The notes below the pieces were generated by a model. The model made no database searches and had not been told where the DNA came from. It was given only the letters and a program-made list of their open reading frames with translations. A stretch of DNA of 64,000 nt, taken from NCBI GenBank assembly GCA_012840085.1, contig DUMB01000004.1:62001-126000 (forward strand), given 5' to 3'. The DNA is from Clostridiaceae bacterium (lineage in GTDB: Bacteria; Bacillota; Clostridia; Acetivibrionales; DUMB01). Positions 1 through 64,000 of this stretch are shown one piece after another. Made by a program: the position numbers and the translations under genes. How positions within the stretch are numbered: the stretch's first letter is position 1; each line of letters opens with the position of its first letter.

Positions 1-2
1 TT

Positions 3-77
3 TTATAACCCCATGCCAAAAATCACTTTAAGTATTTTCCCGAAAAATTTAGGTACCTTCATCACAACAACCTTCAT
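3..77 (-). CDS. spoVM: Stage V sporulation protein M (SpoVM)
   Basis: A 24-residue ORF beginning MKVVVMKVPKFFGK and ending VIFGMGL. It lines up without gaps with Bacillus subtilis SpoVM (MKFYTIKLPKFLGG...), including the shared proline at residue 9 and the K-P-K-F-x-G core. A strong ribosome binding site, GGGAGGAG, sits about 8 bases before the ATG. In known systems SpoVM is an amphipathic helix that recognises the convex forespore membrane and anchors the SpoIVA coat basement layer. It lies downstream of the GGDEF gene, separated by 75 bases, so it may have its own promoter; I could not assign one. It is too short for most gene callers. The call rests on visual similarity. Confidence 0.85.
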   Translation of the reverse strand: MKVVVMKVPKFFGKILKVIFGMGL

Positions 78-152
78 TACAGCACTCCTCCCAGCCAAAA
101 GGATCAATTCACTAGTATTATATTTTTAAGATTCATTTTTGGTGTTTGTCCA

Positions 153-1817
153 TTAAGAAATTTCATATACTTTTAGCAGCTCTGCCTTCTTCACACAATT
201 CCTGCCTGAGGCTTTAGCTTTATAGAGAGCATCATCTGCAGTGCTTATAAGCTCTATTTCATTAGTTGCGCAATCATCAAAACAAGATACTCCGAAACTC
301 AAAGTAACTGACTGTTTGTAACTAATTTCGCCTAAAGGTATATTCGCAACCGCCACTCTCAACCTTTCTGCAATTTCATAAGCTTCCTCCAGGTCGGTCC
401 TCGGGAAAAGTATTACAAATTCCTCTCCTCCGAATCTTGCAAAGATATCTCCTTTTCTTATATACGCCTTTATCGTCCAGGCAATTCTTTTCAAAATCTC
501 ATCTCCGAACAGGTGGCCATAGGTATCATTAAAAATCTTAAAGTTGTCAACATCATATATTGCCAACGACAGCTTATATCCGCCTTTTACTGCATTCCGG
601 AATTCATTCTTCAGCAATTCGTTAAAGTAATCTCTGCTGTACACACCCGTAAGGCTGTCAATATAAGCCATATCCTGAAGCTTCTGATAAAGTTGTGCAT
701 TTTCTATTGCAATTCCCACTTGCTGGCTTATAATATCAAGGAAATTCACATTTTCTTCAGTAAACACATCTGCAAGTTTATGTTCTACAAGAACCACTCC
801 CACCTTGCCGGTCTTTGTACTGAGTGGCATGCAAACTATTGACTTTATTCCTCTGTCCTTAGTAAAAGAGTACTTTTCAGGCTCCAAATTGTTTTCAATA
901 AGCGCTTTGCCTGATTTCAACACTTCACGCAGACAATCACTGTTAATATTCTCATTCAAAATTTCAAGTTCTTCGCCGTTATTAATATTTGTAGTATGAA
1001 CTTTAAATTTACCTGTATTCTGGTCATAAAGGATAATTGTTGAATAGGGTACTCCCATCACGCCAATTATAATATCATTTACGTACTTTAACAAGTCCTT
1101 GATATCAAGTATAGAGCTAATTGCCTTAGTAATCTGCTGTAGCGTGAAAAGCTCCGCAACTTTTCCTGCCAGCCTTTTGTTTGATTTTTTCAGCTGGCTG
1201 CAATTATTCTCAAGTTTCTTTAATAAATATGCCTCTTTTTCCTCACTCTTTTTATTGTCATTATAAGCGGTTCCAAATATATTTACGAATATTAATGCTG
1301 TCATATAAAAGAAGACTGTAGCTGATACATGTCCTGTAAATATATATCTGTCAATATCTCTGATACCAAGTATTGAAAACAGCAGTGCAACGTGGATAAG
1401 AAAAGAGTATGCAACAGTTTTTACACCTGTCTTTGTTCCTCTTGCCAAAGTGATCATAAGTATAGTGAACAGTATAACATTAAACGCCCATAATCCAACA
1501 CCTACATATGTAATAAAAAAGGAGACAATAAACAGCCCTAATAACTTATCTATATAACGAATCAAAGCCCTTTTGAAATACCCACGTTTAAAAGCATAGT
1601 GTTTTAAGAGTTGGTAAATCAATACCAGTCCGAGAAAAACCTCTCTGACAATTCTGAGTACACCTTCATCAATTGGATCTATTAAACGGAATTTAAAGAT
1701 ATTTTTAGGGAGAACCACACAAAGTATGCAAATAAATATGAATGTCCAGAAAAATCTGAGGAACATTAGCTCATACTTGCTTTCCCTGTCAGCATTATTA
1801 TATCTGCCAACATTCAT
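153..1817 (-). CDS. Membrane GAF-GGDEF diguanylate cyclase
   Basis: Predicted to make cyclic di-GMP from two GTP. Residues about 20-185 hold roughly six hydrophobic segments, followed by a short coiled coil (about 190-225), a GAF domain (about 225-380) and a C-terminal GGDEF domain (about 390-545). The active-site motif is intact (RFGGEEFVILFPR). The inhibitory I-site RxxD (RKGD) sits exactly five residues before GGEEF, so product inhibition is likely. The membrane part suggests an intramembrane or membrane-proximal sensor. The ATG is preceded by GGAGGGGAG at a rather long distance (about 13 bases). It follows the FtsA-like gene with a 51-base gap and precedes spoVM. The signal sensed cannot be told. 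Confidence 0.92.
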   Translation of the reverse strand: MNVGRYNNADRESKYELMFLRFFWTFIFICILCVVLPKNIFKFRLIDPIDEGVLRIVREVFLGLVLIYQLLKHYAFKRGYFKRALIRYIDKLLGLFIVSFFITYVGVGLWAFNVILFTILMITLARGTKTGVKTVAYSFLIHVALLFSILGIRDIDRYIFTGHVSATVFFYMTALIFVNIFGTAYNDNKKSEEKEAYLLKKLENNCSQLKKSNKRLAGKVAELFTLQQITKAISSILDIKDLLKYVNDIIIGVMGVPYSTIILYDQNTGKFKVHTTNINNGEELEILNENINSDCLREVLKSGKALIENNLEPEKYSFTKDRGIKSIVCMPLSTKTGKVGVVLVEHKLADVFTEENVNFLDIISQQVGIAIENAQLYQKLQDMAYIDSLTGVYSRDYFNELLKNEFRNAVKGGYKLSLAIYDVDNFKIFNDTYGHLFGDEILKRIAWTIKAYIRKGDIFARFGGEEFVILFPRTDLEEAYEIAERLRVAVANIPLGEISYKQSVTLSFGVSCFDDCATNEIELISTADDALYKAKASGRNCVKKAELLKVYEIS

Positions 1818-1868
1818 TCTAATAATAATACTCCCCTCCAGTTCAAAACCAAAAAATAAGTCAAAAAA

Positions 1869-3908
1869 TTATCTCTTATCCCAATTTATCTCTATTATAT
1901 CTCCATTTTTTATTATATCAGTAAAGGCTGCCTGCCTTCCATTAAGCTTTAGCACAATATTGCCTTTAGGTTTTGTCAAATCAAAATCTATATAGTTGAA
2001 TATATCAACAAAGATATATTGCTCCTTATTACCAAGCAATATTGTCTTTCCGTTTACTACCACACTTATCCCGTTATTATCCTTAGGAGGCTTCTCATTC
2101 GAAAGTTTAGGCTCTTGTGAATCCTCCTTTGGAAAGTTTTCATTGACAGACAAGTCTTCATTGACTGTAATTTTTTCTAATAAATCTGTTTTTTTATCTG
2201 ATGTATCTGAATCTGTATTTGTATCTTGATCCGTATTTGTACCGCTTAATGGAATAAATTCAATATGTACAGCATCACCATCACATATTTTTTCGTTCTT
2301 GGATACGGGAACATTATTTATATATACTCTTATATCAGTTTCTATTCCTCTCTGTTGCATGTTAAGTGCTGTCAGTTCTTTAGCAATATCATATACATAG
2401 ACCTCTGCATCCTTTCCGTCTTTTGCAGGTTTTACAATTATATTGTCACCAGGCATTATGAAGGTATCTATGTTTGCAATTTCGTTGTTTACAAATATTT
2501 CTGCGGCTTTTCCATGTTCTCCTCTGATTACCCTGGAATCGCCATTAAGCTTAAACCTAAGGCTTTTGCCTCTTTTTCCTATAAGCTGATCCGGATTAAA
2601 CCCTGAAAACATCAGGGCGTCAGCAACCTTAAGCATTTTAGCATTAAATAGCTTGACTTCTTTTCCGTTAACCGTTACAGTAAAAAAATTATTTCCCCTT
2701 TGCATTTGTGCAGTTACAGCAATTCCAACAGGTGTTATTGAATCAGGACCTGATAACTTTTTGCCTGAAACCTTTAAATTCTGTATGATGTTTCTTCCTC
2801 TTACTGCAACCCGCTCCTCGGGTAACCCTAAATTTTCTGCGATAAGCTTTGCAAGCCAGGGGACCTGACTTCCGCCACCTACCAGAAAAACTGCATTAGG
2901 AGATTTATTGTTATATTCAATAATCTTTTGCGAAATGGTATCTGCAAGTAGCTTTACGACAGGTTGTACAATATTGCCGACTTCATCTTTTGTCACTTTT
3001 CGCTTATTTCCCATGATGTCGGTAAATGTAATAGAATCTTTTTTAGTTGTGAGGAAAAGTTTCATCTTTTCTCCGGTATTGAAATCAACCAGGTATTGCC
3101 GGCAAATCTCTTCAGTAATTTCATCACCCGCAATAGGGGTCATTGCATATGCAACAACACTGCCATCCCTAGTCAATGCTATATCTGAAGTACCTGCTCC
3201 AACATCAACCAGTGCAAGGTTCAGCTGCCTCAAGCTCTTTGGTATAGCTACATTTATCGCAGCTATAGGTTCCAGTGTAAGGCTTGAAACCTCAAGTCCC
3301 ACTCTTTTCATTACTGTATACAGACTGTCTACAACTACCCGTGGAAGAAACGTCGCAAGTATTTCAACACCTATTTTATTTCCCTTATGCCCTACAAGGC
3401 TTGTCATAACATATCCATTAAGAAAATAATTAACTACACTATATCCAACACAATAAAGCCGGTTATTGTCTCCACCTGTTGTTTCCTCGTCCAGCTTTTT
3501 CTGAGCATTCTGAATAGCTTCAATTTCGAGGGCGCCAATTAAATTGTAATCTATTTCCCGACTATCATCTACATCTTTTTCTAATTTAACTTTACATGTA
3601 TTTAAAACCCTGCCGGCAGCAGCAATTGCCACTTTAACAAGTGGAACACCGATTTCTTTCTCGAGTTTTTCTTTTACCTGTCTGACAACTTCAGCTACAC
3701 TATCTATATCATGTATCTGTCCGTCAAACATAACTCTGCTTTTATGCTCAAGAATTTCCACAGAAATGATTTTAAAATCTTCAGCTTCCTGTATCCCAAC
3801 AATCCCTATTACTGTCCTCGTTCCGATATCCAGTGCAAATATCAGTTCATCGGGATCATATATATTTTCTTTATCTTTGATTTTTGCAGTCCCGTCTCTT
3901 GCGGGCAT
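1869..3908 (-). CDS. FtsA/PilM-like actin-fold ATPase with long C-terminal extension
   Basis: A 679-residue protein of the FtsA/PilM branch of the actin/Hsp70 ATPase superfamily. Visible nucleotide motifs are the phosphate-1 loop DIGTRTVIGIVG (about 28-39), phosphate-2 LVDVGAGTSDIAL (about 235) and adenosine loop VFLVGGGSQVPWLAKLI (about 345). True FtsA is about 400-440 residues and ends in a membrane-binding amphipathic helix. This protein instead continues for about 270 residues with beta-rich modules separated by a Thr/Asp/Ser/Lys-rich linker (about 560-610), and ends at INWDKR. The start is supported by GAGGTG five bases upstream. It is likely co-transcribed with the GGDEF gene. A role in cell shape or division, or in an envelope machine, is inferred only; canonical FtsA is doubtful. 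Confidence 0.78.
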   Translation of the reverse strand: MPARDGTAKIKDKENIYDPDELIFALDIGTRTVIGIVGIQEAEDFKIISVEILEHKSRVMFDGQIHDIDSVAEVVRQVKEKLEKEIGVPLVKVAIAAAGRVLNTCKVKLEKDVDDSREIDYNLIGALEIEAIQNAQKKLDEETTGGDNNRLYCVGYSVVNYFLNGYVMTSLVGHKGNKIGVEILATFLPRVVVDSLYTVMKRVGLEVSSLTLEPIAAINVAIPKSLRQLNLALVDVGAGTSDIALTRDGSVVAYAMTPIAGDEITEEICRQYLVDFNTGEKMKLFLTTKKDSITFTDIMGNKRKVTKDEVGNIVQPVVKLLADTISQKIIEYNNKSPNAVFLVGGGSQVPWLAKLIAENLGLPEERVAVRGRNIIQNLKVSGKKLSGPDSITPVGIAVTAQMQRGNNFFTVTVNGKEVKLFNAKMLKVADALMFSGFNPDQLIGKRGKSLRFKLNGDSRVIRGEHGKAAEIFVNNEIANIDTFIMPGDNIIVKPAKDGKDAEVYVYDIAKELTALNMQQRGIETDIRVYINNVPVSKNEKICDGDAVHIEFIPLSGTNTDQDTNTDSDTSDKKTDLLEKITVNEDLSVNENFPKEDSQEPKLSNEKPPKDNNGISVVVNGKTILLGNKEQYIFVDIFNYIDFDLTKPKGNIVLKLNGRQAAFTDIIKNGDIIEINWDKR

Positions 3909-4121
3909 AACAACACCTCACTCTTTATAAACAGCCCCAAATATAATTACCGATGCCCACAATGTCCAATATCCTATTTGAAACTCATAATATACATAAT
4001 ATACATAATAAGTTCGACAGCTTGTTATTAATTCCTTCTTTTTGGGCATTGAATTTAATTAGCATTAACTGTTATTGGCCTCACTTTTATTGATTCAAAT
4101 TAAATTTTTAAATTGTATGAT

Positions 4122-4757
4122 TCACATTGAATTTCTTCCATAGTCGCAATATTGTCTGATGGGACACTCGCTACATTTTGGCTTTCTTGCGTTACAGATG
4201 GCTCTTCCATGATAAACAAGCTGATGGCAGAACTTGCTCCAGTTTTCCTTTGGAACAATCTCCATAAGATCATACTCAATTTTTTCAGGGTTATCACTTT
4301 TAGTAAATCCCATCCTTTGGGAAAGCCTTTTGGCATGAGTATCTACTACAATGCCCGGAATTCCGAAAATATCCCCTAAAATTAGGTTTGCAGTCTTGCG
4401 TCCGACTCCGGGCAGTTTAAGCAGGTCTTCCATTGTATTCGGAACTTCTCCTCCGAATTCGCTGATGATCATTTTGCAGCAGTTGATAATGTTGCGTGCT
4501 TTATTACGGAAAAAGCCCGTAGGCCTGATATCCTCCTCCAATTCCGCAATATCAGCATTGGCAAAATCATGTACATTTTTATATTTCTTAAAAAGAGTTT
4601 CTGTTACAATGTTTACGCGCTCATCAGTGCACTGAGCCGCCAGTTGCGTTGCTATAAGAAGCTGTAGTGGATCTGTATATTTTAAAGTACATTCTGCATC
4701 ATCATAGAGTTTATCAAATACTTTTATAATTTCTGCGACTTTCTGTTTGTTATCCAT
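4122..4757 (-). CDS. nth: Endonuclease III
   Basis: A 211-residue base-excision-repair glycosylase/AP lyase that removes oxidised pyrimidines. The helix-hairpin-helix LLKLPGVGRKTANLIL (about 107-122) carries the catalytic lysine, and VDTHAKRLSQRMG supplies the catalytic aspartate. The C-terminal iron-sulfur cluster ligands show the classic spacing C-x6-C-x2-C-x5-C (CNARKPKCSECPIRQYC). The length equals the family norm. AAAAGGGGAAG precedes the ATG. It follows glgA by 26 bases and may be co-transcribed with it. Confidence 0.97.
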   Translation of the reverse strand: MDNKQKVAEIIKVFDKLYDDAECTLKYTDPLQLLIATQLAAQCTDERVNIVTETLFKKYKNVHDFANADIAELEEDIRPTGFFRNKARNIINCCKMIISEFGGEVPNTMEDLLKLPGVGRKTANLILGDIFGIPGIVVDTHAKRLSQRMGFTKSDNPEKIEYDLMEIVPKENWSKFCHQLVYHGRAICNARKPKCSECPIRQYCDYGRNSM

Positions 4758-4783
4758 TTTACTTCCCCTTTTTTATATTAAAC

Positions 4784-6259
4784 TCAGCCTTTTGTACTCT
4801 TTTTCTTTATAGCTCTTTCATATAGTTCAATATATTTTTTCGCTGGCCTGCTCCATGAAAAGTCAAGAACTAAAGCCCGCTTTACCAGATTTGACCATAC
4901 GTCAGGGCTTTCATTATACAGTTTTAATGCCCGCTTAATTGCATCCAACATTTCATCTGATGAAAATTCTTTGAAAACAAAACCATTTCCATTGACATTA
5001 TCATCATCAAAATCCACAATAGTCTCAGCAAGCCCTCCTGTAGCACGGACTATCGGGATTGCCCCGTATCTTAAGCTGATTATTTGTCCCAAACCGCAGG
5101 GCTCAAATCTGGAAGGCATAAGGAACATATCGCAACCGGCATATATTCTTTGCGCCAGGTCAGTATTAAAACCTATATACACTCCAACTTTTTTCGGATA
5201 TACAAGTTTGGCGTTTCTAAAGGCAGTCTCATAGTGCTCGTCTCCGGTTCCCAGCAAAACGAATTGTATATCCAGTTTCATCAAATCCTCAAGTTTATCC
5301 AGTATAAGTTCAAGGCCTTTTTGCTCGGATAACCTCGATACAAGTCCAATAACCGGCACGTCTGTTACAGGAAGTCCCAGTTCTCTTTGAAGAGCATATT
5401 TATTATCTTTCTTCAATTTATAGTTTTGCGCATTATAGTTTCTGTATATTCTCGGATCTGTCTCAGGGTTAAATTCCTTATAACTGATTCCGTTTACAAT
5501 TCCATATAAATCTTCTGACCTCTTCTGAAGAACCCCCTCCATTTTTTCACCATAACGTTCCGTTTGTATTTCTTTCGAATATTCCTTACTAACCGTATTG
5601 AGGATATCAGCATATACAAGGCCGGCTTTCATGAAACTGAACATTCCGTAGAACTCCACTTTCTCGGGAGTAAATATTTCATATCCGACATTAAAAAGTT
5701 TTAAGGTATCGCCGGAAAAGTTCCCCTGGTATTCAAGGTTGTGTATGGTATATATCGTAGCTATATTTTTATAAAATGGATGATCCTTGTACACTTCATT
5801 CAAAAGCATACATATTGGTCCGGTGTGCCAGTCGTTGCAGTGTATTATATCCGGCTGAAAATTAATCCTCGGCAGCATTTCCAAAGCTGCTTTGCATAGA
5901 AAAGCAAACCTTTCTGCATCATCAAAATAGCAGTATATACCCGACCTGTCGAAATAGTTGTAACTGTCAATAAAATAAACAGGTACACCAATTGCCCCAT
6001 TCTTAGACTTATCATCGGTTTTCTCTTTTCTTACAATACATGTTTCCTTTTTGCCGCCTATTTGAACTGCAAAGTCAGTTACATATTCCATATCGCTTTT
6101 TATCAGTTTATACCTTGGCATTGCCACTCTTATATCTATGCCCATCAAAGCAAGCTCTTTAGGCAGGGAACCTGCTACGTCTGCAAGACCTCCTGTCTTT
6201 GCAAAAGGAGCTACTTCCGCTGAAACAAAAAGAACTTTCAAATTATTTTCACCAGTCAT
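4784..6259 (-). CDS. glgA: Glycogen synthase (ADP-glucose type, GT5)
   Basis: Transfers glucose from ADP-glucose to the non-reducing end of an alpha-1,4-glucan. The N-terminus has the GT5 ADP-glucose-binding motif AKTGGLADV at about residues 20-28, and the C-terminal domain has the conserved SRFEPCGLGQI segment with the catalytic glutamate. At 491 residues it is close to the E. coli enzyme (477). The start is supported by GGAGG six bases upstream of the ATG. No glgC, glgD or branching enzyme lies nearby, so this is a stand-alone glycogen gene here. Confidence 0.97.
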   Translation of the reverse strand: MTGENNLKVLFVSAEVAPFAKTGGLADVAGSLPKELALMGIDIRVAMPRYKLIKSDMEYVTDFAVQIGGKKETCIVRKEKTDDKSKNGAIGVPVYFIDSYNYFDRSGIYCYFDDAERFAFLCKAALEMLPRINFQPDIIHCNDWHTGPICMLLNEVYKDHPFYKNIATIYTIHNLEYQGNFSGDTLKLFNVGYEIFTPEKVEFYGMFSFMKAGLVYADILNTVSKEYSKEIQTERYGEKMEGVLQKRSEDLYGIVNGISYKEFNPETDPRIYRNYNAQNYKLKKDNKYALQRELGLPVTDVPVIGLVSRLSEQKGLELILDKLEDLMKLDIQFVLLGTGDEHYETAFRNAKLVYPKKVGVYIGFNTDLAQRIYAGCDMFLMPSRFEPCGLGQIISLRYGAIPIVRATGGLAETIVDFDDDNVNGNGFVFKEFSSDEMLDAIKRALKLYNESPDVWSNLVKRALVLDFSWSRPAKKYIELYERAIKKKSTKG

Positions 6260-6397
6260 TATTTACCTCCATAAAAATATAAAATAAATATATTAATAAA
6301 TTCATACCACTTAAATAAAAACATATGCACTAAAAAATATATACACTTAATTATTATTGAATAAAATTATAGCATATATTAATTGATTTTGAATCTT

Positions 6398-7867
6398 TTA
6401 TCTGGAAGCAGCAGTTTTCCAAAATTTAATTTTGTCTCGCATTATTTCAATAAAAAGATCGGCAATTTCAGGGTCAAATTGCGTTCCCTTGCACCTTTTT
6501 ATTTCATTAAGTGCTTCTTTTGCAGACATTGCTTTTCTGTAAGGTCTGCTGCTCGTCATTGCATCAAAAGCATCAGCAATGCACAATATTCTTCCGTACA
6601 AGCATATCTCATTGCCTTTAAGTCCATAGGGATAGCCTGTTCCGTCATATTTCTCATGATGTTGTATTATGCCGTTCAGACCATCCTTTAAAAATTTTAC
6701 ATCCTTTAAAATGTTGTATGAAATAATCGGATGCTTTTTAATTTCATTATACTCTGCAGTTGTCAATCTGCCCCTCTTATTGAGAATAGAAGCCCTGATA
6801 CCTATTTTTCCAATATCATGTAATATCGCTGCATACTCAAGCATCTGCACCTCAGCTTCACTAAAATTCAAGCGTTTGGCAATTTCACAGCAAATTTCCT
6901 TTACCCTCTGACAATGTCCCATTGTATAAGCATCTTTTGCCTGTATGGAATTGGCCAATGCTGTTACAGTCTGCATGTATGCTGTCTGGATATCTCTATA
7001 ATATTTTGTCAGTTGCAGATTTTTTTCATTTAGCTCATTCTTTGCTTTATTCAATTCCTCAATATAACTATTCAGTTCCTCATTCACAGCCGCAGCTTCT
7101 TCGTAAAGCGACTCAATCTCCTGCTTTTGCATATAAGTATCCATAAACAGTTCTGCATTGCTTATTGCGATAGCTGCATAACTTGCGAGACTCTCCATAA
7201 ATTGAAGATTCACTTTTTGAAAGGTCTCCGGTTTTCCGGTTTCAATAAAAATAACTCCTATAAGTTCACCTGAAACATTCATCGGGATTGACATCTTATC
7301 TCCGAAACATCCCCGATTGCTTATGTATGTATTGATTTTTTTTATTACCTGACCTTCCCTGAAGCATTTCATGACAGATGTTACTTCATCATATATATGC
7401 CCTACCTCATTAAATGTAATATCGCCATACTCGTATCTGCATACCAGTTTCTCAATTTCCTTGTCATACAGGCATATGAAGTACCTGTCGCAACCTGTAA
7501 ATCTGCTGAATACTTTATACAGATACTCAACCAATACAGTTATTTCAAAAGTTGATGTTATAATTTCAGCCACATTACGTATAACTTCCAACTCCTCACT
7601 TTTTTGCCTCAGTTCTTCCTTCATTCTTTCTATTTCATGATCTGTTCCAATTGCATTAACATTTTCCCGTCTGATCAGGCTAAAAATTTTTTTTTGAACA
7701 ATTGTGCTCCGCAATACTATATCCAGTAAGAAACAGCTCAATACAACTAATATTGAAATATCTAACAAGCATATATTGAAGTTATATCTACACAATACCA
7801 TGCATAGAAAAACTATAAAAAAAAGAAAGTATTTTGCTATACGTATGGCTGTAAGAGTCTTTCTCAT
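6398..7867 (-). CDS. Membrane GAF-HD-GYP phosphodiesterase
   Basis: A 489-residue protein with two N-terminal hydrophobic segments (about 10-28 and 33-52), a GAF domain (about 90-240), a coiled coil (about 240-295) and an HD-GYP domain (about 300-480). The metal-binding motif is intact: HCQRV, the HD dyad in AILHDIGKIG, HHEKYDGTGYP, and CIADAFDAMTSSRPYR. HD-GYP proteins hydrolyse cyclic di-GMP. With the GGDEF gene at 0.15-1.8 kb, the window encodes one maker and one likely degrader of this messenger, not in the same operon. GGAGG sits before the ATG. Confidence 0.93.
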   Translation of the reverse strand: MRKTLTAIRIAKYFLFFIVFLCMVLCRYNFNICLLDISILVVLSCFLLDIVLRSTIVQKKIFSLIRRENVNAIGTDHEIERMKEELRQKSEELEVIRNVAEIITSTFEITVLVEYLYKVFSRFTGCDRYFICLYDKEIEKLVCRYEYGDITFNEVGHIYDEVTSVMKCFREGQVIKKINTYISNRGCFGDKMSIPMNVSGELIGVIFIETGKPETFQKVNLQFMESLASYAAIAISNAELFMDTYMQKQEIESLYEEAAAVNEELNSYIEELNKAKNELNEKNLQLTKYYRDIQTAYMQTVTALANSIQAKDAYTMGHCQRVKEICCEIAKRLNFSEAEVQMLEYAAILHDIGKIGIRASILNKRGRLTTAEYNEIKKHPIISYNILKDVKFLKDGLNGIIQHHEKYDGTGYPYGLKGNEICLYGRILCIADAFDAMTSSRPYRKAMSAKEALNEIKRCKGTQFDPEIADLFIEIMRDKIKFWKTAASR

Positions 7868-8012
7868 CAGGTATCCTCCAAGATGTTAATATACAGTATT
7901 TGGATACTTTTCATTGACAAAACTATATATTCTACATTATTTTCAAAATTCCTTTTTGTTTTAATGTTTAATGTATCTTAATGTGTTGTTAAAACACCGT
8001 TTTGCGGACAAT

Positions 8013-8045
8013 AAAAAAACGGGCGGTTAAACTGCCCGTTTTTTA
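8013..8045. terminator. Bidirectional intrinsic terminator after htrA
   Basis: A 9-bp GC-rich stem, ACGGGCGGT pairing with ACTGCCCGT (one G-U), closes a TAA loop. It is flanked by seven A on the left and six T on the right, so it has a U-tract in both directions. On the minus strand it terminates htrA, whose stop lies about 40 bases upstream. Confidence 0.9.
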
Positions 8046-8083
8046 TTGCATAATGATTATTTCGATTTATTTTACTTTTTATT

Positions 8084-9487
8084 TTACCTTTCTTCAGTTA
8101 ATGTCACATCCAGCGTAAGTGTTTCCCCGTCACGATATATTTCAACCTTAACTGTATCACCAGGTTTATGCTTGTTCTTCAGCTCATTCAATTCTGCCAC
8201 CGTCTTTACGGCTTTACCGTCAAACTTGGTAATAATGTCTCCTCTCTGTATACCTGCTTTATACGCTCCGGAGAATGGAATTACCTGTGCTACAAGAATT
8301 CCGACAGGAGCATTATAGTATTTTGCTGCAGCTTCATCATAGCTGGGGTCTGAGCTTATGCCCAGGAACGGCCTTCCTTTGACGTAATTATATTCCATCA
8401 GGTCATTTACTATTTCTTTTACAATGTTTATTGGTATTGCAAAACCTAATCCTTCAAATTCCTCAGCAACAATTTTTATACTGTTGACGCCAATAACCTG
8501 TCCTTTTGAATTCAACAGGGCTCCACCGCTATTACCCGGATTAATCGCCGCATCAGTCTGTATAAGGGTGTATTTATCACCGCTCTCACTGACTATAGTC
8601 CTATTCAGACCGCTTATAATTCCCGCAGTTACCGAACCCATATATTCCAGACCTCCGGGGTTTCCTATGGCAATTGCCAGTTCACCTACTTTTACCTTGT
8701 CAGAGTCTCCCAGCTCTGCAACCGGGAAATTGCTTCCATCAATTTTCAACACGGCAAGATCAGTTCTGGAGTCAGTTCCAACAACCTCAGCTTTATACGG
8801 CATATCCATATTATCCTTTAGGAACACTTCAATTTTTGCGTTGGAGAGGATTTTTCCGTACCTGTCAAGTGCATTCTGAATTACGTGATAGTTGGTTACA
8901 ACGTATCCGTTGCTCTTTATAATTATACCTGAACCCTCTCCCGTTCCTTCAGTCTCACCGAAAAAGAAACTGGTGGTTCTTGCTGTTACTCTTATACCTA
9001 CAATAGCAGGACTTACTTCCTCTGCAATTTTAGTAATTACACTTTCATATGAAGTACTTATCTCATTTCCCACATACGTTGTTCCGCCAACTCCGGAACT
9101 GCTGCTTTTGCTGCTATTTCCATTTTCTTCAGCATCGCCGTTTTCATTGTTCTCAAATATACTGCCTGTTTCAGCTTTGTCCTGAAGTATGTTTCCAAAA
9201 TATTTATTGACCACCGGCTTTAAAGCAGGTGCCACAAATTGGAAAGCTGTAAAAACTACGCTTCCGCCCAATATAGAACTAATAAGTGCCACTATTATCA
9301 TTTGTGTAAGAATACCGGGCCTTTTCTTGTTTTTTGGTTTCTTATAGCTTTCAGTGTAAAATGATGTTGAGTAATTATAATTGGACCCATTGTCATCGCT
9401 TAAATAATAGTTGTTATTATTGTAATAATTATTATCTGATTCATAATTGCCTGGCTGGTTGTTGTTGAAGAAATCATCCATATACAT
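8084..9487 (-). CDS. HtrA/DegP-type serine protease
   Basis: A membrane-anchored envelope quality-control protease of 467 residues. The order is an Asn/Tyr-rich cytoplasmic N-terminus (1-55), one membrane segment (about 60-90), a Ser/Gly/Asn linker, a trypsin-like domain (about 150-365) and one PDZ domain (about 370-460). The catalytic triad is visible: His in VVTNYHVIQ, Asp in RTDLAVLKI, Ser in NPGNSGGALLN. It is like Bacillus HtrA/YyxA. A GGGAGGGGAG site lies before the start; a second in-frame ATG six bases downstream (9481) is equally plausible. It sits next to the two-component system, a common partner for HtrA genes, and has its own terminator. Confidence 0.95.
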   Translation of the reverse strand: MYMDDFFNNNQPGNYESDNNYYNNNNYYLSDDNGSNYNYSTSFYTESYKKPKNKKRPGILTQMIIVALISSILGGSVVFTAFQFVAPALKPVVNKYFGNILQDKAETGSIFENNENGDAEENGNSSKSSSSGVGGTTYVGNEISTSYESVITKIAEEVSPAIVGIRVTARTTSFFFGETEGTGEGSGIIIKSNGYVVTNYHVIQNALDRYGKILSNAKIEVFLKDNMDMPYKAEVVGTDSRTDLAVLKIDGSNFPVAELGDSDKVKVGELAIAIGNPGGLEYMGSVTAGIISGLNRTIVSESGDKYTLIQTDAAINPGNSGGALLNSKGQVIGVNSIKIVAEEFEGLGFAIPINIVKEIVNDLMEYNYVKGRPFLGISSDPSYDEAAAKYYNAPVGILVAQVIPFSGAYKAGIQRGDIITKFDGKAVKTVAELNELKNKHKPGDTVKVEIYRDGETLTLDVTLTEER

Positions 9488-9665
9488 ACTCCCCTCCCAT
9501 TAATCTTATGTTAAGGATGTCTCCTTTTTTCTCTTTTGATATACCATATTTATCATTTTCTAGTCTAATAATACCCAAGCAATTTTAAGAAAATATGAAT
9601 AAAGTGTTAATTTTGACACTGTTTATTATCATTTTTGTTAAAGCGAAAAGCATATAAATGGTAAA

Positions 9666-9716
9666 TTAACTTGTTGTTACGGCATTTCAATAGCAGGAGT
9701 TGGCGCAACAAGCTAA
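9666..9716. repeat. Palindromic repeat copy A (AACTTGTTG...CAACAAG)
   Basis: About 50 bp with inverted ends TAACTTGTTG and CAACAAGCTA and the core GGCATTTCAATAGCAGGAG. It is nearly identical to copy B at 12.01 kb and related to copies at 50.12 and 17.23 kb. It ends one base before the stop codon of the histidine kinase gene. Confidence 0.75.
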
Positions 9717-9717
9717 A

Positions 9718-11193
9718 TTAATTCGACGCTCTTTTAAGTGTAAACGTGAATTTGGAACCCTTTCCCAATTCACTTTCCACCCAAATCTTCTGACCGTGCT
9801 CATTGATTATATTCTTTATTATTGCCAGTCCAAGTCCGGTTCCGCTTTTATCTTTGCCTCTTGATTTGTCCGACTTGTAAAATCTTTCCCATATCAGGTC
9901 AATTTCATCACTGCTTATGCCAATTCCATTGTCTTCAACAGAAACTAAAACCTTGTCCTTTTGGTATAAAGTAATTATTTTTATCTTTCCTCCCTGTGGG
10001 GTGAACTTCAGTGCATTATGGATAAGGTTATAAATCACTCTTTCAATTGCATCAGAATCTGCATCCACATACATCTCTTCCGTTTCAAAAATCGCTTCAA
10101 TCTGCATCTCTTTTTTTACAATCATATTCTCAAATTTTATTATGCACCTTCTGATCAGCTCATTTATGTTAAAAATCTTGAAATTAAGGTTTAATTCACC
10201 TGCTTCCATCTTGGCAAGATCCAGAAGATCATTTACAAGCCTGTTTAGCCTGTCGGTTTCATCCCGGACAATCATAAGGTATTCTTTCTGTTTCTCAGGC
10301 GGAATTATGCCGTCAAGTATTCCATCAATAAACCCTCTTATTGAGGTCATCGGGGTCCTCAACTCATGGGAGACGTTTGCAATAAATCCTCTTCTCATAT
10401 TCTCAAGGTTTTCAAGGGCAGCAACCATGTGGTTGAAGCTGTTTGCCAACTGTCCGATTTCATCATTGGAGCGAATATCGAGCTTTTTGCCAAATTCCCC
10501 GCTTGCAACAATTTTTGCCGCAGCATTTATCTTTTTTAACGGCCTGGACAATCTCAGGGAAAAGACATATGCTATAATTACCGATACAGCTGACGCAGCA
10601 ATCACTGAAACAATAAAAAACCGGAAAACGGAAGACCTGGCCCTCATAACTTCAGGGACGGGAGTGTGCAGGAATACTGCCGCTATTATATCCTTTTCAC
10701 CGTTACTGTTTACATACTCAAACGGCACCTGTACAGTAAGCCATGATTCATTTGCTCCGAAAAATCCGTAGAAATTGCCAATTTCTTTTACAGTGCCCTG
10801 GCCGCTCATAACTTTTTTATATTGTCTTTCATCTGGAAGTTTCATATAACCTGTCTCGTCTATATATTGCTTCTTGGTACTGTCAGACATTTCAGGCATG
10901 GACTTATAAATGTGCCCTGTCTTGTCCACTATCCAAATTATTGAATTTGTGTATTCGCTCATGCTTTCAAGAATATGTTCAAAATACAACTGGACGATGA
11001 TATTTTTTCTGTTTTCCAGATAGCTTCGGAAAGAATTGTTTACAATTGATGCAGCCTTTTCAAGGTTTGCCGTCTTTTCCTTTGTAACAAAGTTATCAAG
11101 AAAAATATAAAGCATTCCCCCGGTTATTAAAAAACCTATTAACAGAACAGCTATAAACATTACAACCATTTTGCTGAAAATCGTTCTAAACAT
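9718..11193 (-). CDS. Sensor histidine kinase
   Basis: A 491-residue kinase: a membrane segment at 8-33, an extracytoplasmic sensor region (about 34-165, Cache-like by layout), a second membrane segment (about 185-210), HAMP (about 210-262), HisKA with the phospho-acceptor in NVSHELRTPMTSIRGFIDG (about 272), and HATPase_c with N box NLIHNALKFTPQGG, DNGIGISSDEI and GTGLGLAIIKNII. ResE/PhoR/VicK-like. The start codon overlaps the stop of the response regulator (TAATG), showing translational coupling. The signal is unknown. Confidence 0.95.
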   Translation of the reverse strand: MFRTIFSKMVVMFIAVLLIGFLITGGMLYIFLDNFVTKEKTANLEKAASIVNNSFRSYLENRKNIIVQLYFEHILESMSEYTNSIIWIVDKTGHIYKSMPEMSDSTKKQYIDETGYMKLPDERQYKKVMSGQGTVKEIGNFYGFFGANESWLTVQVPFEYVNSNGEKDIIAAVFLHTPVPEVMRARSSVFRFFIVSVIAASAVSVIIAYVFSLRLSRPLKKINAAAKIVASGEFGKKLDIRSNDEIGQLANSFNHMVAALENLENMRRGFIANVSHELRTPMTSIRGFIDGILDGIIPPEKQKEYLMIVRDETDRLNRLVNDLLDLAKMEAGELNLNFKIFNINELIRRCIIKFENMIVKKEMQIEAIFETEEMYVDADSDAIERVIYNLIHNALKFTPQGGKIKIITLYQKDKVLVSVEDNGIGISSDEIDLIWERFYKSDKSRGKDKSGTGLGLAIIKNIINEHGQKIWVESELGKGSKFTFTLKRASN

Positions 11194-11882
11194 TACTTCA
11201 CCTCAAATTTATAGCCGACTCCCCATACTGTTTTCAATTGCCAATTCTGATTTTGCGGTTCAAGTTTTTCTCTGAGCCTTTTTATGTGTACGTCCACAGT
11301 TCTGGAATCTCCGTAAAAATCATATCCCCATACATGCTCAAGAAGCTGCTCTCTGGTAAAAACCTTGTTGGGGTTTGATGCCAGAAAGAACAGAAGCTCT
11401 AATTCCTTGGGAGGAAGATCCAGTTCTTTTCCATTGAATTTCACAACATAGTTTGAACGGTTAATGACAAGGTTTGGATATACTATCTCCTGAGTACCGA
11501 TATCCTTATGCTCGTATCTGCGAAGTACGGCTTTTACCCTGGCAACAAGCTCCTTGGCATCAAAGGGTTTTACCATATAATCATCTGCACCCAGTTCCAG
11601 GCCAAGTACCTTGTCAAAGGTTTCCCCTTTGGCAGTCAGCATTATTATGGGAATATTGCTTATCTTTCTGATTTCCCTGCATACATGCCAGCCATCAGCT
11701 CCCGGCAGCATTATGTCCAATATAACTATATTTGGTGCAAACGTTGAGAAAGAGTCGATAGCTTTTATACCGTTATGAACCGTCATAACTTCATAGCCTT
11801 CTTTTTCAAAATACAGGCGGATCAGCTCACATATGTTAACGTCATCATCGATAACGAGTACTTTTGTCTTAGCAGTGTTCAT
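11193..11882 (-). CDS. OmpR/PhoB-family response regulator
   Basis: The DNA-binding partner of the adjacent kinase. The receiver domain (about 1-120) shows the acidic pocket DDD, the phospho-acceptor Asp in NIVILDIMLPGADGW and the conserved Lys in VKPFDAKEL. The C-terminal winged helix (about 130-228) ends with SRTVDVHIKRLREKLE and VWGVGYKFEVK. I chose the ATG giving MNTAKTKVLVIDDD; a GTG five codons earlier (11897) is possible. The gene and its kinase form a two-gene operon followed by repeat copy A. Confidence 0.94.
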   Translation of the reverse strand: MNTAKTKVLVIDDDVNICELIRLYFEKEGYEVMTVHNGIKAIDSFSTFAPNIVILDIMLPGADGWHVCREIRKISNIPIIMLTAKGETFDKVLGLELGADDYMVKPFDAKELVARVKAVLRRYEHKDIGTQEIVYPNLVINRSNYVVKFNGKELDLPPKELELLFFLASNPNKVFTREQLLEHVWGYDFYGDSRTVDVHIKRLREKLEPQNQNWQLKTVWGVGYKFEVK

Positions 11883-12011
11883 ATACCAAATCACCAACCT
11901 TTATTTTATAATATAATATCACTTCCTGCATTAATAAACAACCGTATTTAAATGTGGGCATCCTGTTTCTAAAGCTTTTTCATTGCGATATGTATTAAAA
12001 TAATATATAAT

Positions 12012-12060
12012 TTAACTTGTTGTGCTGGCATTTTGATAGCAGGAATTGACACAACAAAAT
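12012..12060. repeat. Palindromic repeat copy B
   Basis: Ends AACTTGTTGTG (12014-12024) and CACAACAA (12050-12057) form an 8-bp perfect inverted repeat around the core GGCATTTTGATAGCAGGAAT. It lies between the divergent response regulator and ychF genes, unlike copies A and C, which lie just after stop codons. Confidence 0.75.
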
Positions 12061-12137
12061 AGTTTATTTGCTGTAAATTTATGAAAGACTCAGCATAATA
12101 ATATGTTTATGATTTTCAGAAAGGATAGATGATATAT

Positions 12138-13232
12138 ATGCGACTTGGAATAGTAGGACTGCCAAATGTAGGTAAAAGTACATTGTTTAATGCAATCACC
12201 AAGGCAGGTGCCGAATGTGCAAACTACCCGTTTTGCACCATAGAACCTAATGTTGGTATAGTTGCCGTTCCGGACGAAAGGCTTGAGAAACTAGCAGAAA
12301 TGTACAAGCCTGAAAAAGTCACACCGACGACAATAGAATTCGTTGATATCGCCGGGCTTGTTAAAGGTGCGAGCAAAGGTGAAGGTCTGGGAAACAAGTT
12401 TCTTTCACACATACGTGAAGTTGATGCAATAGTTCATGTAGTGAGATGTTTTGAAGACAGCAATATAGTACACGTAGAAGGCTCAATCGGACCCAAGAGG
12501 GATATTGAGACTATTAACCTTGAACTTATATTTGCAGATCTGGAAGTTATGGAAAGGCGAATAGACAGAACCAAAAAAATGCTTAAATCGGGAGATAAGA
12601 AGTTCCAGATAGAATTGGATCTTTATGAAAAGATAAGGGATAGCCTTGAGAAGGGAATTCCCGTCCGTGCCCTGAAGTTTAACGAAGAGGAAAAGAAACT
12701 GGTGGATCAGCTCTTTCTTCTTACTTCCAAGCCTGTTTTGTATGCTGCAAATATTTCTGAAGACGATTTAGGAAACGAGGACAACAATCCTTATATTGCC
12801 GAGCTCAGATCTATTGCGGAAGCTGAAGGTTCAGAAGTAATGGTAATATGCGCTAAAATTGAAGAAGAGATTGCTCAGCTTGATGAAGATGAAAGAAAAG
12901 CATTTCTTGAAGAACTGGGAATGTCTGAGTCAGGCCTTGACAGACTGATAAAAGCAAGTTACAAACTGCTTGGTCTTATAAGCTTTCTGACTGCAGGTCC
13001 GACTGAAGTACGGGCATGGACAATAACTCAGGGTACAAAAGCCCCACAGGCGGCAGGTAAAATACACAGTGATTTCGAAAGAGGCTTTATTAGGGCTGAA
13101 ATAGTTGCATATGATGACCTTATAGCGTGCGGCTCCTATAATGTGGCTAAAGAAAAGGGCCTTGTACGTTCTGAAGGAAAAGATTATGTAATGAAAGACG
13201 GAGATGTAACGCTGTTTAGATTTAATGTATAA
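12138..13232 (+). CDS. ychF: Ribosome-binding ATPase YchF (Obg-like)
   Basis: A 364-residue P-loop NTPase of the YchF/OLA1 family, which binds ATP in preference to GTP and associates with ribosomes. The Walker A is [15 protein letters not shown] at residue 6, followed by the DIAG switch II segment ([16 protein letters not shown]), a helical coiled-coil insertion (about 130-200) and a C-terminal TGS domain (about 275-364). I prefer the ATG giving [10 protein letters not shown]; an ATG three codons earlier (12129) lies only 3 bases from AAGGA. It is the first plus-strand gene and is monocistronic. Confidence 0.97.
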
Positions 13233-13289
13233 TGAGTTGGAAACAGAGACTGGAGATTTGCGGTGTACCCGGTCTTCAGCCTCTTAACT

Positions 13290-13462
13290 CAGTATCTCAT
13301 ATATTTAGTATCTCATATATTTATATCAATACCTCATATATATCAGAAATTTATATTTAAATTTATATTTAAATTTATATCTAAAACTTATATCTAAAAT
13401 TTATATCTAAAATTTATATCTAAAATTTATATTAAAATTTATATTCGATAATTTATATCTGA
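13290..13462. repeat. Degenerate tandem repeats after cheW, unit about 13 bp
   Basis: About nine to ten units of AAATTTATATCTA (12-14 bp) run from about 13350 to 13462, preceded by two or three units based on TATCTCATATATTTA. The rightmost unit (13450-13462) contains the cheW stop codon and the last codons of the gene (Phe-Gln-Ile-stop). The rest of the spacer between ychF and cheW shows only a weak hairpin just after ychF (13246-13286) without a U-tract. Confidence 0.85.
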
Positions 13463-13926
13463 AAATCCATATATGAAACCTTATGAGATAATGTATCAAT
13501 TTCTTTGTTGTTGAGAATTTTGCTCAAGTCAATTATTGTAACCAGTTCATCACCCTTTTTACCTATACTTTTCAGGTAATAGTTTGTCTTATTCCGAAGT
13601 ACATCGGGCACATCTTCAATATCTTCATCTGTAAACTTTGCAATCTCCAAAACATCGTTAACAGTAAAACCCACCAACTGCTCTTTGATGGCGGTTATAA
13701 GTATCTTTGTCTTTGATGTAACTTCTGATTTGCCAAGTCCAAACCGGCTATTCAGATTGACAATTGGAACCACCTGCCCCCTGAGATTAATGGCTCCCTC
13801 TATAAACTCCGGTACATCAGGAATTTTGGAAACTTTCGTATATTTCTTTATCTCTTTCACCTGTGACGTGTCGGCTCCGCAAATCTGATCATTAAGCCGG
13901 AATATTATAGCCTGCATCTCATTCAT
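13453..13926 (-). CDS. cheW: CheW-like chemotaxis coupling protein
   Basis: A single CheW domain (about 157 residues) of the type that links receptors to the CheA kinase. Recognisable segments are QAIIFRLNDQICGADTSQVKEI, PDVPEFIEGAINLRGQVVPIVNL (the characteristic INLRG motif) and VTIIDLSKIL. I start at ATG 13926 (MNEMQAII), which has GGGGG eight bases upstream; the longer frame adds 17 hydrophobic residues with no ribosome site. It is an orphan: no cheA or receptor lies near, so its signalling partner is elsewhere. Confidence 0.93.
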   Translation of the reverse strand: MNEMQAIIFRLNDQICGADTSQVKEIKKYTKVSKIPDVPEFIEGAINLRGQVVPIVNLNSRFGLGKSEVTSKTKILITAIKEQLVGFTVNDVLEIAKFTDEDIEDVPDVLRNKTNYYLKSIGKKGDELVTIIDLSKILNNKEIDTLSHKVSYMDFQI

Positions 13927-13978
13927 TACACCATACCCCCACACGACTATGATAATAGCATCTACAAAAACCATCAAA

Positions 13979-14023
13979 AATTATCCCTATATAACTATAT
14001 AATATCATATAGGGATAATTTTT
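13979..14023. terminator. Bidirectional terminator between ddh and cheW
   Basis: A 12-bp perfect stem, TTATCCCTATAT (13981-13992) against ATATAGGGATAA, with an AT-rich loop. It is followed by T-runs on both strands. Reading leftward it separates ddh from cheW. Confidence 0.75.
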
Positions 14024-14090
14024 TGCAAATTTTTGTTAAATTATAGTACAACAGGCTGAAGTATTAATAATATAAGCCTCATTAGTAAAA

Positions 14091-14171
14091 ACTCCAGACC
14101 TTTAAAGTATAAACCCAAGTCCATTAAAGTATAAACTCGAGGCCGTTAAAGTTTTAGCTTCAGATTTACAG
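14091..14171. repeat. Tandem repeats after ddh, unit 22 bp
   Basis: Three units of 22-23 bp sharing ATTAAAGTATAAACTC-type sequence (14091-14112, 14113-14134, 14135-14157), then a diverged fourth (14158-14171) that reaches the ddh stop codon at 14166-14168. Confidence 0.75.
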
Positions 14172-15143
14172 CAATTCTTTTCTCAGCTCTTCAGCTGATC
14201 TTGGAGAAAGGTATCCAAAAGGAATGTCAAATACCGTACATGCTCCTCTCTTTCCTTCCTTCCACAACCTATAAACAGCCCTTGCATAAGCTACAAGCAC
14301 ACTTGCGGTAAATTCAGGATTGCTGCCCAATTCCAGCCTGAACTCAACCAACTGCTTTGTATTTTCGCCGGTAGTGCCTGTTCTTATTACAATTCCGCCA
14401 TGTGGCATGGCTGAATGATTTGCTTTCAGTTCTTCTTCAGTAATAAAGTTTACTGTGGTTTCGTAATCGGCAAAATAGTTAGGCATATTCTTAATATCAT
14501 TTTCAATTTGTTTTAAGTCTGCACCCTCTTCAGGCACAACATAACAAATGCGTTCATGTTTCTCTCTTGTTGAAAGCTGAGGGTTTTCACCGGAACGAAC
14601 TCTGTTCAGAGCCTCTTCTATTGGAACTGTATACTGGATTCCGTTTTTTACACCTTTCACTCTTCTGATAGCGTCTGAATGTCCCTGGCTTACACCTTTG
14701 CCCCAAAATGTATAACTGGTACCTACAGGCAATACCGCTTCACCTAACAGCCGGTTCAGTGAAAACAGCCCCGGGTCCCATCCGGTGGATATCAAACACA
14801 AGTTGCCGTTTTTTAGTGCAGATTCATCTATCTTGCTGAAATATTCAGGTATTTTTGCATGGGTATCAAAGCTGTCTACGGTATTAAACATGGCCGAAAT
14901 TACCGGACCTTGCTCTGGAAGATCCGTGGCTGAACCACTGCAGAGTATTATAACGTCAATTTTACCCTTGTATTTTTCAATATCTGACATCGAAACAGCA
15001 GAAGCTTTGCTATCTATTCCTTTAGGGTCTCTTCTTGTAAATACTGCTACCAACTCCATATCAGGATTCTGCATAACAGCTTTTTCAACACTACGTCCTA
15101 TGTTTCCATAACCAACAATTCCAATTTTTATTTTATTTTCCAT
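14166..15143 (-). CDS. ddh: meso-Diaminopimelate dehydrogenase
   Basis: Makes meso-diaminopimelate from tetrahydrodipicolinate, ammonia and NADPH in one step, feeding lysine and peptidoglycan (the substrate used by murE at 29-30.6 kb). The Rossmann motif IGIVGYGNIGRSVEKAV lies at about residues 6-22; later conserved segments include STGWDPGLFSLNRLL and WGKGVSQGHSDAIRRVKGV. At 325 residues it matches known DAPDHs. I start at ATG 15143 (MENKIKIG), which has GGGGG eight bases upstream, rather than 20 codons earlier. Monocistronic, with a terminator at 13.98-14.02 kb. Confidence 0.96.
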   Translation of the reverse strand: MENKIKIGIVGYGNIGRSVEKAVMQNPDMELVAVFTRRDPKGIDSKASAVSMSDIEKYKGKIDVIILCSGSATDLPEQGPVISAMFNTVDSFDTHAKIPEYFSKIDESALKNGNLCLISTGWDPGLFSLNRLLGEAVLPVGTSYTFWGKGVSQGHSDAIRRVKGVKNGIQYTVPIEEALNRVRSGENPQLSTREKHERICYVVPEEGADLKQIENDIKNMPNYFADYETTVNFITEEELKANHSAMPHGGIVIRTGTTGENTKQLVEFRLELGSNPEFTASVLVAYARAVYRLWKEGKRGACTVFDIPFGYLSPRSAEELRKELL

Positions 15144-15263
15144 ATAGTTTCCCCCATTTATGCAAGAATCTAAATTGCAGATGGCCAATTTCTGCATATA
15201 CAATTATAAATATTACCATAAAAATCAATTTGCGTATAGGGTACTGTAACTGCGAATTTATTA

Positions 15264-15292
15264 TTGACAATACAACATGTCTCATGTTAATA
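15264..15292 (+). promoter_or_regulatory. Putative sigma-A promoter of the aroF T-box transcript
   Basis: TTGACA (15264-15269), a 17-bp spacer, and TTAATA (15287-15292). It is on the correct strand about 100 bases before T-box stem I. The stretch from here to 15389 holds only A-rich sequence with loose TAAGAAAAAA repeats. Confidence 0.6.
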
Positions 15293-15389
15293 TTTATAAA
15301 AATTATAATAAGTAAAACTTAAGTTATAAGAAAAAACTAATAGATAAGAATAAGCTGATAAGAAAAAAATACACTGATGAAAATTTTAT

Positions 15390-15687
15390 ATATTAAAGGC
15401 AATGATGAGGAAAAGTAAATTGTTCCGTACTGCAAAGCGATCCGGGGACGGTGAAAGCCCGGAGAGGAAAGAGCAATTGAAGTTCTCCTCTGAGCTGTCT
15501 GCTGAAAACATATGAAAATAATGAGATATTCATATAAGTAGGCAGAACCGGAGCTTCCGCCGTTAAAAGGAAGGATGTATCGGTTGATTTTAAAACCCGT
15601 ACATTGAATGAGTGGGCTTTTGCCAAAACAGGGTGGTACCGCGTGGAACATTGCTCCCCGTCCCAGTAATATGGGACGGGGATTTTT
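15390..15687 (+). ncRNA. T-box riboswitch, specifier UUC (tRNA-Phe)
   Basis: A tRNA-sensing leader that antiterminates transcription when uncharged tRNA is bound. Stem I contains the conserved AGCGA...GGTGAAAGC segment (15436-15458), and the specifier loop GAAG-UUC lies at 15479-15485. The next landmarks are stem II/IIA, the 14-nt T-box AGGGTGGTACCGCG (15630-15643) and an intrinsic terminator. The terminator is an 11-bp stem, TCCCCGTCCCA (15655-15665) with TGGGACGGGGA (15672-15682), and then TTTTT. UUC reads as phenylalanine, which suits aroF. The T-box UGGU pairs with a tRNA ending ACCA, as tRNA-Phe does. The specifier frame is deduced from alignment with the glyQS leader. Confidence 0.93.
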
Positions 15688-15781
15688 AATTGTTGGAGCC
15701 GCAATATCGAAAGCGGCAGGTATACTATCAATATTTTGAATACTATCAAAACTTCAATAAATTGTGAGGAGGGGTATTATT

Positions 15782-16795
15782 ATGATTGTTGTAATGAGTC
15801 GCAACGCTACACAGGAACAAATAAAAAATGTAGAGAATAAGCTTTTGAGTCTGGGGTTTAACACACACCCCATATACGGTGAAGTAAAAACAGTAATCGG
15901 TGCAATAGGGGACAAGAGATTTCTCAATACTCATGAAATTACTTCCATGCCCGGGGTTGAATGCCTGGTTCCCATAATGAAACCTTACAAGCTTGCCAGC
16001 CGCGAATTGCAACAGAGTAACTCCATTATTGATGTGGACGGTGTAAAAATCGGTGACAGCAATATTGTAATTATGGCAGGGCCATGTGCCATAGAATCCG
16101 CTGAAACTTTTCTGGAAACTGCAATAAAAGTTAAGGAAGCAGGAGCAAAAATTCTCCGCGGCGGAGCATTCAAGCCACGAACTTCCCCCTATTCTTTCCA
16201 GGGGCTTGAAGAAGACGGACTGAAAATACTTGCAGAAGCCCGTGAAGCAACAGGACTAAAAATTGTAACTGAAGTTGTGGACACCCGGGATGTCGAACTT
16301 GTTAATGCTTATGCTGATATACTGCAAATAGGTGCCAGAAATATGCAAAACTTCAGACTTCTTCGCGAAGCAGGGATGACTTCAAAGCCGGTACTTCTCA
16401 AAAGAGGTCTTTCCGCTACGATAGAGGAATGGCTGATGGCAGCAGAGTATATACTTGCTGCAGGCAATCCAAACGTTATACTTTGTGAACGTGGGATCAG
16501 AACATATGAGACTGCAACCAGAAATACCATTGATATGAGTGCCATACCTGTGATAAAAGAGCTTTCCCACCTTCCTATAGTAGTTGATCCCAGCCATGCC
16601 GCAGGGATGTGGAAGTATGTAGGAGCTCTTTCAAAAGGTGCCGTTGCTACCGGTGCTGACGGGCTTATTATTGAAGTGCACTCAAATCCTGCCTCCGCTC
16701 TCAGTGACGGTCCACAGTCCCTGCGTCCTGAAAAGTTTGCCCAGCTCATGAAGGAGCTTCAGGCAGTGGCTGCCGCTGTAGGCAGAAGCATATAA
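15782..16795 (+). CDS. aroF: 3-Deoxy-7-phosphoheptulonate synthase with N-terminal regulatory domain
   Basis: First enzyme of the shikimate pathway: phosphoenolpyruvate plus erythrose 4-phosphate gives DAHP. Residues 1-70 are a ferredoxin-like regulatory domain as in Thermotoga maritima DAHP synthase, where it mediates feedback inhibition by Tyr and Phe. The barrel (about 80-337) shows [48 protein letters not shown] and [17 protein letters not shown]. The ATG at 15782 follows AGGAGGGG by 7 bases. The gene is monocistronic and controlled by the Phe T-box upstream, so supply is tied to tRNA-Phe charging and probably to allosteric inhibition. Confidence 0.97.
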
Positions 16796-16900
16796 GAGTA
16801 TTTAGGAGAAATAATCAAGAGATATATTTAAGAAAAATATTTAAGAGAAATATTTAAGAAAAGTATTTAAAAGAAGTATTTAAGAGAAGTATTTATACAG
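16784..16900 (+). repeat. Tandem repeats after aroF, unit 13 bp
   Basis: About eight to nine units of GTATTTAAGAGAA (13 bp, 1-3 changes each). The first unit is AGAAGCATATAAG at 16784-16796, which contains the aroF stop codon TAA at 16793-16795. Confidence 0.85.
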
Positions 16901-17038
16901 TATAAAAAAGCATTAAAGATGTATTTAAGATAAGCAAAATAAAATGTAAACAATATTTGAGTACTATGTACAAACGCCTTTAAGTCTGGTAGATAAATGG
17001 TTTTACAGGTGCAATATGGAAGTCAATAAAAACAATAT

Positions 17039-17116
17039 AGCGGCTTAATGAATAGTCTATAGGCCTATATTCCCAGAAAAAATAGGACTCTAAGGACTAA
17101 AATTAAGCCGCTTTTT
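17039..17116 (+). ncRNA. Unassigned structured RNA ending in a terminator-like stem
   Basis: An 11-bp perfect stem, AGCGGCTTAAT (17039-17049) with ATTAAGCCGCT (17102-17112), is followed by TTTT. The 52-base interior can form further nested helices TAGTC/GACTA and CCTAT/ATAGG. It could be the terminator of the aroF transcript with a large loop, or the 3' end of a small RNA. The 130 bases before it show nothing I can name. Low confidence that it is more than a terminator. Confidence 0.5.
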
Positions 17117-17227
17117 CAGTTAACAATAATGAGTTTATTATATATAATAGTATTGTAAGACAAAGTTAGATTTTCTTTTTATTTACTTGTTGTGTTTCTT
17201 CTTAATCTATTATGCAGTTTTATTATG

Positions 17228-17286
17228 CAACTTGTTTATTGTGTGATGTGATGAAATAGCATGACTCCTGCTGTAAATATACAAGT
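17228..17286 (-). repeat. Palindromic repeat copy D (degenerate)
   Basis: Read on the minus strand it starts ACTTGTATATTTACAGCAGGAG and, after a short spacer, ends CACAATAAACAAGTT. It shares the ACAGCAGGAG core and the ACTTG/CAAGT ends with the copy at 50.12 kb but has diverged. An extra ACTTGTTGTG occurs at 17184-17193. Confidence 0.5.
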
Positions 17287-17350
17287 AAGATACAAGCAAA
17301 CTGTCTTACTCAATACGTAAATAACATAAGAAAAATAGGAGGATACTGCA

Positions 17351-17761
17351 ATGGATATCGTAAGAATTAATTGTGCAAAGTGCGGACGTTTTTTTGAATC
17401 CAATGGTTTTATCACATTGTGTCCCATATGCTATAAACAGGATCAGGTGGACTTTGAAAGAATACGGCAGTATCTGCATGAACATCCTCATGCAAAGATA
17501 TTTCAGGTCTCAACTGATTTAGAATTGCCTGTTTCACAAATAAAAAGATATTTGAGAGAAGAAAGGCTTGAAATACTGGAGAAAGACAACCTTTTCCTTA
17601 AATGTGAAGCTTGTGGCAAATCAATATGCAGCGGAGTCTATTGTGATGAATGCTCAAGAAAATACGACAATAATATCAGGTCCGTTTATACTGGTTATGC
17701 TGGAAATTCAGGTTCGAACAGAACCACAAGCCAGCAAATAAGATTTCTCCCAGGCCGTTAA
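17351..17761 (+). CDS. YvyF-like zinc-ribbon/MerR-type helix-turn-helix protein
   Basis: A 136-residue protein with an N-terminal zinc ribbon (CAKC at 9-12, CPIC at 24-27), a middle helix-turn-helix (about 35-75: IRQYLHEHPHAKIFQVSTDLELPVSQIKRYLREERL) and a second cysteine cluster (CEAC about 85, CDEC about 97). The order matches the flagellar-operon protein family of Bacillus YvyF, which sits in the flgM region. Here it is alone, outside any flagellar operon, and has an extra Ser/Arg-rich C-terminal tail. TAGGAGG precedes the ATG. A regulatory role in motility is inferred from the family only. Confidence 0.75.
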   Translation: MDIVRINCAKCGRFFESNGFITLCPICYKQDQVDFERIRQYLHEHPHAKIFQVSTDLELPVSQIKRYLREERLEILEKDNLFLKCEACGKSICSGVYCDECSRKYDNNIRSVYTGYAGNSGSNRTTSQQIRFLPGR

Positions 17762-17972
17762 AATTGCTGAGAACTTAAAATTGCTGATAACTTAAAAATG
17801 CTGGTAACATTAAATTGCTCATAACAATGAATTTTTTTAACAATCTAATTTCTAAGAGCAATAAGAGAACAATAAGATTGCTGATAAAATTAAAACTGCT
17901 GATAGAATTAAAGATTGCTAATAAAATTAAAATTGCTAATAGCATTAAAATTGCTATTAGCATATTCTATTG
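17754..17972. repeat. Tandem repeat tract between convergent genes, unit 17-18 bp
   Basis: Units of the type AACTTAAAATTGCTGAT start inside the end of the YvyF-like gene (first unit 17754-17770 includes its TAA) and run for four copies. After a less regular middle they resume for five copies from about 17874 to 17965, ending next to the stop codon of the lytic transglycosylase gene. About ten units in all, same orientation throughout. Confidence 0.85.
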
Positions 17973-17975
17973 CTG

Positions 17976-18536
17976 TCACTCATAAATCTTCTTATATATA
18001 GCCCGGTAATTCTTAACTCTTTTTAAGTATCTCTCAGTCTCCTTGAATGGAATTTTATCAAGATCAGCACCTGAAGAACTGTATTTGGAGTCTTTCAGCC
18101 ACGAGTTAACATTGCCGCTTCCTCCGTTATATGCGGCAATAGCCAGATCTTCATTATTATTAAATTCTTTAAGTAATGTGTTTATATACCAGCAGCCAAT
18201 TTTTATATTTATCTCCGGATCATAGAGGTCAGAAGTTTTAAAGTCTTTAATATTAAGACTTTCGGCTCCCCATTTGCCGGTTTTTTCGGTAATCTGCATT
18301 AAACCAATGGCATTTTTGTGAGATCTTGCATTTGGATCAAAACCACTCTCAGCCTTGATAATTGCAAATACGAGGTATGGGTCAATTTTATTTTCATTAG
18401 AATATTTAACAATCAAATCAGTGTATTTTAAAGGAAAAATTATTTTTGCTATATTATTTATTAAAACTGCAATCACTAGTAATAAAAATGCAATAAGCAA
18501 AGCAATTTTTATCTTGCTATAACGAACATGATGCAA
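17976..18536 (-). CDS. Membrane-anchored lytic transglycosylase (SLT domain)
   Basis: A 186-residue protein with one N-terminal membrane helix (about 8-33) and an extracellular goose-lysozyme-like SLT domain (about 38-185). The catalytic glutamate is in FAIIKAESGFDPNARS, followed by GLMQITEKTG and AAYNGGSGNV, the signatures of family 1 lytic transglycosylases. It cuts peptidoglycan glycan strands, forming 1,6-anhydro ends. Related to Bacillus YjbJ-type enzymes. It lies 5 bases after coaE and is probably co-transcribed with polA and coaE. Confidence 0.93.
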   Translation of the reverse strand: MHHVRYSKIKIALLIAFLLLVIAVLINNIAKIIFPLKYTDLIVKYSNENKIDPYLVFAIIKAESGFDPNARSHKNAIGLMQITEKTGKWGAESLNIKDFKTSDLYDPEINIKIGCWYINTLLKEFNNNEDLAIAAYNGGSGNVNSWLKDSKYSSSGADLDKIPFKETERYLKRVKNYRAIYKKIYE

Positions 18537-18541
18537 TCAAA

Positions 18542-19153
18542 TCACCTTACACCCTTTATTTTAACATATAATTTTGCTACAGTATTTTCCAGTTCTTCAA
18601 TGCTTCCTTCATTTACAATAACTTCATCAGCAAGTCGTATGTACGCTTCATCGCTTTGCTGCGAATCAATTCTCTTCTCTGCTTCCTCCCGCGAAAACCC
18701 GTTTCTCTCCATTATTCTTGCTATTCTGACTTCCCGGCTTGCAGTAACAACCCATATCTCATCAGCCTGGTCAATAAATCCATGCTCTATAGGTATTGGT
18801 GCATCAATAACTATTATGTCCGTAGTATTATCAGTTTTATAGCAATTTACTGCTTTGATGATTTCTTCTGCTATGTAACCATGAGTAATATTATTAAGTG
18901 CTTCCAGCTTTTCAGATTTATTGAAAACTATTTCTGCAAGCTTTTTTCTGTTCAGTTCTCCATCCGCATCAAGTATTTCACTGCCAAAAAAATTTACTAA
19001 ATCTTCTAAAGGTTTCCCCCCTTTAACTACAATTTTTCTGGCAATTTTGTCAGCATCCACTATCTTTGCACCCAAATCTCTTAATATTCTGGATACAGTG
19101 CTTTTTCCACTTCCTATACCACCCGTTACTCCAATGACCTTCACATAAACCAT
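18542..19153 (-). CDS. coaE: Dephospho-CoA kinase
   Basis: Catalyses the last step of coenzyme A synthesis, phosphorylating the 3'-hydroxyl of dephospho-CoA. Walker A GVTGGIGSGKST at about residues 8-19, DADKIARKIV, and the lid segment ending in RMxxNGFSREEAEKRI. At 203 residues it is of normal length. It lies 20 bases after polA, an arrangement common in Firmicutes (polA, often mutM, coaE). Confidence 0.97.
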   Translation of the reverse strand: MVYVKVIGVTGGIGSGKSTVSRILRDLGAKIVDADKIARKIVVKGGKPLEDLVNFFGSEILDADGELNRKKLAEIVFNKSEKLEALNNITHGYIAEEIIKAVNCYKTDNTTDIIVIDAPIPIEHGFIDQADEIWVVTASREVRIARIMERNGFSREEAEKRIDSQQSDEAYIRLADEVIVNEGSIEELENTVAKLYVKIKGVR

Positions 19154-19173
19154 CCCTTATACATTCAATTTAT

Positions 19174-21861
19174 TTATTTTGTCTCATACCAGCTCTTGCC
19201 TGACTTTATGTCAATATTTAATGGAACACTTAATTTTACTGCATTTTCCATACATTCCTTCAATATTTCTTCGACAGCCTGCTTTTCGTCTACATAAGTC
19301 TCAACAATCAATTCATCATGCACCTGAAGTATCAGTCTGGATTTCATTTTTCTTTCTTTTAAAGCCCTGTATACTTTTACCATTGCTATTTTTATAACAT
19401 CCGCCGCACTTCCCTGTATGGGCGTATTCAAAGCAATACGCTCTCCAAAGGCCCTGATGTTGTAATTATTTGATTTCAATTCCGGCAGGTATCTTCTTCT
19501 GTTAAAAATCGTAGTCACATAACCATTCTTTTTTCCTTGTTCCACAATATCATGCATATATTGCCTTACACCCGGGTATTTATCCAGGTAACCGTCTATA
19601 TAACTTTTTGCCTCTTTTCTGGATATTCCAAGATCCCTTGAAAGGCTGAACTCACCTATTCCGTAAACAATTCCAAAATTAACGGCCTTTGCTTTGGATC
19701 TCATCAGAGGAGTAACACTGTCCGGCGATACTCCAAAAACTTTTGAAGCCGTAGTGGTATGGATGTCTTCATTTTTCCTGAAGGCTTCAATCATGTTTTC
19801 GTCTCCGGTAATATGCGCAAGAATTCGAAGTTCAATCTGGGAATAATCTGCATCTGTCAGTATAAAATTATCGTCTTCTGCAACAAATACCTTTCTTATC
19901 TTTCGACCCATTTCAAGTTTAACGGGGATGTTCTGCAAATTTGGTTCGGTACTGCTTATTCTTCCGGTAGCGGTTACAGTCTGGTTAAAACTTGAATGAA
20001 TCCTGCCTGTTGAAGGATTTACAACGCTTAACAGCCCTTCCACGTAAGTGGATTTTAGTTTAACCAGCTGCCTGTACTCCAATATTTTCGATACTATTTC
20101 ATGTCTGTCTGATAGCTGGTCCAATACTTCGGCATCAGTTGAATATCCGGTTCTTGTTTTTTTGATTACCGGTAGTCCAAGCCTTTCAAACAAAATAACT
20201 CCAAGCTGTTTAGGCGAATTAATATTAAACTCTTCACCGGCCAGGCTGTATATTTCTTCAGTGATTGTATTTATTTTTTCTTCCAGTTCATATGAATATT
20301 CCTTTAATTCATCTATATTCACTTTAAAACCCCAGTATTCCATTTCAGAAAGTACTTCTATTAAAGGAAGCTCAATTTCATAGTATAATTGTTTCTGGCC
20401 ATTGGCTTCCATAATACTGTCAAGTTTCTCTTTCAAATTAAATATAGTAACAGCGTGGAGACCGGCAGCGTCTGAAAGCTTTTCAACGGGAATTTGGCTG
20501 AAAGGAACATAATTTTTCCCTTTTCCGGACAGATGTTCTATTGCTTCAAGTTCCACACTCAAATATTCGTCCGCAAGCTGTGAAACAGTATACGTACTCC
20601 TTGAAGGGTCTATGATATACGCCGCAATCATGGAATCAAAAGACAGGCCATTCAGCCTTATACCCTTGGCTCTGAGATAAGTTATCAAATTTTTTATATC
20701 ATGGCCGTATTTAGATATGGCGGCATCTTCCAATATATTTTTCATTTCCGATAAAAATTCATCTTCATGAATGTTGTCACAAAAATGTACATAATATGTA
20801 TTTTTTTCTCCCCATGACAACCCCATTCCAACCAGCTTATTTGAAAAGTTGTCCACTTTTTCCAGCAAATAAAAAATTGAACAACTGCCGGCTTTAGAAA
20901 TTCCCTCTATTACAGATTTTACGCCTTCCAGATTTTTAACGCGTTCAACATTTGACAGACTTGAAACAGCAACTTTTCTGTTTCCTAGCCCGAACTTCTC
21001 GATTAAGCTCTTGAATTCCAGCCTTGTAAAAATGTTATATAATCTTTCATTATCAAAGGATTTCCGTCTATAATCTTCCATATTGGAAATACACGGTATG
21101 TTCCTTTCTATGGTGGCAAGCTTTTTGCTCATAAATGCAAGTTCTTTGTTATCCTCAAGCTTTTGCCTGATACTTTTTCTTTCAACCTCATCTAAACGTT
21201 CATAAAGGTTTTCAATACTGCCAAATTGCTGTATAAGACTCAATGCCGTCTTTTCACCTATTCCGGGAACTCCCGGAATATTATCCGACTGGTCCCCCAT
21301 AAGCCCTTTTACATCTATAAACTGCTCAGGCTGGATACCATACTCTCCCACAAAAGTATTATAGTCATATTCATCCGTCAGATTCTTCCCGCCTCTGGAT
21401 GTAGGAATTTTTACCCTGGTATGGGCAGAAACGAGCTGAAGGGCATCTCTGTCGCCCGTGATGATAATAACCTGCATGCCTTCCTTTTCTGCGCACAGTG
21501 AAAGGGAGCCAAGTATGTCATCTGCTTCATACCCTTCTATCTCCAGCCTTTTAATGTTCATTGCATCAAGAACGTCTTTTATTACAGGAACCTGTACAGC
21601 CAGCTCCTCAGGCATTCCTTTTCTCTTTGCCTTGTACTCTTCATACTTAAGGTGCCTGAAAGTAGGTGCTTTCAAATCAAAAGCCACACAAATATAATCT
21701 GGCTGCTCTTCTTCCAGATATTTATTTATAATATTAATAAAACCAAAAACAGCGTTTGTGTAAAGTCCGTCGGAAGTTGCAAGAAGCTGTCGCCCCTGAA
21801 GACCGTAAAAAGCTCTGTTCAATATGCTATTTCCATCTACCAGCATTAACTTGCCATTCAT
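19174..21861 (-). CDS. polA: DNA polymerase I
   Basis: Repair and Okazaki-fragment polymerase of about 895 residues. The N-terminal 5' nuclease domain (1-290) shows DGNSILNRAFYGL, ITGDRDALQLV and GVPGIGEKTALSLI. The polymerase core shows motif A DADYSQIELRILAHI, motif B RSKAKAVNFGIVYGIGEFS and motif C LQVHDELIVE. The central 3'-5' exonuclease fold (about 310-490) lacks the usual DxE motif I (the segment reads SIFYLLEKVDN), so proofreading is probably lost, as in Geobacillus Pol I. I chose ATG 21861 (MNGKLMLVDGN); a TTG seven codons earlier overlaps the GGAGG. Confidence 0.97.
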   Translation of the reverse strand: MNGKLMLVDGNSILNRAFYGLQGRQLLATSDGLYTNAVFGFINIINKYLEEEQPDYICVAFDLKAPTFRHLKYEEYKAKRKGMPEELAVQVPVIKDVLDAMNIKRLEIEGYEADDILGSLSLCAEKEGMQVIIITGDRDALQLVSAHTRVKIPTSRGGKNLTDEYDYNTFVGEYGIQPEQFIDVKGLMGDQSDNIPGVPGIGEKTALSLIQQFGSIENLYERLDEVERKSIRQKLEDNKELAFMSKKLATIERNIPCISNMEDYRRKSFDNERLYNIFTRLEFKSLIEKFGLGNRKVAVSSLSNVERVKNLEGVKSVIEGISKAGSCSIFYLLEKVDNFSNKLVGMGLSWGEKNTYYVHFCDNIHEDEFLSEMKNILEDAAISKYGHDIKNLITYLRAKGIRLNGLSFDSMIAAYIIDPSRSTYTVSQLADEYLSVELEAIEHLSGKGKNYVPFSQIPVEKLSDAAGLHAVTIFNLKEKLDSIMEANGQKQLYYEIELPLIEVLSEMEYWGFKVNIDELKEYSYELEEKINTITEEIYSLAGEEFNINSPKQLGVILFERLGLPVIKKTRTGYSTDAEVLDQLSDRHEIVSKILEYRQLVKLKSTYVEGLLSVVNPSTGRIHSSFNQTVTATGRISSTEPNLQNIPVKLEMGRKIRKVFVAEDDNFILTDADYSQIELRILAHITGDENMIEAFRKNEDIHTTTASKVFGVSPDSVTPLMRSKAKAVNFGIVYGIGEFSLSRDLGISRKEAKSYIDGYLDKYPGVRQYMHDIVEQGKKNGYVTTIFNRRRYLPELKSNNYNIRAFGERIALNTPIQGSAADVIKIAMVKVYRALKERKMKSRLILQVHDELIVETYVDEKQAVEEILKECMENAVKLSVPLNIDIKSGKSWYETK

Positions 21862-21970
21862 TTTATATTTCCAGGCCTCCAATTCAAATAGCAGTTATTA
21901 AAAAACTGCAATAAATCATTTATATATTATGCCTTTAACATTAATAATTAAATCCTATAGCATATTCTAC

Positions 21971-22000
21971 ACAAAAAAACAACAGCCGTAAACGGCTGTT
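21971..22000 (-). terminator. Terminator of the anti-sigma/sigma operon
   Basis: Stem AACAGCCGT (21981-21989) with ACGGCTGTT (21992-22000). On the minus strand it is followed by TTTTTTT. It lies about 70 bases beyond the anti-sigma stop codon and insulates polA. Confidence 0.88.
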
Positions 22001-22070
22001 GAATCATTTTTTAGGAAATAATATCAAAATTGCTCAAAATATCAGGTTAGTAACCAATATCAATCTGAAA

Positions 22071-23207
22071 TTATTCTGCATCATTCTGCTGAATGTATAT
22101 AGTTACATATATATAATCAGAGTCAAGCTTTATTTTTTCAATCTCATTTATTATAAGCTGTCTTTCTTCATTTAAAGTCTTTAACACGTCGGGGCTGGAG
22201 GTGGACGCATTTCCTGACTTTTCTATTCCGCTTATTTCATCCTCAATCTCGCTTAATCTTGCGTTGTAAGACTCTATTATATTGCTCATATCCTGGCTGA
22301 CTTTATCAGCAGTAATGTTTCCGCTTCCAACATATTCTGTAAGAGAGTCGAAGAGATTCTGGTACTGATTATATGATATTTTAAAATTCAATACTGTTTC
22401 GGTAGCTTTTTTACCGTCAGTTTCCTGTCGTGCGTTGGCCATAGCTATTTGAGCGGTCTCTTCTGAAAACTCTCCACCACTGTCAACTGCCAATTTCCTT
22501 ATATTCTGAACTTCCGAATCAAGTTCACCCTTAACTTTTGCGTTGATTATAACATTATTGCTGTAAACATTTTCTTCGTCGCTTTTCTGTAATTCATGTT
22601 TGCGCTGGCCAGGTTCCGTAGACCTTGATACGGTAATTCCCGAATCCCCCGGCATGGCCTCTGCAGTATTTGGATCTGCCATTATGCTAAACTGCTGTAT
22701 TTCTTCTTCTGCAATACCACTGCCTTTTTCAGCAATGCTATCCGCTGCATCGTTATTTTCCGCTGAAAAACCATATATTTCAGCGCCTTCGTCTAAAGTT
22801 CCTGCGTTCTCGCGTGCCGATCCGGTTTTATCCATATCTTTCTGACCGTATTTTGGGAAAAAGCTGTCATATAAAAATCCTCTTGCCAGAACAACAATCA
22901 AAAGACATGCGGCAACAGCAGAAATTATCCTTATATATCTATTGCGCAGCGTTACAACTTTGTTCTTTCTCATATTTTCTTCCTTAACCGCCAACAGCTT
23001 GGAGTGAAGCTCTTCCCTGAAATTATCCGGGAGCTCCTCCTCTTCAATGCTATTGCACATGCTGATAATGCTCTTTATCTCATCAAGTTCATTTCTGCAA
23101 TCAGCGCAGGAATTAATATGCTCTTCGAACTCTGCTCGCTGTGCTTCATCCAGTTCTCCATCAACATATATATATATTAGTTCTCTTATTTCATCACATT
23201 TTTTCAT
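22071..23207 (-). CDS. Membrane anti-sigma factor with zinc finger and DUF4349-like domain
   Basis: About 378 residues. The N-terminus is a zinc-finger anti-sigma domain (Cys in KKCDEI, then HINSCADC, i.e. H-x3-C-x2-C), followed by one membrane helix (about 90-110), an Asp/Glu/Ser-rich extracytoplasmic linker (about 115-230) and a C-terminal region with a long coiled coil (about 310-360), resembling DUF4349. It most likely holds the neighbouring ECF sigma factor inactive until an envelope signal arrives, probably by regulated proteolysis; an rseP homologue is at 55.8 kb. ATG 23207 is chosen because GGAGGG lies 6 bases before it. Confidence 0.88.
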   Translation of the reverse strand: MKKCDEIRELIYIYVDGELDEAQRAEFEEHINSCADCRNELDEIKSIISMCNSIEEEELPDNFREELHSKLLAVKEENMRKNKVVTLRNRYIRIISAVAACLLIVVLARGFLYDSFFPKYGQKDMDKTGSARENAGTLDEGAEIYGFSAENNDAADSIAEKGSGIAEEEIQQFSIMADPNTAEAMPGDSGITVSRSTEPGQRKHELQKSDEENVYSNNVIINAKVKGELDSEVQNIRKLAVDSGGEFSEETAQIAMANARQETDGKKATETVLNFKISYNQYQNLFDSLTEYVGSGNITADKVSQDMSNIIESYNARLSEIEDEISGIEKSGNASTSSPDVLKTLNEERQLIINEIEKIKLDSDYIYVTIYIQQNDAE

Positions 23208-23222
23208 CTCCAACCCTCCTTT

Positions 23223-23825
23223 CTACATTTCTTTGACGTATCTGTCTTTTAAAAGTTCCTTTTTTGATACAAGTATTTCTTTCAACGCTTGCCTTGCTCT
23301 GCAAATTCTTGATTTTACGGTACCTTCCGGACAATTGGTAATATCCGATATTTCTTTATAGCTAAACCCCTGTATATCTCTCAGAACAATAACCGTCCTG
23401 TGCTCTTCAGACAACTCATTTATTGCACTGCTAAGCATTCTCTTCATTTCATCCCTTTCAACTATTTCCTCTGGAGTTAAATCATCGCTTACAATATCCC
23501 TTTTAATTTCTCCATCATCAGATCTTATATTATCATCTATATACAGGACTTTTTTATTCTTACGCTTTCTCAGTTCATCCAGACATATATTTGTAATTAT
23601 TCTATATATCCACGTTGACAACGATGACTGTTCCTTAAAGTCACCCAGAGACCTGTACACCCTAATAAACGCCTCCTGCGCCATATCCTTGGCATCTTCA
23701 TAACTGCCCATCATTCTCAAAGCAATATTGAAAACCTTTTTTTCATGTGCCTCTATCAGCTTTTCAAAGGCTTCAATATCACCTTTTTTTGCGCTTTCCA
23801 GGAGGTGCTTTTCATTCTCATTCAT
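23223..23825 (-). CDS. ECF RNA polymerase sigma factor (SigW/RpoE type)
   Basis: A 200-residue extracytoplasmic-function sigma factor. Region 2 (about 20-90) reads AHEKKVFNIALRMMGSYEDA, DMAQEAFIRVYR and LSTWIYRIITNICLDELRKRK; region 4 (about 130-185) reads LSEEHRTVIVLRDIQGFSYKEI and CPEGTVKSRICRARQAL. It is the first gene of a two-gene operon with its anti-sigma factor, spaced 15 bases. It follows the truncated murA at the end of the division cluster. Its promoter is described separately. Confidence 0.95.
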   Translation of the reverse strand: MNENEKHLLESAKKGDIEAFEKLIEAHEKKVFNIALRMMGSYEDAKDMAQEAFIRVYRSLGDFKEQSSLSTWIYRIITNICLDELRKRKNKKVLYIDDNIRSDDGEIKRDIVSDDLTPEEIVERDEMKRMLSSAINELSEEHRTVIVLRDIQGFSYKEISDITNCPEGTVKSRICRARQALKEILVSKKELLKDRYVKEM

Positions 23826-23879
23826 CTGCCAGTTTCACCCCTTCAGCTCTTGCGAAATTTTCACCACTGTCTCAACAAT

Positions 23880-23902
23880 AAAAAAAGATGATTCATATCA
23901 TC
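23880..23902 (-). promoter_or_regulatory. Terminator-like hairpin in the ECF sigma leader
   Basis: GATGAT (23887-23892) pairs with ATCATC (23897-23902). On the minus strand seven T follow. The stem is only 6 bp. It lies just downstream of the predicted start site, so it could be a weak attenuator or could end read-through from the mur cluster. Confidence 0.4.
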
Positions 23903-23917
23903 ATGTCATTTAACTCT

Positions 23918-23945
23918 ATTATACAATTTATTTTATCTATTTCAA
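23918..23945 (-). promoter_or_regulatory. Sigma-A-type promoter for the ECF sigma/anti-sigma operon
   Basis: On the minus strand TTGAAA (23940-23945), a 16-bp spacer and a perfect TATAAT (23918-23923). The -35 box overlaps the stop codon of the truncated murA. A vegetative promoter means the operon need not depend only on its own sigma factor. Confidence 0.7.
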
Positions 23946-24316
23946 ACTAAATGTGCCAATAATATTACACACCCACCCGGGTAGCTTATAGTAACTTTTT
24001 TACACCTTGCAAGCATTGGACCCATAAATATTATTGATGACCGCATTTCTGAAGCCAGATCTTCAGGAATTTCGGTTTTATTCAGTGTTGATGAGTCCAA
24101 TATAACTGTGCTGCCTTCCACTTTTACTTTGCACCCTAATTTTTTCAGTATTTCAAGTGCTATTTCTACGTCCTTCAGCTTTGGACAATTTTTTATTACA
24201 TTAATACCTCCATTAAGAATAGTCGCTGCAAGAATGGGTAATACGGCGTTTTTTGAGCCTTCTATGGTAATTTCACCCTGAAGTCTCTTTCCACCAGTTA
24301 CTACTAATTTGCTCAT
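23942..24316 (-). pseudogene. murA: Truncated murA (UDP-GlcNAc enolpyruvyl transferase)
   Basis: Residues 1-115 are clear MurA: MSKLVVTGGKRLQGEITIEGSKNAVLPILAA and SSIIFMGPMLAR, ending SYPGGC, where Cys is the PEP-binding catalytic cysteine (Cys115 in E. coli). Eight unrelated residues and a stop then follow. A full enzyme needs about 417 residues. None of the missing 300 codons is found in any frame up to the sigma gene, so this is a deletion, not a frameshift. It retains a ribosome binding site (GAGGTG). A functional murA must be elsewhere. It may mark the breakpoint where the downstream dcw genes (ftsQ/divIB, ftsZ) were moved away. Confidence 0.9.
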
Positions 24317-24321
24317 AATAA

Positions 24322-24361
24322 AACACCTCGCATTACATTAATATAGTATGCAAGGTGTTTA
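24322..24361 (-). promoter_or_regulatory. Hairpin over the truncated murA ribosome site
   Basis: AAACACCTCGCAT pairs with ATGCAAGGTGTTT (12 of 13 bp) around a 14-base AT loop. On the minus strand the right arm contains GAGGTG, the ribosome site of the murA remnant, followed by TTTTATT. It could be a weak terminator after murG, a translation block, or both. Confidence 0.55.
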
Positions 24362-24411
24362 GAAGTGTTACAACATGGAATTATATACAAATATACATAA
24401 GCGCATACAAA

Positions 24412-25506
24412 TTATGCCGTTATTTCTTTTATTATGGAATATATTTTTTCAGTTGAATTCACAATACCTATCTTTTTTGAGTTTCTTGCCATTTTGGCAA
24501 GCTGTTCCTTGTCTCCCAGCAAATCTGTAATCTGCCGGTACAGTAAATCTACATTCAAGTCCTTTTCAATAATTACAACTGCCGCTCCGTGCTTTTCAAG
24601 AGCTCTTGCGTTGTACTCCTGGTGGTTTGCCACAACATTGGGTGAAGGAATTATTATTGCAGGTATTCCCAGCGCAGTCAGTTCGCTGCACGTAATAGCC
24701 CCTGCCCTGCATATTATGAGATCTGCCGCATTGTATACCGTTGCAGAATCATAAATATACGGTACAACATTAACAGACGGGTTTTTATAATCGCCTAAAT
24801 TCTGAATTACCTTGTCATGCTGCCTGGCACCTGTTGAGAAAATCATGCTTATTTCGTTGTTTTTAAAATATTTCTTTAACATTGCAACAACCGTTTCGTT
24901 TATCTTCTCAGCTCCAAGGCTTCCTCCCATAACTACAACCAGGGGTTTTTGCCTGTCAATTCCCAGCTTTTGCCGTGCAGTCTGCCTGTCGATGTTAAAA
25001 AGCTCAGGCCGAACCGGATTTCCCGTGTTAACAAGTTTTTTTGCAGATTTAAAATACTCTTCCGACTCCCTGAAACTTACAGCAACAGCATCAACATACC
25101 TTGACAATATTCTGTTGGTTATGCCGGGAAAAGCATTCTGCTCGTGAATGAGTGTCGGTATTTTCATTCGTGAGGCACTGAATACAACAGGTCCGCACAC
25201 ATATCCACCTGTACCTATTACTACATCCGGCTTAAATTCCTTGATAATCTTTTTGGATCCGGCAATTCCCTGTATCAGTTCCTTTATAGCTGTAAGATTC
25301 TCTTTTGACAGCTTTCTTCTGAAACCTCTCACCTTGATAAATTTTATCTCAAATCCTTCTCTCGGAACCAACTGAGCTTCCATACCTTTATTGGTTCCGA
25401 TAAAGAGTATCTCTGATTCTTTATCCTTTTCTTTTATATATCTGGCTATGGCAATTCCGGGATTAATATGTCCGGCAGTACCGCCTCCGGCTATTATTAC
25501 TCTCAA
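24412..25506 (-). CDS. murG: MurG, lipid II synthase (GlcNAc transferase)
   Basis: Transfers GlcNAc from UDP-GlcNAc to lipid I at the inner membrane face, giving lipid II. N-terminal glycine loop RVIIAGGGTAGHINPGIAIA, then VIGTGGYVCGPVVFSA, IHEQNAFPGITNR, GGSLGAEKINETV and the sugar-nucleotide site ICRAGAITCSELTALGIPAIIIPSP. About 364 residues. I prefer a TTG start at 25506 (fMet-RVIIAGGG), six bases after GAGGTG and 10 bases beyond the ftsW stop; an ATG at 25530 would add eight residues overlapping ftsW. Last intact gene of the dcw operon. Confidence 0.96.
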   Translation of the reverse strand: MRVIIAGGGTAGHINPGIAIARYIKEKDKESEILFIGTNKGMEAQLVPREGFEIKFIKVRGFRRKLSKENLTAIKELIQGIAGSKKIIKEFKPDVVIGTGGYVCGPVVFSASRMKIPTLIHEQNAFPGITNRILSRYVDAVAVSFRESEEYFKSAKKLVNTGNPVRPELFNIDRQTARQKLGIDRQKPLVVVMGGSLGAEKINETVVAMLKKYFKNNEISMIFSTGARQHDKVIQNLGDYKNPSVNVVPYIYDSATVYNAADLIICRAGAITCSELTALGIPAIIIPSPNVVANHQEYNARALEKHGAAVVIIEKDLNVDLLYRQITDLLGDKEQLAKMARNSKKIGIVNSTEKIYSIIKEITA

Positions 25507-25516
25507 ACCTGTCACC

Positions 25517-26626
25517 TCATATACGCTCATAATTGGAATATTTTGATATATTAAGAAGTATTCCCACTTCTGTCATAAGTACCAGCAATGAAGTTCCTCC
25601 ATAGCTGAAAAAGGGAAGCGAAACTCCGGTTGGAGGAACGGTGTTTGTGACAACAGCAATATTGAACAGGCTCTGTATGGCTATTAATGAAGTTATGCCC
25701 AATGCCACAAGGCTCCCGAAAGTATCGGGTGCGTTCATTGCGACTTTTATACCTCTCCAGATAAATATAAGGTATAACAGCATTACTGCCAATACACCGA
25801 TAAATCCCAATTCCTCGGCTAATACGGGAAAAATAAAGTCGTTGTGGGGTTCCGGCAGGTAAAGGAACTTCTGAAGACTTCTTCCAAGTCCGCGGCCAAA
25901 AAGCCCGCCTGAGCCAATTGCATAGAGTGACTGTACTGTCTGCCATCCAATACCACTCTTATATTCAAAGGGGTGAAGATATGACAGAATTCTGTCAGTC
26001 ATATAGTCTGTAAAAAAAATAACTGCCGCAAGGCCAGCTACTACTGGTACACCCAAAATAATAAAGTGCTTGATTCTTGCTCCTGCCGCAAATAATATAA
26101 CAGCGGCTACAGAAATCACAATTATGGTTGCACTCATATGACGTTCCAGAAGAATAAGCCCTACGAATAAGCCCAATAAAAGCAAATAGGGCAACAATCC
26201 TTTAAAGAAGGAGTTTAAAGGGTCCTTTTTCTTGGAAAGACTGTATGAAAAAAACAATATGATTGCAAGTTTTGCAATTTCGGAAGGCTGGAATTGGGTA
26301 AATCCTAAATCTAGCCACCTGTATGTGCCTTTTTTTTCGCCGCCTATACCAGGTATGAAAACAAGTATAAGCAAAACTATACTGACAACAACAATCAACG
26401 GTGAAAGTTTTCCAAGCTTCCTGTAATCGAAATTCATTGCAGCAAACATAGCAATAAAACCTATAACTGCAAATGCCAGCTGCCTTTTTACAAAGTGATA
26501 CATATCATGATACTGGTTTTCCGCCATGGGTCCGCTTGCACTGAAAACCATTATCAATCCCAGCGAAAGCAGCAACAATACAGTCAGAAATATCCAAAAA
26601 TCAAAAGGTTTCTTTGCTTTTTTCAT
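25517..26626 (-). CDS. ftsW: FtsW/SpoVE-type SEDS glycan polymerase
   Basis: A 369-residue protein with about ten membrane segments. Signature segments are FQPSEIAKLAIILFFSY, RHMSATIIVISVAAV, FGRGLGRSLQKFLYLPEPHNDFIFPVLAEELGFIG and PTGVSLPFFSYGGTS. SEDS proteins polymerise lipid II, working with a class B penicillin-binding protein, here probably SpoVD three genes upstream. Whether it serves division or spore cortex (SpoVE) cannot be decided from sequence. GGAGG precedes the ATG. Confidence 0.95.
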   Translation of the reverse strand: MKKAKKPFDFWIFLTVLLLLSLGLIMVFSASGPMAENQYHDMYHFVKRQLAFAVIGFIAMFAAMNFDYRKLGKLSPLIVVVSIVLLILVFIPGIGGEKKGTYRWLDLGFTQFQPSEIAKLAIILFFSYSLSKKKDPLNSFFKGLLPYLLLLGLFVGLILLERHMSATIIVISVAAVILFAAGARIKHFIILGVPVVAGLAAVIFFTDYMTDRILSYLHPFEYKSGIGWQTVQSLYAIGSGGLFGRGLGRSLQKFLYLPEPHNDFIFPVLAEELGFIGVLAVMLLYLIFIWRGIKVAMNAPDTFGSLVALGITSLIAIQSLFNIAVVTNTVPPTGVSLPFFSYGGTSLLVLMTEVGILLNISKYSNYERI

Positions 26627-26682
26627 TAAATACCTCCAGAATTTACAGGGAACCAGCCTGCATATGAATTACTGTTTCAACC

Positions 26683-27678
26683 TTAAAAAATTCTGAACCT
26701 TAGTGTAATGAATCCTATAAAACATGCCACAACTGTAACTATCCAAAATACAGTAACCACTTTTGTTTCTTTCCAGCCAGACAGTTCAAAGTGATGATGC
26801 AAAGGTGCCATCTTAAATACCCTTTTCCCTCTGGTTTTGAACGAAGCCACCTGAATCATTACCGACAGAGTTTCTATTACATAAATAAAACCTACCACAA
26901 GCAAAATCCAGGGCATTTTCATCACTATTGAAATTATACCCACAGCTCCGCCAAGAGCTAAAGAGCCGTTATCTCCCATAAACAGCCTGGCAGGATGCAT
27001 ATTAAATGCGAGGAATCCAAGACAGCCTCCTGCAATTGCTGAAGAAAACATTTTTACATAGTCCCATTCGCTCCTGGTCATTGCAACTATTGCAAAAAAT
27101 ACCATTACGATAAGTGTCACTCCTGCTGCCAATCCATCTATGCCATCAGTCATATTAACTGCATTTGTAGATGATATAAGTACAAATATGCAAAGAGGAA
27201 TAAAAAACCATACCGGAAGCGAAATTGTATAGTCAAATCCCAGGAACGGTATTATTATATCCGTACCCAGCTTCATAACGTATACTATGTAAAACGTAGA
27301 TACCGCTGAAACTATTATCAGTCCCAGCATTTTCTGATTCCAGTACAGGCCGTCTTTACGCCTTTTAACTACTTTTATAAAATCATCAATAAATCCGATT
27401 AAGCCAAAACCAAGAGTTGTAAAGGTCAGAACAAGGATTTCAGGATATTCCACCGCATAATATAAGGAAACCAGCAACAAAGGCAACAGGAAAATTATTC
27501 CCCCCATTGTAGGTGTACCTGTTTTCTTCAGATGTGTAGCCGGGCCATCATCCCTAACCGTCTGACCTACTTTAAGCTTGGTAAGTATAGGGATAAAAAT
27601 CGGTCCGGAAATCAACGTCAATAAAAATGTAACAGCAAAAGCAATTGTTTGAGTAGATATTGTAAAAGCCGTATTCAA
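26683..27678 (-). CDS. mraY: MraY, phospho-MurNAc-pentapeptide translocase
   Basis: Makes lipid I by moving phospho-MurNAc-pentapeptide onto undecaprenyl phosphate. Polytopic, about 331 residues, with KTGTPTMGGIIFLLPL, FIDDFIKVVKRRKDGLYWNQKM (Asp pair) and NAVNMTDGIDGLAAGV, plus the C-terminal APLHHHFELSGWKETKVV histidine motif. A TTG at 27678 lies seven bases after GGAGAG. The ATG at 27693 has no ribosome site in front, so I prefer the TTG, with moderate certainty. Confidence 0.96.
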   Translation of the reverse strand: MNTAFTISTQTIAFAVTFLLTLISGPIFIPILTKLKVGQTVRDDGPATHLKKTGTPTMGGIIFLLPLLLVSLYYAVEYPEILVLTFTTLGFGLIGFIDDFIKVVKRRKDGLYWNQKMLGLIIVSAVSTFYIVYVMKLGTDIIIPFLGFDYTISLPVWFFIPLCIFVLISSTNAVNMTDGIDGLAAGVTLIVMVFFAIVAMTRSEWDYVKMFSSAIAGGCLGFLAFNMHPARLFMGDNGSLALGGAVGIISIVMKMPWILLVVGFIYVIETLSVMIQVASFKTRGKRVFKMAPLHHHFELSGWKETKVVTVFWIVTVVACFIGFITLRFRIF

Positions 27679-27737
27679 TGTATTTCTCTCCATTCTGTAT
27701 TGTCTTGCGACAAGTATTCCTCATACAATATAAACCT

Positions 27738-29114
27738 TCATTTGCCTGCTGTCAACCGCTCTACTATTTCCTCCATTTTCATCCCGCGCGACCCTTTTAC
27801 AAGTATTACGTCTCCATTGGTCATTAAGCCTTCCAGTAGATTAACTATTTCTTCATTAGTTTCACACTGGTGAACCTTTTCCGGATTCATACCGGAATCC
27901 AGGGCTCCCCTGGCAATATTCCTGCCGTTTTCACCAACTGTTATCAATAGTTCCACACCGCTTTCAAAAGCAAACTTCCCAACATCCTTGTGCGCCTTAT
28001 CCGCCCAGCTGCCCATTTCAAGCATATCGCCAAGTACAGCAATTTTTCTGTTTCCCTCTATGTCTTTTAATACACCCAAAGCTGCCTCCATTGACTGTGG
28101 GCTGGCATTATATGTGTCATTTATTATTTTTATGCCGTTGAAAGACAGTATATTCAACCTCATTTTTGCCGGAGTGTACTCCCCGATTCCCTTTATTATC
28201 TTCTCTACGGGCACCTTCAGTTCAATACCCGCAGCTATTGCTGCAAGTGCATTATGAACATTATGAATGCCGGGAACAGGGATATGTACTTCGTATGTCT
28301 TGTTGTTTATCTCAATTTTGAAATATGTCCCTTGTTCACCCGCTGTCTTTATGTCAAAAGCCTGATAGTCTGCATCATCCTCAAGGCCGTAGAATATTGT
28401 CTTATATGGAAGCAGATTTCTCATTCCTGAAAGCAGCTGGTCGTCTCCATTAAGTATCACCACTCCGTTTCTGCTTAAACCGTCCAGAATTTCCATTTTT
28501 GCTTTGAGTATATTCTGCCTCGAGCCTAATTTTTCAATATGGGAAAGACCTATATTGGTTATTATGGCAATATCAGGCTGGGAAATTCTGCTCAAACGGC
28601 TGATTTCTCCAAAGCCGCTCATGCCCATTTCAATAACAGCACACTGATGCGACTTGTCAAGGCTAAACATTGTCAAAGGCAGTCCTATTTCATTATTAAA
28701 ATTGCCTTCAGTTTTCATAACCCTGTACTGCTGGCTGAGCACTGCGGCAACCATTTCCTTTGTACTTGTCTTTCCTACACTTCCGGTAATTCCTACTACA
28801 GGTATATTAAACTTTTTTCTGTAGAAAGATGCCAAGTCGCCAAGAGCTCTTAACGTATCGGAAACTTTTATAACCGTGCCACTTACGTCAGGGATGTCTT
28901 CTTTATGCGTAAGACATGCAGCTGCACCTCTCTCAAAGGCCTGACCTATAAAGTCATGTCCGTCAAAACGTGCACCTGCAATTGGGATAAATAAATTACC
29001 GGCACTGATTGTTCTGGAATCAGTTGATACACCGGTTATCACAGTTTCACTGTTTCCCGAAAGGAATGTTCCTCCTACAGCATCCATTATTTCACTACAT
29101 TTTAATGTCTGCAT
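27738..29114 (-). CDS. murF: MurF, D-Ala-D-Ala adding enzyme
   Basis: ATP-dependent ligase adding D-Ala-D-Ala to UDP-MurNAc-tripeptide. 458 residues with the three Mur-ligase domains: N-terminal (1-95), central ATPase with VVGITGSVGKTSTKEMVAAVL and TEGNFNNEIGLPLTMF, and C-terminal with INDTYNASPQSMEAAL. AGGAGG before the ATG; 17 bases after murE, in the dcw operon. Confidence 0.97.
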   Translation of the reverse strand: MQTLKCSEIMDAVGGTFLSGNSETVITGVSTDSRTISAGNLFIPIAGARFDGHDFIGQAFERGAAACLTHKEDIPDVSGTVIKVSDTLRALGDLASFYRKKFNIPVVGITGSVGKTSTKEMVAAVLSQQYRVMKTEGNFNNEIGLPLTMFSLDKSHQCAVIEMGMSGFGEISRLSRISQPDIAIITNIGLSHIEKLGSRQNILKAKMEILDGLSRNGVVILNGDDQLLSGMRNLLPYKTIFYGLEDDADYQAFDIKTAGEQGTYFKIEINNKTYEVHIPVPGIHNVHNALAAIAAGIELKVPVEKIIKGIGEYTPAKMRLNILSFNGIKIINDTYNASPQSMEAALGVLKDIEGNRKIAVLGDMLEMGSWADKAHKDVGKFAFESGVELLITVGENGRNIARGALDSGMNPEKVHQCETNEEIVNLLEGLMTNGDVILVKGSRGMKMEEIVERLTAGK

Positions 29115-29131
29115 TTAAAATCCTCCTAAAA

Positions 29132-30586
29132 CTACTCTTCTAATTCTTTAAGAATCTCCCTGACTACTTCTCTCTCATCAAAGTGGATAGTTTTATCCTT
29201 AAATGTCTGATATGTTTCGTGTCCTTTTCCGGCCAATACGATAACATCTCCCGGCTGTGCATTTGATAATGCATACTTTATAGCCTCCCGCCGGTCAACA
29301 ATGGTCGTATATTTTCCTTCTGTTTCTTTTATACCCTCTTCAATGTCACGAACAATTGCAAGTGGTTCTTCGGTCCTTGGATTATCGGATGTGATAATGG
29401 TAAAATCAGCTATTCTGCCTGATATTTTGCCCATTGCCGGCCTCTTTGCCCTGTCGCGGTCTCCTCCGCATCCAAATACACTTATAAGTCTTCCTTTTGT
29501 AAAATCTTTTACAGTAGTAAGTACATTTTCAAGGCTGTCAGGAGTATGTGCATAATCTATAATAACTGTGTAATCTTTGTCTATCTTCACAGTTTCAACT
29601 CTTCCCGGCACACTTACCCTTTCAAGTCCGGCTTTTACATTGTCAAAGGATACATTCATAAGCCCGCAGGCCCCAATAGCAGCCAGTGCATTATATACAC
29701 TAAACTTTCCGGGTATATTTACCTTCACCCTGCCATTCATCCAGGGCGACTTCAAGTTGAATTCTACTCTATCGGAGTGCTTTACAATATCAGATGCGGT
29801 TATGTCTGCATCATTTTCTATTCCATATGTAAGCAGCTCGCACTTTGCCATATCCAATATTCGTCTGCCATACTCACTGTCGATGTTTACAATACCCTTT
29901 TTGCACATGCTATATAGTTTGGCTTTTGCTCTGAAGTAATCTTCTTTGTCCTTGTGCTCCCTTGGGCCTATATGGTCTTCAGTGAGGTTTGTGAAAATTC
30001 CAACCTGAAATTCACAGCAACTTACCCTGTTCAGAGCAAGCCCCTGTGAAGATACTTCCATAACAACACTGTCCACGTTCTTCTCCAGCATTTCCGCAAA
30101 AAGGGATTGCAAGTCATAGGATTCAGGAGTTGTACGTTCAGCATACAGAACCTGGTCGCCTATCATATTTGCCACAGTTCCAATTAATCCAACTTTATGA
30201 TTTTCTTGCTCCAGAATCGACTTTATCATGTATGTTATTGTTGTTTTCCCTTTTGTGCCGGTAACCCCAATAAGATTGAATTTGCCCGAAGGATGGTTGT
30301 AAAAAGCATCCGATACGTGCGCAAGTGCATACCTGGTGTTTTTCGCTTTGACAACCGTTATCCCTTCAGGTACCTCAACATCTTTTTGTACAAGAAGCGC
30401 TTTTGCCCCATTTTCAAGAGCCGACGGAATGAAATTATGTCCATCGACAATAGTGCCCTCAATACATACAAACAATGAACCGTTCTTAACTTTTCTTGAA
30501 TCATATGCTATATCATATATATCAATGTCTTTATTCCCTTTAATTTCCTCTGTGTCTAAACCTTCAATCAGTTTTGAAAGTAACAT
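29132..30586 (-). CDS. murE: MurE, UDP-MurNAc-tripeptide synthetase
   Basis: Adds the third residue of the stem peptide. 484 residues with GVTGTKGKTTITYMIKSIL (ATP), EVSSQGLALNRV and DYAHTPDSLENVL. The specificity loop reads SDNPRTEEPLAIVRDI, and the D-N-P-R motif is typical of enzymes using meso-diaminopimelate, agreeing with the ddh gene at 14-15 kb. GGAGG precedes the ATG. In the dcw operon, 29 bases after spoVD. Confidence 0.97.
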   Translation of the reverse strand: MLLSKLIEGLDTEEIKGNKDIDIYDIAYDSRKVKNGSLFVCIEGTIVDGHNFIPSALENGAKALLVQKDVEVPEGITVVKAKNTRYALAHVSDAFYNHPSGKFNLIGVTGTKGKTTITYMIKSILEQENHKVGLIGTVANMIGDQVLYAERTTPESYDLQSLFAEMLEKNVDSVVMEVSSQGLALNRVSCCEFQVGIFTNLTEDHIGPREHKDKEDYFRAKAKLYSMCKKGIVNIDSEYGRRILDMAKCELLTYGIENDADITASDIVKHSDRVEFNLKSPWMNGRVKVNIPGKFSVYNALAAIGACGLMNVSFDNVKAGLERVSVPGRVETVKIDKDYTVIIDYAHTPDSLENVLTTVKDFTKGRLISVFGCGGDRDRAKRPAMGKISGRIADFTIITSDNPRTEEPLAIVRDIEEGIKETEGKYTTIVDRREAIKYALSNAQPGDVIVLAGKGHETYQTFKDKTIHFDEREVVREILKELEE

Positions 30587-30615
30587 CTGGCACCTCCGAG
30601 TATTTATGTATTTTT

Positions 30616-32790
30616 TTATTCTATATTATCAAGTTCTCTGAATTCAACTTCTATAACTTTTCCTGCAGGTACCGTTTCACCGGGAGCAACAGACTGTTTA
30701 TATGCACTACCTGTACCGCTGATCTTAATGTTAAGTCCTGCATTCTTCAATGTATCCGTAGCCTCTGAAATTGTCTTGCTCAATACACTCGGTACTGTTA
30801 CCATTTTTTCCTCTTCAGGCTTGTATGTATACAGTACTACAATAGAATTTTTAGGTATGCTTGCATCAGGCTTCGGTGTCTGCTCAACAACTACGCTGTC
30901 TCCATTGCCTTCTCCTTCTACTTTATATCCAAGGCCGTACTCTTTCAGGCTCTTAACCGCTTCATTTATAGTTTTGCTTCTTACATCCGGCACGAATACC
31001 TCTTCTATCATCATTTCCTTATCCTTTTCAGAATATCTTCTTTCCACTCCAAGATAGCTAAGGGTATCCTCAATTATTTTCCCTGCAACAGGTGCGGCAA
31101 TTGCACCTCCCATGTGGGATTCGCCTTTCGGATCGAATAAGGCAACAAGCACGCATATTGTTGGATTGTCGGCCGGTGCAAAGGAACAGAAGGATGCAGT
31201 ATATACTCCTTGTTCCGTTGTCTGGGAAGTTCCTGTCTTTCCTGCTACTCTATAACCTTTTACGTAGGCATTTTTACCTGTACCCTCCGAAACAACCCCT
31301 TCAAGTATTTCTCTTACCGTTTCAGAAGTTTGTTTTGATATAACCGTTCTTATAACCTCGGGTTCGAACTTCTTTACTATATTTCCTTCAGAATCAGTAA
31401 GCTCTTTTACAAGCCTTGGTTTCATCAGCTTACCATCGTTTGCAATGGCAGTATACGCAGTTATAAGCTGTATCGGAGTAATGGTAAAACGCTGTCCGAA
31501 TGATGCAGCTGCCATATCCACTTCAGTGGGCTTTTGATGTATTATTCCCGTTTGTTCTCCAAGTAAATCAATTCCTGTCTTATCATAAAAACCAAATGCC
31601 TTCATATACCCGTAAAACTTGTCAATTCCCAGATCCAGCGCCAGCTTTACGAATACCGGGTTACAGGAATTATATACAGCCTCTCTGAAGCTCTCCTCAC
31701 CGTGAGGCCTTCCTCTTCTCCAACAACTCATTGTCCAGCCGCCTACTTCGACAGGAAAGTCATTTACCATTGTATCGGGTTTAATGACACCTTCCTCCAA
31801 GCCGGCTGCAGTAGTAATTGCCTTAAATGTGGAACCGGGTTCATATGTATCAATTACCGCCTTGTTCCTCCACACAGTTTTTCTCAATATATCAACTGCC
31901 TCTGCAGTATTTCCCACCCATGTTTCCGGGTCATAACCCGGTGGAGCTGCATAAGGGTTATTTAAATCAAAGTCAGGCTTTGAGACCATGGCAAGTATAT
32001 CCCCGTTTCTGGGGTCCATTACTATTCCCACGGCACCCTTCATTACCTTGTTATCCTCTATCGCCTTTTCCAGTTCCCTCTGAACAATATACTGGATTGT
32101 TTCATCAATAGTCAGCACTACATTTAAGCCATCCTGGGCTTCTATACGCTTTTCTGTATTAAAGGGGATTTCCCTCTGCCTTGCATCCACTTCACTAAGA
32201 ATTTTACCGGGAACACCTTTCAGGTATTTCTCCATAACAATTTCTATACCATTCTCCAGACCCTGATTGTCTGCACCGGTAAAACCAATTATATGAGCGG
32301 CAAGATTCCTTCCAGGATAATAGCGCTTTGTATCTTCATCAATATTTATTCCTTTAATTTTTTCTTCCTGGACCCATTTTCTTATTGCATCACCGGTTTC
32401 CTTCTCAACCTTTCTCTTGAGTATCTCGTAACTGCTGTTTTTGGTAATCTTCTTATAAACAGTTTCTTTATCCATCTCAAGTAATTCTGCTAACCTTTGT
32501 GCAATCAGATCAAAATCCTTGCCGGATGATTTCAATTCACCCGGTCTCACTGATATAGTATCTACAGAAGCACTAATAGCAAGTTCCTTTCCATTTCTGT
32601 CATATATGGTTCCTCTTCTTGGGCTGATTGTCCTGCTTGTATTCTGTTGTTCAAAAGCCATTTTCTGAAGTTCATCGCTTTGTACTATCTGCAGATATGC
32701 AAGCTTACCAATGAGCACAAAAACAGCTATTGTAAATATTACTAGTATAACCAGTAATCTTTTCTTAATAAGCAAACTTGGTCCAGCCAA
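30616..32790 (-). CDS. spoVD: Class B penicillin-binding protein with two PASTA domains (SpoVD/FtsI)
   Basis: A 724-residue peptidoglycan transpeptidase: short cytoplasmic tail, one membrane helix (about 12-32), a dimerisation/pedestal domain (about 50-225), a transpeptidase (about 260-575) with SxxK in YEPGSTFKAIT, SxN in YNSCNPVF and KTGT in VAGKTGTSQT, then two PASTA modules (about 590-655 and 660-722). PASTA-bearing class B PBPs in dcw clusters are SpoVD (spore cortex) or division PBP2B; the single copy here may do either job. The start is a TTG following GGAGGGGG. Confidence 0.93.
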   Translation of the reverse strand: MAGPSLLIKKRLLVILVIFTIAVFVLIGKLAYLQIVQSDELQKMAFEQQNTSRTISPRRGTIYDRNGKELAISASVDTISVRPGELKSSGKDFDLIAQRLAELLEMDKETVYKKITKNSSYEILKRKVEKETGDAIRKWVQEEKIKGINIDEDTKRYYPGRNLAAHIIGFTGADNQGLENGIEIVMEKYLKGVPGKILSEVDARQREIPFNTEKRIEAQDGLNVVLTIDETIQYIVQRELEKAIEDNKVMKGAVGIVMDPRNGDILAMVSKPDFDLNNPYAAPPGYDPETWVGNTAEAVDILRKTVWRNKAVIDTYEPGSTFKAITTAAGLEEGVIKPDTMVNDFPVEVGGWTMSCWRRGRPHGEESFREAVYNSCNPVFVKLALDLGIDKFYGYMKAFGFYDKTGIDLLGEQTGIIHQKPTEVDMAAASFGQRFTITPIQLITAYTAIANDGKLMKPRLVKELTDSEGNIVKKFEPEVIRTVISKQTSETVREILEGVVSEGTGKNAYVKGYRVAGKTGTSQTTEQGVYTASFCSFAPADNPTICVLVALFDPKGESHMGGAIAAPVAGKIIEDTLSYLGVERRYSEKDKEMMIEEVFVPDVRSKTINEAVKSLKEYGLGYKVEGEGNGDSVVVEQTPKPDASIPKNSIVVLYTYKPEEEKMVTVPSVLSKTISEATDTLKNAGLNIKISGTGSAYKQSVAPGETVPAGKVIEVEFRELDNIE

Positions 32791-32883
32791 AATACGCCCC
32801 CTCCATAAAAAAAGACTATAGACCGTGTAAAAAATATTTTACACTCATCCACAGTCTACATACTATTGGATTTATTATTGTTA

Positions 32884-33378
32884 TCAGTAAAGAATACTTG
32901 CGAATTTATCTACCTTATCCAGAAGTGCAGCCAGCATTCCCTTGTTCAGTGTTTCTTCTTTATTCTCATAGTCTTCCGAAACAACAGTATAATCATTTTT
33001 GGGAACGTAAATATACACTATCTGATTCTTCTCCGGTTTTTGCATATTCAATTTCTCTTCTGCAATTTTCATGATTGTATTTATATCTGTTTGTTTCTCG
33101 ATTTCAACTCTCAGCCTTGAATTTTTATTTTTTATTTCATTGTACTCTTTTTCTGATCTTATGGCAGTAAGGCTCATCTCGGTAATAAGCGCATACCTGT
33201 ACATAAGCACTAAGCACAGTGAGAAAACTACAAGTATGCCAAATACAGCTTTCCATTTGATTTTGGCATTGTTTCTCCTTATCTTTTTTTCCTTCAGTAC
33301 CTGATTATGCTCATATACGTCATATTCAATTTTTTCTGCCGCTGTTCCGTAGACGTAATTACTGCCCTTTTGTATCAA
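32884..33378 (-). CDS. ftsL: FtsL-like septum protein
   Basis: A 164-residue bitopic protein placed between rsmH and the PBP gene exactly where ftsL lies in Firmicutes. It has a basic cytoplasmic N-terminus (1-50, KKIRRNNAKIKWK), one membrane helix (about 52-72) and a periplasmic-side coiled coil (IRSEKEYNEIKNKNSRLRVEIEKQ) followed by AEEKLNMQKPEKNQIVYI, typical of FtsL/DivIC. TTG start after GAGGTGAATAG. Sequence identity in this family is low, so position carries much of the call. Confidence 0.82.
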   Translation of the reverse strand: MIQKGSNYVYGTAAEKIEYDVYEHNQVLKEKKIRRNNAKIKWKAVFGILVVFSLCLVLMYRYALITEMSLTAIRSEKEYNEIKNKNSRLRVEIEKQTDINTIMKIAEEKLNMQKPEKNQIVYIYVPKNDYTVVSEDYENKEETLNKGMLAALLDKVDKFASILY

Positions 33379-33435
33379 TTCTATTCACCTCTAAAATAAT
33401 TTATACCTGGTTTGAATCTTATAAAAAATTATGTA

Positions 33436-33482
33436 CGTACGGGGACTGTCTTATAATTGCCCGTCTATAGCCAGCCCCCGTC
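33436..33482. repeat. REP-like palindrome
   Basis: Arms ACGGGGACTG and CAGCCCCCGT (9 of 10 paired) enclose a 25-base loop in the spacer between rsmH and ftsL. Similar GGGACAG arms occur at 40.98 kb. It could be an intrinsic terminator or a remnant repetitive palindrome. Confidence 0.4.
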
Positions 33483-33498
33483 ATCTACGCCTGGATTT

Positions 33499-33760
33499 AT
33501 CTTTTGTATTTAAATAATCTTTTGTGTTTTGTTGCATTAAAGCTTGACGTTTTTCTCGTGTACATTTAAACTTAACTGTTTTTATCTTTTGTAGTTATAT
33601 GTATCTTAAATTTTATCTTTCTTATCTTTTGTAATTAACATACTTTGTCTTTTCTTTTGTATTTCAAAGATCTTGCTTCAACTTTTCAGGAATCTATTCT
33701 TTCGTAACTTTTCCCATATAATTTTTCTTTTGCAAACATACATATATCTTAAATCTTTTC
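33499..33760. repeat. Degenerate repeats after rsmH
   Basis: The 370-base spacer between rsmH and ftsL holds no gene. It is filled with T-rich units built on ATCTTTTGTA...ATCTTAAATTTTA. The rightmost unit (about 33727-33760) contains the rsmH stop codon and matches the unit at about 33584-33615. Confidence 0.65.
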
Positions 33761-34690
33761 AATAACTCTCAATTTCGAACTTCTTGCTCTCGGATTTTCC
33801 TCCAACTCCTCTTTTGACGGAGAAATCGGTTTTCTCGTTATATGTCTTGCCTGCGGGGCCTTGCCGCATACACATACCGGAAAATCCGGCGGGCATGTGC
33901 ATGGATTAACCAATTTGTTAAATTCATTCTTTACAATTCTGTCTTCCAGGGAATGAAAGGTTATTATACAAAGCCTTCCTCCCGTCCGCAAGAGAGATGC
34001 GCAATCTTCTATTACTTTTTCAAGCACTCCCAGTTCATTGTTAACAGCTATGCGCAATGCCTGGAATGTCCTTTTAGCGGGATGCGGTCCTTCTCTTCTT
34101 GCTGCGTTGGGTATCGCTGCCTTTATTATTTCTACAAGCTGTCCTGTCGTACTAATTCTGCTTGTCCTTCTTGCATTCACAATAAATGATGCAATTCTCG
34201 ACGCCCACTTTTCTTCCCCATATTTTTGTATTATACTTTTAATTTCTTCCTCACTATATTCATTGACTATCTTTTCAGCTGTTAGTTCACTTGTCCTGTC
34301 CATTCTCATATCTAGGGGAGCGTCTTTTTGATAGCTGAATCCTCTCCCGGCTTCGTCAAGCTGGTACGATGAAACTCCGAGGTCAAGCAATATTCCGTCT
34401 ACCTTATCCACTCCAATGTTCAGACATACATCCCTGATATGTACAAAGTTGCTTTTCACAAGTGTATATTTTGCTTTGTGCGATTCATTTTCCAGTTTCT
34501 GTCTTGATGCTTCTATAGCAGTAGAATCCTGATCAATCCCAATAAGAAATCCGTTGCTTCCCAATCTCCTGTATATTTCGACTGAATGACCTGCTCCGCC
34601 GATTGTACCGTCTACATAGATACCATCTGATCTGATATTTAGATTGTTTATACATTCATCTAGTAAAACCGGTTTGTGTTTGAATTCCAT
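33749..34690 (-). CDS. rsmH: 16S rRNA (cytosine-1402-N4) methyltransferase
   Basis: Methylates N4 of C1402 in 16S rRNA (MraW). 313 residues with [14 protein letters not shown] at the start, the SAM loop [47 protein letters not shown], and C-terminal [15 protein letters not shown] with CICG-type cysteines. ATG 34690 gives the typical family start; a TTG ten codons earlier overlaps the mraZ stop. Second gene of the dcw operon. Confidence 0.96.
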
Positions 34691-34709
34691 TGCACCTTCA
34701 ACTCTCCGT

Positions 34710-35141
34710 TTATATTCCAAGCTGTTCCATCTTTTCGGCTATCTTGTCAGCACTGAGATTATCATCGCTGTTATAAGCTTCCCATTTTAACTTGTCCCAA
34801 ATTTCAACTCTTGTAGATACGCCAATTATATATATTTCCTTTTCTAACCCGGCATATTCTCTCAAATTAGCCGGAATCAGAATTCTCCCTTGCTTGTCCA
34901 CTTCACATTCAGTTGCTCCCGAAAAGAAGAATCTTATAAATGCTCTTGCATCCTTGCTTGACAACGGCAGTGACTTGAGCTTGGTTTCAAGGTTGCTCCA
35001 CTCATCCAGTGAATATACAAACAAACAGTTGTCCAGGCCTTTAGTTATTATGAACTTGTCCCCAAGGCCTTCTCTGAACCTGGAAGGTACTATCACCCTT
35101 CCTTTAGCGTCAACTGAGTGCTGATATTCACCATAGAACAA
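34710..35141 (-). CDS. mraZ: Transcriptional regulator MraZ
   Basis: A 143-residue protein with two SpoVT/AbrB-like repeats (about 5-50 and 80-125), each with the DAKGRV/DKQGRI core ([15 protein letters not shown] and [16 protein letters not shown]). MraZ rings bind direct repeats upstream of their own dcw operon and repress it. It is the first gene of the cluster, and three matching boxes lie just upstream. TTG start, six bases after GGGGTG. Confidence 0.97.
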
Positions 35142-35172
35142 CTATTTCACCCCACTCGCGTGGAATTCATCA

Positions 35173-35196
35173 CCACTTTGTACCACTTTACTCCAC
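35173..35196 (-). promoter_or_regulatory. MraZ operator: three direct repeats at 10-bp spacing
   Basis: On the minus strand GTGG occurs at 35193-35196, 35183-35186 and 35173-35176, exactly 10 bp apart. MraZ is known to bind three TGGGA-like repeats spaced 10 bp. The boxes lie right after the predicted transcription start, so bound MraZ should block the promoter. A fourth GTGG, off this register, is at 35152-35155. Confidence 0.8.
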
Positions 35197-35205
35197 CTAC
35201 ATGTA

Positions 35206-35234
35206 ATTTTATTGCATATTGGAATAAATATCAA
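35206..35234 (-). promoter_or_regulatory. mraZ (dcw operon) promoter
   Basis: On the minus strand TTGATA (35229-35234), a 17-bp spacer, and TAAAAT (35206-35211). The predicted start, about 35199, is immediately before the MraZ boxes. Confidence 0.7.
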
Positions 35235-35307
35235 GATAAATCTGAAAAAATTTAGAAAAAAAATAAAAGATAGGAACAAAGTCCTATTTCACACTAAGAC
35301 TGATAAA

Positions 35308-35357
35308 GAATTATGGATAATCATTTATTGACAAATTAAGAATAATCATTTATTGCC
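35308..35357. repeat. 25-bp tandem duplication at the rodA stop codon
   Basis: Two adjacent 25-bp units sharing AATAATCATTTATTG-type sequence (35308-35332 and 35333-35357). The right unit contains the rodA stop codon (35346-35348) and the last codons of the gene. Confidence 0.8.
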
Positions 35358-36494
35358 GTTAAAAATTGCCTTCTTTTTTCGAACTGAGACACTTAGTGCT
35401 ATACCAATTGCAATATAATTTGTTACCATTGCACTTCCACCCGCGCTTACAAATGGAAGGGGGATACCTGTTACAGGCAGAAGCCTCACACACATACCTA
35501 TATTCTGAAAGAATTGATATCCAAGCATTGCTGTTATTCCTATCACCATATATGATCCGAACAGATCCCGGGAATTTTTGGCAATATATATGCATCTGAG
35601 AAGTATACAAAATATCAGTATCAACACAACCATGGCACCTATGAATCCCAATTCTTCTCCTATAACTGTAAATATGAAGTCAGATTCCTTTACCGGAACA
35701 CCGTCATTTTGCGTCTGCATGCCTTTGTAAAGCCCTGAACCGAATAGCTGGCCGGATCCGATTGCCATTTGTGCTCTCAGAATCTGCCATCCCGAATTTA
35801 ATTTATCAGTGCCTGGCATAATAAACTCTATAATCCTTGCCTTTCGCTTTTCATTAAGGGCAAAGAACCATATAAACGGTGTCGTTGCAGCCGCAGCGCC
35901 AACAGTTATAAATATATATTTATACTTGATGCCGTATATGAACAACATACAAATTAAAATTACCATATAGGCAACCACCATACCATAGTCAGGCTGTTTA
36001 AATATCAAAGCTATGGGTATGGCGCTATATACAAGATATTTAATGATATTTTTTACCCTATCCTTCTGGCTTTCCTTCAATCGCTCAAGAAAAATTGAGC
36101 CGCATATGATAAAAGCTATTTTAGCTATCTCAGATGGCTGGAACGACCCTACAAAAGGTGCCCGCAGCCAGCTTTTGCTGCCCCAGCTTTCGCCGACTCC
36201 TTTAAACAGCACTACCACAAGCAGTGCAATACAGAGCCCATACAGTACAAAACCAAGTGTTTTTAAATAATATTTATAGTCTATAACGCTAATAGTAATC
36301 GCAGCTATTACACCCAGAATAATGCTGAATATCTGGGTTTTCATATACCTTGCGTGTACTGCAGGTTCTGCCATGTGTGTGGCACTGTCCAGCACAACAA
36401 CTCCTATTATGGAAAGCAGCAGTACGCTGAAAAACAATATATAATCAAATTGTTTAAAAAAATTAATATCCTTTGTTTTTTGGACAGAATACAT
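35346..36494 (-). CDS. rodA: RodA-type SEDS glycan polymerase
   Basis: A second SEDS protein of about 382 residues with about ten membrane segments and the motifs FQPSEIAKIAFIICGS, FKQPDYGMVVAYMVI, VPVKESDFIFTVIGEELGFIGA and PVTGIPLPFVSAGGSAM. RodA polymerises lipid II for side-wall growth. ATG 36494 is preferred, with AAGGTGG six bases upstream; a GTG at 36503 adds three residues. It is transcribed toward the rsmH cluster but is separated from mraZ by the mraZ promoter. Confidence 0.94.
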   Translation of the reverse strand: MYSVQKTKDINFFKQFDYILFFSVLLLSIIGVVVLDSATHMAEPAVHARYMKTQIFSIILGVIAAITISVIDYKYYLKTLGFVLYGLCIALLVVVLFKGVGESWGSKSWLRAPFVGSFQPSEIAKIAFIICGSIFLERLKESQKDRVKNIIKYLVYSAIPIALIFKQPDYGMVVAYMVILICMLFIYGIKYKYIFITVGAAAATTPFIWFFALNEKRKARIIEFIMPGTDKLNSGWQILRAQMAIGSGQLFGSGLYKGMQTQNDGVPVKESDFIFTVIGEELGFIGAMVVLILIFCILLRCIYIAKNSRDLFGSYMVIGITAMLGYQFFQNIGMCVRLLPVTGIPLPFVSAGGSAMVTNYIAIGIALSVSVRKKKAIFNGNK

Positions 36495-36618
36495 GTCTAC
36501 CACCTTGTACTTATTCCTGTCATATATGTTGCAATATTGCCTGAAAGATCATAACTACCCATTACTGTACAGAATCAGCAAGATAACTGCCACGTTAATA
36601 TTATCACAAATAATATAA

Positions 36619-36660
36619 AAAAACTACTGCCAGACTTCTACATATATGGAAACCTGGCAG
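36619..36660 (-). terminator. Terminator after lgt
   Basis: CTGCCAG (36627-36633) with CTGGCAG (36654-36660). On the minus strand TAGTTTTTTT follows. It lies in the 328-base spacer between lgt and rodA. The rest of that spacer holds a decayed extension of the lgt reading frame (36740-36822) and loose CTACAT repeats. Confidence 0.75.
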
Positions 36661-36822
36661 CATTTTTTCCGAAGCTCATGTGCATAGCTAATCTACATGC
36701 CCATCCACATTCTCACCTACATAGCTTATCAACAAATCTCATCTATATAGCCCATTGAAGCATTCCTTTGCCTGTGCCTCTTCAGCTTCGGAAACTTCTT
36801 CAGCTAGCGGGCTTTCTTATAC

Positions 36823-37905
36823 TTAAGCTTCATCCTTCTGCACACCTTCGTTCTGTACACTTTCATTCTGTACACTTTCATTCTGTGTACCTTCATTTGC
36901 TGGCTTTTCTGATGATGTTTCTCCTTCACCCTCTGAAATTTCTCCATTCAGAGTTTGTTCATCTGCTAGAACATCTCCTGTGGCATCAGCTGCGGAATCA
37001 GCTGTGGAATCAGCTGTGAAATCAGCTACTGAATTACCAGCCTGATTCTCTTCTTCCTCCTTTAGCCTTTCCAATACTGCTCCATATTCGCTTACGCCTA
37101 TCTCTATATTATCTGTTGAAGCCAAGGCAGCTTTCCTGCGCCTCGTTACAAAAACTATTGTAAAAACAACTACAAACAAAAAAGCAAGTACTTGTGAAAT
37201 CCTCAGGCTTCCGAGCATAAGGCTGTCGGTTCTGAGGCTCTCAATCCAGAACCGTCCTGCTCCATAAAGAATCATATAGAGGAAAAATACTTCGCCATTC
37301 AGCTTTTTCCTTTTTCTGAACCACAACAGGAATATAAATAACGCAATATCCCAAATGGATTCATACAAAAAAGTAGGATGAACAGGGGTATTTCCAATAT
37401 CGCTTCCTGTCATTCCCCACGGCAGTGTAGTCGGAGTACCGTAGGCTTCCTGGTTTACAAAATTACCCCAGCGGCCTATACCCTGGGCAAGGGCAAGATA
37501 AGGCGAGGCAAAGTCAAAAAGATTCAGGACGCTGAGCTTTCTCTTTTTCGCAAAAATATATGCTACAATTACTGCACCAATAACTGCACCATATATTGCA
37601 AGGCCACCCTTTCTTGTATTGATTATATCAATAGGGTTGTCCTTGAACATTTCCCAGCTGAAAATTACGTAATATAACCTTGCTGTTATTATTGCGACAG
37701 GAGCTGCAAATAAGACCAAATCTATTATAGTATCAGGGTCAAGTCCAAATTTCCTGCTGTCTTTCATACCCAGCATCACAGCCAATAAAAATCCAAAAGC
37801 AATTATTATCCCATACCAATATATTGGTATGTTAAAAACAGTGAATGCCACTCTCCCAATGTTAAACTTAAGACCCCACAAGCCTGGAAATCCAATGAAT
37901 TCCAT
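36823..37905 (-). CDS. lgt: Prolipoprotein diacylglyceryl transferase with acidic repeat tail
   Basis: Moves diacylglycerol from phosphatidylglycerol to the lipobox cysteine of prolipoproteins. Residues 1-270 are standard Lgt with about seven membrane helices and the signature GIGRWGNFVNQEAYGTPT (about 145), plus RKGGLAIYGAV. The usual length is 250-280. Here about 85 extra residues follow, rich in Glu, Ala, Asp and Asn, with repeats DSTADSAAD and SVQNESVQNEGVQ. Downstream of the stop the same frame still encodes acidic sequence (AEEVSEAEEAQAKEC), so the tail was once longer. GGGGGG before the ATG. Confidence 0.95.
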   Translation of the reverse strand: MEFIGFPGLWGLKFNIGRVAFTVFNIPIYWYGIIIAFGFLLAVMLGMKDSRKFGLDPDTIIDLVLFAAPVAIITARLYYVIFSWEMFKDNPIDIINTRKGGLAIYGAVIGAVIVAYIFAKKRKLSVLNLFDFASPYLALAQGIGRWGNFVNQEAYGTPTTLPWGMTGSDIGNTPVHPTFLYESIWDIALFIFLLWFRKRKKLNGEVFFLYMILYGAGRFWIESLRTDSLMLGSLRISQVLAFLFVVVFTIVFVTRRRKAALASTDNIEIGVSEYGAVLERLKEEEENQAGNSVADFTADSTADSAADATGDVLADEQTLNGEISEGEGETSSEKPANEGTQNESVQNESVQNEGVQKDEA

Positions 37906-37916
37906 AATATTCCCCC

Positions 37917-39200
37917 CTATGCCGGTTTTACAACAGACAGTGCAAGATTACTAAGGTTAAAATGTTTGCTAAATATTTCATTTATATATTCAAAATTCAT
38001 TTTATCATACACATCCAAATAGTCAAATATATTTACTCCTCTGAAATAAACTGACACAAATAAATGAGATATATTCTCAACAGAATTAAAGCGTCTTAAG
38101 AATTTTCCATTAACAGCCTTTCTTATTCTTTCATAATCTTCTCTGTTAAGGCCTGTTTTATGAAATTCCTCAATTTTACTTGAAATAATATCTCTTACCT
38201 TTACCGGATCCGGAGATTCTCCTCCGAACATTGAGAAAGCATAGTTTTCTTCAATAGTGTAGTCGAAATCAAAAGTATTATTTATGAGACCTTGACTGTA
38301 AAGCTCATTATAAAGGGCAGAACTTTTGCCCATTATCATCTCAAGAAGTATTTTTACAGCAACTTCTCTTTCCAGAGTTTCAAAACCGCTTAATCCTTTT
38401 GGATCATCCTTAAATCCCATCTGAAAAAGAGGAGTCGAAACTGCCAGAGACTGTTCCACATAATCCTTATTTAAAGATGAAATTTCATCTGGGAAAAGTC
38501 TCTTTATTTCGTCGCGTGATTCTGAATGTTCTATATATTTCTCCACCTGCTCAAATACACTTTCAGGTTCGAGGTCTCCAACTACACAAATTACCATATT
38601 GGACGGATGATAAAAAGTATTGTAGCACTTATACAGTATTTCCCTGTTTATTTGGCTGATGCTTTCGATAGTGCCTGCAATATCTATTTTTACCGGATGG
38701 CTTTTATAAAACGCTCCCAGAAGGTTAAAAAACGATCTCCAATTTGGATCATCCTCATACATTCTTATTTCCTGGCCAATAATTCCTTTTTCCTTTTCAA
38801 CACTCTCTTCGGTAATATACGGATTTTGGACGTAATTAAGCAGGAGCTGAAAATTCTCATCGAATTTATCAGTACACGAAAAAAGATAGACAGTCTGACT
38901 AAAGCTGGTGTATGCATTGGGATTGGAACCAAGCTTCGAAAACTTGTCCATTACGCTTCCATCTTTTTGTTCAAAGAGTTTATGTTCCAAAAAATGAGCT
39001 ATACCGTCAGGAACCCGTGTAACATTTTCTTCTCCCGGAACAATAAATTCATTGTTAATAGAACCGTAGTGAGTAGCGAAGGTGGCATATTTTTTTGAAT
39101 AGCCTTTTTTAGGTATTAAAAAAGCTTTCAGGCCACTTTTATGCTCGTATATATACAATGTTTCACCTATCTTATCATACTTCACTGTTTTTATATCCAT
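37917..39200 (-). CDS. M16 family zinc peptidase (YmfH-like)
   Basis: A 427-residue insulinase-family peptidase with an intact inverted zinc motif HxxEH (AHFLEHKLFEQ, about residue 67) and the following SNPNAYTSFSQTVYLFSC segment, then the two-lobed M16 fold. It is paired with a second M16 gene immediately upstream that lacks the motif, like Bacillus ymfF/ymfH. Such pairs form an active/inactive heterodimer in known cases (inference here). The substrate is unknown. GGAGAATG site before the ATG. Confidence 0.9.
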   Translation of the reverse strand: MDIKTVKYDKIGETLYIYEHKSGLKAFLIPKKGYSKKYATFATHYGSINNEFIVPGEENVTRVPDGIAHFLEHKLFEQKDGSVMDKFSKLGSNPNAYTSFSQTVYLFSCTDKFDENFQLLLNYVQNPYITEESVEKEKGIIGQEIRMYEDDPNWRSFFNLLGAFYKSHPVKIDIAGTIESISQINREILYKCYNTFYHPSNMVICVVGDLEPESVFEQVEKYIEHSESRDEIKRLFPDEISSLNKDYVEQSLAVSTPLFQMGFKDDPKGLSGFETLEREVAVKILLEMIMGKSSALYNELYSQGLINNTFDFDYTIEENYAFSMFGGESPDPVKVRDIISSKIEEFHKTGLNREDYERIRKAVNGKFLRRFNSVENISHLFVSVYFRGVNIFDYLDVYDKMNFEYINEIFSKHFNLSNLALSVVKPA

Positions 39201-39261
39201 TTCTCATTCTCCTTCTCTTTGCTGTTTTACGCTTCTTTGTGCTCTATTAAATCAGATATAC

Positions 39262-40590
39262 TTATGCTTGCTCCTTTGACGTAAGGAAATATATCGTATC
39301 AAGCTGTATTTTTTGAGCAACATCCACAACCTCCTGTTTTGTAACCTGTGAGGTTTTACGAATCAAATCATCGAAGGTGTCATTGGTATTGGCAATACTC
39401 TGGCCGAGATAATGGGTTACAATCTGGAGCTGATTGTCTCTGAGGGACTTCACGTTTGTCTCTATGGTTTTCAGTGTAGATTCAAACTCATAGTCTGTAA
39501 TATTGCCCGCTTTTATCTCTGCTATCTGCTGAAGTATAATCTCAAGAGCCTTGTCTTTGTTTCCTATTTCAATACCGCTTGATACAACCATCAGCCCTTT
39601 GAACTTTTCAAGTCTTGAAAATGCGTAATACGCAAGACTGGCCTTCTCCCTGACATTCTGGAAAAGCTTTGAATGCACGCCTCCTCCCAGAATTCCGTTG
39701 TAAACCAGCAAAGCGTAGTAATCTTTACTGTCAGGTCTGGTATTTGTCCTGAAGCCCAGTGAAAGCTTGCCCTGATTAACACTAAACCGTTCTACAACGT
39801 TTCTGACTTCAGTTACACTTTTATTAAACGAATCCTGAGAAGGACCGGATAATTTCTTATCTGATAAATCTCCAAAATCCCCGCCTGTCTTCGGTCTCAG
39901 GCTTTTTAGCTTTTCTACGGCTTTTTCCACGCTATCGTCACTGGCACTGCCTGCTATATAAACCTGTACGGGATAGGTTTCAAGCATTGCAATATACTGT
40001 TCGTACAGGTTTTGGGCATTAATATCCCGGAGGTCGGATACAAAGCCGTAGTCATAAATCCCGTAGGGCTCATCCTTGCATGTTTCCTCAAGGCATTTCT
40101 CAACTGCATACTGCATCTTGTCATTAACTCTGCTTTCTATCAACCGCTTTAAGTTTTCTTTTTCCTGCTTTACATATTCATCCTTGAAAGCTCCCTTTTC
40201 CAGTACAGGTTGCGTTATAATCCCGTAGATCAGATCAAATGCCTTATCAAACTGTTTTGACCCTTCTTCGGTAAACACTTCGGATACAAATTCAATATAG
40301 AACTGTATAATATGCCTTTCTCCCATTTTGGTTACACCACAGTCAAAAGTTGCACCATACAGTTCTTCCAGATGGAGTGCAATTTCCTGGAAGGTGGGAA
40401 ACCGCCTGCATCCTCTTCTGAGTACTGCCGGTATCAAGGCATTTTTGGTAACTCTTTGCCGGTCCAGGTTTGTATGAAAAAAAACATTTATAGAACTCGT
40501 TTTAAACTTGTCAGTCTTGATTGTGTATACATCTATACCATCAAACGAAGCAATCTTTGATACCGTTTCTTCCTGTAATAAATTACTCAT
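39262..40590 (-). CDS. M16 family peptidase-like protein lacking the zinc motif (YmfF-like)
   Basis: About 442 residues with the M16 fold. At the position of HxxEH the sequence reads ALIPAVLRRGCRRFPTFQEIALHLEELYG, with no histidines, so it is presumably catalytically inactive. The C-terminal half keeps the LSLGFRTNTRPDSKDYYALLVYNGILGGGVHSKLFQNVREKASLAY pattern used for substrate binding in the family. It is upstream of, and probably co-transcribed with, the active partner (61-base gap). Two adjacent ATGs; the second is better spaced from GGAG. Confidence 0.88.
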   Translation of the reverse strand: MSNLLQEETVSKIASFDGIDVYTIKTDKFKTSSINVFFHTNLDRQRVTKNALIPAVLRRGCRRFPTFQEIALHLEELYGATFDCGVTKMGERHIIQFYIEFVSEVFTEEGSKQFDKAFDLIYGIITQPVLEKGAFKDEYVKQEKENLKRLIESRVNDKMQYAVEKCLEETCKDEPYGIYDYGFVSDLRDINAQNLYEQYIAMLETYPVQVYIAGSASDDSVEKAVEKLKSLRPKTGGDFGDLSDKKLSGPSQDSFNKSVTEVRNVVERFSVNQGKLSLGFRTNTRPDSKDYYALLVYNGILGGGVHSKLFQNVREKASLAYYAFSRLEKFKGLMVVSSGIEIGNKDKALEIILQQIAEIKAGNITDYEFESTLKTIETNVKSLRDNQLQIVTHYLGQSIANTNDTFDDLIRKTSQVTKQEVVDVAQKIQLDTIYFLTSKEQA

Positions 40591-40736
40591 CATAATCTCC
40601 TTTCAAAACATCAGAATGTAGTTCATATATAGTATAATAAAAATTTCAATATATATTCAATATCTGGAAATAATAATGTCCTTAAAACTTCATAAGATCA
40701 GAAATAACGGGAAATAATAACACCGGAGGGATTCAT

Positions 40737-40916
40737 ATGAATAATGTAAGAAACAGAAAATACGCACGGAGTTATAAAAAACAAAACAAGGAAAACATTG
40801 AAATTCAAAACAGCAGTGAAAGGGAATTGGTAATCAGCATGCCGTGTGCAATAGGGATAATGGCTTTTACTTTCTTAAATGGTATGCTTTTGGGCTGTCT
40901 ATTAAAAAGACGTTAA
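40737..40916 (+). CDS. Small membrane protein, 59 residues
   Basis: Not recognised. An ORF with an excellent ribosome site (CCGGAGGG, six bases before ATG). The first 30 residues are very basic and polar (MNNVRNRKYARSYKKQNKEN...), and the last 25 form one hydrophobic segment containing cysteines (MPCAIGIMAFTFLNGMLLGC) ending LLKRR. It is the only plus-strand ORF in a spacer between two minus-strand operons. The layout suggests an inner-membrane microprotein with a cytoplasmic basic N-terminus. Confidence 0.65.
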   Translation: MNNVRNRKYARSYKKQNKENIEIQNSSERELVISMPCAIGIMAFTFLNGMLLGCLLKRR

Positions 40917-40977
40917 CCATAAAAAGGCATAAACAGGAATATGAATATGCTATACGAATAGGTACGGAATGGTTATA

Positions 40978-41021
40978 GGGACAGGTACGTTGCACTGGTA
41001 TTAGAAAACGGAAGCTGTCCC
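40978..41021. repeat. REP-like palindrome with GGGACAG arms
   Basis: GGGACAG (40978-40984) and CTGTCCC (41015-41021) enclose 30 bases beginning GTACGTTGC, resembling the GGGACAGGTACC palindromes that accompany Y1 transposase (RAYT) genes in many Clostridia. No transposase is nearby. The rest of the spacer 40917-41047 shows nothing else. Confidence 0.45.
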
Positions 41022-41047
41022 CAGGTCCATTTTACCTCTGAAATTTT

Positions 41048-41974
41048 TTACAATTTAAAAAACTCAACAGCCTGCTTTAAATCTTCTGAGATTTGTTCCA
41101 CCAATTCCTCTTTTGATGAAAAGCGTTTCTCCTCACGCATTCTTTTAATGAAAAAGACTTCTATCTCTCTGTTATATACATTCTGACTGAAATTGATAAT
41201 GTGAGTTTCAAGTTTTACCTGTCCTGAATTTTCAACAGTGGGATTTACCCCCACATTGGTAATGCTGCCATATTCTTTGCCGTCTATAATTGTTTTGGTA
41301 ATGTACACTCCGCCCATCGGCAGTACCAAATATGTATGCGGATAGATATTTGCAGTGGGGAAGCCTAATTCCGAACCCAACCTTTTTCCCTCTTCTACAA
41401 TGCCGTCTATTGAATAATACCGTCCTAACAGTTTGAATACTTTTTCCATTTGCCCTTTTGAAATATAATTTCTAATCAGTGTACTGCTTACCAGCTCATT
41501 GTCAACCATTACGGGCGGTATTACGACAACATCAAAATTATATTTATTTCCCAAGGTTTTAAGTAAATTTACATCGCCCTGCCCTCTATAACCGAATCTG
41601 TAGTTGAACCCGACAACAGCCAGCTTTATTCCAAGCTTATTAACAAGTATATCCCTCACAAAGTCTTCCGGCATAACATGGGAAAAGCCTTCATCGAACT
41701 CCTGCATAATCACATAGTCGAGGTCAGTTTTGCTTAGTATTTCTATCTTCTGTCTTTCTGTTGTCAAAAGCTTTGTAAGAGGTGTCTTTTTTATTGTGTT
41801 TTCCGGATGATTCTTAAAAGTAAAAACTACTGAATCCAGTTTATTTAAACGAGATTGTTCAATAAGCCTGTTTATTAACTCCATATGACCTATGTGCAAG
41901 CCGTCAAACATCCCTAGTCCAACTGCAGTATGTTTTTTGCCGTTAAATTGATCTGTATTTAATAGTATCTTCAT
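41048..41974 (-). CDS. ribF: Bifunctional riboflavin kinase/FAD synthetase
   Basis: Makes FMN from riboflavin and then FAD. The N-terminal nucleotidyl transferase (1-180) has GLGMFDGLHIGHMELI and NYRFGYRGQGDVNLL with SSTLIRNYISKG; the C-terminal riboflavin kinase (about 185-308) has GKRLGSELGFPTANIYP and NVGVNPT. 308 residues, normal length. It lies 10 bases after truB, at the end of the nusA-infB cluster. Confidence 0.97.
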   Translation of the reverse strand: MKILLNTDQFNGKKHTAVGLGMFDGLHIGHMELINRLIEQSRLNKLDSVVFTFKNHPENTIKKTPLTKLLTTERQKIEILSKTDLDYVIMQEFDEGFSHVMPEDFVRDILVNKLGIKLAVVGFNYRFGYRGQGDVNLLKTLGNKYNFDVVVIPPVMVDNELVSSTLIRNYISKGQMEKVFKLLGRYYSIDGIVEEGKRLGSELGFPTANIYPHTYLVLPMGGVYITKTIIDGKEYGSITNVGVNPTVENSGQVKLETHIINFSQNVYNREIEVFFIKRMREEKRFSSKEELVEQISEDLKQAVEFFKL

Positions 41975-41984
41975 ATGTATCCCC

Positions 41985-42872
41985 TTAACAAAATACCTTT
42001 TTCTGCCTGAGCATCAATTGACCGCCTCGCATCAGCACATCGGCAATGGCAATAAAAGATCCGTTAATATCATATATCCTGACTGTTTCACCTTTTGATG
42101 CATTTATTTCTCCAATAGAAACAAAAGCGCCGTTGCGCAGTTTCTTTAATTTATTCGAATCAAGCGTAACGGCTCTATAACTGTCAAAAATGCTGTCTAT
42201 GCCCACAAGTTTTGATTCCAGCAGGTTGTTTTTCGCAAAATATTCAATTTCCTCAAGGGTTAGAGCCGTTTGAATGTCAAAAATTCCTGCCCTTTTACGA
42301 ACAAGAAAGGACATATGGCCTCCACAGCCAAGCTTTTGTCCAATATCCGCACATAAAGTCCTTATATATGTTCCCTTGGAACAGGCTACATCGAACATAA
42401 CCTTCGCACCGCTAATTCTTACAACGTTAATGGAATATATTTTTATTTTTCTTGGTTTCCTCTCGACATTAACACCTTTTCTTGCCAGGTCGTAAAGCTT
42501 TTGTCCACCGACTTTAACGGCTGAATACATGGGAGGCACTTGCTCCGTCTCTCCTATAAAGCTGTTAATACAATCTGTTATTTCTTCTTCCGTCACTTTT
42601 ACAGCTTTCTCGCAAATTATCCTGCCGCTGGAATCCTGTGTATCCGTTTCTATCCCGAGAGTCAACTCTGCTCTATACACCTTGTCCTTATCCATCATAT
42701 ATTCAATAGCCTTTGTAGCACTACCTATACATACAGGCAGAACACCTGCCGCTCCCGGATCAAGCGTCCCCGCATGTCCTATCTTTCTTATTCCCGAGAT
42801 CTTCCTTAAATACGAGACAACATCAAAAGATGTCATTCCCGGTGGTTTCAGAATATTCAATATACCATTCAT
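41985..42872 (-). CDS. truB: tRNA pseudouridine-55 synthase
   Basis: Forms pseudouridine 55 in the T-arm of tRNAs. The N-terminal GILNILKPPGMTSFDVV and catalytic aspartate motif GHAGTLDPGAAGVLPVCIG (about 38-56), RRKPRKIKIYSINV and CSKGTYIRTLCADIG are visible. 295 residues with a C-terminal PUA-like end. It starts 2 bases after nrnA. Confidence 0.97.
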   Translation of the reverse strand: MNGILNILKPPGMTSFDVVSYLRKISGIRKIGHAGTLDPGAAGVLPVCIGSATKAIEYMMDKDKVYRAELTLGIETDTQDSSGRIICEKAVKVTEEEITDCINSFIGETEQVPPMYSAVKVGGQKLYDLARKGVNVERKPRKIKIYSINVVRISGAKVMFDVACSKGTYIRTLCADIGQKLGCGGHMSFLVRKRAGIFDIQTALTLEEIEYFAKNNLLESKLVGIDSIFDSYRAVTLDSNKLKKLRNGAFVSIGEINASKGETVRIYDINGSFIAIADVLMRGGQLMLRQKKVFC

Positions 42873-42874
42873 TG

Positions 42875-43843
42875 CTACAGCACTTTCCTTATATCATCCA
42901 AAAGTTTTGATTTTATATCTTCAATGTTTCCTTTTACGGTACATCCTGCAGCTCTCTTATGTCCTCCGCCGGAATAGAGCTTTGCAATTTCCGATACATT
43001 GACATAGGAGTTTGACCTTAGGTTTACCTTCAATTCACCGTCACTTCTTGACCTCATCATGACGGCTACTTCAACTCCCCTGATATTCCTGCCTATATTA
43101 ACTATACCGTCACAATCTTCCTCTTTAGCTCCTGTTGACATCATAACGTCATCACTTATTGTTATGAATGCAATTTTACCATTCTCAAAAAGTTCAAGGG
43201 AGTTTATCGCAGCACCCATAAGCATGACCTTTTCATATGATACAGTATCAAAAACCTTCTGCGATACATCTGCTACATTCACTCCGGAATTCAACAGGTC
43301 ACCTGCAATCTGATGAGTAACAGAAGTTGTATTGCTGTACCTGAATCCTCCGGTATCTGTAGATATTGCAACATAAAGGCATGTTGCAATATCTCTGTCA
43401 AATTCAATTCCCATCATCTTGATGAGCTGGTATAAAATCTCTCCCACAGATGAAGAAGTAACATTTACATAATTATACTGTGCAAACTCGTCGTTTGTAT
43501 TGTGGTGGTCTATATTTATCGTAATTTCAGCATTGTTAAATATCTCCACACGTTTGCCTAATCTGGCAAGATCACCGGCATCAAGAGCTACAACTGTACC
43601 AATATCCTCCCTGGGCAGATCCACTTCTCCGTTATAAACTCTAATCAGCTTGCTGCCAGGTAAAAAGCTGTAAACGCTTGGTACATCTTCTTCAAGCCAT
43701 ACCTCAACACTTGTCCCGATTTTTTCAAGAGCAAGCCCAAGCGCAATACTTGAACCAAGTCCATCTCCGTCAACTGAAACATGCGGCATTATATAAACTT
43801 TTTTCGATTCTCTCAAAATATTAATTATATCAATTAATATCAT
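42875..43843 (-). CDS. nrnA: DHH/DHHA1 phosphoesterase, NrnA-type nanoRNase
   Basis: Degrades 2-5 nt RNAs and can remove phosphate from pAp in Bacillus. The DHH-domain motifs MPHVSVDGDGLGSSIA, VALDAGDLARLG and INIDHHNTN (about 113) bind manganese; the C-terminal DHHA1 domain ends GGGHKRAAGC. 322 residues. It overlaps the end of rbfA by 14 bases. The position between rbfA and truB is usual in Firmicutes. Confidence 0.95.
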   Translation of the reverse strand: MILIDIINILRESKKVYIMPHVSVDGDGLGSSIALGLALEKIGTSVEVWLEEDVPSVYSFLPGSKLIRVYNGEVDLPREDIGTVVALDAGDLARLGKRVEIFNNAEITINIDHHNTNDEFAQYNYVNVTSSSVGEILYQLIKMMGIEFDRDIATCLYVAISTDTGGFRYSNTTSVTHQIAGDLLNSGVNVADVSQKVFDTVSYEKVMLMGAAINSLELFENGKIAFITISDDVMMSTGAKEEDCDGIVNIGRNIRGVEVAVMMRSRSDGELKVNLRSNSYVNVSEIAKLYSGGGHKRAAGCTVKGNIEDIKSKLLDDIRKVL

Positions 43844-44195
43844 GATTTCCGTCCGACTCCATTGTTTCTTTAATCAGTTTATTTATATAAGCACCATGCT
43901 CAATAGAATTATCAAGCTCAAATTGTATTTCAGGAGTATACCGCAATTTCATCCGGTGTCCTATTTCTTTTCTTATAAATCCAGCTGCGCTTTTCAGGCC
44001 TTCGATAGCGTTCTCCTTCTGCTCTTTTCCGCCAAAAACACTTATATATACCTTTGCATACCTAAGATCCTTTGTTACGTTAACCGAAACGACACTTATC
44101 AATTCCGGCAAACGCGGATCTTTCAATTCATTCTGTATAATACCGCTTATCTCTCTTTTAATTTCCTCAGATATTCTGTTTATTCTGTCAGCCAT
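43830..44195 (-). CDS. rbfA: Ribosome-binding factor A
   Basis: A KH-fold 30S maturation factor. 121 residues from ATG 44195 (MADRINRISEEIKREI), which has GGTGG eight to ten bases upstream; the longer frame (from 44231) overlaps the end of infB. Family features: LKDPRLPELISVVSVNVTKDLRYAKVYISVF and RMKLRYTPEIQFELDNSIEHG. Sits directly after infB. Confidence 0.96.
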   Translation of the reverse strand: MADRINRISEEIKREISGIIQNELKDPRLPELISVVSVNVTKDLRYAKVYISVFGGKEQKENAIEGLKSAAGFIRKEIGHRMKLRYTPEIQFELDNSIEHGAYINKLIKETMESDGNHDIN

Positions 44196-44232
44196 TGTCC
44201 ACACCACCTTTTTAAGGGTATATGACCACACT

Positions 44233-47200
44233 CTATCTTTCGACTTTTTCCATTATATAGGACTCAACTATGTCTCCAACTTTAATATCATTGAATTTTT
44301 CTATTAAGATTCCACATTCAAATCCCTGCAATACTTCTCTTACATCATCTTTAAATCTCTTAAGCGAAGCAAGTTTGCCATCATGCACTATTATACCGTC
44401 TCTTACTACTCTTATATCAGAGCTCCTCGTTATCTTGCCGTCTGTTACATAACATCCACCTATGGTGCCTACACCTGATGCTTTAAATATCTGCCTTATT
44501 TCAGCATGACCTAATACTTTTTCCTTAAACTCAGGTTCGAGCATACCCTTCATAGCTGCCTGAACATCCTCTATTGCATCATATATGACTCTGTACAGCC
44601 TGATATCAACACCGGCATCATTGGCAATGTCGGCAACATTTGGTCCCGGTCTGACATTGAACCCTATAATTATGGCATCTGACACTTGTGCCAGGTGTAC
44701 ATCGGATTCAGTTATTGCACCAACGGCGCCATGAATGGTTTTTACCCTTACTTCATCATTGCTTAATTTTTCAAGTGACTGTTTTACAGCTTCAACAGAG
44801 CCCTGAACATCAGCTTTTACTATTATGTTCAGTTCTTTTACCTTACCCTCCTGTATCTGGTTAAACAGGTCATCAAGCGATACCCTTGTTCTGGCCTTGA
44901 GCATCTGCTCCCTCTGCTGAGCCTTTCTCTTTTCTGCAAGATGCTTTGCTACTTTCTCATCTTTTATTGCATAGAATATTTCACCTGCTTCAGGTACTTC
45001 AGGCAAACCGATGATTTCAACAGGTGTAGATGGTCCTGCTTTCTTTATGTTTCTGCCTTTGTCATCAGTCATTGCCCTGATTCTGCCTACAGTTGTTCCT
45101 GTAACTATAGAATCTCCGACTTTAAGCGTGCCCCTCTGTACGAGAAGTGTTGCAACAGGTCCCCTGTTTTTGTCAAGCTTTGCCTCAATAATTGTTCCTT
45201 TAGGCTGCTTGTCAGGGTCTGCTTTAAGTTCAAGCATGTCAGCAGTCAGGAGTATCATTTCCAGGAGCAGGTCAATGTTTTCCTTGTTTTTAGCAGATAC
45301 AGGCACGCAAATTATATCTCCGCCCCATTCTTCAGGAACAAGGCCATATTCTGTCAGCTCCTGTTTTACTCTGTCAGGGTTTGCACCCGGTTTATCTATT
45401 TTATTTATTGCAACAATTATAGCAACATTTGCTGCCTTTGCATGGTTTATAGCTTCGATTGTCTGAGGCATGACTCCGTCATCTGCTGCAACAACAAGCA
45501 CTGCAATATCTGTTACCTGTGCACCTCTTGCTCTCATTGCAGTAAATGCTTCATGGCCAGGTGTATCAAGGAAAGTAACCTTCCTTCCGTTAAGATTGAC
45601 CATATAAGCACCTATATGCTGAGTTATTCCGCCTGCCTCTTTTTCAGTAACATTAGTCTGTCTGATGGCATCAAGCAGCGAAGTCTTACCATGGTCAACA
45701 TGTCCCATGACAACCACTACAGGCGGTCTTGGCTGCATGTTTTCGCCTTCATCAGACTCATCGAACAGAATGTCCTCTTCGCTGACTACTACTTCTTTCT
45801 CAGCCTTCACGCCAAATTCGTCAGCAATTATGGCTGCAGTATCAAAGTCTATCTCCTGGTTGAGAGTAGCCATGACACCCAGGCTCATCAATTTCTTTAT
45901 TACTTCTGTTGCCGTCTTTTTCAAAGCTTCTGCCAGTTCTTTAACAGTAACGCTTTCCGGTATTTTTATTGATGTCAGAACCGGTTTTACAGGCTTATTC
46001 TTTTCAGCCTTATCAGCATTATCAGCTTTTTCATTTTTGGCATTTTTGTTTTCTTTCTTAGGCTTGGCAACCTTCCTTACCCTTTTGCTTCCATCATCAT
46101 AAATATCATCAAGCAAAAAGTCTTCGGAGAGAATCTCAGAAATTCCCTTTTTCTCATGTAATGCTATGTCCTGAGGTCTTAACTTTCTCACTCTTCCCAT
46201 ATTTGAAACCTTAGGAGTTTCCTTTTTCTGCTCTCTCCTGGCTTCTTTGTCAATATCTCTGTTTATTGTATCGCGCTTGCCTTCTTTTTTCGGCGATTCA
46301 CTGATATCAATTTTAGAAACAGGTATCTCCGGCAGCGGCATATCAATTTTCTTGCGCATTGCGCCGGATTTTTTTGGCCCACTTGCCGCATCTGTTTTAT
46401 CAACCGGATGTCCTGTATGCCCGCCGGATTTTTGCTGTTCCTTATGTGTTCTTCCTTTGCCTTGCTGCATATATTGCTCATTTTTTGACACTGCGTCTTT
46501 GTTTTCATGATGTCTTTCAGTTTGAGCCTTATCATGTCTTACGGCTTCCAAACTGTCTTTTTTATCTTCAACTTTTTTGTCTTCCACTTTTATATCTGTT
46601 GCTTTTTTATCTTCTACCTTCTTATCTTCTGCCTTTTTATCCGCTTTTGTATCAGTATCCTTAACAACTGTTTCAACTGCAACATTTTCCTTCAACGCAG
46701 CCTGGTTCCCCTTATCAATAGTCTTTTTATCATCTTTTTTTATTTCAGTTGCTGTTTTTTCAATTTTTTCTGCTGCATTCATCTGAACTTTTACCTCTGA
46801 CTTAGATTCAAGTTTAACCTCTGCTTTAGTTTCCGGTTTATCTTCTGCTTTAACTGTTGGTCTACCCTCTAATTTAACTTCTTCTTTAGCTTCCGTTTTA
46901 ACTTCTTCTTTAGCTGCCGGTTTTACCTCTTCTTTAGCCACCGGCTTAACCTCTTCTTTAGCTGCCGGCTTAACTTCTTCTCTGGCTGCCGGTTTAACCT
47001 CTTCTTTAACTGCAGGCTTGACTTCTTCTTTAGCTGACGGCTTAACATCGGCTTTTTCATTTTTCCTGGCAACTTCCTTGCTCTCGTTTGCTGCGTTGCT
47101 TTCAGCTGCTGCTTTCAATAATTCTCTTTGCAAATCAGCTTTTGTCTGTCTTACAAATCCTGCTCTCAATCCGGAACTGGCCTCTGAAGCTCTTATGACT

Positions 47201-47598
47201 TCCCAGCCGTTTCCGGAAATTTTCCTGTCATTTTTTCCGTTTTTCTTAGGCTTGTTTTGTTTTGGCAAATTTTTATTTTCATTGCTTTCAGTCTTAGTGT
47301 CTATTATTATCTCAGTCTTTCGAATAATTGTTGGTATGTCTCTTCTTTCTTTCTTTTCTTCCTTTTTCCTGTCAACATGAGGTGCGACAGTTGATTCTGC
47401 ACTCTTATTTCCTTCAGATTTATTGTTATCGTCACGCCTGATAACACCTATATAATCATATAAAGCATTGAGTTCATCACTATCTAAAAGACTCATATGA
47501 TTTTTAACTATGATATTGATTTCTGCCAGTTTTTCCATAAGTCGTTTGCTAGTAGTATTCAGTTCTTTTGCAAGTTCGTAAACTCTAACTTTCTCCAA
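44233..47598 (-). CDS. infB: Translation initiation factor IF-2, long N-terminal form
   Basis: GTPase that places fMet-tRNA on the 30S subunit. About 1121 residues, much longer than Bacillus IF-2 (716). Residues 1-50 are an IF2_N domain ([12 protein letters not shown]), about 55-560 are a low-complexity charged region with KEEVKPAA repeats, about 565-615 a second IF2_N, then the G domain ([39 protein letters not shown]) and C-terminal domains. I prefer a TTG at 47598, five bases after GGGGGTGG, giving [10 protein letters not shown]; the ATG at 47613 is the alternative. Confidence 0.97.
46790..47050 (-). repeat. In-frame 24-bp repeats in infB (KEEVKPAA)
   Basis: About seven near-perfect 8-codon units (KEEVKPAA and variants with V, R, T or E) followed by looser copies (KAEVKLES). 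Lysine and glutamate alternate, so the segment should be an extended or single-helix charged linker. Copy number is likely to vary between strains. Confidence 0.9.
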
Positions 47599-47926
47599 TA
47601 ATTCCACCCCCATATTCTATACTTCGGCTGTCGATTAGTTGTTTCAATCTTTCCGCAAACTCCCTTCCAGAAACTGCTACTACTGAACGTATATCCTTTC
47701 CGATGCATTTCCCGAGCAATTTCTTTTCACCAAAATATCTTACTTCAATTCCTCTATATCCGCAAATATCGCCAAATTTCTTTTTTGTGTTTTCAGATGC
47801 ATCATCTGCAACAATTACGAGGAAAATCTTGTTTGCTTTTACAGCCCGTTCGCATGTTTCTTCGCCAGAAACCAGCTTCCCCGCCTTTTTTGCCAACCCG
47901 ATAAAGGAATATATCTTATTTTCCAT
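47585..47926 (-). CDS. ylxQ: L7Ae-family ribosomal protein YlxQ
   Basis: A 113-residue kink-turn RNA-binding protein of the L7Ae/L30e family ([43 protein letters not shown], then [24 protein letters not shown]). In Firmicutes it lies between ylxR and infB, as here. It overlaps both neighbours by about 11-14 bases, so translation is probably coupled. Exact RNA target not settled. Confidence 0.94.
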
Positions 47927-48191
47927 TATCCGCCTCCAATTGCTGTTCCAGCGCTGAATAAATCTCCGGACTTATAGGCATTTCAAAGGCTCTCTCAAAC
48001 CTTTTCCCTTTCTTAGCCTTTTCAAAACATGCTACGGACCTGCAGATATATGCCCCTCTACCTGGTTTTTTCCCTGTAAAATCAAGACTTATTTCATTTT
48101 CTTTGTTTTTTACCACTCTTATTAGTTCCTTTTTTGGTTTCATCTCCTGACATCCAAGGCACATACGCATAGGTACTTTCTTTACCTTCAT
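47916..48191 (-). CDS. ylxR: YlxR/RnpM family RNA-binding protein
   Basis: A 91-residue protein with MRMCLGCQEMKPKKELIRVV, the conserved KPGRGAYIC loop and a basic C-terminus (CFEKAKKGKRFERAF). In Bacillus the homologue RnpM modulates RNase P. ATG 48191 is chosen over the GTG at 48200; the latter overlaps the nusA stop. Fixed place between nusA and ylxQ. Confidence 0.95.
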   Translation of the reverse strand: MKVKKVPMRMCLGCQEMKPKKELIRVVKNKENEISLDFTGKKPGRGAYICRSVACFEKAKKGKRFERAFEMPISPEIYSALEQQLEADNGK

Positions 48192-48196
48192 AAATA

Positions 48197-49330
48197 TCAC
48201 ATCCCATTGTCAATGTCAGTATTATAATCAGTATAAGAAACCTCATCATCTATCTGATAATTCCCGTTAAAATTCAGTAGCTGCTGTTCTATTTTAGCTC
48301 TTAACTGTGATTCACTCTTTATGTCAATTTTCCATCCGGTAAGCTTTGCAGCAAGTCTTGCATTCTGCCCTTCTTTGCCGATTGCAAGAGAAAGCTGGTA
48401 ATCAGGTACCGTAACTTTTGCCGACTTGCTACTCTCATCTATGTCCACTCTTACAACCTTCGCAGGGCTCAGGCTGCTTGAAATAAACTCCTCGGCATTG
48501 CTGCTCCACCTGATAATGTCAATCTTCTCTCCTCTGAGTTCATCAACTATTGCCTGTACTCTCGTTCCCTTCTGGCCTACGCATGCTCCAACAGGGTCTA
48601 CATCAGGATCCTTCGAAAATACTGCAATTTTAGTTCTTGAACCAGGCTCCCTGGCTATATTTTTAATCTCAACAGTACCGTCATGTATCTCGGGCACTTC
48701 AAGTTCAAACAGCCGCTTAACAAGGCCCGGGTGTGTCCTTGAAACATTTATTATAGGTCCTTTTGTAGTCTTCTTCACTTCAATAATGTAAGTCTTTATC
48801 CTGTCATTAAAATTGTATACCTCTCCCGGAGTTTGTTCAGAAGGAGGAAGTATTGCTTCTGTTTTGCCAAGGTCTATAATAACATTCTTTTTCTCTGTCC
48901 TCTGTATTATTCCGGTGACAATATCTCCCTCTTTATTATAAAACTCTTCGAATATTATACCTCTCTCCGCTTCCCTTATTCTCTGCACCACTACCTGCTT
49001 GGCAGTCTGGGCAGCTATTCTTCCGAACTTTCGAGGAGTAACTTCAATTTCAACCATATCGTCCACATCATATTTTGCGTCAATTTTCCGGGCTTCTTCA
49101 AGAGATATCTCAAGCAAATCATTTGTAGGTTTTTCAGTGACTTTCTTCATTGCAAAAACTTTTACATCACCTGACAAACGATCAATATATATTTTAACAT
49201 TCTGCGTGGACCCAAAATTTCTCTTGTATGCTGATATCAGCGCTGCTTCAATAGCCTCGATCAATACCTCCTTATTAATCCCCTTTTCCTTTTCAAGCTG
49301 TTCAAGGGCATGAATTAATTCGGCGCTCAT
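48197..49330 (-). CDS. nusA: Transcription termination/antitermination protein NusA
   Basis: About 377 residues: N-terminal RNA-polymerase-binding domain ([22 protein letters not shown], 1-125), S1 (about 130-200) and two KH domains (about 200-345, with [21 protein letters not shown] and [19 protein letters not shown]). It ends without the acidic repeats of E. coli, the normal Gram-positive form. ATG 49330 follows GGGAGG; the longer frame upstream (to 49408) overlaps the end of rimP and adds 26 unrelated residues. Confidence 0.97.
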
Positions 49331-49361
49331 AATATAAACCTCCCTATTACTCTGTAGTGTA

Positions 49362-49844
49362 TTAAAATCTAAACGTCTTCCTGACCATAGCAACCTTATC
49401 TCTGTCAAATTCCATTATATTGTTATCGTCATCTTTGTGTCCCGAATCTGTTTTAATAACTATTTTATTATCTATTAATCCAACCAGTTCGCCTTCAAAT
49501 TCCTTTTTCCCGTCAATTGCATTAAACGTTTTTACTACTACCGGATGGCCTTTGTACCTTTCGAAATCTTTGTCTTTTTTTAACGGCCTTTCAATTCCCG
49601 GAGAGGAAACCTCAAGGAAGTACCTCTGATCTATTGGATCTGCTTCGTCAAGCACAACGCTCAATTCCTCGCTCACAACCTGGCAGTCATCCAAAGTTAT
49701 TCCGCCCTCTTTATCTATATATACACGCAGGTACCAATTTGCTCCTTCTTTTACAAACTCAACGTCAACCAGCTCAAATGAATACTTCTCAACTATCGGA
49801 AGCGCAAGCTTCGTAACTACATCTTCCACTTTCCTCTTTGCCAT
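49362..49844 (-). CDS. rimP: Ribosome maturation factor RimP
   Basis: 30S assembly factor, 160 residues, first gene of the nusA-infB cluster. Segments LGLPIVE-type start (KLALPIVEKYSFELVDVEFVKEGANWYLRVYIDKEGGITLDDC), ISE-like VVSEELSVVLDEADPI and YFLEVSSPGIERPLKKDKDFERY are characteristic. GGAGG lies ten bases before the ATG. Confidence 0.96.
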   Translation of the reverse strand: MAKRKVEDVVTKLALPIVEKYSFELVDVEFVKEGANWYLRVYIDKEGGITLDDCQVVSEELSVVLDEADPIDQRYFLEVSSPGIERPLKKDKDFERYKGHPVVVKTFNAIDGKKEFEGELVGLIDNKIVIKTDSGHKDDDNNIMEFDRDKVAMVRKTFRF

Positions 49845-49994
49845 CCTGTAAAAACCTCCATAATGAAAAACTGTTTTTCTGGCATCTTATTTAAAATAAA
49901 TGCCAAAAATATATAATCCCATATAATTATTATCCGTAAAAGATTGAAAGTTAATATTTATGTTCACAATCCTCTGCTTTGTAAAATAATAGTA

Positions 49995-50017
49995 AAGAGT
50001 GGGAAAGACCCACTCTT
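49995..50017 (-). terminator. Hairpin between polC and rimP
   Basis: AAGAGTGGG (49995-50003) with CCCACTCTT (50009-50017), loop of five. On the minus strand TACTATTATTTTAC follows, a weak U-tract. Probably terminates the polC transcript. Other contents of this 395-base spacer are the copy C palindrome and AT-rich sequence carrying the rimP promoter, not resolved. Confidence 0.7.
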
Positions 50018-50123
50018 CACTGGTTAATAACATATTTGCTTTAGTCCAAAAGTATTATATCACTATTGTTTACATTTATCAAGAACTTATTCAAACTTAT
50101 TAACTTAATTAAATAAACTTGTC

Positions 50124-50231
50124 AACTTGTTGTGACAGTATTTCGACAGCAGGAGTTTTAGAGATTAAGAGCTGATAAAAATTGCTCTTAAGCTCTCCGC
50201 AATGTGATCTAATTACATATCACAACAAGTT
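50124..50231. repeat. Palindromic repeat copy C (108 bp)
   Basis: Perfect 12-bp terminal inverted repeats AACTTGTTGTGA (50124-50135) and TCACAACAAGTT (50220-50231). The left part carries the shared core ATTTCGACAGCAGGAGTT; the right part has an extra internal hairpin, TTAAGAGC with GCTCTTAA (50165-50191). It ends 8 bp from the polC stop codon. Confidence 0.8.
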
Positions 50232-50239
50232 AAATCAAT

Positions 50240-53200
50240 TTAAAACAATGTCATCTGGCTGCTTTCCGGCAATCCTTCAAGGCATCCGTGTTTTTGCAGA
50301 ATTTCAATAATAGATTTGCTTGCCTTTCCTCTGACTCTCAAATCATCTATTGATTTAAATTCGCCTTCCTTGCGTGCCTCTGCTATATTTTGTGCAGCAG
50401 CAGTTCCAAGCCCCTGAAGGGAATTTAACGGAGGCCTTATCCCCTGTGGGGTGATCAGGAACCTGGTGGCATCTGAATGGTACAGGTCCACAGGCAAAAA
50501 TTTTATGCCCCTTGCATACATTTCATTAACAACTTCAAGTATGGTGAGCACGTTTTTCTCCTTCTGGGACAAATTATTACCCAGCTGTTCCAGCTCTTTT
50601 ATTTTGTTTCTTACCTTATCCTGCCCTTTTGTCATCAGTTCCGCATCAAAATCATCCGCCCTCACGGTAAAATATGTGGCATAGAATGCCTCAGGATAAT
50701 ATACCTTAAACCAGGCTATTCTGAAAGCCATCATGACGTATGCAGCCGCATGGGCTTTAGGGAACATATATTTAATCTTTTTGCAGGACTGTATATACCA
50801 ATCAGGTACATTGTGTTCTCTCATTACCTGTTCGTATTCCTCTTTAAGCCCCTTACCCTTTCTTACATCCTCCATTATTTTAAACGCTGTCTTCGGAGGC
50901 AGTCCTGCATGCATCAGGTAAATCATAATATCATCCCTGCAGCATATCACTTGCGAAAGTGTTGCAGTCCCGTCTCTCACCAGGTCCTGGGCATTATTTA
51001 ACCATACGTCGGTACCATGAGACAGACCGGAAATCCTTATTAATTCCGAAAAGGTGGTAGGCCTTGTATCCACCAGCATCTGCCTTACAAATTTAGTACC
51101 AAATTCAGGAATTGCAAAGGTTCCTACTTCTGAATCAATATCTTCAGGCTTTATGCCCAGCGGCTCAGTGCTGCTGAATATGCCCATTGTTCTTTTTTCC
51201 CCTATAGGTATGGTCTTGGCATTAACTCCGGTGAGATCTTCGAGCATTCTAATTACCGTCGGGTCGTCGTGTCCAAGTATGTCAAGCTTAAGTATGCTGC
51301 CATGGAGAAAATGATAATCAAAGTGTGTTGTAATAACATTGGAATCAACATCGTCCGCCGGTTTTTGTATGGGCGAAAAATCAAAAATCTCCTTGTTCTG
51401 CGGAACAATCATAATACCACCGGGATGCTGTCCCGTTGTCCTTTTTACACCGGTACATCCTTTAACAAGCCTGTTAATTTCGGCGCTTGTGACAACAATA
51501 CCTCTTTCATCCAGATAATTCTTTACAAATCCATATGCTGTTTTTTCAGCTATTGTGCCAATGGTACCCGCTCTGAATACATGCCCTTCACCGAAAAGTT
51601 CTTCAGTATACTTATGCGCCACCGGCTGGTATTCTCCGGAAAAATTCAAATCTATATCAGGTTCCTTATCGCCGTCAAACCCAAGGAAGGTCTCAAAGGG
51701 TATGTCATAGCCGTCTTTTTTAAGAGGTTTTCCACATTCGGGACAATCTTTATCCGGCAGGTCAAAACCACAGCCAATACTTCCATCGGTTATGAACTCC
51801 GAATACTTGCAGTTTTCACATATGTAATGCGGCTGCAGTGAATTAACCTCCGTAATTCCTACCATATTGGCAACAAATGAAGAACCTACCGAACCCCTTG
51901 ACCCAACCAGATAACCATCACTGTTTGACTTGTGCACAAGTTTCTGTGCAATAAGGTACATTACAGAAAAACCGTTTTTTATTATCGAATTAAGTTCCTT
52001 ATCCAGTCTGTCCTGTACTATCTTTGGAAGAGGCTCTCCGTAAATCTCCTTTGCTTTATTTACCGCAAGCTCTTTGATTTCATCCTCTGCCCCTTCCATA
52101 TGCGGCGGGAAGGTTCCTTCAGGTACAGGGGCAATGTTGTCAACCATATCTGCAATTCTGTTTGTATTTGTAACAACAACTTCATAGGCCTTTTCAGAAC
52201 CAAGATAACTGAATTCCTCCAACATTTCATCAGTAGTCCTGAAATATAATGGAGCCTGGTTATCTGCATCGCTAAAGCCCTGACCCGCCATTAAAATTCT
52301 TCTGAAAACCTCATCCTGAGGATCAATAAAATGTACGTCACAAGTAGCTACCACAGGTTTCCCGAACTTTTCACCCAGCTCTACTATCTTGCGGTTGAGG
52401 TTTTTCAGGTCTTCCATGCTGTTTACCTTTCCGTTGTCTATAAGAAACTTATTGTTGCCCAGGGGCTGTATTTCCAAATAATCGTAGAACCTTACAATCT
52501 TCGCGATTTCCTCATCACTCTTTTTTTCCAGAAGTGCAGAATATAACTCTCCTGCTTCACAGGCACTTCCGAATATAAGCCCTTCTCTGTGAGCCATTAG
52601 CAAACTTTTAGGCATTCGCGGCCTTTTGTGATAATATTTCAAATGGGACTCTGAAACAAGCTTGTACAAATTTTTAAGCCCCACCTGATTTCTTACAAGT
52701 ATCACCCCGTGATACGAATGTGCATTCATATAATTGGTATTGCTTTCAAAAGCATTCTGTATTTCGTCTATTGTGCTCACATTTTTGGATTTAAGTATTT
52801 CCAGGCATTTCAGGAATATGTTTGCAGTTGCTTCAGCATCATCAACCGCTCTATGGTGATTGTCAAGTTTTACTCCAAGGTGCTTTGCCACAACATCAAG
52901 CTTATATTTTTTTAATTCCGGAAACATATTTCTTGAAAGCTGAAGAGTATCAACTATTGGATTGCTTACTTCAAAGCCCAGCTTTCTCGCATTATACTTT
53001 ATAAATCCTGTATCGAACATGGCATTGTGTGCCACAAAAGGAACATCGCCCGTGAACTGCAGAAAATCATTCAAGACTTTCTCAATGGTTGGCGCATCCT
53101 TTACCATTTCATCGTTTATGCCTGTAAGCTTGACAATAAATTCAGGTATAGGAATTTCAGGATTTACAAATGAGCTAAACCTGTCGACAATTTCTCCCTT

Positions 53201-54544
53201 ATGTATCTTAACAGCGCCAATTTCTATAATCCTGTCTTTTACTGCATCAAGGCCGGTAGTTTCAATGTCAAATACAACAAAACTGTTGTCAATGGAATGA
53301 CCGTTGGTAAAATAGACAACAGGTATGTCATCGTCAACAAGATAGCACTCAACGCCATATATTACTTTAATATTGTTTTTCTTTGCAGCTGCATATGCGT
53401 CAGGATAAGCCTGAACAACACCGTGGTCAGTTATAGCTATGGCTTTGTGGCCCCATTTCGCCGCTCTTTCAACCAGCTCTTTGGCAGATGTAATACCATC
53501 CATGGAACTCATCTGGGTGTGCAGATGCAGCTCCACCCTCTTTTCATCTGCTGTGTCCATTTTTTCCTGCTTTTTCAGTTCCACAATATCATAGGCCATG
53601 ATAACAGGTTCTTTTGCAAACCTGTCATACTGGGCTTCACCCCGTACTTTTACATGAAGGCCCTCTTTGAGTCTTTCTTTATAAGTGTCAACGTTATCCT
53701 TCTGGGCGAAGAATTTAACTGATAGAGAACTGGTATAATCCGTAATGTCAAACTTGAACAAAAACCTGCCACCGCGCAATTCTCTGCAGTCAACGGCAAA
53801 TATATCACCACGTACAGCAACTTTACCGGAATCCTGGTTGACTTCACGCATTTTTATTATTTCAGCGTCGAAATTCTTCCCCAAAATAATTCCGCTTTCC
53901 CCGATTTCCTGTACGTTTTTCTTCTTTTTCTCATTTTCAGCCTGCCGCTTATTTTCGTTTATAGCAGCCTCAACGCTGCTCAATGCCCTGGCTTCCTCCA
54001 TCTCTTTAAACTCGAAATACTCATCCTGCATTGCGTCATCCACAAGCGCATTGGTAAAAACAACTTTTACTTTATAGCCAAAGCATTCCTCGATGAAATT
54101 TTCAAGAAGCAAATCACATTTCTGTGACTTCAATATTCTGGAGCCTTTAGTTTTCAATCTTATATCAATTTGGTTGCCTGTCAGATTCCAGCTGCAGCCT
54201 GCCAATATACCTTTGCACAATACAATCCTTGTGCCGGCTATATACATAATGCTGTCCCAATAGCTTCTCAAGCTTTCTTCAAGAGAAAGCCCCACATTAA
54301 AACGGATTTTAATTTTGATTTGTCCAAGCTGCAGTTTCTCTGCCAGGCTTTGTTCGACCTCATCTATCACTTCTGCAGGAATGAGCTTCTCAGAAACAGC
54401 AAAAACTTCTATTTTCCTTGACTTACGATATAAGTTGACACTTTTAACTTTAGTGTCTTTAAAAAACTCAATAATATCATAGTTTTTTGCTCCTTCTGGA
54501 AACAACTCCAGAAAGCCTTTATCCTGAAGTGCCGTACCTTGCAT
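50240..54544 (-). CDS. polC: DNA polymerase III PolC (Gram-positive replicative polymerase)
   Basis: The leading replicative polymerase of Firmicutes, 1434 residues, the family's usual size. Order: N-terminal domain, OB fold (about 230-330), PHP domain (HLHTQMSSMDGITSAKELVERA, about 345) split by a DnaQ-type 3'-5' exonuclease (VFDIETTGLDAVKDRIIEIGAVKI, about 425-600), zinc finger (CENCKYSEF...CGFDLPDKDCPECGKP, about 930) and the catalytic palm (FDGDKEPDIDLNFSGEYQ). It follows ispG by 127 bases. Confidence 0.98.
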   Translation of the reverse strand: MQGTALQDKGFLELFPEGAKNYDIIEFFKDTKVKSVNLYRKSRKIEVFAVSEKLIPAEVIDEVEQSLAEKLQLGQIKIKIRFNVGLSLEESLRSYWDSIMYIAGTRIVLCKGILAGCSWNLTGNQIDIRLKTKGSRILKSQKCDLLLENFIEECFGYKVKVVFTNALVDDAMQDEYFEFKEMEEARALSSVEAAINENKRQAENEKKKKNVQEIGESGIILGKNFDAEIIKMREVNQDSGKVAVRGDIFAVDCRELRGGRFLFKFDITDYTSSLSVKFFAQKDNVDTYKERLKEGLHVKVRGEAQYDRFAKEPVIMAYDIVELKKQEKMDTADEKRVELHLHTQMSSMDGITSAKELVERAAKWGHKAIAITDHGVVQAYPDAYAAAKKNNIKVIYGVECYLVDDDIPVVYFTNGHSIDNSFVVFDIETTGLDAVKDRIIEIGAVKIHKGEIVDRFSSFVNPEIPIPEFIVKLTGINDEMVKDAPTIEKVLNDFLQFTGDVPFVAHNAMFDTGFIKYNARKLGFEVSNPIVDTLQLSRNMFPELKKYKLDVVAKHLGVKLDNHHRAVDDAEATANIFLKCLEILKSKNVSTIDEIQNAFESNTNYMNAHSYHGVILVRNQVGLKNLYKLVSESHLKYYHKRPRMPKSLLMAHREGLIFGSACEAGELYSALLEKKSDEEIAKIVRFYDYLEIQPLGNNKFLIDNGKVNSMEDLKNLNRKIVELGEKFGKPVVATCDVHFIDPQDEVFRRILMAGQGFSDADNQAPLYFRTTDEMLEEFSYLGSEKAYEVVVTNTNRIADMVDNIAPVPEGTFPPHMEGAEDEIKELAVNKAKEIYGEPLPKIVQDRLDKELNSIIKNGFSVMYLIAQKLVHKSNSDGYLVGSRGSVGSSFVANMVGITEVNSLQPHYICENCKYSEFITDGSIGCGFDLPDKDCPECGKPLKKDGYDIPFETFLGFDGDKEPDIDLNFSGEYQPVAHKYTEELFGEGHVFRAGTIGTIAEKTAYGFVKNYLDERGIVVTSAEINRLVKGCTGVKRTTGQHPGGIMIVPQNKEIFDFSPIQKPADDVDSNVITTHFDYHFLHGSILKLDILGHDDPTVIRMLEDLTGVNAKTIPIGEKRTMGIFSSTEPLGIKPEDIDSEVGTFAIPEFGTKFVRQMLVDTRPTTFSELIRISGLSHGTDVWLNNAQDLVRDGTATLSQVICCRDDIMIYLMHAGLPPKTAFKIMEDVRKGKGLKEEYEQVMREHNVPDWYIQSCKKIKYMFPKAHAAAYVMMAFRIAWFKVYYPEAFYATYFTVRADDFDAELMTKGQDKVRNKIKELEQLGNNLSQKEKNVLTILEVVNEMYARGIKFLPVDLYHSDATRFLITPQGIRPPLNSLQGLGTAAAQNIAEARKEGEFKSIDDLRVRGKASKSIIEILQKHGCLEGLPESSQMTLF

Positions 54545-54562
54545 AGTGTTAAACCCCTGTCT

Positions 54563-54695
54563 TCTAAAAGTATCTCTATTTTCTTTGCAATTTCTATATT
54601 TACTTTATAATTTACTTTACAGTTTCTCTATTTCCTTTAAAGTTTCTTTACTTCCTTAAAATTTCTCTATTTCAAAGTTTCTCTATTTCTTCTAC
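54563..54695. repeat. Tandem repeats after ispG, unit about 18-20 bp
   Basis: Five to six units of TTTCTCTATTTCCTTTAAAG (plus strand). The rightmost unit (about 54678-54695) is coding and is the last six codons of ispG (Glu-Glu-Ile-Glu-Lys-Leu); the next one contains the stop codon at 54672-54674. It is the clearest case of a repeat seeded by a gene end. Confidence 0.85.
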
Positions 54696-55748
54696 GAGTT
54701 CCTCCACAATCCTGTTCTGTGGAATTTTCCTGATAATTTCACCTTTTTTGAATAACAAAGCTTCGCCTTTTCCGCCTGCTATACCTAAATCAGCCTCTCT
54801 TGCTTCGCCTGGTCCGTTAACAGCACATCCCATTATTGCAATTTTAATATCCTTCTGTATGTTCTGAACTCTTTCTTCAACCTGCTTTGCAATATCTATC
54901 AGGTTAATCTGCGTTCTTCCGCATGTCGGACAGGAAATTATTTCAATTCCTTTCTTTCCTATTCCAAGAGCCTTTAAAATTGCATTGCCTACACGGACTT
55001 CTTCTACAGGGTCCCCTGTCAGCGAAACTCTGAGAGTATCTCCAATACCTTCTGCAAGCAGGCACCCAAGGCCTACCGCAGACTTTACTGTTCCGTGGAA
55101 CACGGTTCCTGCTTCTGTAACACCTATATGCAGAGGGTAATCGGTCTTTTGTGATATTAACCTGTATGCTGCTATTGTCATCGGAACACTGGAAGCTTTA
55201 AGTGAAAGAACTATCTGGTCAAAGCCGCATTCTTCAAGAATTTCGGCATGTCCTAAAGCACTCTCCGCCATTGCTTCAGGTGTAACTCCGTTATATTTTT
55301 TCAGGATATTCTTTTCTATTGAACCTGAATTAATCCCTATGCGGATAGGTACACCGTGTTCCTGGGCAGCCTTGACAACCTGCAAAACTCTATCCTTTCC
55401 TCCGATATTTCCGGGATTTATTCTGATTTTGTCTGCACCATTCTTAACACTCTCTATAGCCAGGCGGTAATCAAAATGAATATCCGCTACCAAAGGTATT
55501 TTTATTTCCCGCTTTATTGATTTTATTGCTTGAGCTGCCTCTTCATCTGGCACAGCCACCCTGACGATGTCACAGCCCGCTTCCTCCAGCTTCTTTATCT
55601 GTTCAACAGTTGCTTTGACATCTCTGGTATCTGTATTGGTCATCGACTGGACCAGGACAGGTGCGTCACCGCCTATAAATACATCTCCGACTCTTACTTT
55701 CTTCGTCTTTTTACGTTCAATGTAGTTTTTTATATAGTTTTCTTCCAT
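54672..55748 (-). CDS. ispG: 4-Hydroxy-3-methylbut-2-en-1-yl diphosphate synthase
   Basis: Iron-sulfur enzyme of the MEP isoprenoid pathway. 358 residues, with [26 protein letters not shown], the TIM barrel, and the cluster cysteines in [12 protein letters not shown] and [12 protein letters not shown]. Acts with dxr two genes upstream to supply isoprenoid precursors, including those for UppS. 19 bases after rseP. Confidence 0.97.
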
Positions 55749-55767
55749 ACAAAACCGCTCCTACTGC

Positions 55768-57051
55768 TTATCCACCTCGTACCGTTCTAAGAATATCATT
55801 ATATGTGGTAAAAATCATAAGCATAATCAAAAGCACAAAACCCACCAGCGAAATAAATGCTTCTTTTTCAGGAGGTATAGCCTTTCTTCTTATCCCTTCA
55901 ACCGCCAGGAGCAGCAGCTTGCTTCCGTCCAGAGCAGGAATTGGTATCAGGTTGACCATGCCTAGGTTAATGCCGATAAAAGCCATGAAACTTAACAATC
56001 CCTGAATTTTATCTACAAAAGTAGGGCTTTGTTCTACAACATCACCTATTGTTGTAACTATGCCTACAGGACCTGAAAGCTGGCTTAATGATATCCTGCC
56101 TGTTATGAGCCAGGTAATGGAATAATAGACATTTCTGGCTATTGACAAGGCATAGTATACAGAGTTTTTAATTATGCTGAAAAAGCCCCCGCGCTCGCTG
56201 GCATATCCAAACCCTAATCCATACGATTCTTCTCCCCTGGTAACCTGAGGTGTTATATCGATCACCATTTCCTGGCCGTCTCTTAAAACTGTAACTTTAA
56301 TGGGCTTACCACCGTTGGTTTTGAGGTACTCCCTGATTTCTCTTCCTTCAGAAACTCTTGTGTCATTGAGCATTCTTATCTCATCACCGGGTTTGAACGG
56401 CCCTTCCTGTTCCCGACCGGTATCTGCAACTACATTCGAGCCCGGGCCATAGTCTGCTTTGGGTACAAATCCCAATATATACCTGTTTTCCGGTATAATT
56501 TCAGGTTCAAGCCTGAAAATCTCGGTTTTCCCGTCGCGAAGCACTTTTACATCCACCGGCGCACCTTTAGTGCCATAGGCAAAGAGAAATATGTCACTGG
56601 GATGAAGTATTCTTTTCCCGCCATACGTCAAAATCATATCACCGTCTCTAATACCTGCACTGTATGCCGGTGATCCCGGTTTAACTCCCTGAACTCTTGG
56701 AACATAATAACCTGTAAATGACAAAATGATAATTATTGTGACTAAAGCCGCAATAAGGTTCATTATGGGACCTGCAGCAATAACCGCTGCTCTTGTGAGT
56801 ATAGGCTTTCTGTTAAAAGCCCTCTCATCATCGGATGCTTCTTCTTCTCCTTCCATTTTCACGAAACCGCCAAGGGGAATAGCCCTCAATGAATACTCTG
56901 TTTCTCCTCTTTTTACACTAAAAAGTTTAGGTCCCATAAAAAGTGAAAATTCAAGGACTTTTATATCGGACAATTTCGCAACTATGAAATGTCCTAACTC
57001 ATGAATAATTATTAATAAGCTCAAAGCAATAACTGCTACTAATATTGACAT
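55768..57051 (-). CDS. rseP: RseP/RasP site-2 intramembrane metalloprotease
   Basis: About 427 residues. N-terminal zinc motif HExxH in LLIIIHELGHFIVAKL (about 17-24), two PDZ-like domains (about 125-190 and 195-275) and the C-terminal membrane motif NLIPIPALDGSKLLLL. It cleaves membrane-bound anti-sigma factors and signal peptides; the zinc-finger anti-sigma at 22-23 kb is a possible substrate (inference). ATG 57051 follows GGTGGG by about 8 bases; the longer frame adds 18 residues with no membrane role. Confidence 0.96.
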   Translation of the reverse strand: MSILVAVIALSLLIIIHELGHFIVAKLSDIKVLEFSLFMGPKLFSVKRGETEYSLRAIPLGGFVKMEGEEEASDDERAFNRKPILTRAAVIAAGPIMNLIAALVTIIIILSFTGYYVPRVQGVKPGSPAYSAGIRDGDMILTYGGKRILHPSDIFLFAYGTKGAPVDVKVLRDGKTEIFRLEPEIIPENRYILGFVPKADYGPGSNVVADTGREQEGPFKPGDEIRMLNDTRVSEGREIREYLKTNGGKPIKVTVLRDGQEMVIDITPQVTRGEESYGLGFGYASERGGFFSIIKNSVYYALSIARNVYYSITWLITGRISLSQLSGPVGIVTTIGDVVEQSPTFVDKIQGLLSFMAFIGINLGMVNLIPIPALDGSKLLLLAVEGIRRKAIPPEKEAFISLVGFVLLIMLMIFTTYNDILRTVRGG

Positions 57052-57105
57052 ATCATCACCCACCATTTTTGCCGCTTTACTCCGGCATATATTTTGCCAT
57101 ACCAA

Positions 57106-58263
57106 TTAACCTTGTTTCAGCTTTTGTTCCTCAGTTTCAGCCATATCCCTTGCCCATTCATCTGCCTCCAGTATTTCTGACAATCCAGGATTTCTATTTA
57201 CGCTGTGCTTGCTCAGTACATTCTCAATAATGCGAGGTATATCCATAAAACCTATTCTTCTGTTCAAAAACATATCAACCGCTTTTTCATTGGCAGCGTT
57301 GAGCACAACGGGAGCAGTTCCTCCCATTTTTAAAGCATCATAGGCCATCTTCAGACATGGGAATTTATTGAAATCCGGCTCTTCAAATGTAAGCAGGCCA
57401 AGTTTGACAAGATCAAGCCGGGAAAAATCATTTTTCATTCTCTCAGGATAAGTAAGGGCATACTGAATACATATTCTCATATCAGGCGACCCCATCTGAG
57501 CAAGTATTGAACCGTCACAAAACTCTACCATTGAATGGATAACACTTTGGGGGTGTACCACCACTTTTATTCTGCTGCCATCAACTCCAAACAGCCATCT
57601 TGCCTCGATTACCTCAAGGCCTTTATTCATAAGTGTAGCAGAGTCTATTGTAATCTTCTTGCCCATTTTCCAGTTTGGGTGCACTAAAGCCTGTTCCACA
57701 CTTACATTTTCAAGTTCATTGGCGTTCATTTCTCTGAATGGTCCCCCGGAAGCGGTCAGCACAATATTTTTTATACTTTTTTTATGGTTGCCTGCAAGGC
57801 ATTGAAATATAGCTGAATGCTCACTATCTACAGGAAGAATGCTCACTCCTCTTTTCTTTGCCTCTTCTGTTACCAAATGTCCGGCGGTAACCAGAGTCTC
57901 TTTATTCGCAAGTGCTATATTCTTACCGCTTTTAATTGCCTCAAGTGTAGGAACAAGTCCTGCTATACCCACTACAGATACAACTACTGTATCTACACCT
58001 TCCATTACCGCAACTTTGCTCAAACCTTCTCTTCCGCTGTAGACCTCTGTTTCAATATCTTCCAATCTGTATCTGAGCTCATCTGCCAGTGATTCATCCA
58101 GCACAGCAACCGCCTTTGGATTAAATTCACGCGCCTGCTGTTCCAGTAATTCTATGTTAGTGGCAGTGCTTAATCCCAAAACGTCCAGCTTCAGGTTCCT
58201 TGCAACATCTAAAGTCTGACATCCTATAGAACCTGTCGAACCAAGTATTGATATTTTTTTCAT
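57106..58263 (-). CDS. dxr: 1-Deoxy-D-xylulose 5-phosphate reductoisomerase
   Basis: First committed MEP-pathway enzyme. 385 residues: NADPH loop [17 protein letters not shown] (3-19), [27 protein letters not shown] (metal site), SGGPFRE and [26 protein letters not shown] 58263 ([12 protein letters not shown]) follows GGGAGAG; the upstream 16 codons lie in the repeat at 58.28-58.33 kb and are not part of the gene. Confidence 0.98.
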
Positions 58264-58275
58264 TATAGTTTCTCT

Positions 58276-58330
58276 CCCATTACACAAGATGTCGATATCA
58301 TCATTACACAAAATGTCGATGTCAAATGAT
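58276..58330. repeat. 24-bp tandem duplication at the cdsA stop codon
   Basis: CATTACACAAGATGTCGATA... is followed by CATTACACAAAATGTCGATG...; the right-hand unit runs into the cdsA stop codon (58322-58324). Two units with a few differences. Confidence 0.75.
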
Positions 58331-59128
58331 AAAAAAACTTATGTAAAAGTATACTACAGGAGCAACAAACAATATGCTGTCAAATCTGTCAAGCACTCCC
58401 CCGTGTCCGGGCATTATTTTTCCATAGTCCTTTACTTTGACATACCTCTTTATTGCAGATGCTGCCAGATCACCTACTTGTGATATTATTCCACACAGCA
58501 AACTAATTATTATGTAATGATATAGAGGAATATTACCCAGTCTGCTGTTAATCACAAGAACCCCATATAGCGTCATGACTGCCACACACCCGGCAATGCC
58601 ACCAATGGACCCTTCAACTGTTTTTTTAGGACTGATCGGGGGTATAAGCTTTCTTTTACCCAGAAATACACCTGTAAAATATGCAAAGGTATCCGTTACC
58701 CATGCACCTATAAAAATCATCCACATAAAGTAAAAGCCATTTTCCAGATTTCTTGTGAGAATAATAAATAAAAACAGAAAAGGCACATACATTATACCAA
58801 AAGTAGTAAGGGAAATGTCAATTATATTGTACCTTTCGTGTTTAAAAACTATTAATCCCATCAATACCGCTAAAATTGCAAAAACACTTAGTACGGTATA
58901 TTTATTATATTCATTATTTGTAAAACCTATTATAAAAATCGGTATACATGCCAAATAGCCAATCAGCTTTACAGGTCTGTATCCCGCAGTAGCGACTGTG
59001 CTATAGAATTCGTGCAGGCCTATAACTGCTAGAATAAACATTCCTGCAGCAAGTACTTCTTTTGGTGCGAATACTACAATAAGAAGAAGTATAATGCCCA
59101 CTGTAGCACTAATAATTCTTGTTTTCAT
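58322..59128 (-). CDS. cdsA: Phosphatidate cytidylyltransferase
   Basis: Makes CDP-diacylglycerol for phospholipid synthesis. 268 residues, about eight membrane segments, with the C-terminal signature [25 protein letters not shown] and the preceding [12 protein letters not shown]. Follows uppS by 3 bases. The cluster supplies both lipids and lipid carriers. Confidence 0.96.
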
Positions 59129-59131
59129 GGA

Positions 59132-59884
59132 TTATATGCCCCCAAACCTTCTATTTCTCAATTGATAATCTCTGATTGCTTCCTTTAAGTCATCCGGCTT
59201 GAAGTCTGGCCATAAGACATTTGTATACCAATACTCCGAATACGCCGACTGCCATAAAAGAAAATTGCTTGACCTTTTTTCACCGCTTGTACGTATAATA
59301 AGATCGGGGTCAGGAATTCCGCAGGTATAAAGTCTTTCTGATATTAATTTGCTATCGATATCAGATAATTTAAGTTTTCCTTCTGCTATCTCCTTTCCAA
59401 TCTGTTTTACAGCAAATACAATTTCATCTCTCCCGCCATAATTTAATGCAATATTCAGCAAAAGACCGGTATTTTTTTCTGTCAGTTTTTCAACTCTTGA
59501 TATTTCTCTCTGCAATTCCTCCGAAAGTACAGAAACATCCCCTATTACCTTTATACGCACATTGCTGCCGGATAACTCATGCTCAGCATTCTTCAGGAAC
59601 TCTTTTAACAGTGACATCAGTCCGTCAACTTCACTTTTTGGTCTTTTCCAGTTCTCAGTTGAAAATGTAAATACAGTCATATATTTTATGCCTAATTTGG
59701 CACAGTATTTTACAATTGTTTTGAGAGTATTTGAACCTTCCCTGTGTCCGGCATTCCGGGGAAGGCCTCTTCTTTTAGCCCATCTGCCATTTCCGTCAGG
59801 AATTATAGCTATGTGCACAGGCAGAGTATTGATATCAATCACAGCTTTGGATTTTTTCCTAAATATATTGCCAAATAACGCCAT
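59132..59884 (-). CDS. uppS: Undecaprenyl diphosphate synthase (isoprenyl transferase)
   Basis: Builds the C55 carrier for peptidoglycan precursors. 250 residues, with catalytic aspartate in AIIPDGNGRWAKRRGLPRNAGHREG, FSTENWKRP, LNIALNYGGRDEI and DPDLIIRTSGEKRSSNFLLWQSAYSE. ATG 59884 has GGAGG five bases upstream; a TTG four codons earlier overlaps this site. Confidence 0.97.
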   Translation of the reverse strand: MALFGNIFRKKSKAVIDINTLPVHIAIIPDGNGRWAKRRGLPRNAGHREGSNTLKTIVKYCAKLGIKYMTVFTFSTENWKRPKSEVDGLMSLLKEFLKNAEHELSGSNVRIKVIGDVSVLSEELQREISRVEKLTEKNTGLLLNIALNYGGRDEIVFAVKQIGKEIAEGKLKLSDIDSKLISERLYTCGIPDPDLIIRTSGEKRSSNFLLWQSAYSEYWYTNVLWPDFKPDDLKEAIRDYQLRNRRFGGI

Positions 59885-60006
59885 TTTGCCCTCCAAATTT
59901 GTTTCTCAATTACACAACCAACATTTAAATGATTTATTATAATAATACATTAGTAATATGCATAAGACAATCCATAATATACCATAACCTAATGTCAAAT
60001 AATATT

Positions 60007-60031
60007 AACCCCTCTTTCTATAAGAGGGGTT
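60007..60031 (-). terminator. Terminator-like stem between the PASTA gene and uppS
   Basis: AACCCCTCTT (60007-60016) with AAGAGGGGTT (60022-60031), loop of five. On the minus strand it is followed by AATATTATTTG, a weak U-tract. It follows the small PASTA-like gene by 5 bases and would at least reduce read-through into uppS. Confidence 0.7.
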
Positions 60032-60036
60032 ATATA

Positions 60037-60255
60037 TTATTCCTGATCAGTATCGCTAACTAAAAGTTCGACTTTAGTACCTTCAATATTATTTATCCTC
60101 AATACCCTGAAGGAGTCATTGTAATCTGTATGACGCCGTCTTGGAGGAGATGTTGTAGTAATGCTGGATATTTCAAAACCTGCATTTTTCAAAAACGCTC
60201 TAGCCTCGCCAAGAGTAAAACCACTGACATCCGGGCAATCAACTTTCTGCGTCAT
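60037..60255 (-). CDS. Small PASTA-like protein, 72 residues
   Basis: A stand-alone protein that reads like one PASTA module: VDCPDVSGFTLGEARAFLKNAGFEISSI, then a Arg/Asp-rich insertion (PPRRRHTDYND) and VLRINNIEGTKVELLVSD. PASTA repeats normally occur outside the membrane on PBPs or Ser/Thr kinases and bind muropeptides or lipid II; this one has no signal peptide or membrane helix, so it is probably cytoplasmic. GGATGGTG lies before the ATG. It sits between frr and uppS and ends at a hairpin. Function unknown. Confidence 0.78.
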   Translation of the reverse strand: MTQKVDCPDVSGFTLGEARAFLKNAGFEISSITTTSPPRRRHTDYNDSFRVLRINNIEGTKVELLVSDTDQE

Positions 60256-60280
60256 TAAATGTACACCATCCGTATCTGAA

Positions 60281-60835
60281 TTATACTTCCATTATTTCGC
60301 TTTCTTTTTTATGTACTATTTTATCAATTTCCTCAATGTATTTATCTGTAAGAGCCTGAATATCCTTTTCTATAACCTTTAAATCATCTTCTGTTATTTC
60401 TTTGTTCTTTTGCTGAGCTTTAGCATGTTCTAATGCATCTCTTCTTATTGCTCTGATAGCAACTTTTGCTTCTTCACCGGTCTTTTTAGCAATCTTTGTA
60501 AGTTCCTTCCTTCTTTCTTCAGTAAGTACCGGGAAAATAAGTCTGATAACTTTTCCGTCGTTATTTGGATTGATACCTATGTCGGACTTTTGTATAGCTT
60601 TTTCAATTTCCTTAAGCATTTTAACATCCCAAGGCTGTATCATTATAATTCTTGCCTCAGGAACAGATATATTACCAAGCTGATTTATTGGAGTAGGTAC
60701 ACCGTAATAATCCACGGTAATCTTGTCAAGTATTGAAGGATTGGCCCTTCCAGCACGCAAACCTGCAAGTTCTTCCTTAAGTACACTTATAGTTTTTTTC
60801 ATTTTTTCCTCAGTGTTCTTATAATCGCTAGCCAT
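60281..60835 (-). CDS. frr: Ribosome recycling factor
   Basis: Splits post-termination ribosomes with EF-G. 184 residues: [51 protein letters not shown] and a C-terminal helical stalk. ATG 60835 follows GAGGAGG by six bases; the six-codon extension to 60853 has no site. Follows pyrH, as is usual. Confidence 0.97.
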
Positions 60836-60903
60836 ATTAATCCTCCTCAACAAATTTTAATTTACAATTTTGCCCTGATGATATAAATCTATAATATTTA
60901 TAT

Positions 60904-61662
<759 letters not shown>

Positions 61663-61710
61663 TTAATTAAAAAAATTCCTGCTTTATAAAAAAAATCCTG
61701 CTTCACATTA

Positions 61711-61741
61711 AAGGGAACATACACTAATGATATGTTCCCTT
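61711..61741 (-). terminator. Hairpin between tsf and pyrH
   Basis: A perfect 11-bp stem, AAGGGAACATA (61711-61721) with TATGTTCCCTT (61731-61741), loop of nine. On the minus strand it ends TTCCCTTTAATG, a short U-tract, so it is probably a partial terminator or an mRNA-stabilising stem just after tsf. Confidence 0.65.
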
Positions 61742-61749
61742 ATAAATAA

Positions 61750-62397
61750 TTAACCGTTTATCTGTTTCATTACCTCTTCTGCGAAGTTTTCTTCCTTCTT
61801 CTCGATTCCTTCGCCTCTCTCAAATCTAGCAAACCTTCTGATGTTAATATTTTCACCAATTGTAGCTATCTTTTCCATGAGAAGGTCTTTGATTGTCTTG
61901 TCCGGATCTTTTATCCATGGCTGCTCAAGGAGGCATACTTCCTTAAAGTATTTTTCTATTCTTCCTTCTACCATTTTGTCAACAATCTTCTCAGGTTTAC
62001 CTTCATTCAAAGCCTGTGCCCTGAGTATTTCTTTTTCCTTGTTGATTACTTCTTCAGGAACTTCTTCCCTGCTTATGTATTCAGGCTTAGCTGCTGCTAT
62101 CTGCATTGCGATATCTTTTACAAATGCTCTGAATTCCTCGTTTTTAGCAGCAAAATCAGTTTCTATATTAACTTCAACCAGAACGCCTATCCTTCCGTCT
62201 CCATGGATATAAGCATCAACGAGACCTTCTGCAGCAATTCTGGAAGCCTTTTTAGCTGCTGCAGCCAATCCTTTTTCCCTTAAGATTTCAATTGCTTTAT
62301 CCATATCCCCGTTTGATTCTGTAAGAGCCTTTTTGCAATCCATCATTCCAGCACCGGTTCTTTCACGAAGCTGTTTTACCATTTCAGCAGTAATCAT
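61750..62397 (-). CDS. tsf: Elongation factor Ts
   Basis: Nucleotide exchange factor for EF-Tu. About 215 residues, the short form seen in many Gram-positives, starting [27 protein letters not shown] (UBA domain), then [27 protein letters not shown] 62397 follows TTTGGAGGAATTCGT, a strong ribosome site; the track-length frame begins six codons earlier inside that site. Confidence 0.97.
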
Positions 62398-62482
62398 ACG
62401 AATTCCTCCAAACATAATTTATTTATATATTATAAACAATTGCACTGCAATTCAAACATGTTAAGGCAAAGTCATATATAAA

Positions 62483-62525
62483 AATCCGGCTTCAGCCTTC
62501 TACTCTTAAGACTGAAGGCCGGATT
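62483..62525 (-). terminator. Terminator/attenuator between rpsB and tsf
   Basis: A 13-bp stem with one bulge: AATCCGGCTTCAG (62483-62495) and CTGAAGGCCGGATT (62512-62525). On the minus strand TTTTTATATAT follows. Since tsf follows in the same direction, it likely sets a lower tsf level than rpsB. Confidence 0.8.
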
Positions 62526-62537
62526 CAAGCCTTATAA

Positions 62538-63359
62538 TTACTCAGCATCTGCAGCAACAGTTTCTGCCGGAACTTCTTCTGATGCTTGCTCTGCTGCTTC
62601 TTCAAAAACTACGTTTTCTTCTATAGTTTCATTTTCTTCTGAGTCGCTTGAAGTTTCACTTGGAGCTTCAAACTGTTCTCCCTGCTTGCCTTCGAGAACA
62701 GCATCAGCAATCTTGCCTGCAATCAGCTTAACTGCCCTGATAGCATCGTCGTTACCCGGTATTACATAATCAACTTCATCAGGATCGCAGTTGGTATCAA
62801 CTATTGCGACTACAGGTATTCCCAGCTTCCTGGCTTCTAATATTGCAATCCTCTCTTTTCTCGGATCAACTACAAAAATCGCTCCAGGCAGCCTCTTCAT
62901 TTCCTTGATACCGCCAAGATACTTCTCCAATTTCTGCATTTCACCTTTAAGCTTTGTAACTTCCTTTTTGGGAAGAACATTGAAAACTCCAGCCTTCTCC
63001 ATTTCAACAAGCTGGTTTAACCTGTCTATTCTTCTGCGAATAGTTTTGAAGTTGGTAAGCATACCGCCAAGCCATCTGGCATTTACATAGAATTGACCGC
63101 ACCTTTCGGCTTCTTCTTTGATTGAATCCTGAGCCTGCTTCTTGGTGCCTACGAAAAGAACGTCTTCGCCGTTCATAGCGATTTCTCTGACAAAGAAATA
63201 GGCCTCTTCTATTTTCTTTACGGTTTTCTGCAAATCAATGATGTATATTCCGTTTCTCTCCGTAAAGATATACTCGGCCATTTTTGGGTTCCATCTTCTT
63301 GTCTGATGACCGAAATGAACACCTGCTTCAAGTAATTGCTTCATTGAAATAATTGCCAT
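62538..63359 (-). CDS. rpsB: 30S ribosomal protein S2
   Basis: 273 residues. Core S2 (1-230) with [57 protein letters not shown] and [30 protein letters not shown]-terminal tail of about 40 residues is strongly acidic (Glu/Ser/Ala). AGGAGG precedes the ATG. First gene of the rpsB-tsf-pyrH-frr group. Confidence 0.98.
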
Positions 63360-63402
63360 TAAATTTTCCTCCTATTCGTTTTTTACCTCCACAGCCCTCA
63401 TC

Positions 63403-63437
63403 TTCATAAAACTCCTTTCACGGCACGATTTTATGAA
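63403..63437 (-). promoter_or_regulatory. rpsB leader hairpin
   Basis: TTCATAAAA (63403-63411) pairs with TTTTATGAA (63429-63437) around the GC-richer loop that reads TCGTGCCGTGAAAGGAG on the minus strand. It lies in the 100-base untranslated leader. An S2-binding autoregulatory structure is possible by analogy with other ribosomal leaders; not shown here. Confidence 0.5.
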
Positions 63438-63468
63438 TCAGACGGTGTGTGTATTTTTTCCGTTTAGT

Positions 63469-63497
63469 AGTATAACATATGGATAAATTTTTATCAA
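63469..63497 (-). promoter_or_regulatory. rpsB promoter
   Basis: On the minus strand TTGATA (63492-63497), a 17-bp spacer and TATACT (63469-63474), close to the sigma-A consensus. Predicted start near 63462. The rest of the spacer to 63715 is AT-rich and holds the unresolved promoter of the plus-strand gene. Confidence 0.8.
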
Positions 63498-63715
63498 TAC
63501 TTCTTTTTTGTTGACGACTGTCTTTGCTTGTTTTAAACTATAATTGTTAAACTAATAACTATAGTAAATAATGTAATATTATAACCTAACTGATAAAATA
63601 ATTGCATAATAATACATATATAATACTGCCGGAATACCGGCACAATAGGTTCATTTAATACTATCTGTAGTCATGGTGAAAGAATGCAATAAAAAGAATT
63701 CGTTAAGGTGAGTAA

Positions 63716-64000
63716 ATGAAAGAAATTTTTATTATTAATCCGAAAAAAGTTATTAAATTATCATTTTATGTTCTTGCGGCTGTTTTAGGAATTTTTATCA
63801 TATATAAACTGAGCACCTATTTGGCTCCATTTGTTATAGCTTTTATAATTTCACTGTTAATGGAGCCAATTATAAGATTTCTTACCCGCAAACTAAAACT
63901 TAACAGAAAAATTGCAGCCCTTATATCTCTTCTTTTGTTGCTGCTGATAATTGGCTTTGTATTGGCATTAATTATTCTTAGACTTATTAGTGAAATTGAA
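63716..64000 (+). CDS. AI-2E/YtvI family membrane transporter (5' part)
   Basis: The first 95 codons of a polytopic membrane protein cut by the window edge. It begins MKEIFIINPKKVIKLSFYV, followed by a hydrophobic segment, then STYLAPFVIAFIISLLMEPIIRFL, which is the conserved start of AI-2E transporter (YtvI/PerM) proteins, then KLKLNRKIAALISLLLLLLIIG. AAGGTG lies five bases before the ATG. Sporulation YtvI or a Na+/H+ antiporter-like role is possible. Confidence 0.85.
   Translation, partial: MKEIFIINPKKVIKLSFYVLAAVLGIFIIYKLSTYLAPFVIAFIISLLMEPIIRFLTRKLKLNRKIAALISLLLLLLIIGFVLALIILRLISEIE

Follow-up and report, generated by a model that had tools for sequence, protein, structure and literature searches.

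A dispersed family of imperfect palindromes in a Clostridiaceae genome, very probably non-autonomous elements of the IS982 group

On one side of polC in this Clostridiaceae genome lies an imperfect palindrome of about 106 bp, relatives of which recur elsewhere in the window (the whole 64-kb stretch of DNA that was analysed), raising the question of whether such hairpins are small mobile elements or structured RNAs or protein-binding sites under selection. Both possibilities were put forward in an earlier sequence-only reading, and it is the former, a MITE-like non-autonomous element, that is borne out by the inverted repeats, the duplication of a 7-bp target, the scatter of copies between genes and the presence of the same ends on IS982 elements. 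The palindromes are very probably a non-autonomous MITE family of the IS982 group, judged on sequence evidence. The copies in the window and the genes beside them are as follows.

9662-9668: left target-site duplication of copy A, TAAATTA, matching the right one at 7/7 positions
9669-9713 (+): copy A, 45-bp internally deleted MITE (covariance model R1, E=4.6e-06)
9714-9720: right target-site duplication of copy A, TAAATTA, bases 9718-9720 being the sensor kinase stop codon
9718-11193 (-): sensor kinase gene ending in the right duplication of copy A
12008-12014: left target-site duplication of copy B, TAATTTA
12015-12059 (+): copy B, 45-bp internally deleted MITE (covariance model R1, E=1.7e-07)
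12060-12066: right target-site duplication of copy B, TAGTTTA (6/7)
12129-13232 (+): YchF-like GTPase gene, with copy B upstream of it
49362-49844 (-): rimP-like gene downstream of polC, on the other side of copy C
50118-50124: CTTGTCA, at the place of the left target-site duplication of copy C (decayed, 3/7)
50125-50230 (+): copy C, 106-bp common MITE form (covariance model R1, 113.8 bits, E=1e-22)
50231-50237: right target-site duplication of copy C, TAAATCA
50240-54544 (-): polC, on one side of copy C, with its stop codon at 50240-50242

Copies and forms in the window and the genome

When every window position was scored with a covariance model made from 28 copies of the genome, exactly 3 matches were significant, namely the copies at 9668-9714, 12014-12060 and 50124-50231, which do have the proposed ends and core in common. 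The fourth, degenerate copy proposed at 17228-17286 was undetected by the model with all filters off and E <= 10, the stretch having core fragments and a 6-bp end in common with the family and nothing more. At 63625-63651 (-) the window holds AACCTATTGTGCCGGTATTCCGGCAG, which is like a truncated, decayed left end of the MITE with a model E of 3.6, not significant. In a T-rich stretch between genes at 61674-61702 (-) the motif AGCAGGANTT appears twice, 19 bp apart, and is unrelated to the MITE ends. The window also carries tandem repeats at 46766-47079, 16794-16910 and 13336-13445, comprising 24-bp coding-like and 13-bp intergenic repeats, and a T-box leader at 15393-15668 (+; Rfam RF00230, 105.6 bits).

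Searching the genome for more copies (4.09 Mb in 108 contigs, a 97% complete assembly) revealed a dispersed family with 85 covariance-model matches at E <= 0.001. Some of the 85 count a locus more than once, through the opposite strand of a palindromic copy, the mirrored halves of contig C28 or a hit broken into pieces, and roughly 75-80 MITE loci are left without these duplicates. BLAST gave 45 matches with E < 1e-9 in the same genome. Contig C28 (205650 bp) has every hit repeated in mirror image across its middle (for example 2345+/203297- and 41745-/163897+), so the contig is an inverted self-duplication, probably an assembly artefact, in which copy counts are doubled. Among 59 well-defined copies, 48 are intergenic, 10 overlap an ORF edge and 1 lies inside a called ORF, in a genome with a called coding fraction of about 0.81-0.90.

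The commonest form, with about 35 copies of ~106-108 bp, is a single long imperfect hairpin running ACTTGTTGTGCCGGCATTTCGATAGCAGGAGTTCCGAGCTTAAGAGCT...AGCTCTAAAGCTCTCCACAATGCTATCTCATTACCTGGCACAACAAGT, and copy C itself folds as one long hairpin with a z of -5.0 against shuffles. The supposed 60-bp insertion in copy C had the relationship backwards, as ~106-108 bp is the common form and 45-50 bp the deletion derivative. In copies A and B the left arm stops at AGGAGTT with the sequence picking up again at GGCACAACAAGT, and the deletion junction AGGAGTT/GGCACAACAAG of copy A recurs in several further 45-50-bp copies; the short copies are thus evidently internal-deletion derivatives keeping both ends, which, once deleted, may have been amplified in that form. 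Longer forms of 168-191 and 305-312 bp have both arms in common with the 106-bp form. Pairwise identity within classes is about 74% for the 106-bp form, 83% for the 45-bp form and 91-95% for the long classes, such that the long forms look younger. None of the forms (45, 106, 169-191 and 305-312 bp) has transposase coding capacity. The conserved core that drew attention to the family is a remnant of common ancestry and the subterminal part of the left arm.

Ends, target site and the link to IS982

The MITE runs from 5'-ACTTGTTGTG to CACAACAAGT with terminal inverted repeats of ~15 bp (ACTTGTTGTGCYRGC / GCYRGCACAACAAGT), its ends being ACTTGTTGTGC. Aligned flanks read TAANTT/AAC on the left and GTT/AANTTA on the right, with the logo setting the boundary at 5'-AC. 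The target-site duplications that were sought are 7 bp long with the consensus TAANTTA, matching at 7/7 positions in copy A, 6/7 in copy B and 3/7 in copy C, and are decayed yet statistically supported. Identity between left and right heptamers is 0.63, against 0.585 after permuting the pairs (z 3.1, P 0.001), agreement at >=6/7 positions is seen in 18 copies versus 10.6 expected, and in a paired test of lengths 3 to 12 only length 7 gives a duplication signal. Several low-divergence copies, such as L086, L087 and L278, have poor target duplications. A piggyBac-like 4-bp duplication of TTAA was ruled out by the flank logo together with the length test favouring 7 bp.

An exact-pattern scan of genome contigs with the whole left arm gave 0 matches, and it was a shorter end pattern, TTAACNYGTTGTGCYRGC, scanned over named genomes, that gave the lead to IS982. 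Among its matches in Clostridia were ~1.17-kb elements with one ORF each, including intact IS982 elements with nearly MITE-like ends, TTAACTCGTTGTGCTAGC. The transposases of two of these, of 315 aa in Bacillota Ch29 (L208; NF033520, E 1.3e-80) and 314 aa in Clostridiaceae UBA7994 (L194; NF033520, E 1.4e-78), score 264-271 bits against an IS982 model with a curated cutoff of 130, and related IS982 elements are also present in Lutispora thermophila and Desulforamulus putei. A search of the MITE-bearing genome with an intact IS982 transposase protein found two remnants, namely a transposase fragment at G000:C91:33991-34200 (70 aa at 74% identity) with the adjacent end AACTTGTTGTGCTGGC, and an N-terminal fragment at G000:C43:8416-8511 (32 aa at 69%) with the end AACTTGTTATGCTAGT; an intact transposase was not found in the 97% complete assembly. 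The helper was most likely a now-dead IS982-type insertion sequence. With no intact transposase and a pairwise identity of ~74%, the ~106-bp form has probably ceased to move.

Most members of the IS982 family have AC ends, and ISCth1 of Clostridium thermocellum, 1151 bp with a 315-aa product, makes a 7-bp direct repeat (PMC7335449). AC ends and the 7-bp repeat are both present in the MITE. Against the IS982 end consensus AC(N)6T(N)5TT (PMC7335449) the AC and T9 agree in the MITE, while positions 15-16, TT in the consensus (PMC7335449), are CA in the MITE and CT in the related IS. Derivation of the MITE interior from an IS982 element was considered and found no support, as similarity ends after about 13-16 bp; it is thus the ends alone that are shared, and an origin by internal deletion of the IS is unsupported. 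The likeness to IS982 holds on the main features, its weak points being this interior and the mismatch at positions 15-16. In Selenomonadaceae RGIG7910 a 184-bp element (L225) looks like a direct internal deletion of an IS982 element of the same genome (L183/L190), that is, like a MITE being born.

The same 18-bp ends have 29 matches in genome G003 and 16 in G010, with 0 in the reversed control of each, and are absent from the same-family relative G001, the nearest relative compared. The 169-bp copy L264 is 91% identical over 114 bp to L139 of G003, which belongs to another family of the order, a high level for non-coding sequence in separate bacterial families, which hints at likely horizontal transfer between them. 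Foldback elements with these ends and different interiors, 66-264 bp long, are present in further Clostridia. Several MITEs of other Clostridia with the same ends but other interiors (L127, L151, L161, L175, L201 and L218) seem to share a short GAAGAGNCTTAGAGNCTGTT-like motif past the left end.

Insertion at gene ends and the rival explanations

Two copies had been said to end close to a stop codon, and both hold within 8-9 bp: the kinase stop codon at copy A is the last three bases of the target duplication, and the polC stop codon starts 9 bp beyond the end of copy C. Among 54 copies having a gene end on one side, the target site starts <=20 bp from a stop codon in 24, as compared with 10% of 39 TAANTTA sites and 10% of 4256 intergenic positions used as controls, these counts being approximate as ORFs were called by a simple script. 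TAA accounts for 19 of the 24 nearby stops, and in four copies an apparent stop (offset -5) arises where the duplication meets the element. While active, an ISCth1-like IS982 DDE transposase would have bound the MITE ends in trans and placed the elements at TAANTTA sites. Each strand of TAANTTA contains TAA and the site is doubled on insertion, so that an element landing at a gene end would leave or recreate a stop codon, and gene ends would hence tolerate insertion. The clustering is probably due to this stop codon on both strands of the target and its restoration by the duplication, and the preference could reflect purifying selection rather than choice of target.

The clustering at gene ends also bears on the other explanation first proposed, which we consider unlikely: that a structured RNA or a hairpin regulating in cis, such as an operon attenuator or a 3'-end element, was dispersed, is functional now and is kept by selection. 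In keeping with it, the ~106-bp copies fold much better than shuffles (z -5 to -9), many copies lie directly after stop codons and copy C sits between polC and rimP. Over 39 pairs in 28 copies, however, 84.9% of stem cells pair versus 85.2% after shuffling partners among copies, with a covariation score of 0.166 versus 0.165 shuffled; the 39-pair structure was taken from the consensus, RNAalifold on the 28-copy alignment giving just 10 pairs. Orientation relative to the neighbouring gene is unbiased (15:9, P 0.31), with no preference toward the upstream gene, the ~106-bp form has no Rfam family match and folding of the 45-bp deleted copies is at the level of chance (z -1.8 and -1.3). A selected RNA structure or protein-binding site is thus unsupported, and the stems appear to have decayed independently and neutrally from one ancestral palindrome, the lack of covariation and of orientation bias being expected of passive elements. 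The sequence-only reading had held that a stem without covariation between copies would speak against its interpretation; no covariation was found, and this counts against the RNA reading and leaves the MITE reading untouched.

Still less likely is a REP-, BOX- or ERIC-type palindrome or the MITE of another transposase unrelated to IS982, such as IS630/Tc1 with its TA or the single-strand IS200/IS605, for while size and foldback shape are like those of ERIC, RUP and Correia elements, the target duplication is 7 bp at TAANTTA, neither TA nor absent, and the ends are nearly those of IS982 elements with transposases well above the family cutoff. Chance or low-complexity similarity has a negligible claim: the genome is A+T-rich and rich in short palindromes, yet the core AGCAGGANTT has 143 matches genome-wide versus 15 in the reversed control and the left-end pattern TTGTTGTGNNNNCATTTN has 83 versus 5, counts that, with the 18-bp ends found in two other genomes and in none of their controls, refute it. 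That the palindromes are an IS982-group MITE family, new, ordinary in kind and with its helper dead, is well supported, and no description of it was found in the literature searched.

The nested Clostridiales-2 RNA and comparison with known systems

Inside the 305- and 312-bp copies lies a match to the Clostridiales-2 RNA (Rfam RF02937), scoring 69.8 and 59.2 bits with a gathering cutoff of 58.6, at the following positions.

G000:C63:36202-36281: RF02937 in the loop of a long MITE copy (L079/L329)
G000:C52:2367-2445: RF02937 in the loop of a long MITE copy (L276)

The 169-bp copies and L139 of G003 are without RF02937 at the same place (...CAATTCGCTTCACTCAGGTGATTTGCC...), making an empty/filled pair, and RF02937 is not in the 45- and 106-bp forms within the window. 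It is repeated >10 times in several other clostridial genomes, so that this entry, listed as an sRNA gene, may belong to a mobile element. IS982-type ends surround it at 0 of the 29 foreign loci checked, ruling out that all Clostridiales-2 RNAs are MITE interiors, and RF02937 would appear to be a mobile element in its own right, which inserted into the loop of the MITE. The chances are even for the fuller reading, in which this catalogued sRNA gene is a dispersed mobile element in the loop of an IS982 MITE, the two having spread and eroded jointly, with the palindromic TAANTTA making gene ends safe. With the empty/filled pair it can be tested whether the Clostridiales-2 RNA is an sRNA gene or part of a mobile element. 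Of the known systems compared here, this RNA lies within the ~305-bp MITE loop and is yet an independent element.

ERIC, RUP, Correia/NEMIS and BOX are imperfect palindromes of about 100 bp between genes, with internally deleted versions. They resemble the present MITE in palindromic shape, size, dispersal and deleted versions, and differ from it in belonging to other bacteria and transposases and in having other target duplications (TA in RUP/Correia) or none known. ISCth1 is closer, with a 315-aa transposase and a length of 1151 bp as against about 1.17 kb for the intact IS found here, a 7-bp direct repeat as in the MITE and AC ends as listed for the IS982 family; unlike the MITE it is autonomous, the comparison of ends being with the family listing.

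The one clear precedent for IS982-derived MITEs within the literature searched is MITECca01 of Cardinium cOegibbosus, derived from IS982/ISCca4 (PMC9769881), which is likewise non-autonomous, short, of high copy number and mostly intergenic, with ends resembling those of an IS982 element of the same genome (PMC9769881). MITECca01 is about 240 bp, keeps some parental IS sequence and has an intact parental IS (PMC9769881), whereas the present MITE has 45-, 106-, 169- and 305-bp forms, an interior unrelated to the IS and a dead parental IS, and is common to two bacterial families, the two being likened by description. For annotation, such hairpins should not be taken for regulatory RNAs. To this precedent the present family adds the diversification of such elements, from 169 to 305, 106 and 45 bp, and an IS982-type MITE with a target that contains a stop codon on either strand and, in keeping with this, with insertions concentrated at the ends of genes.
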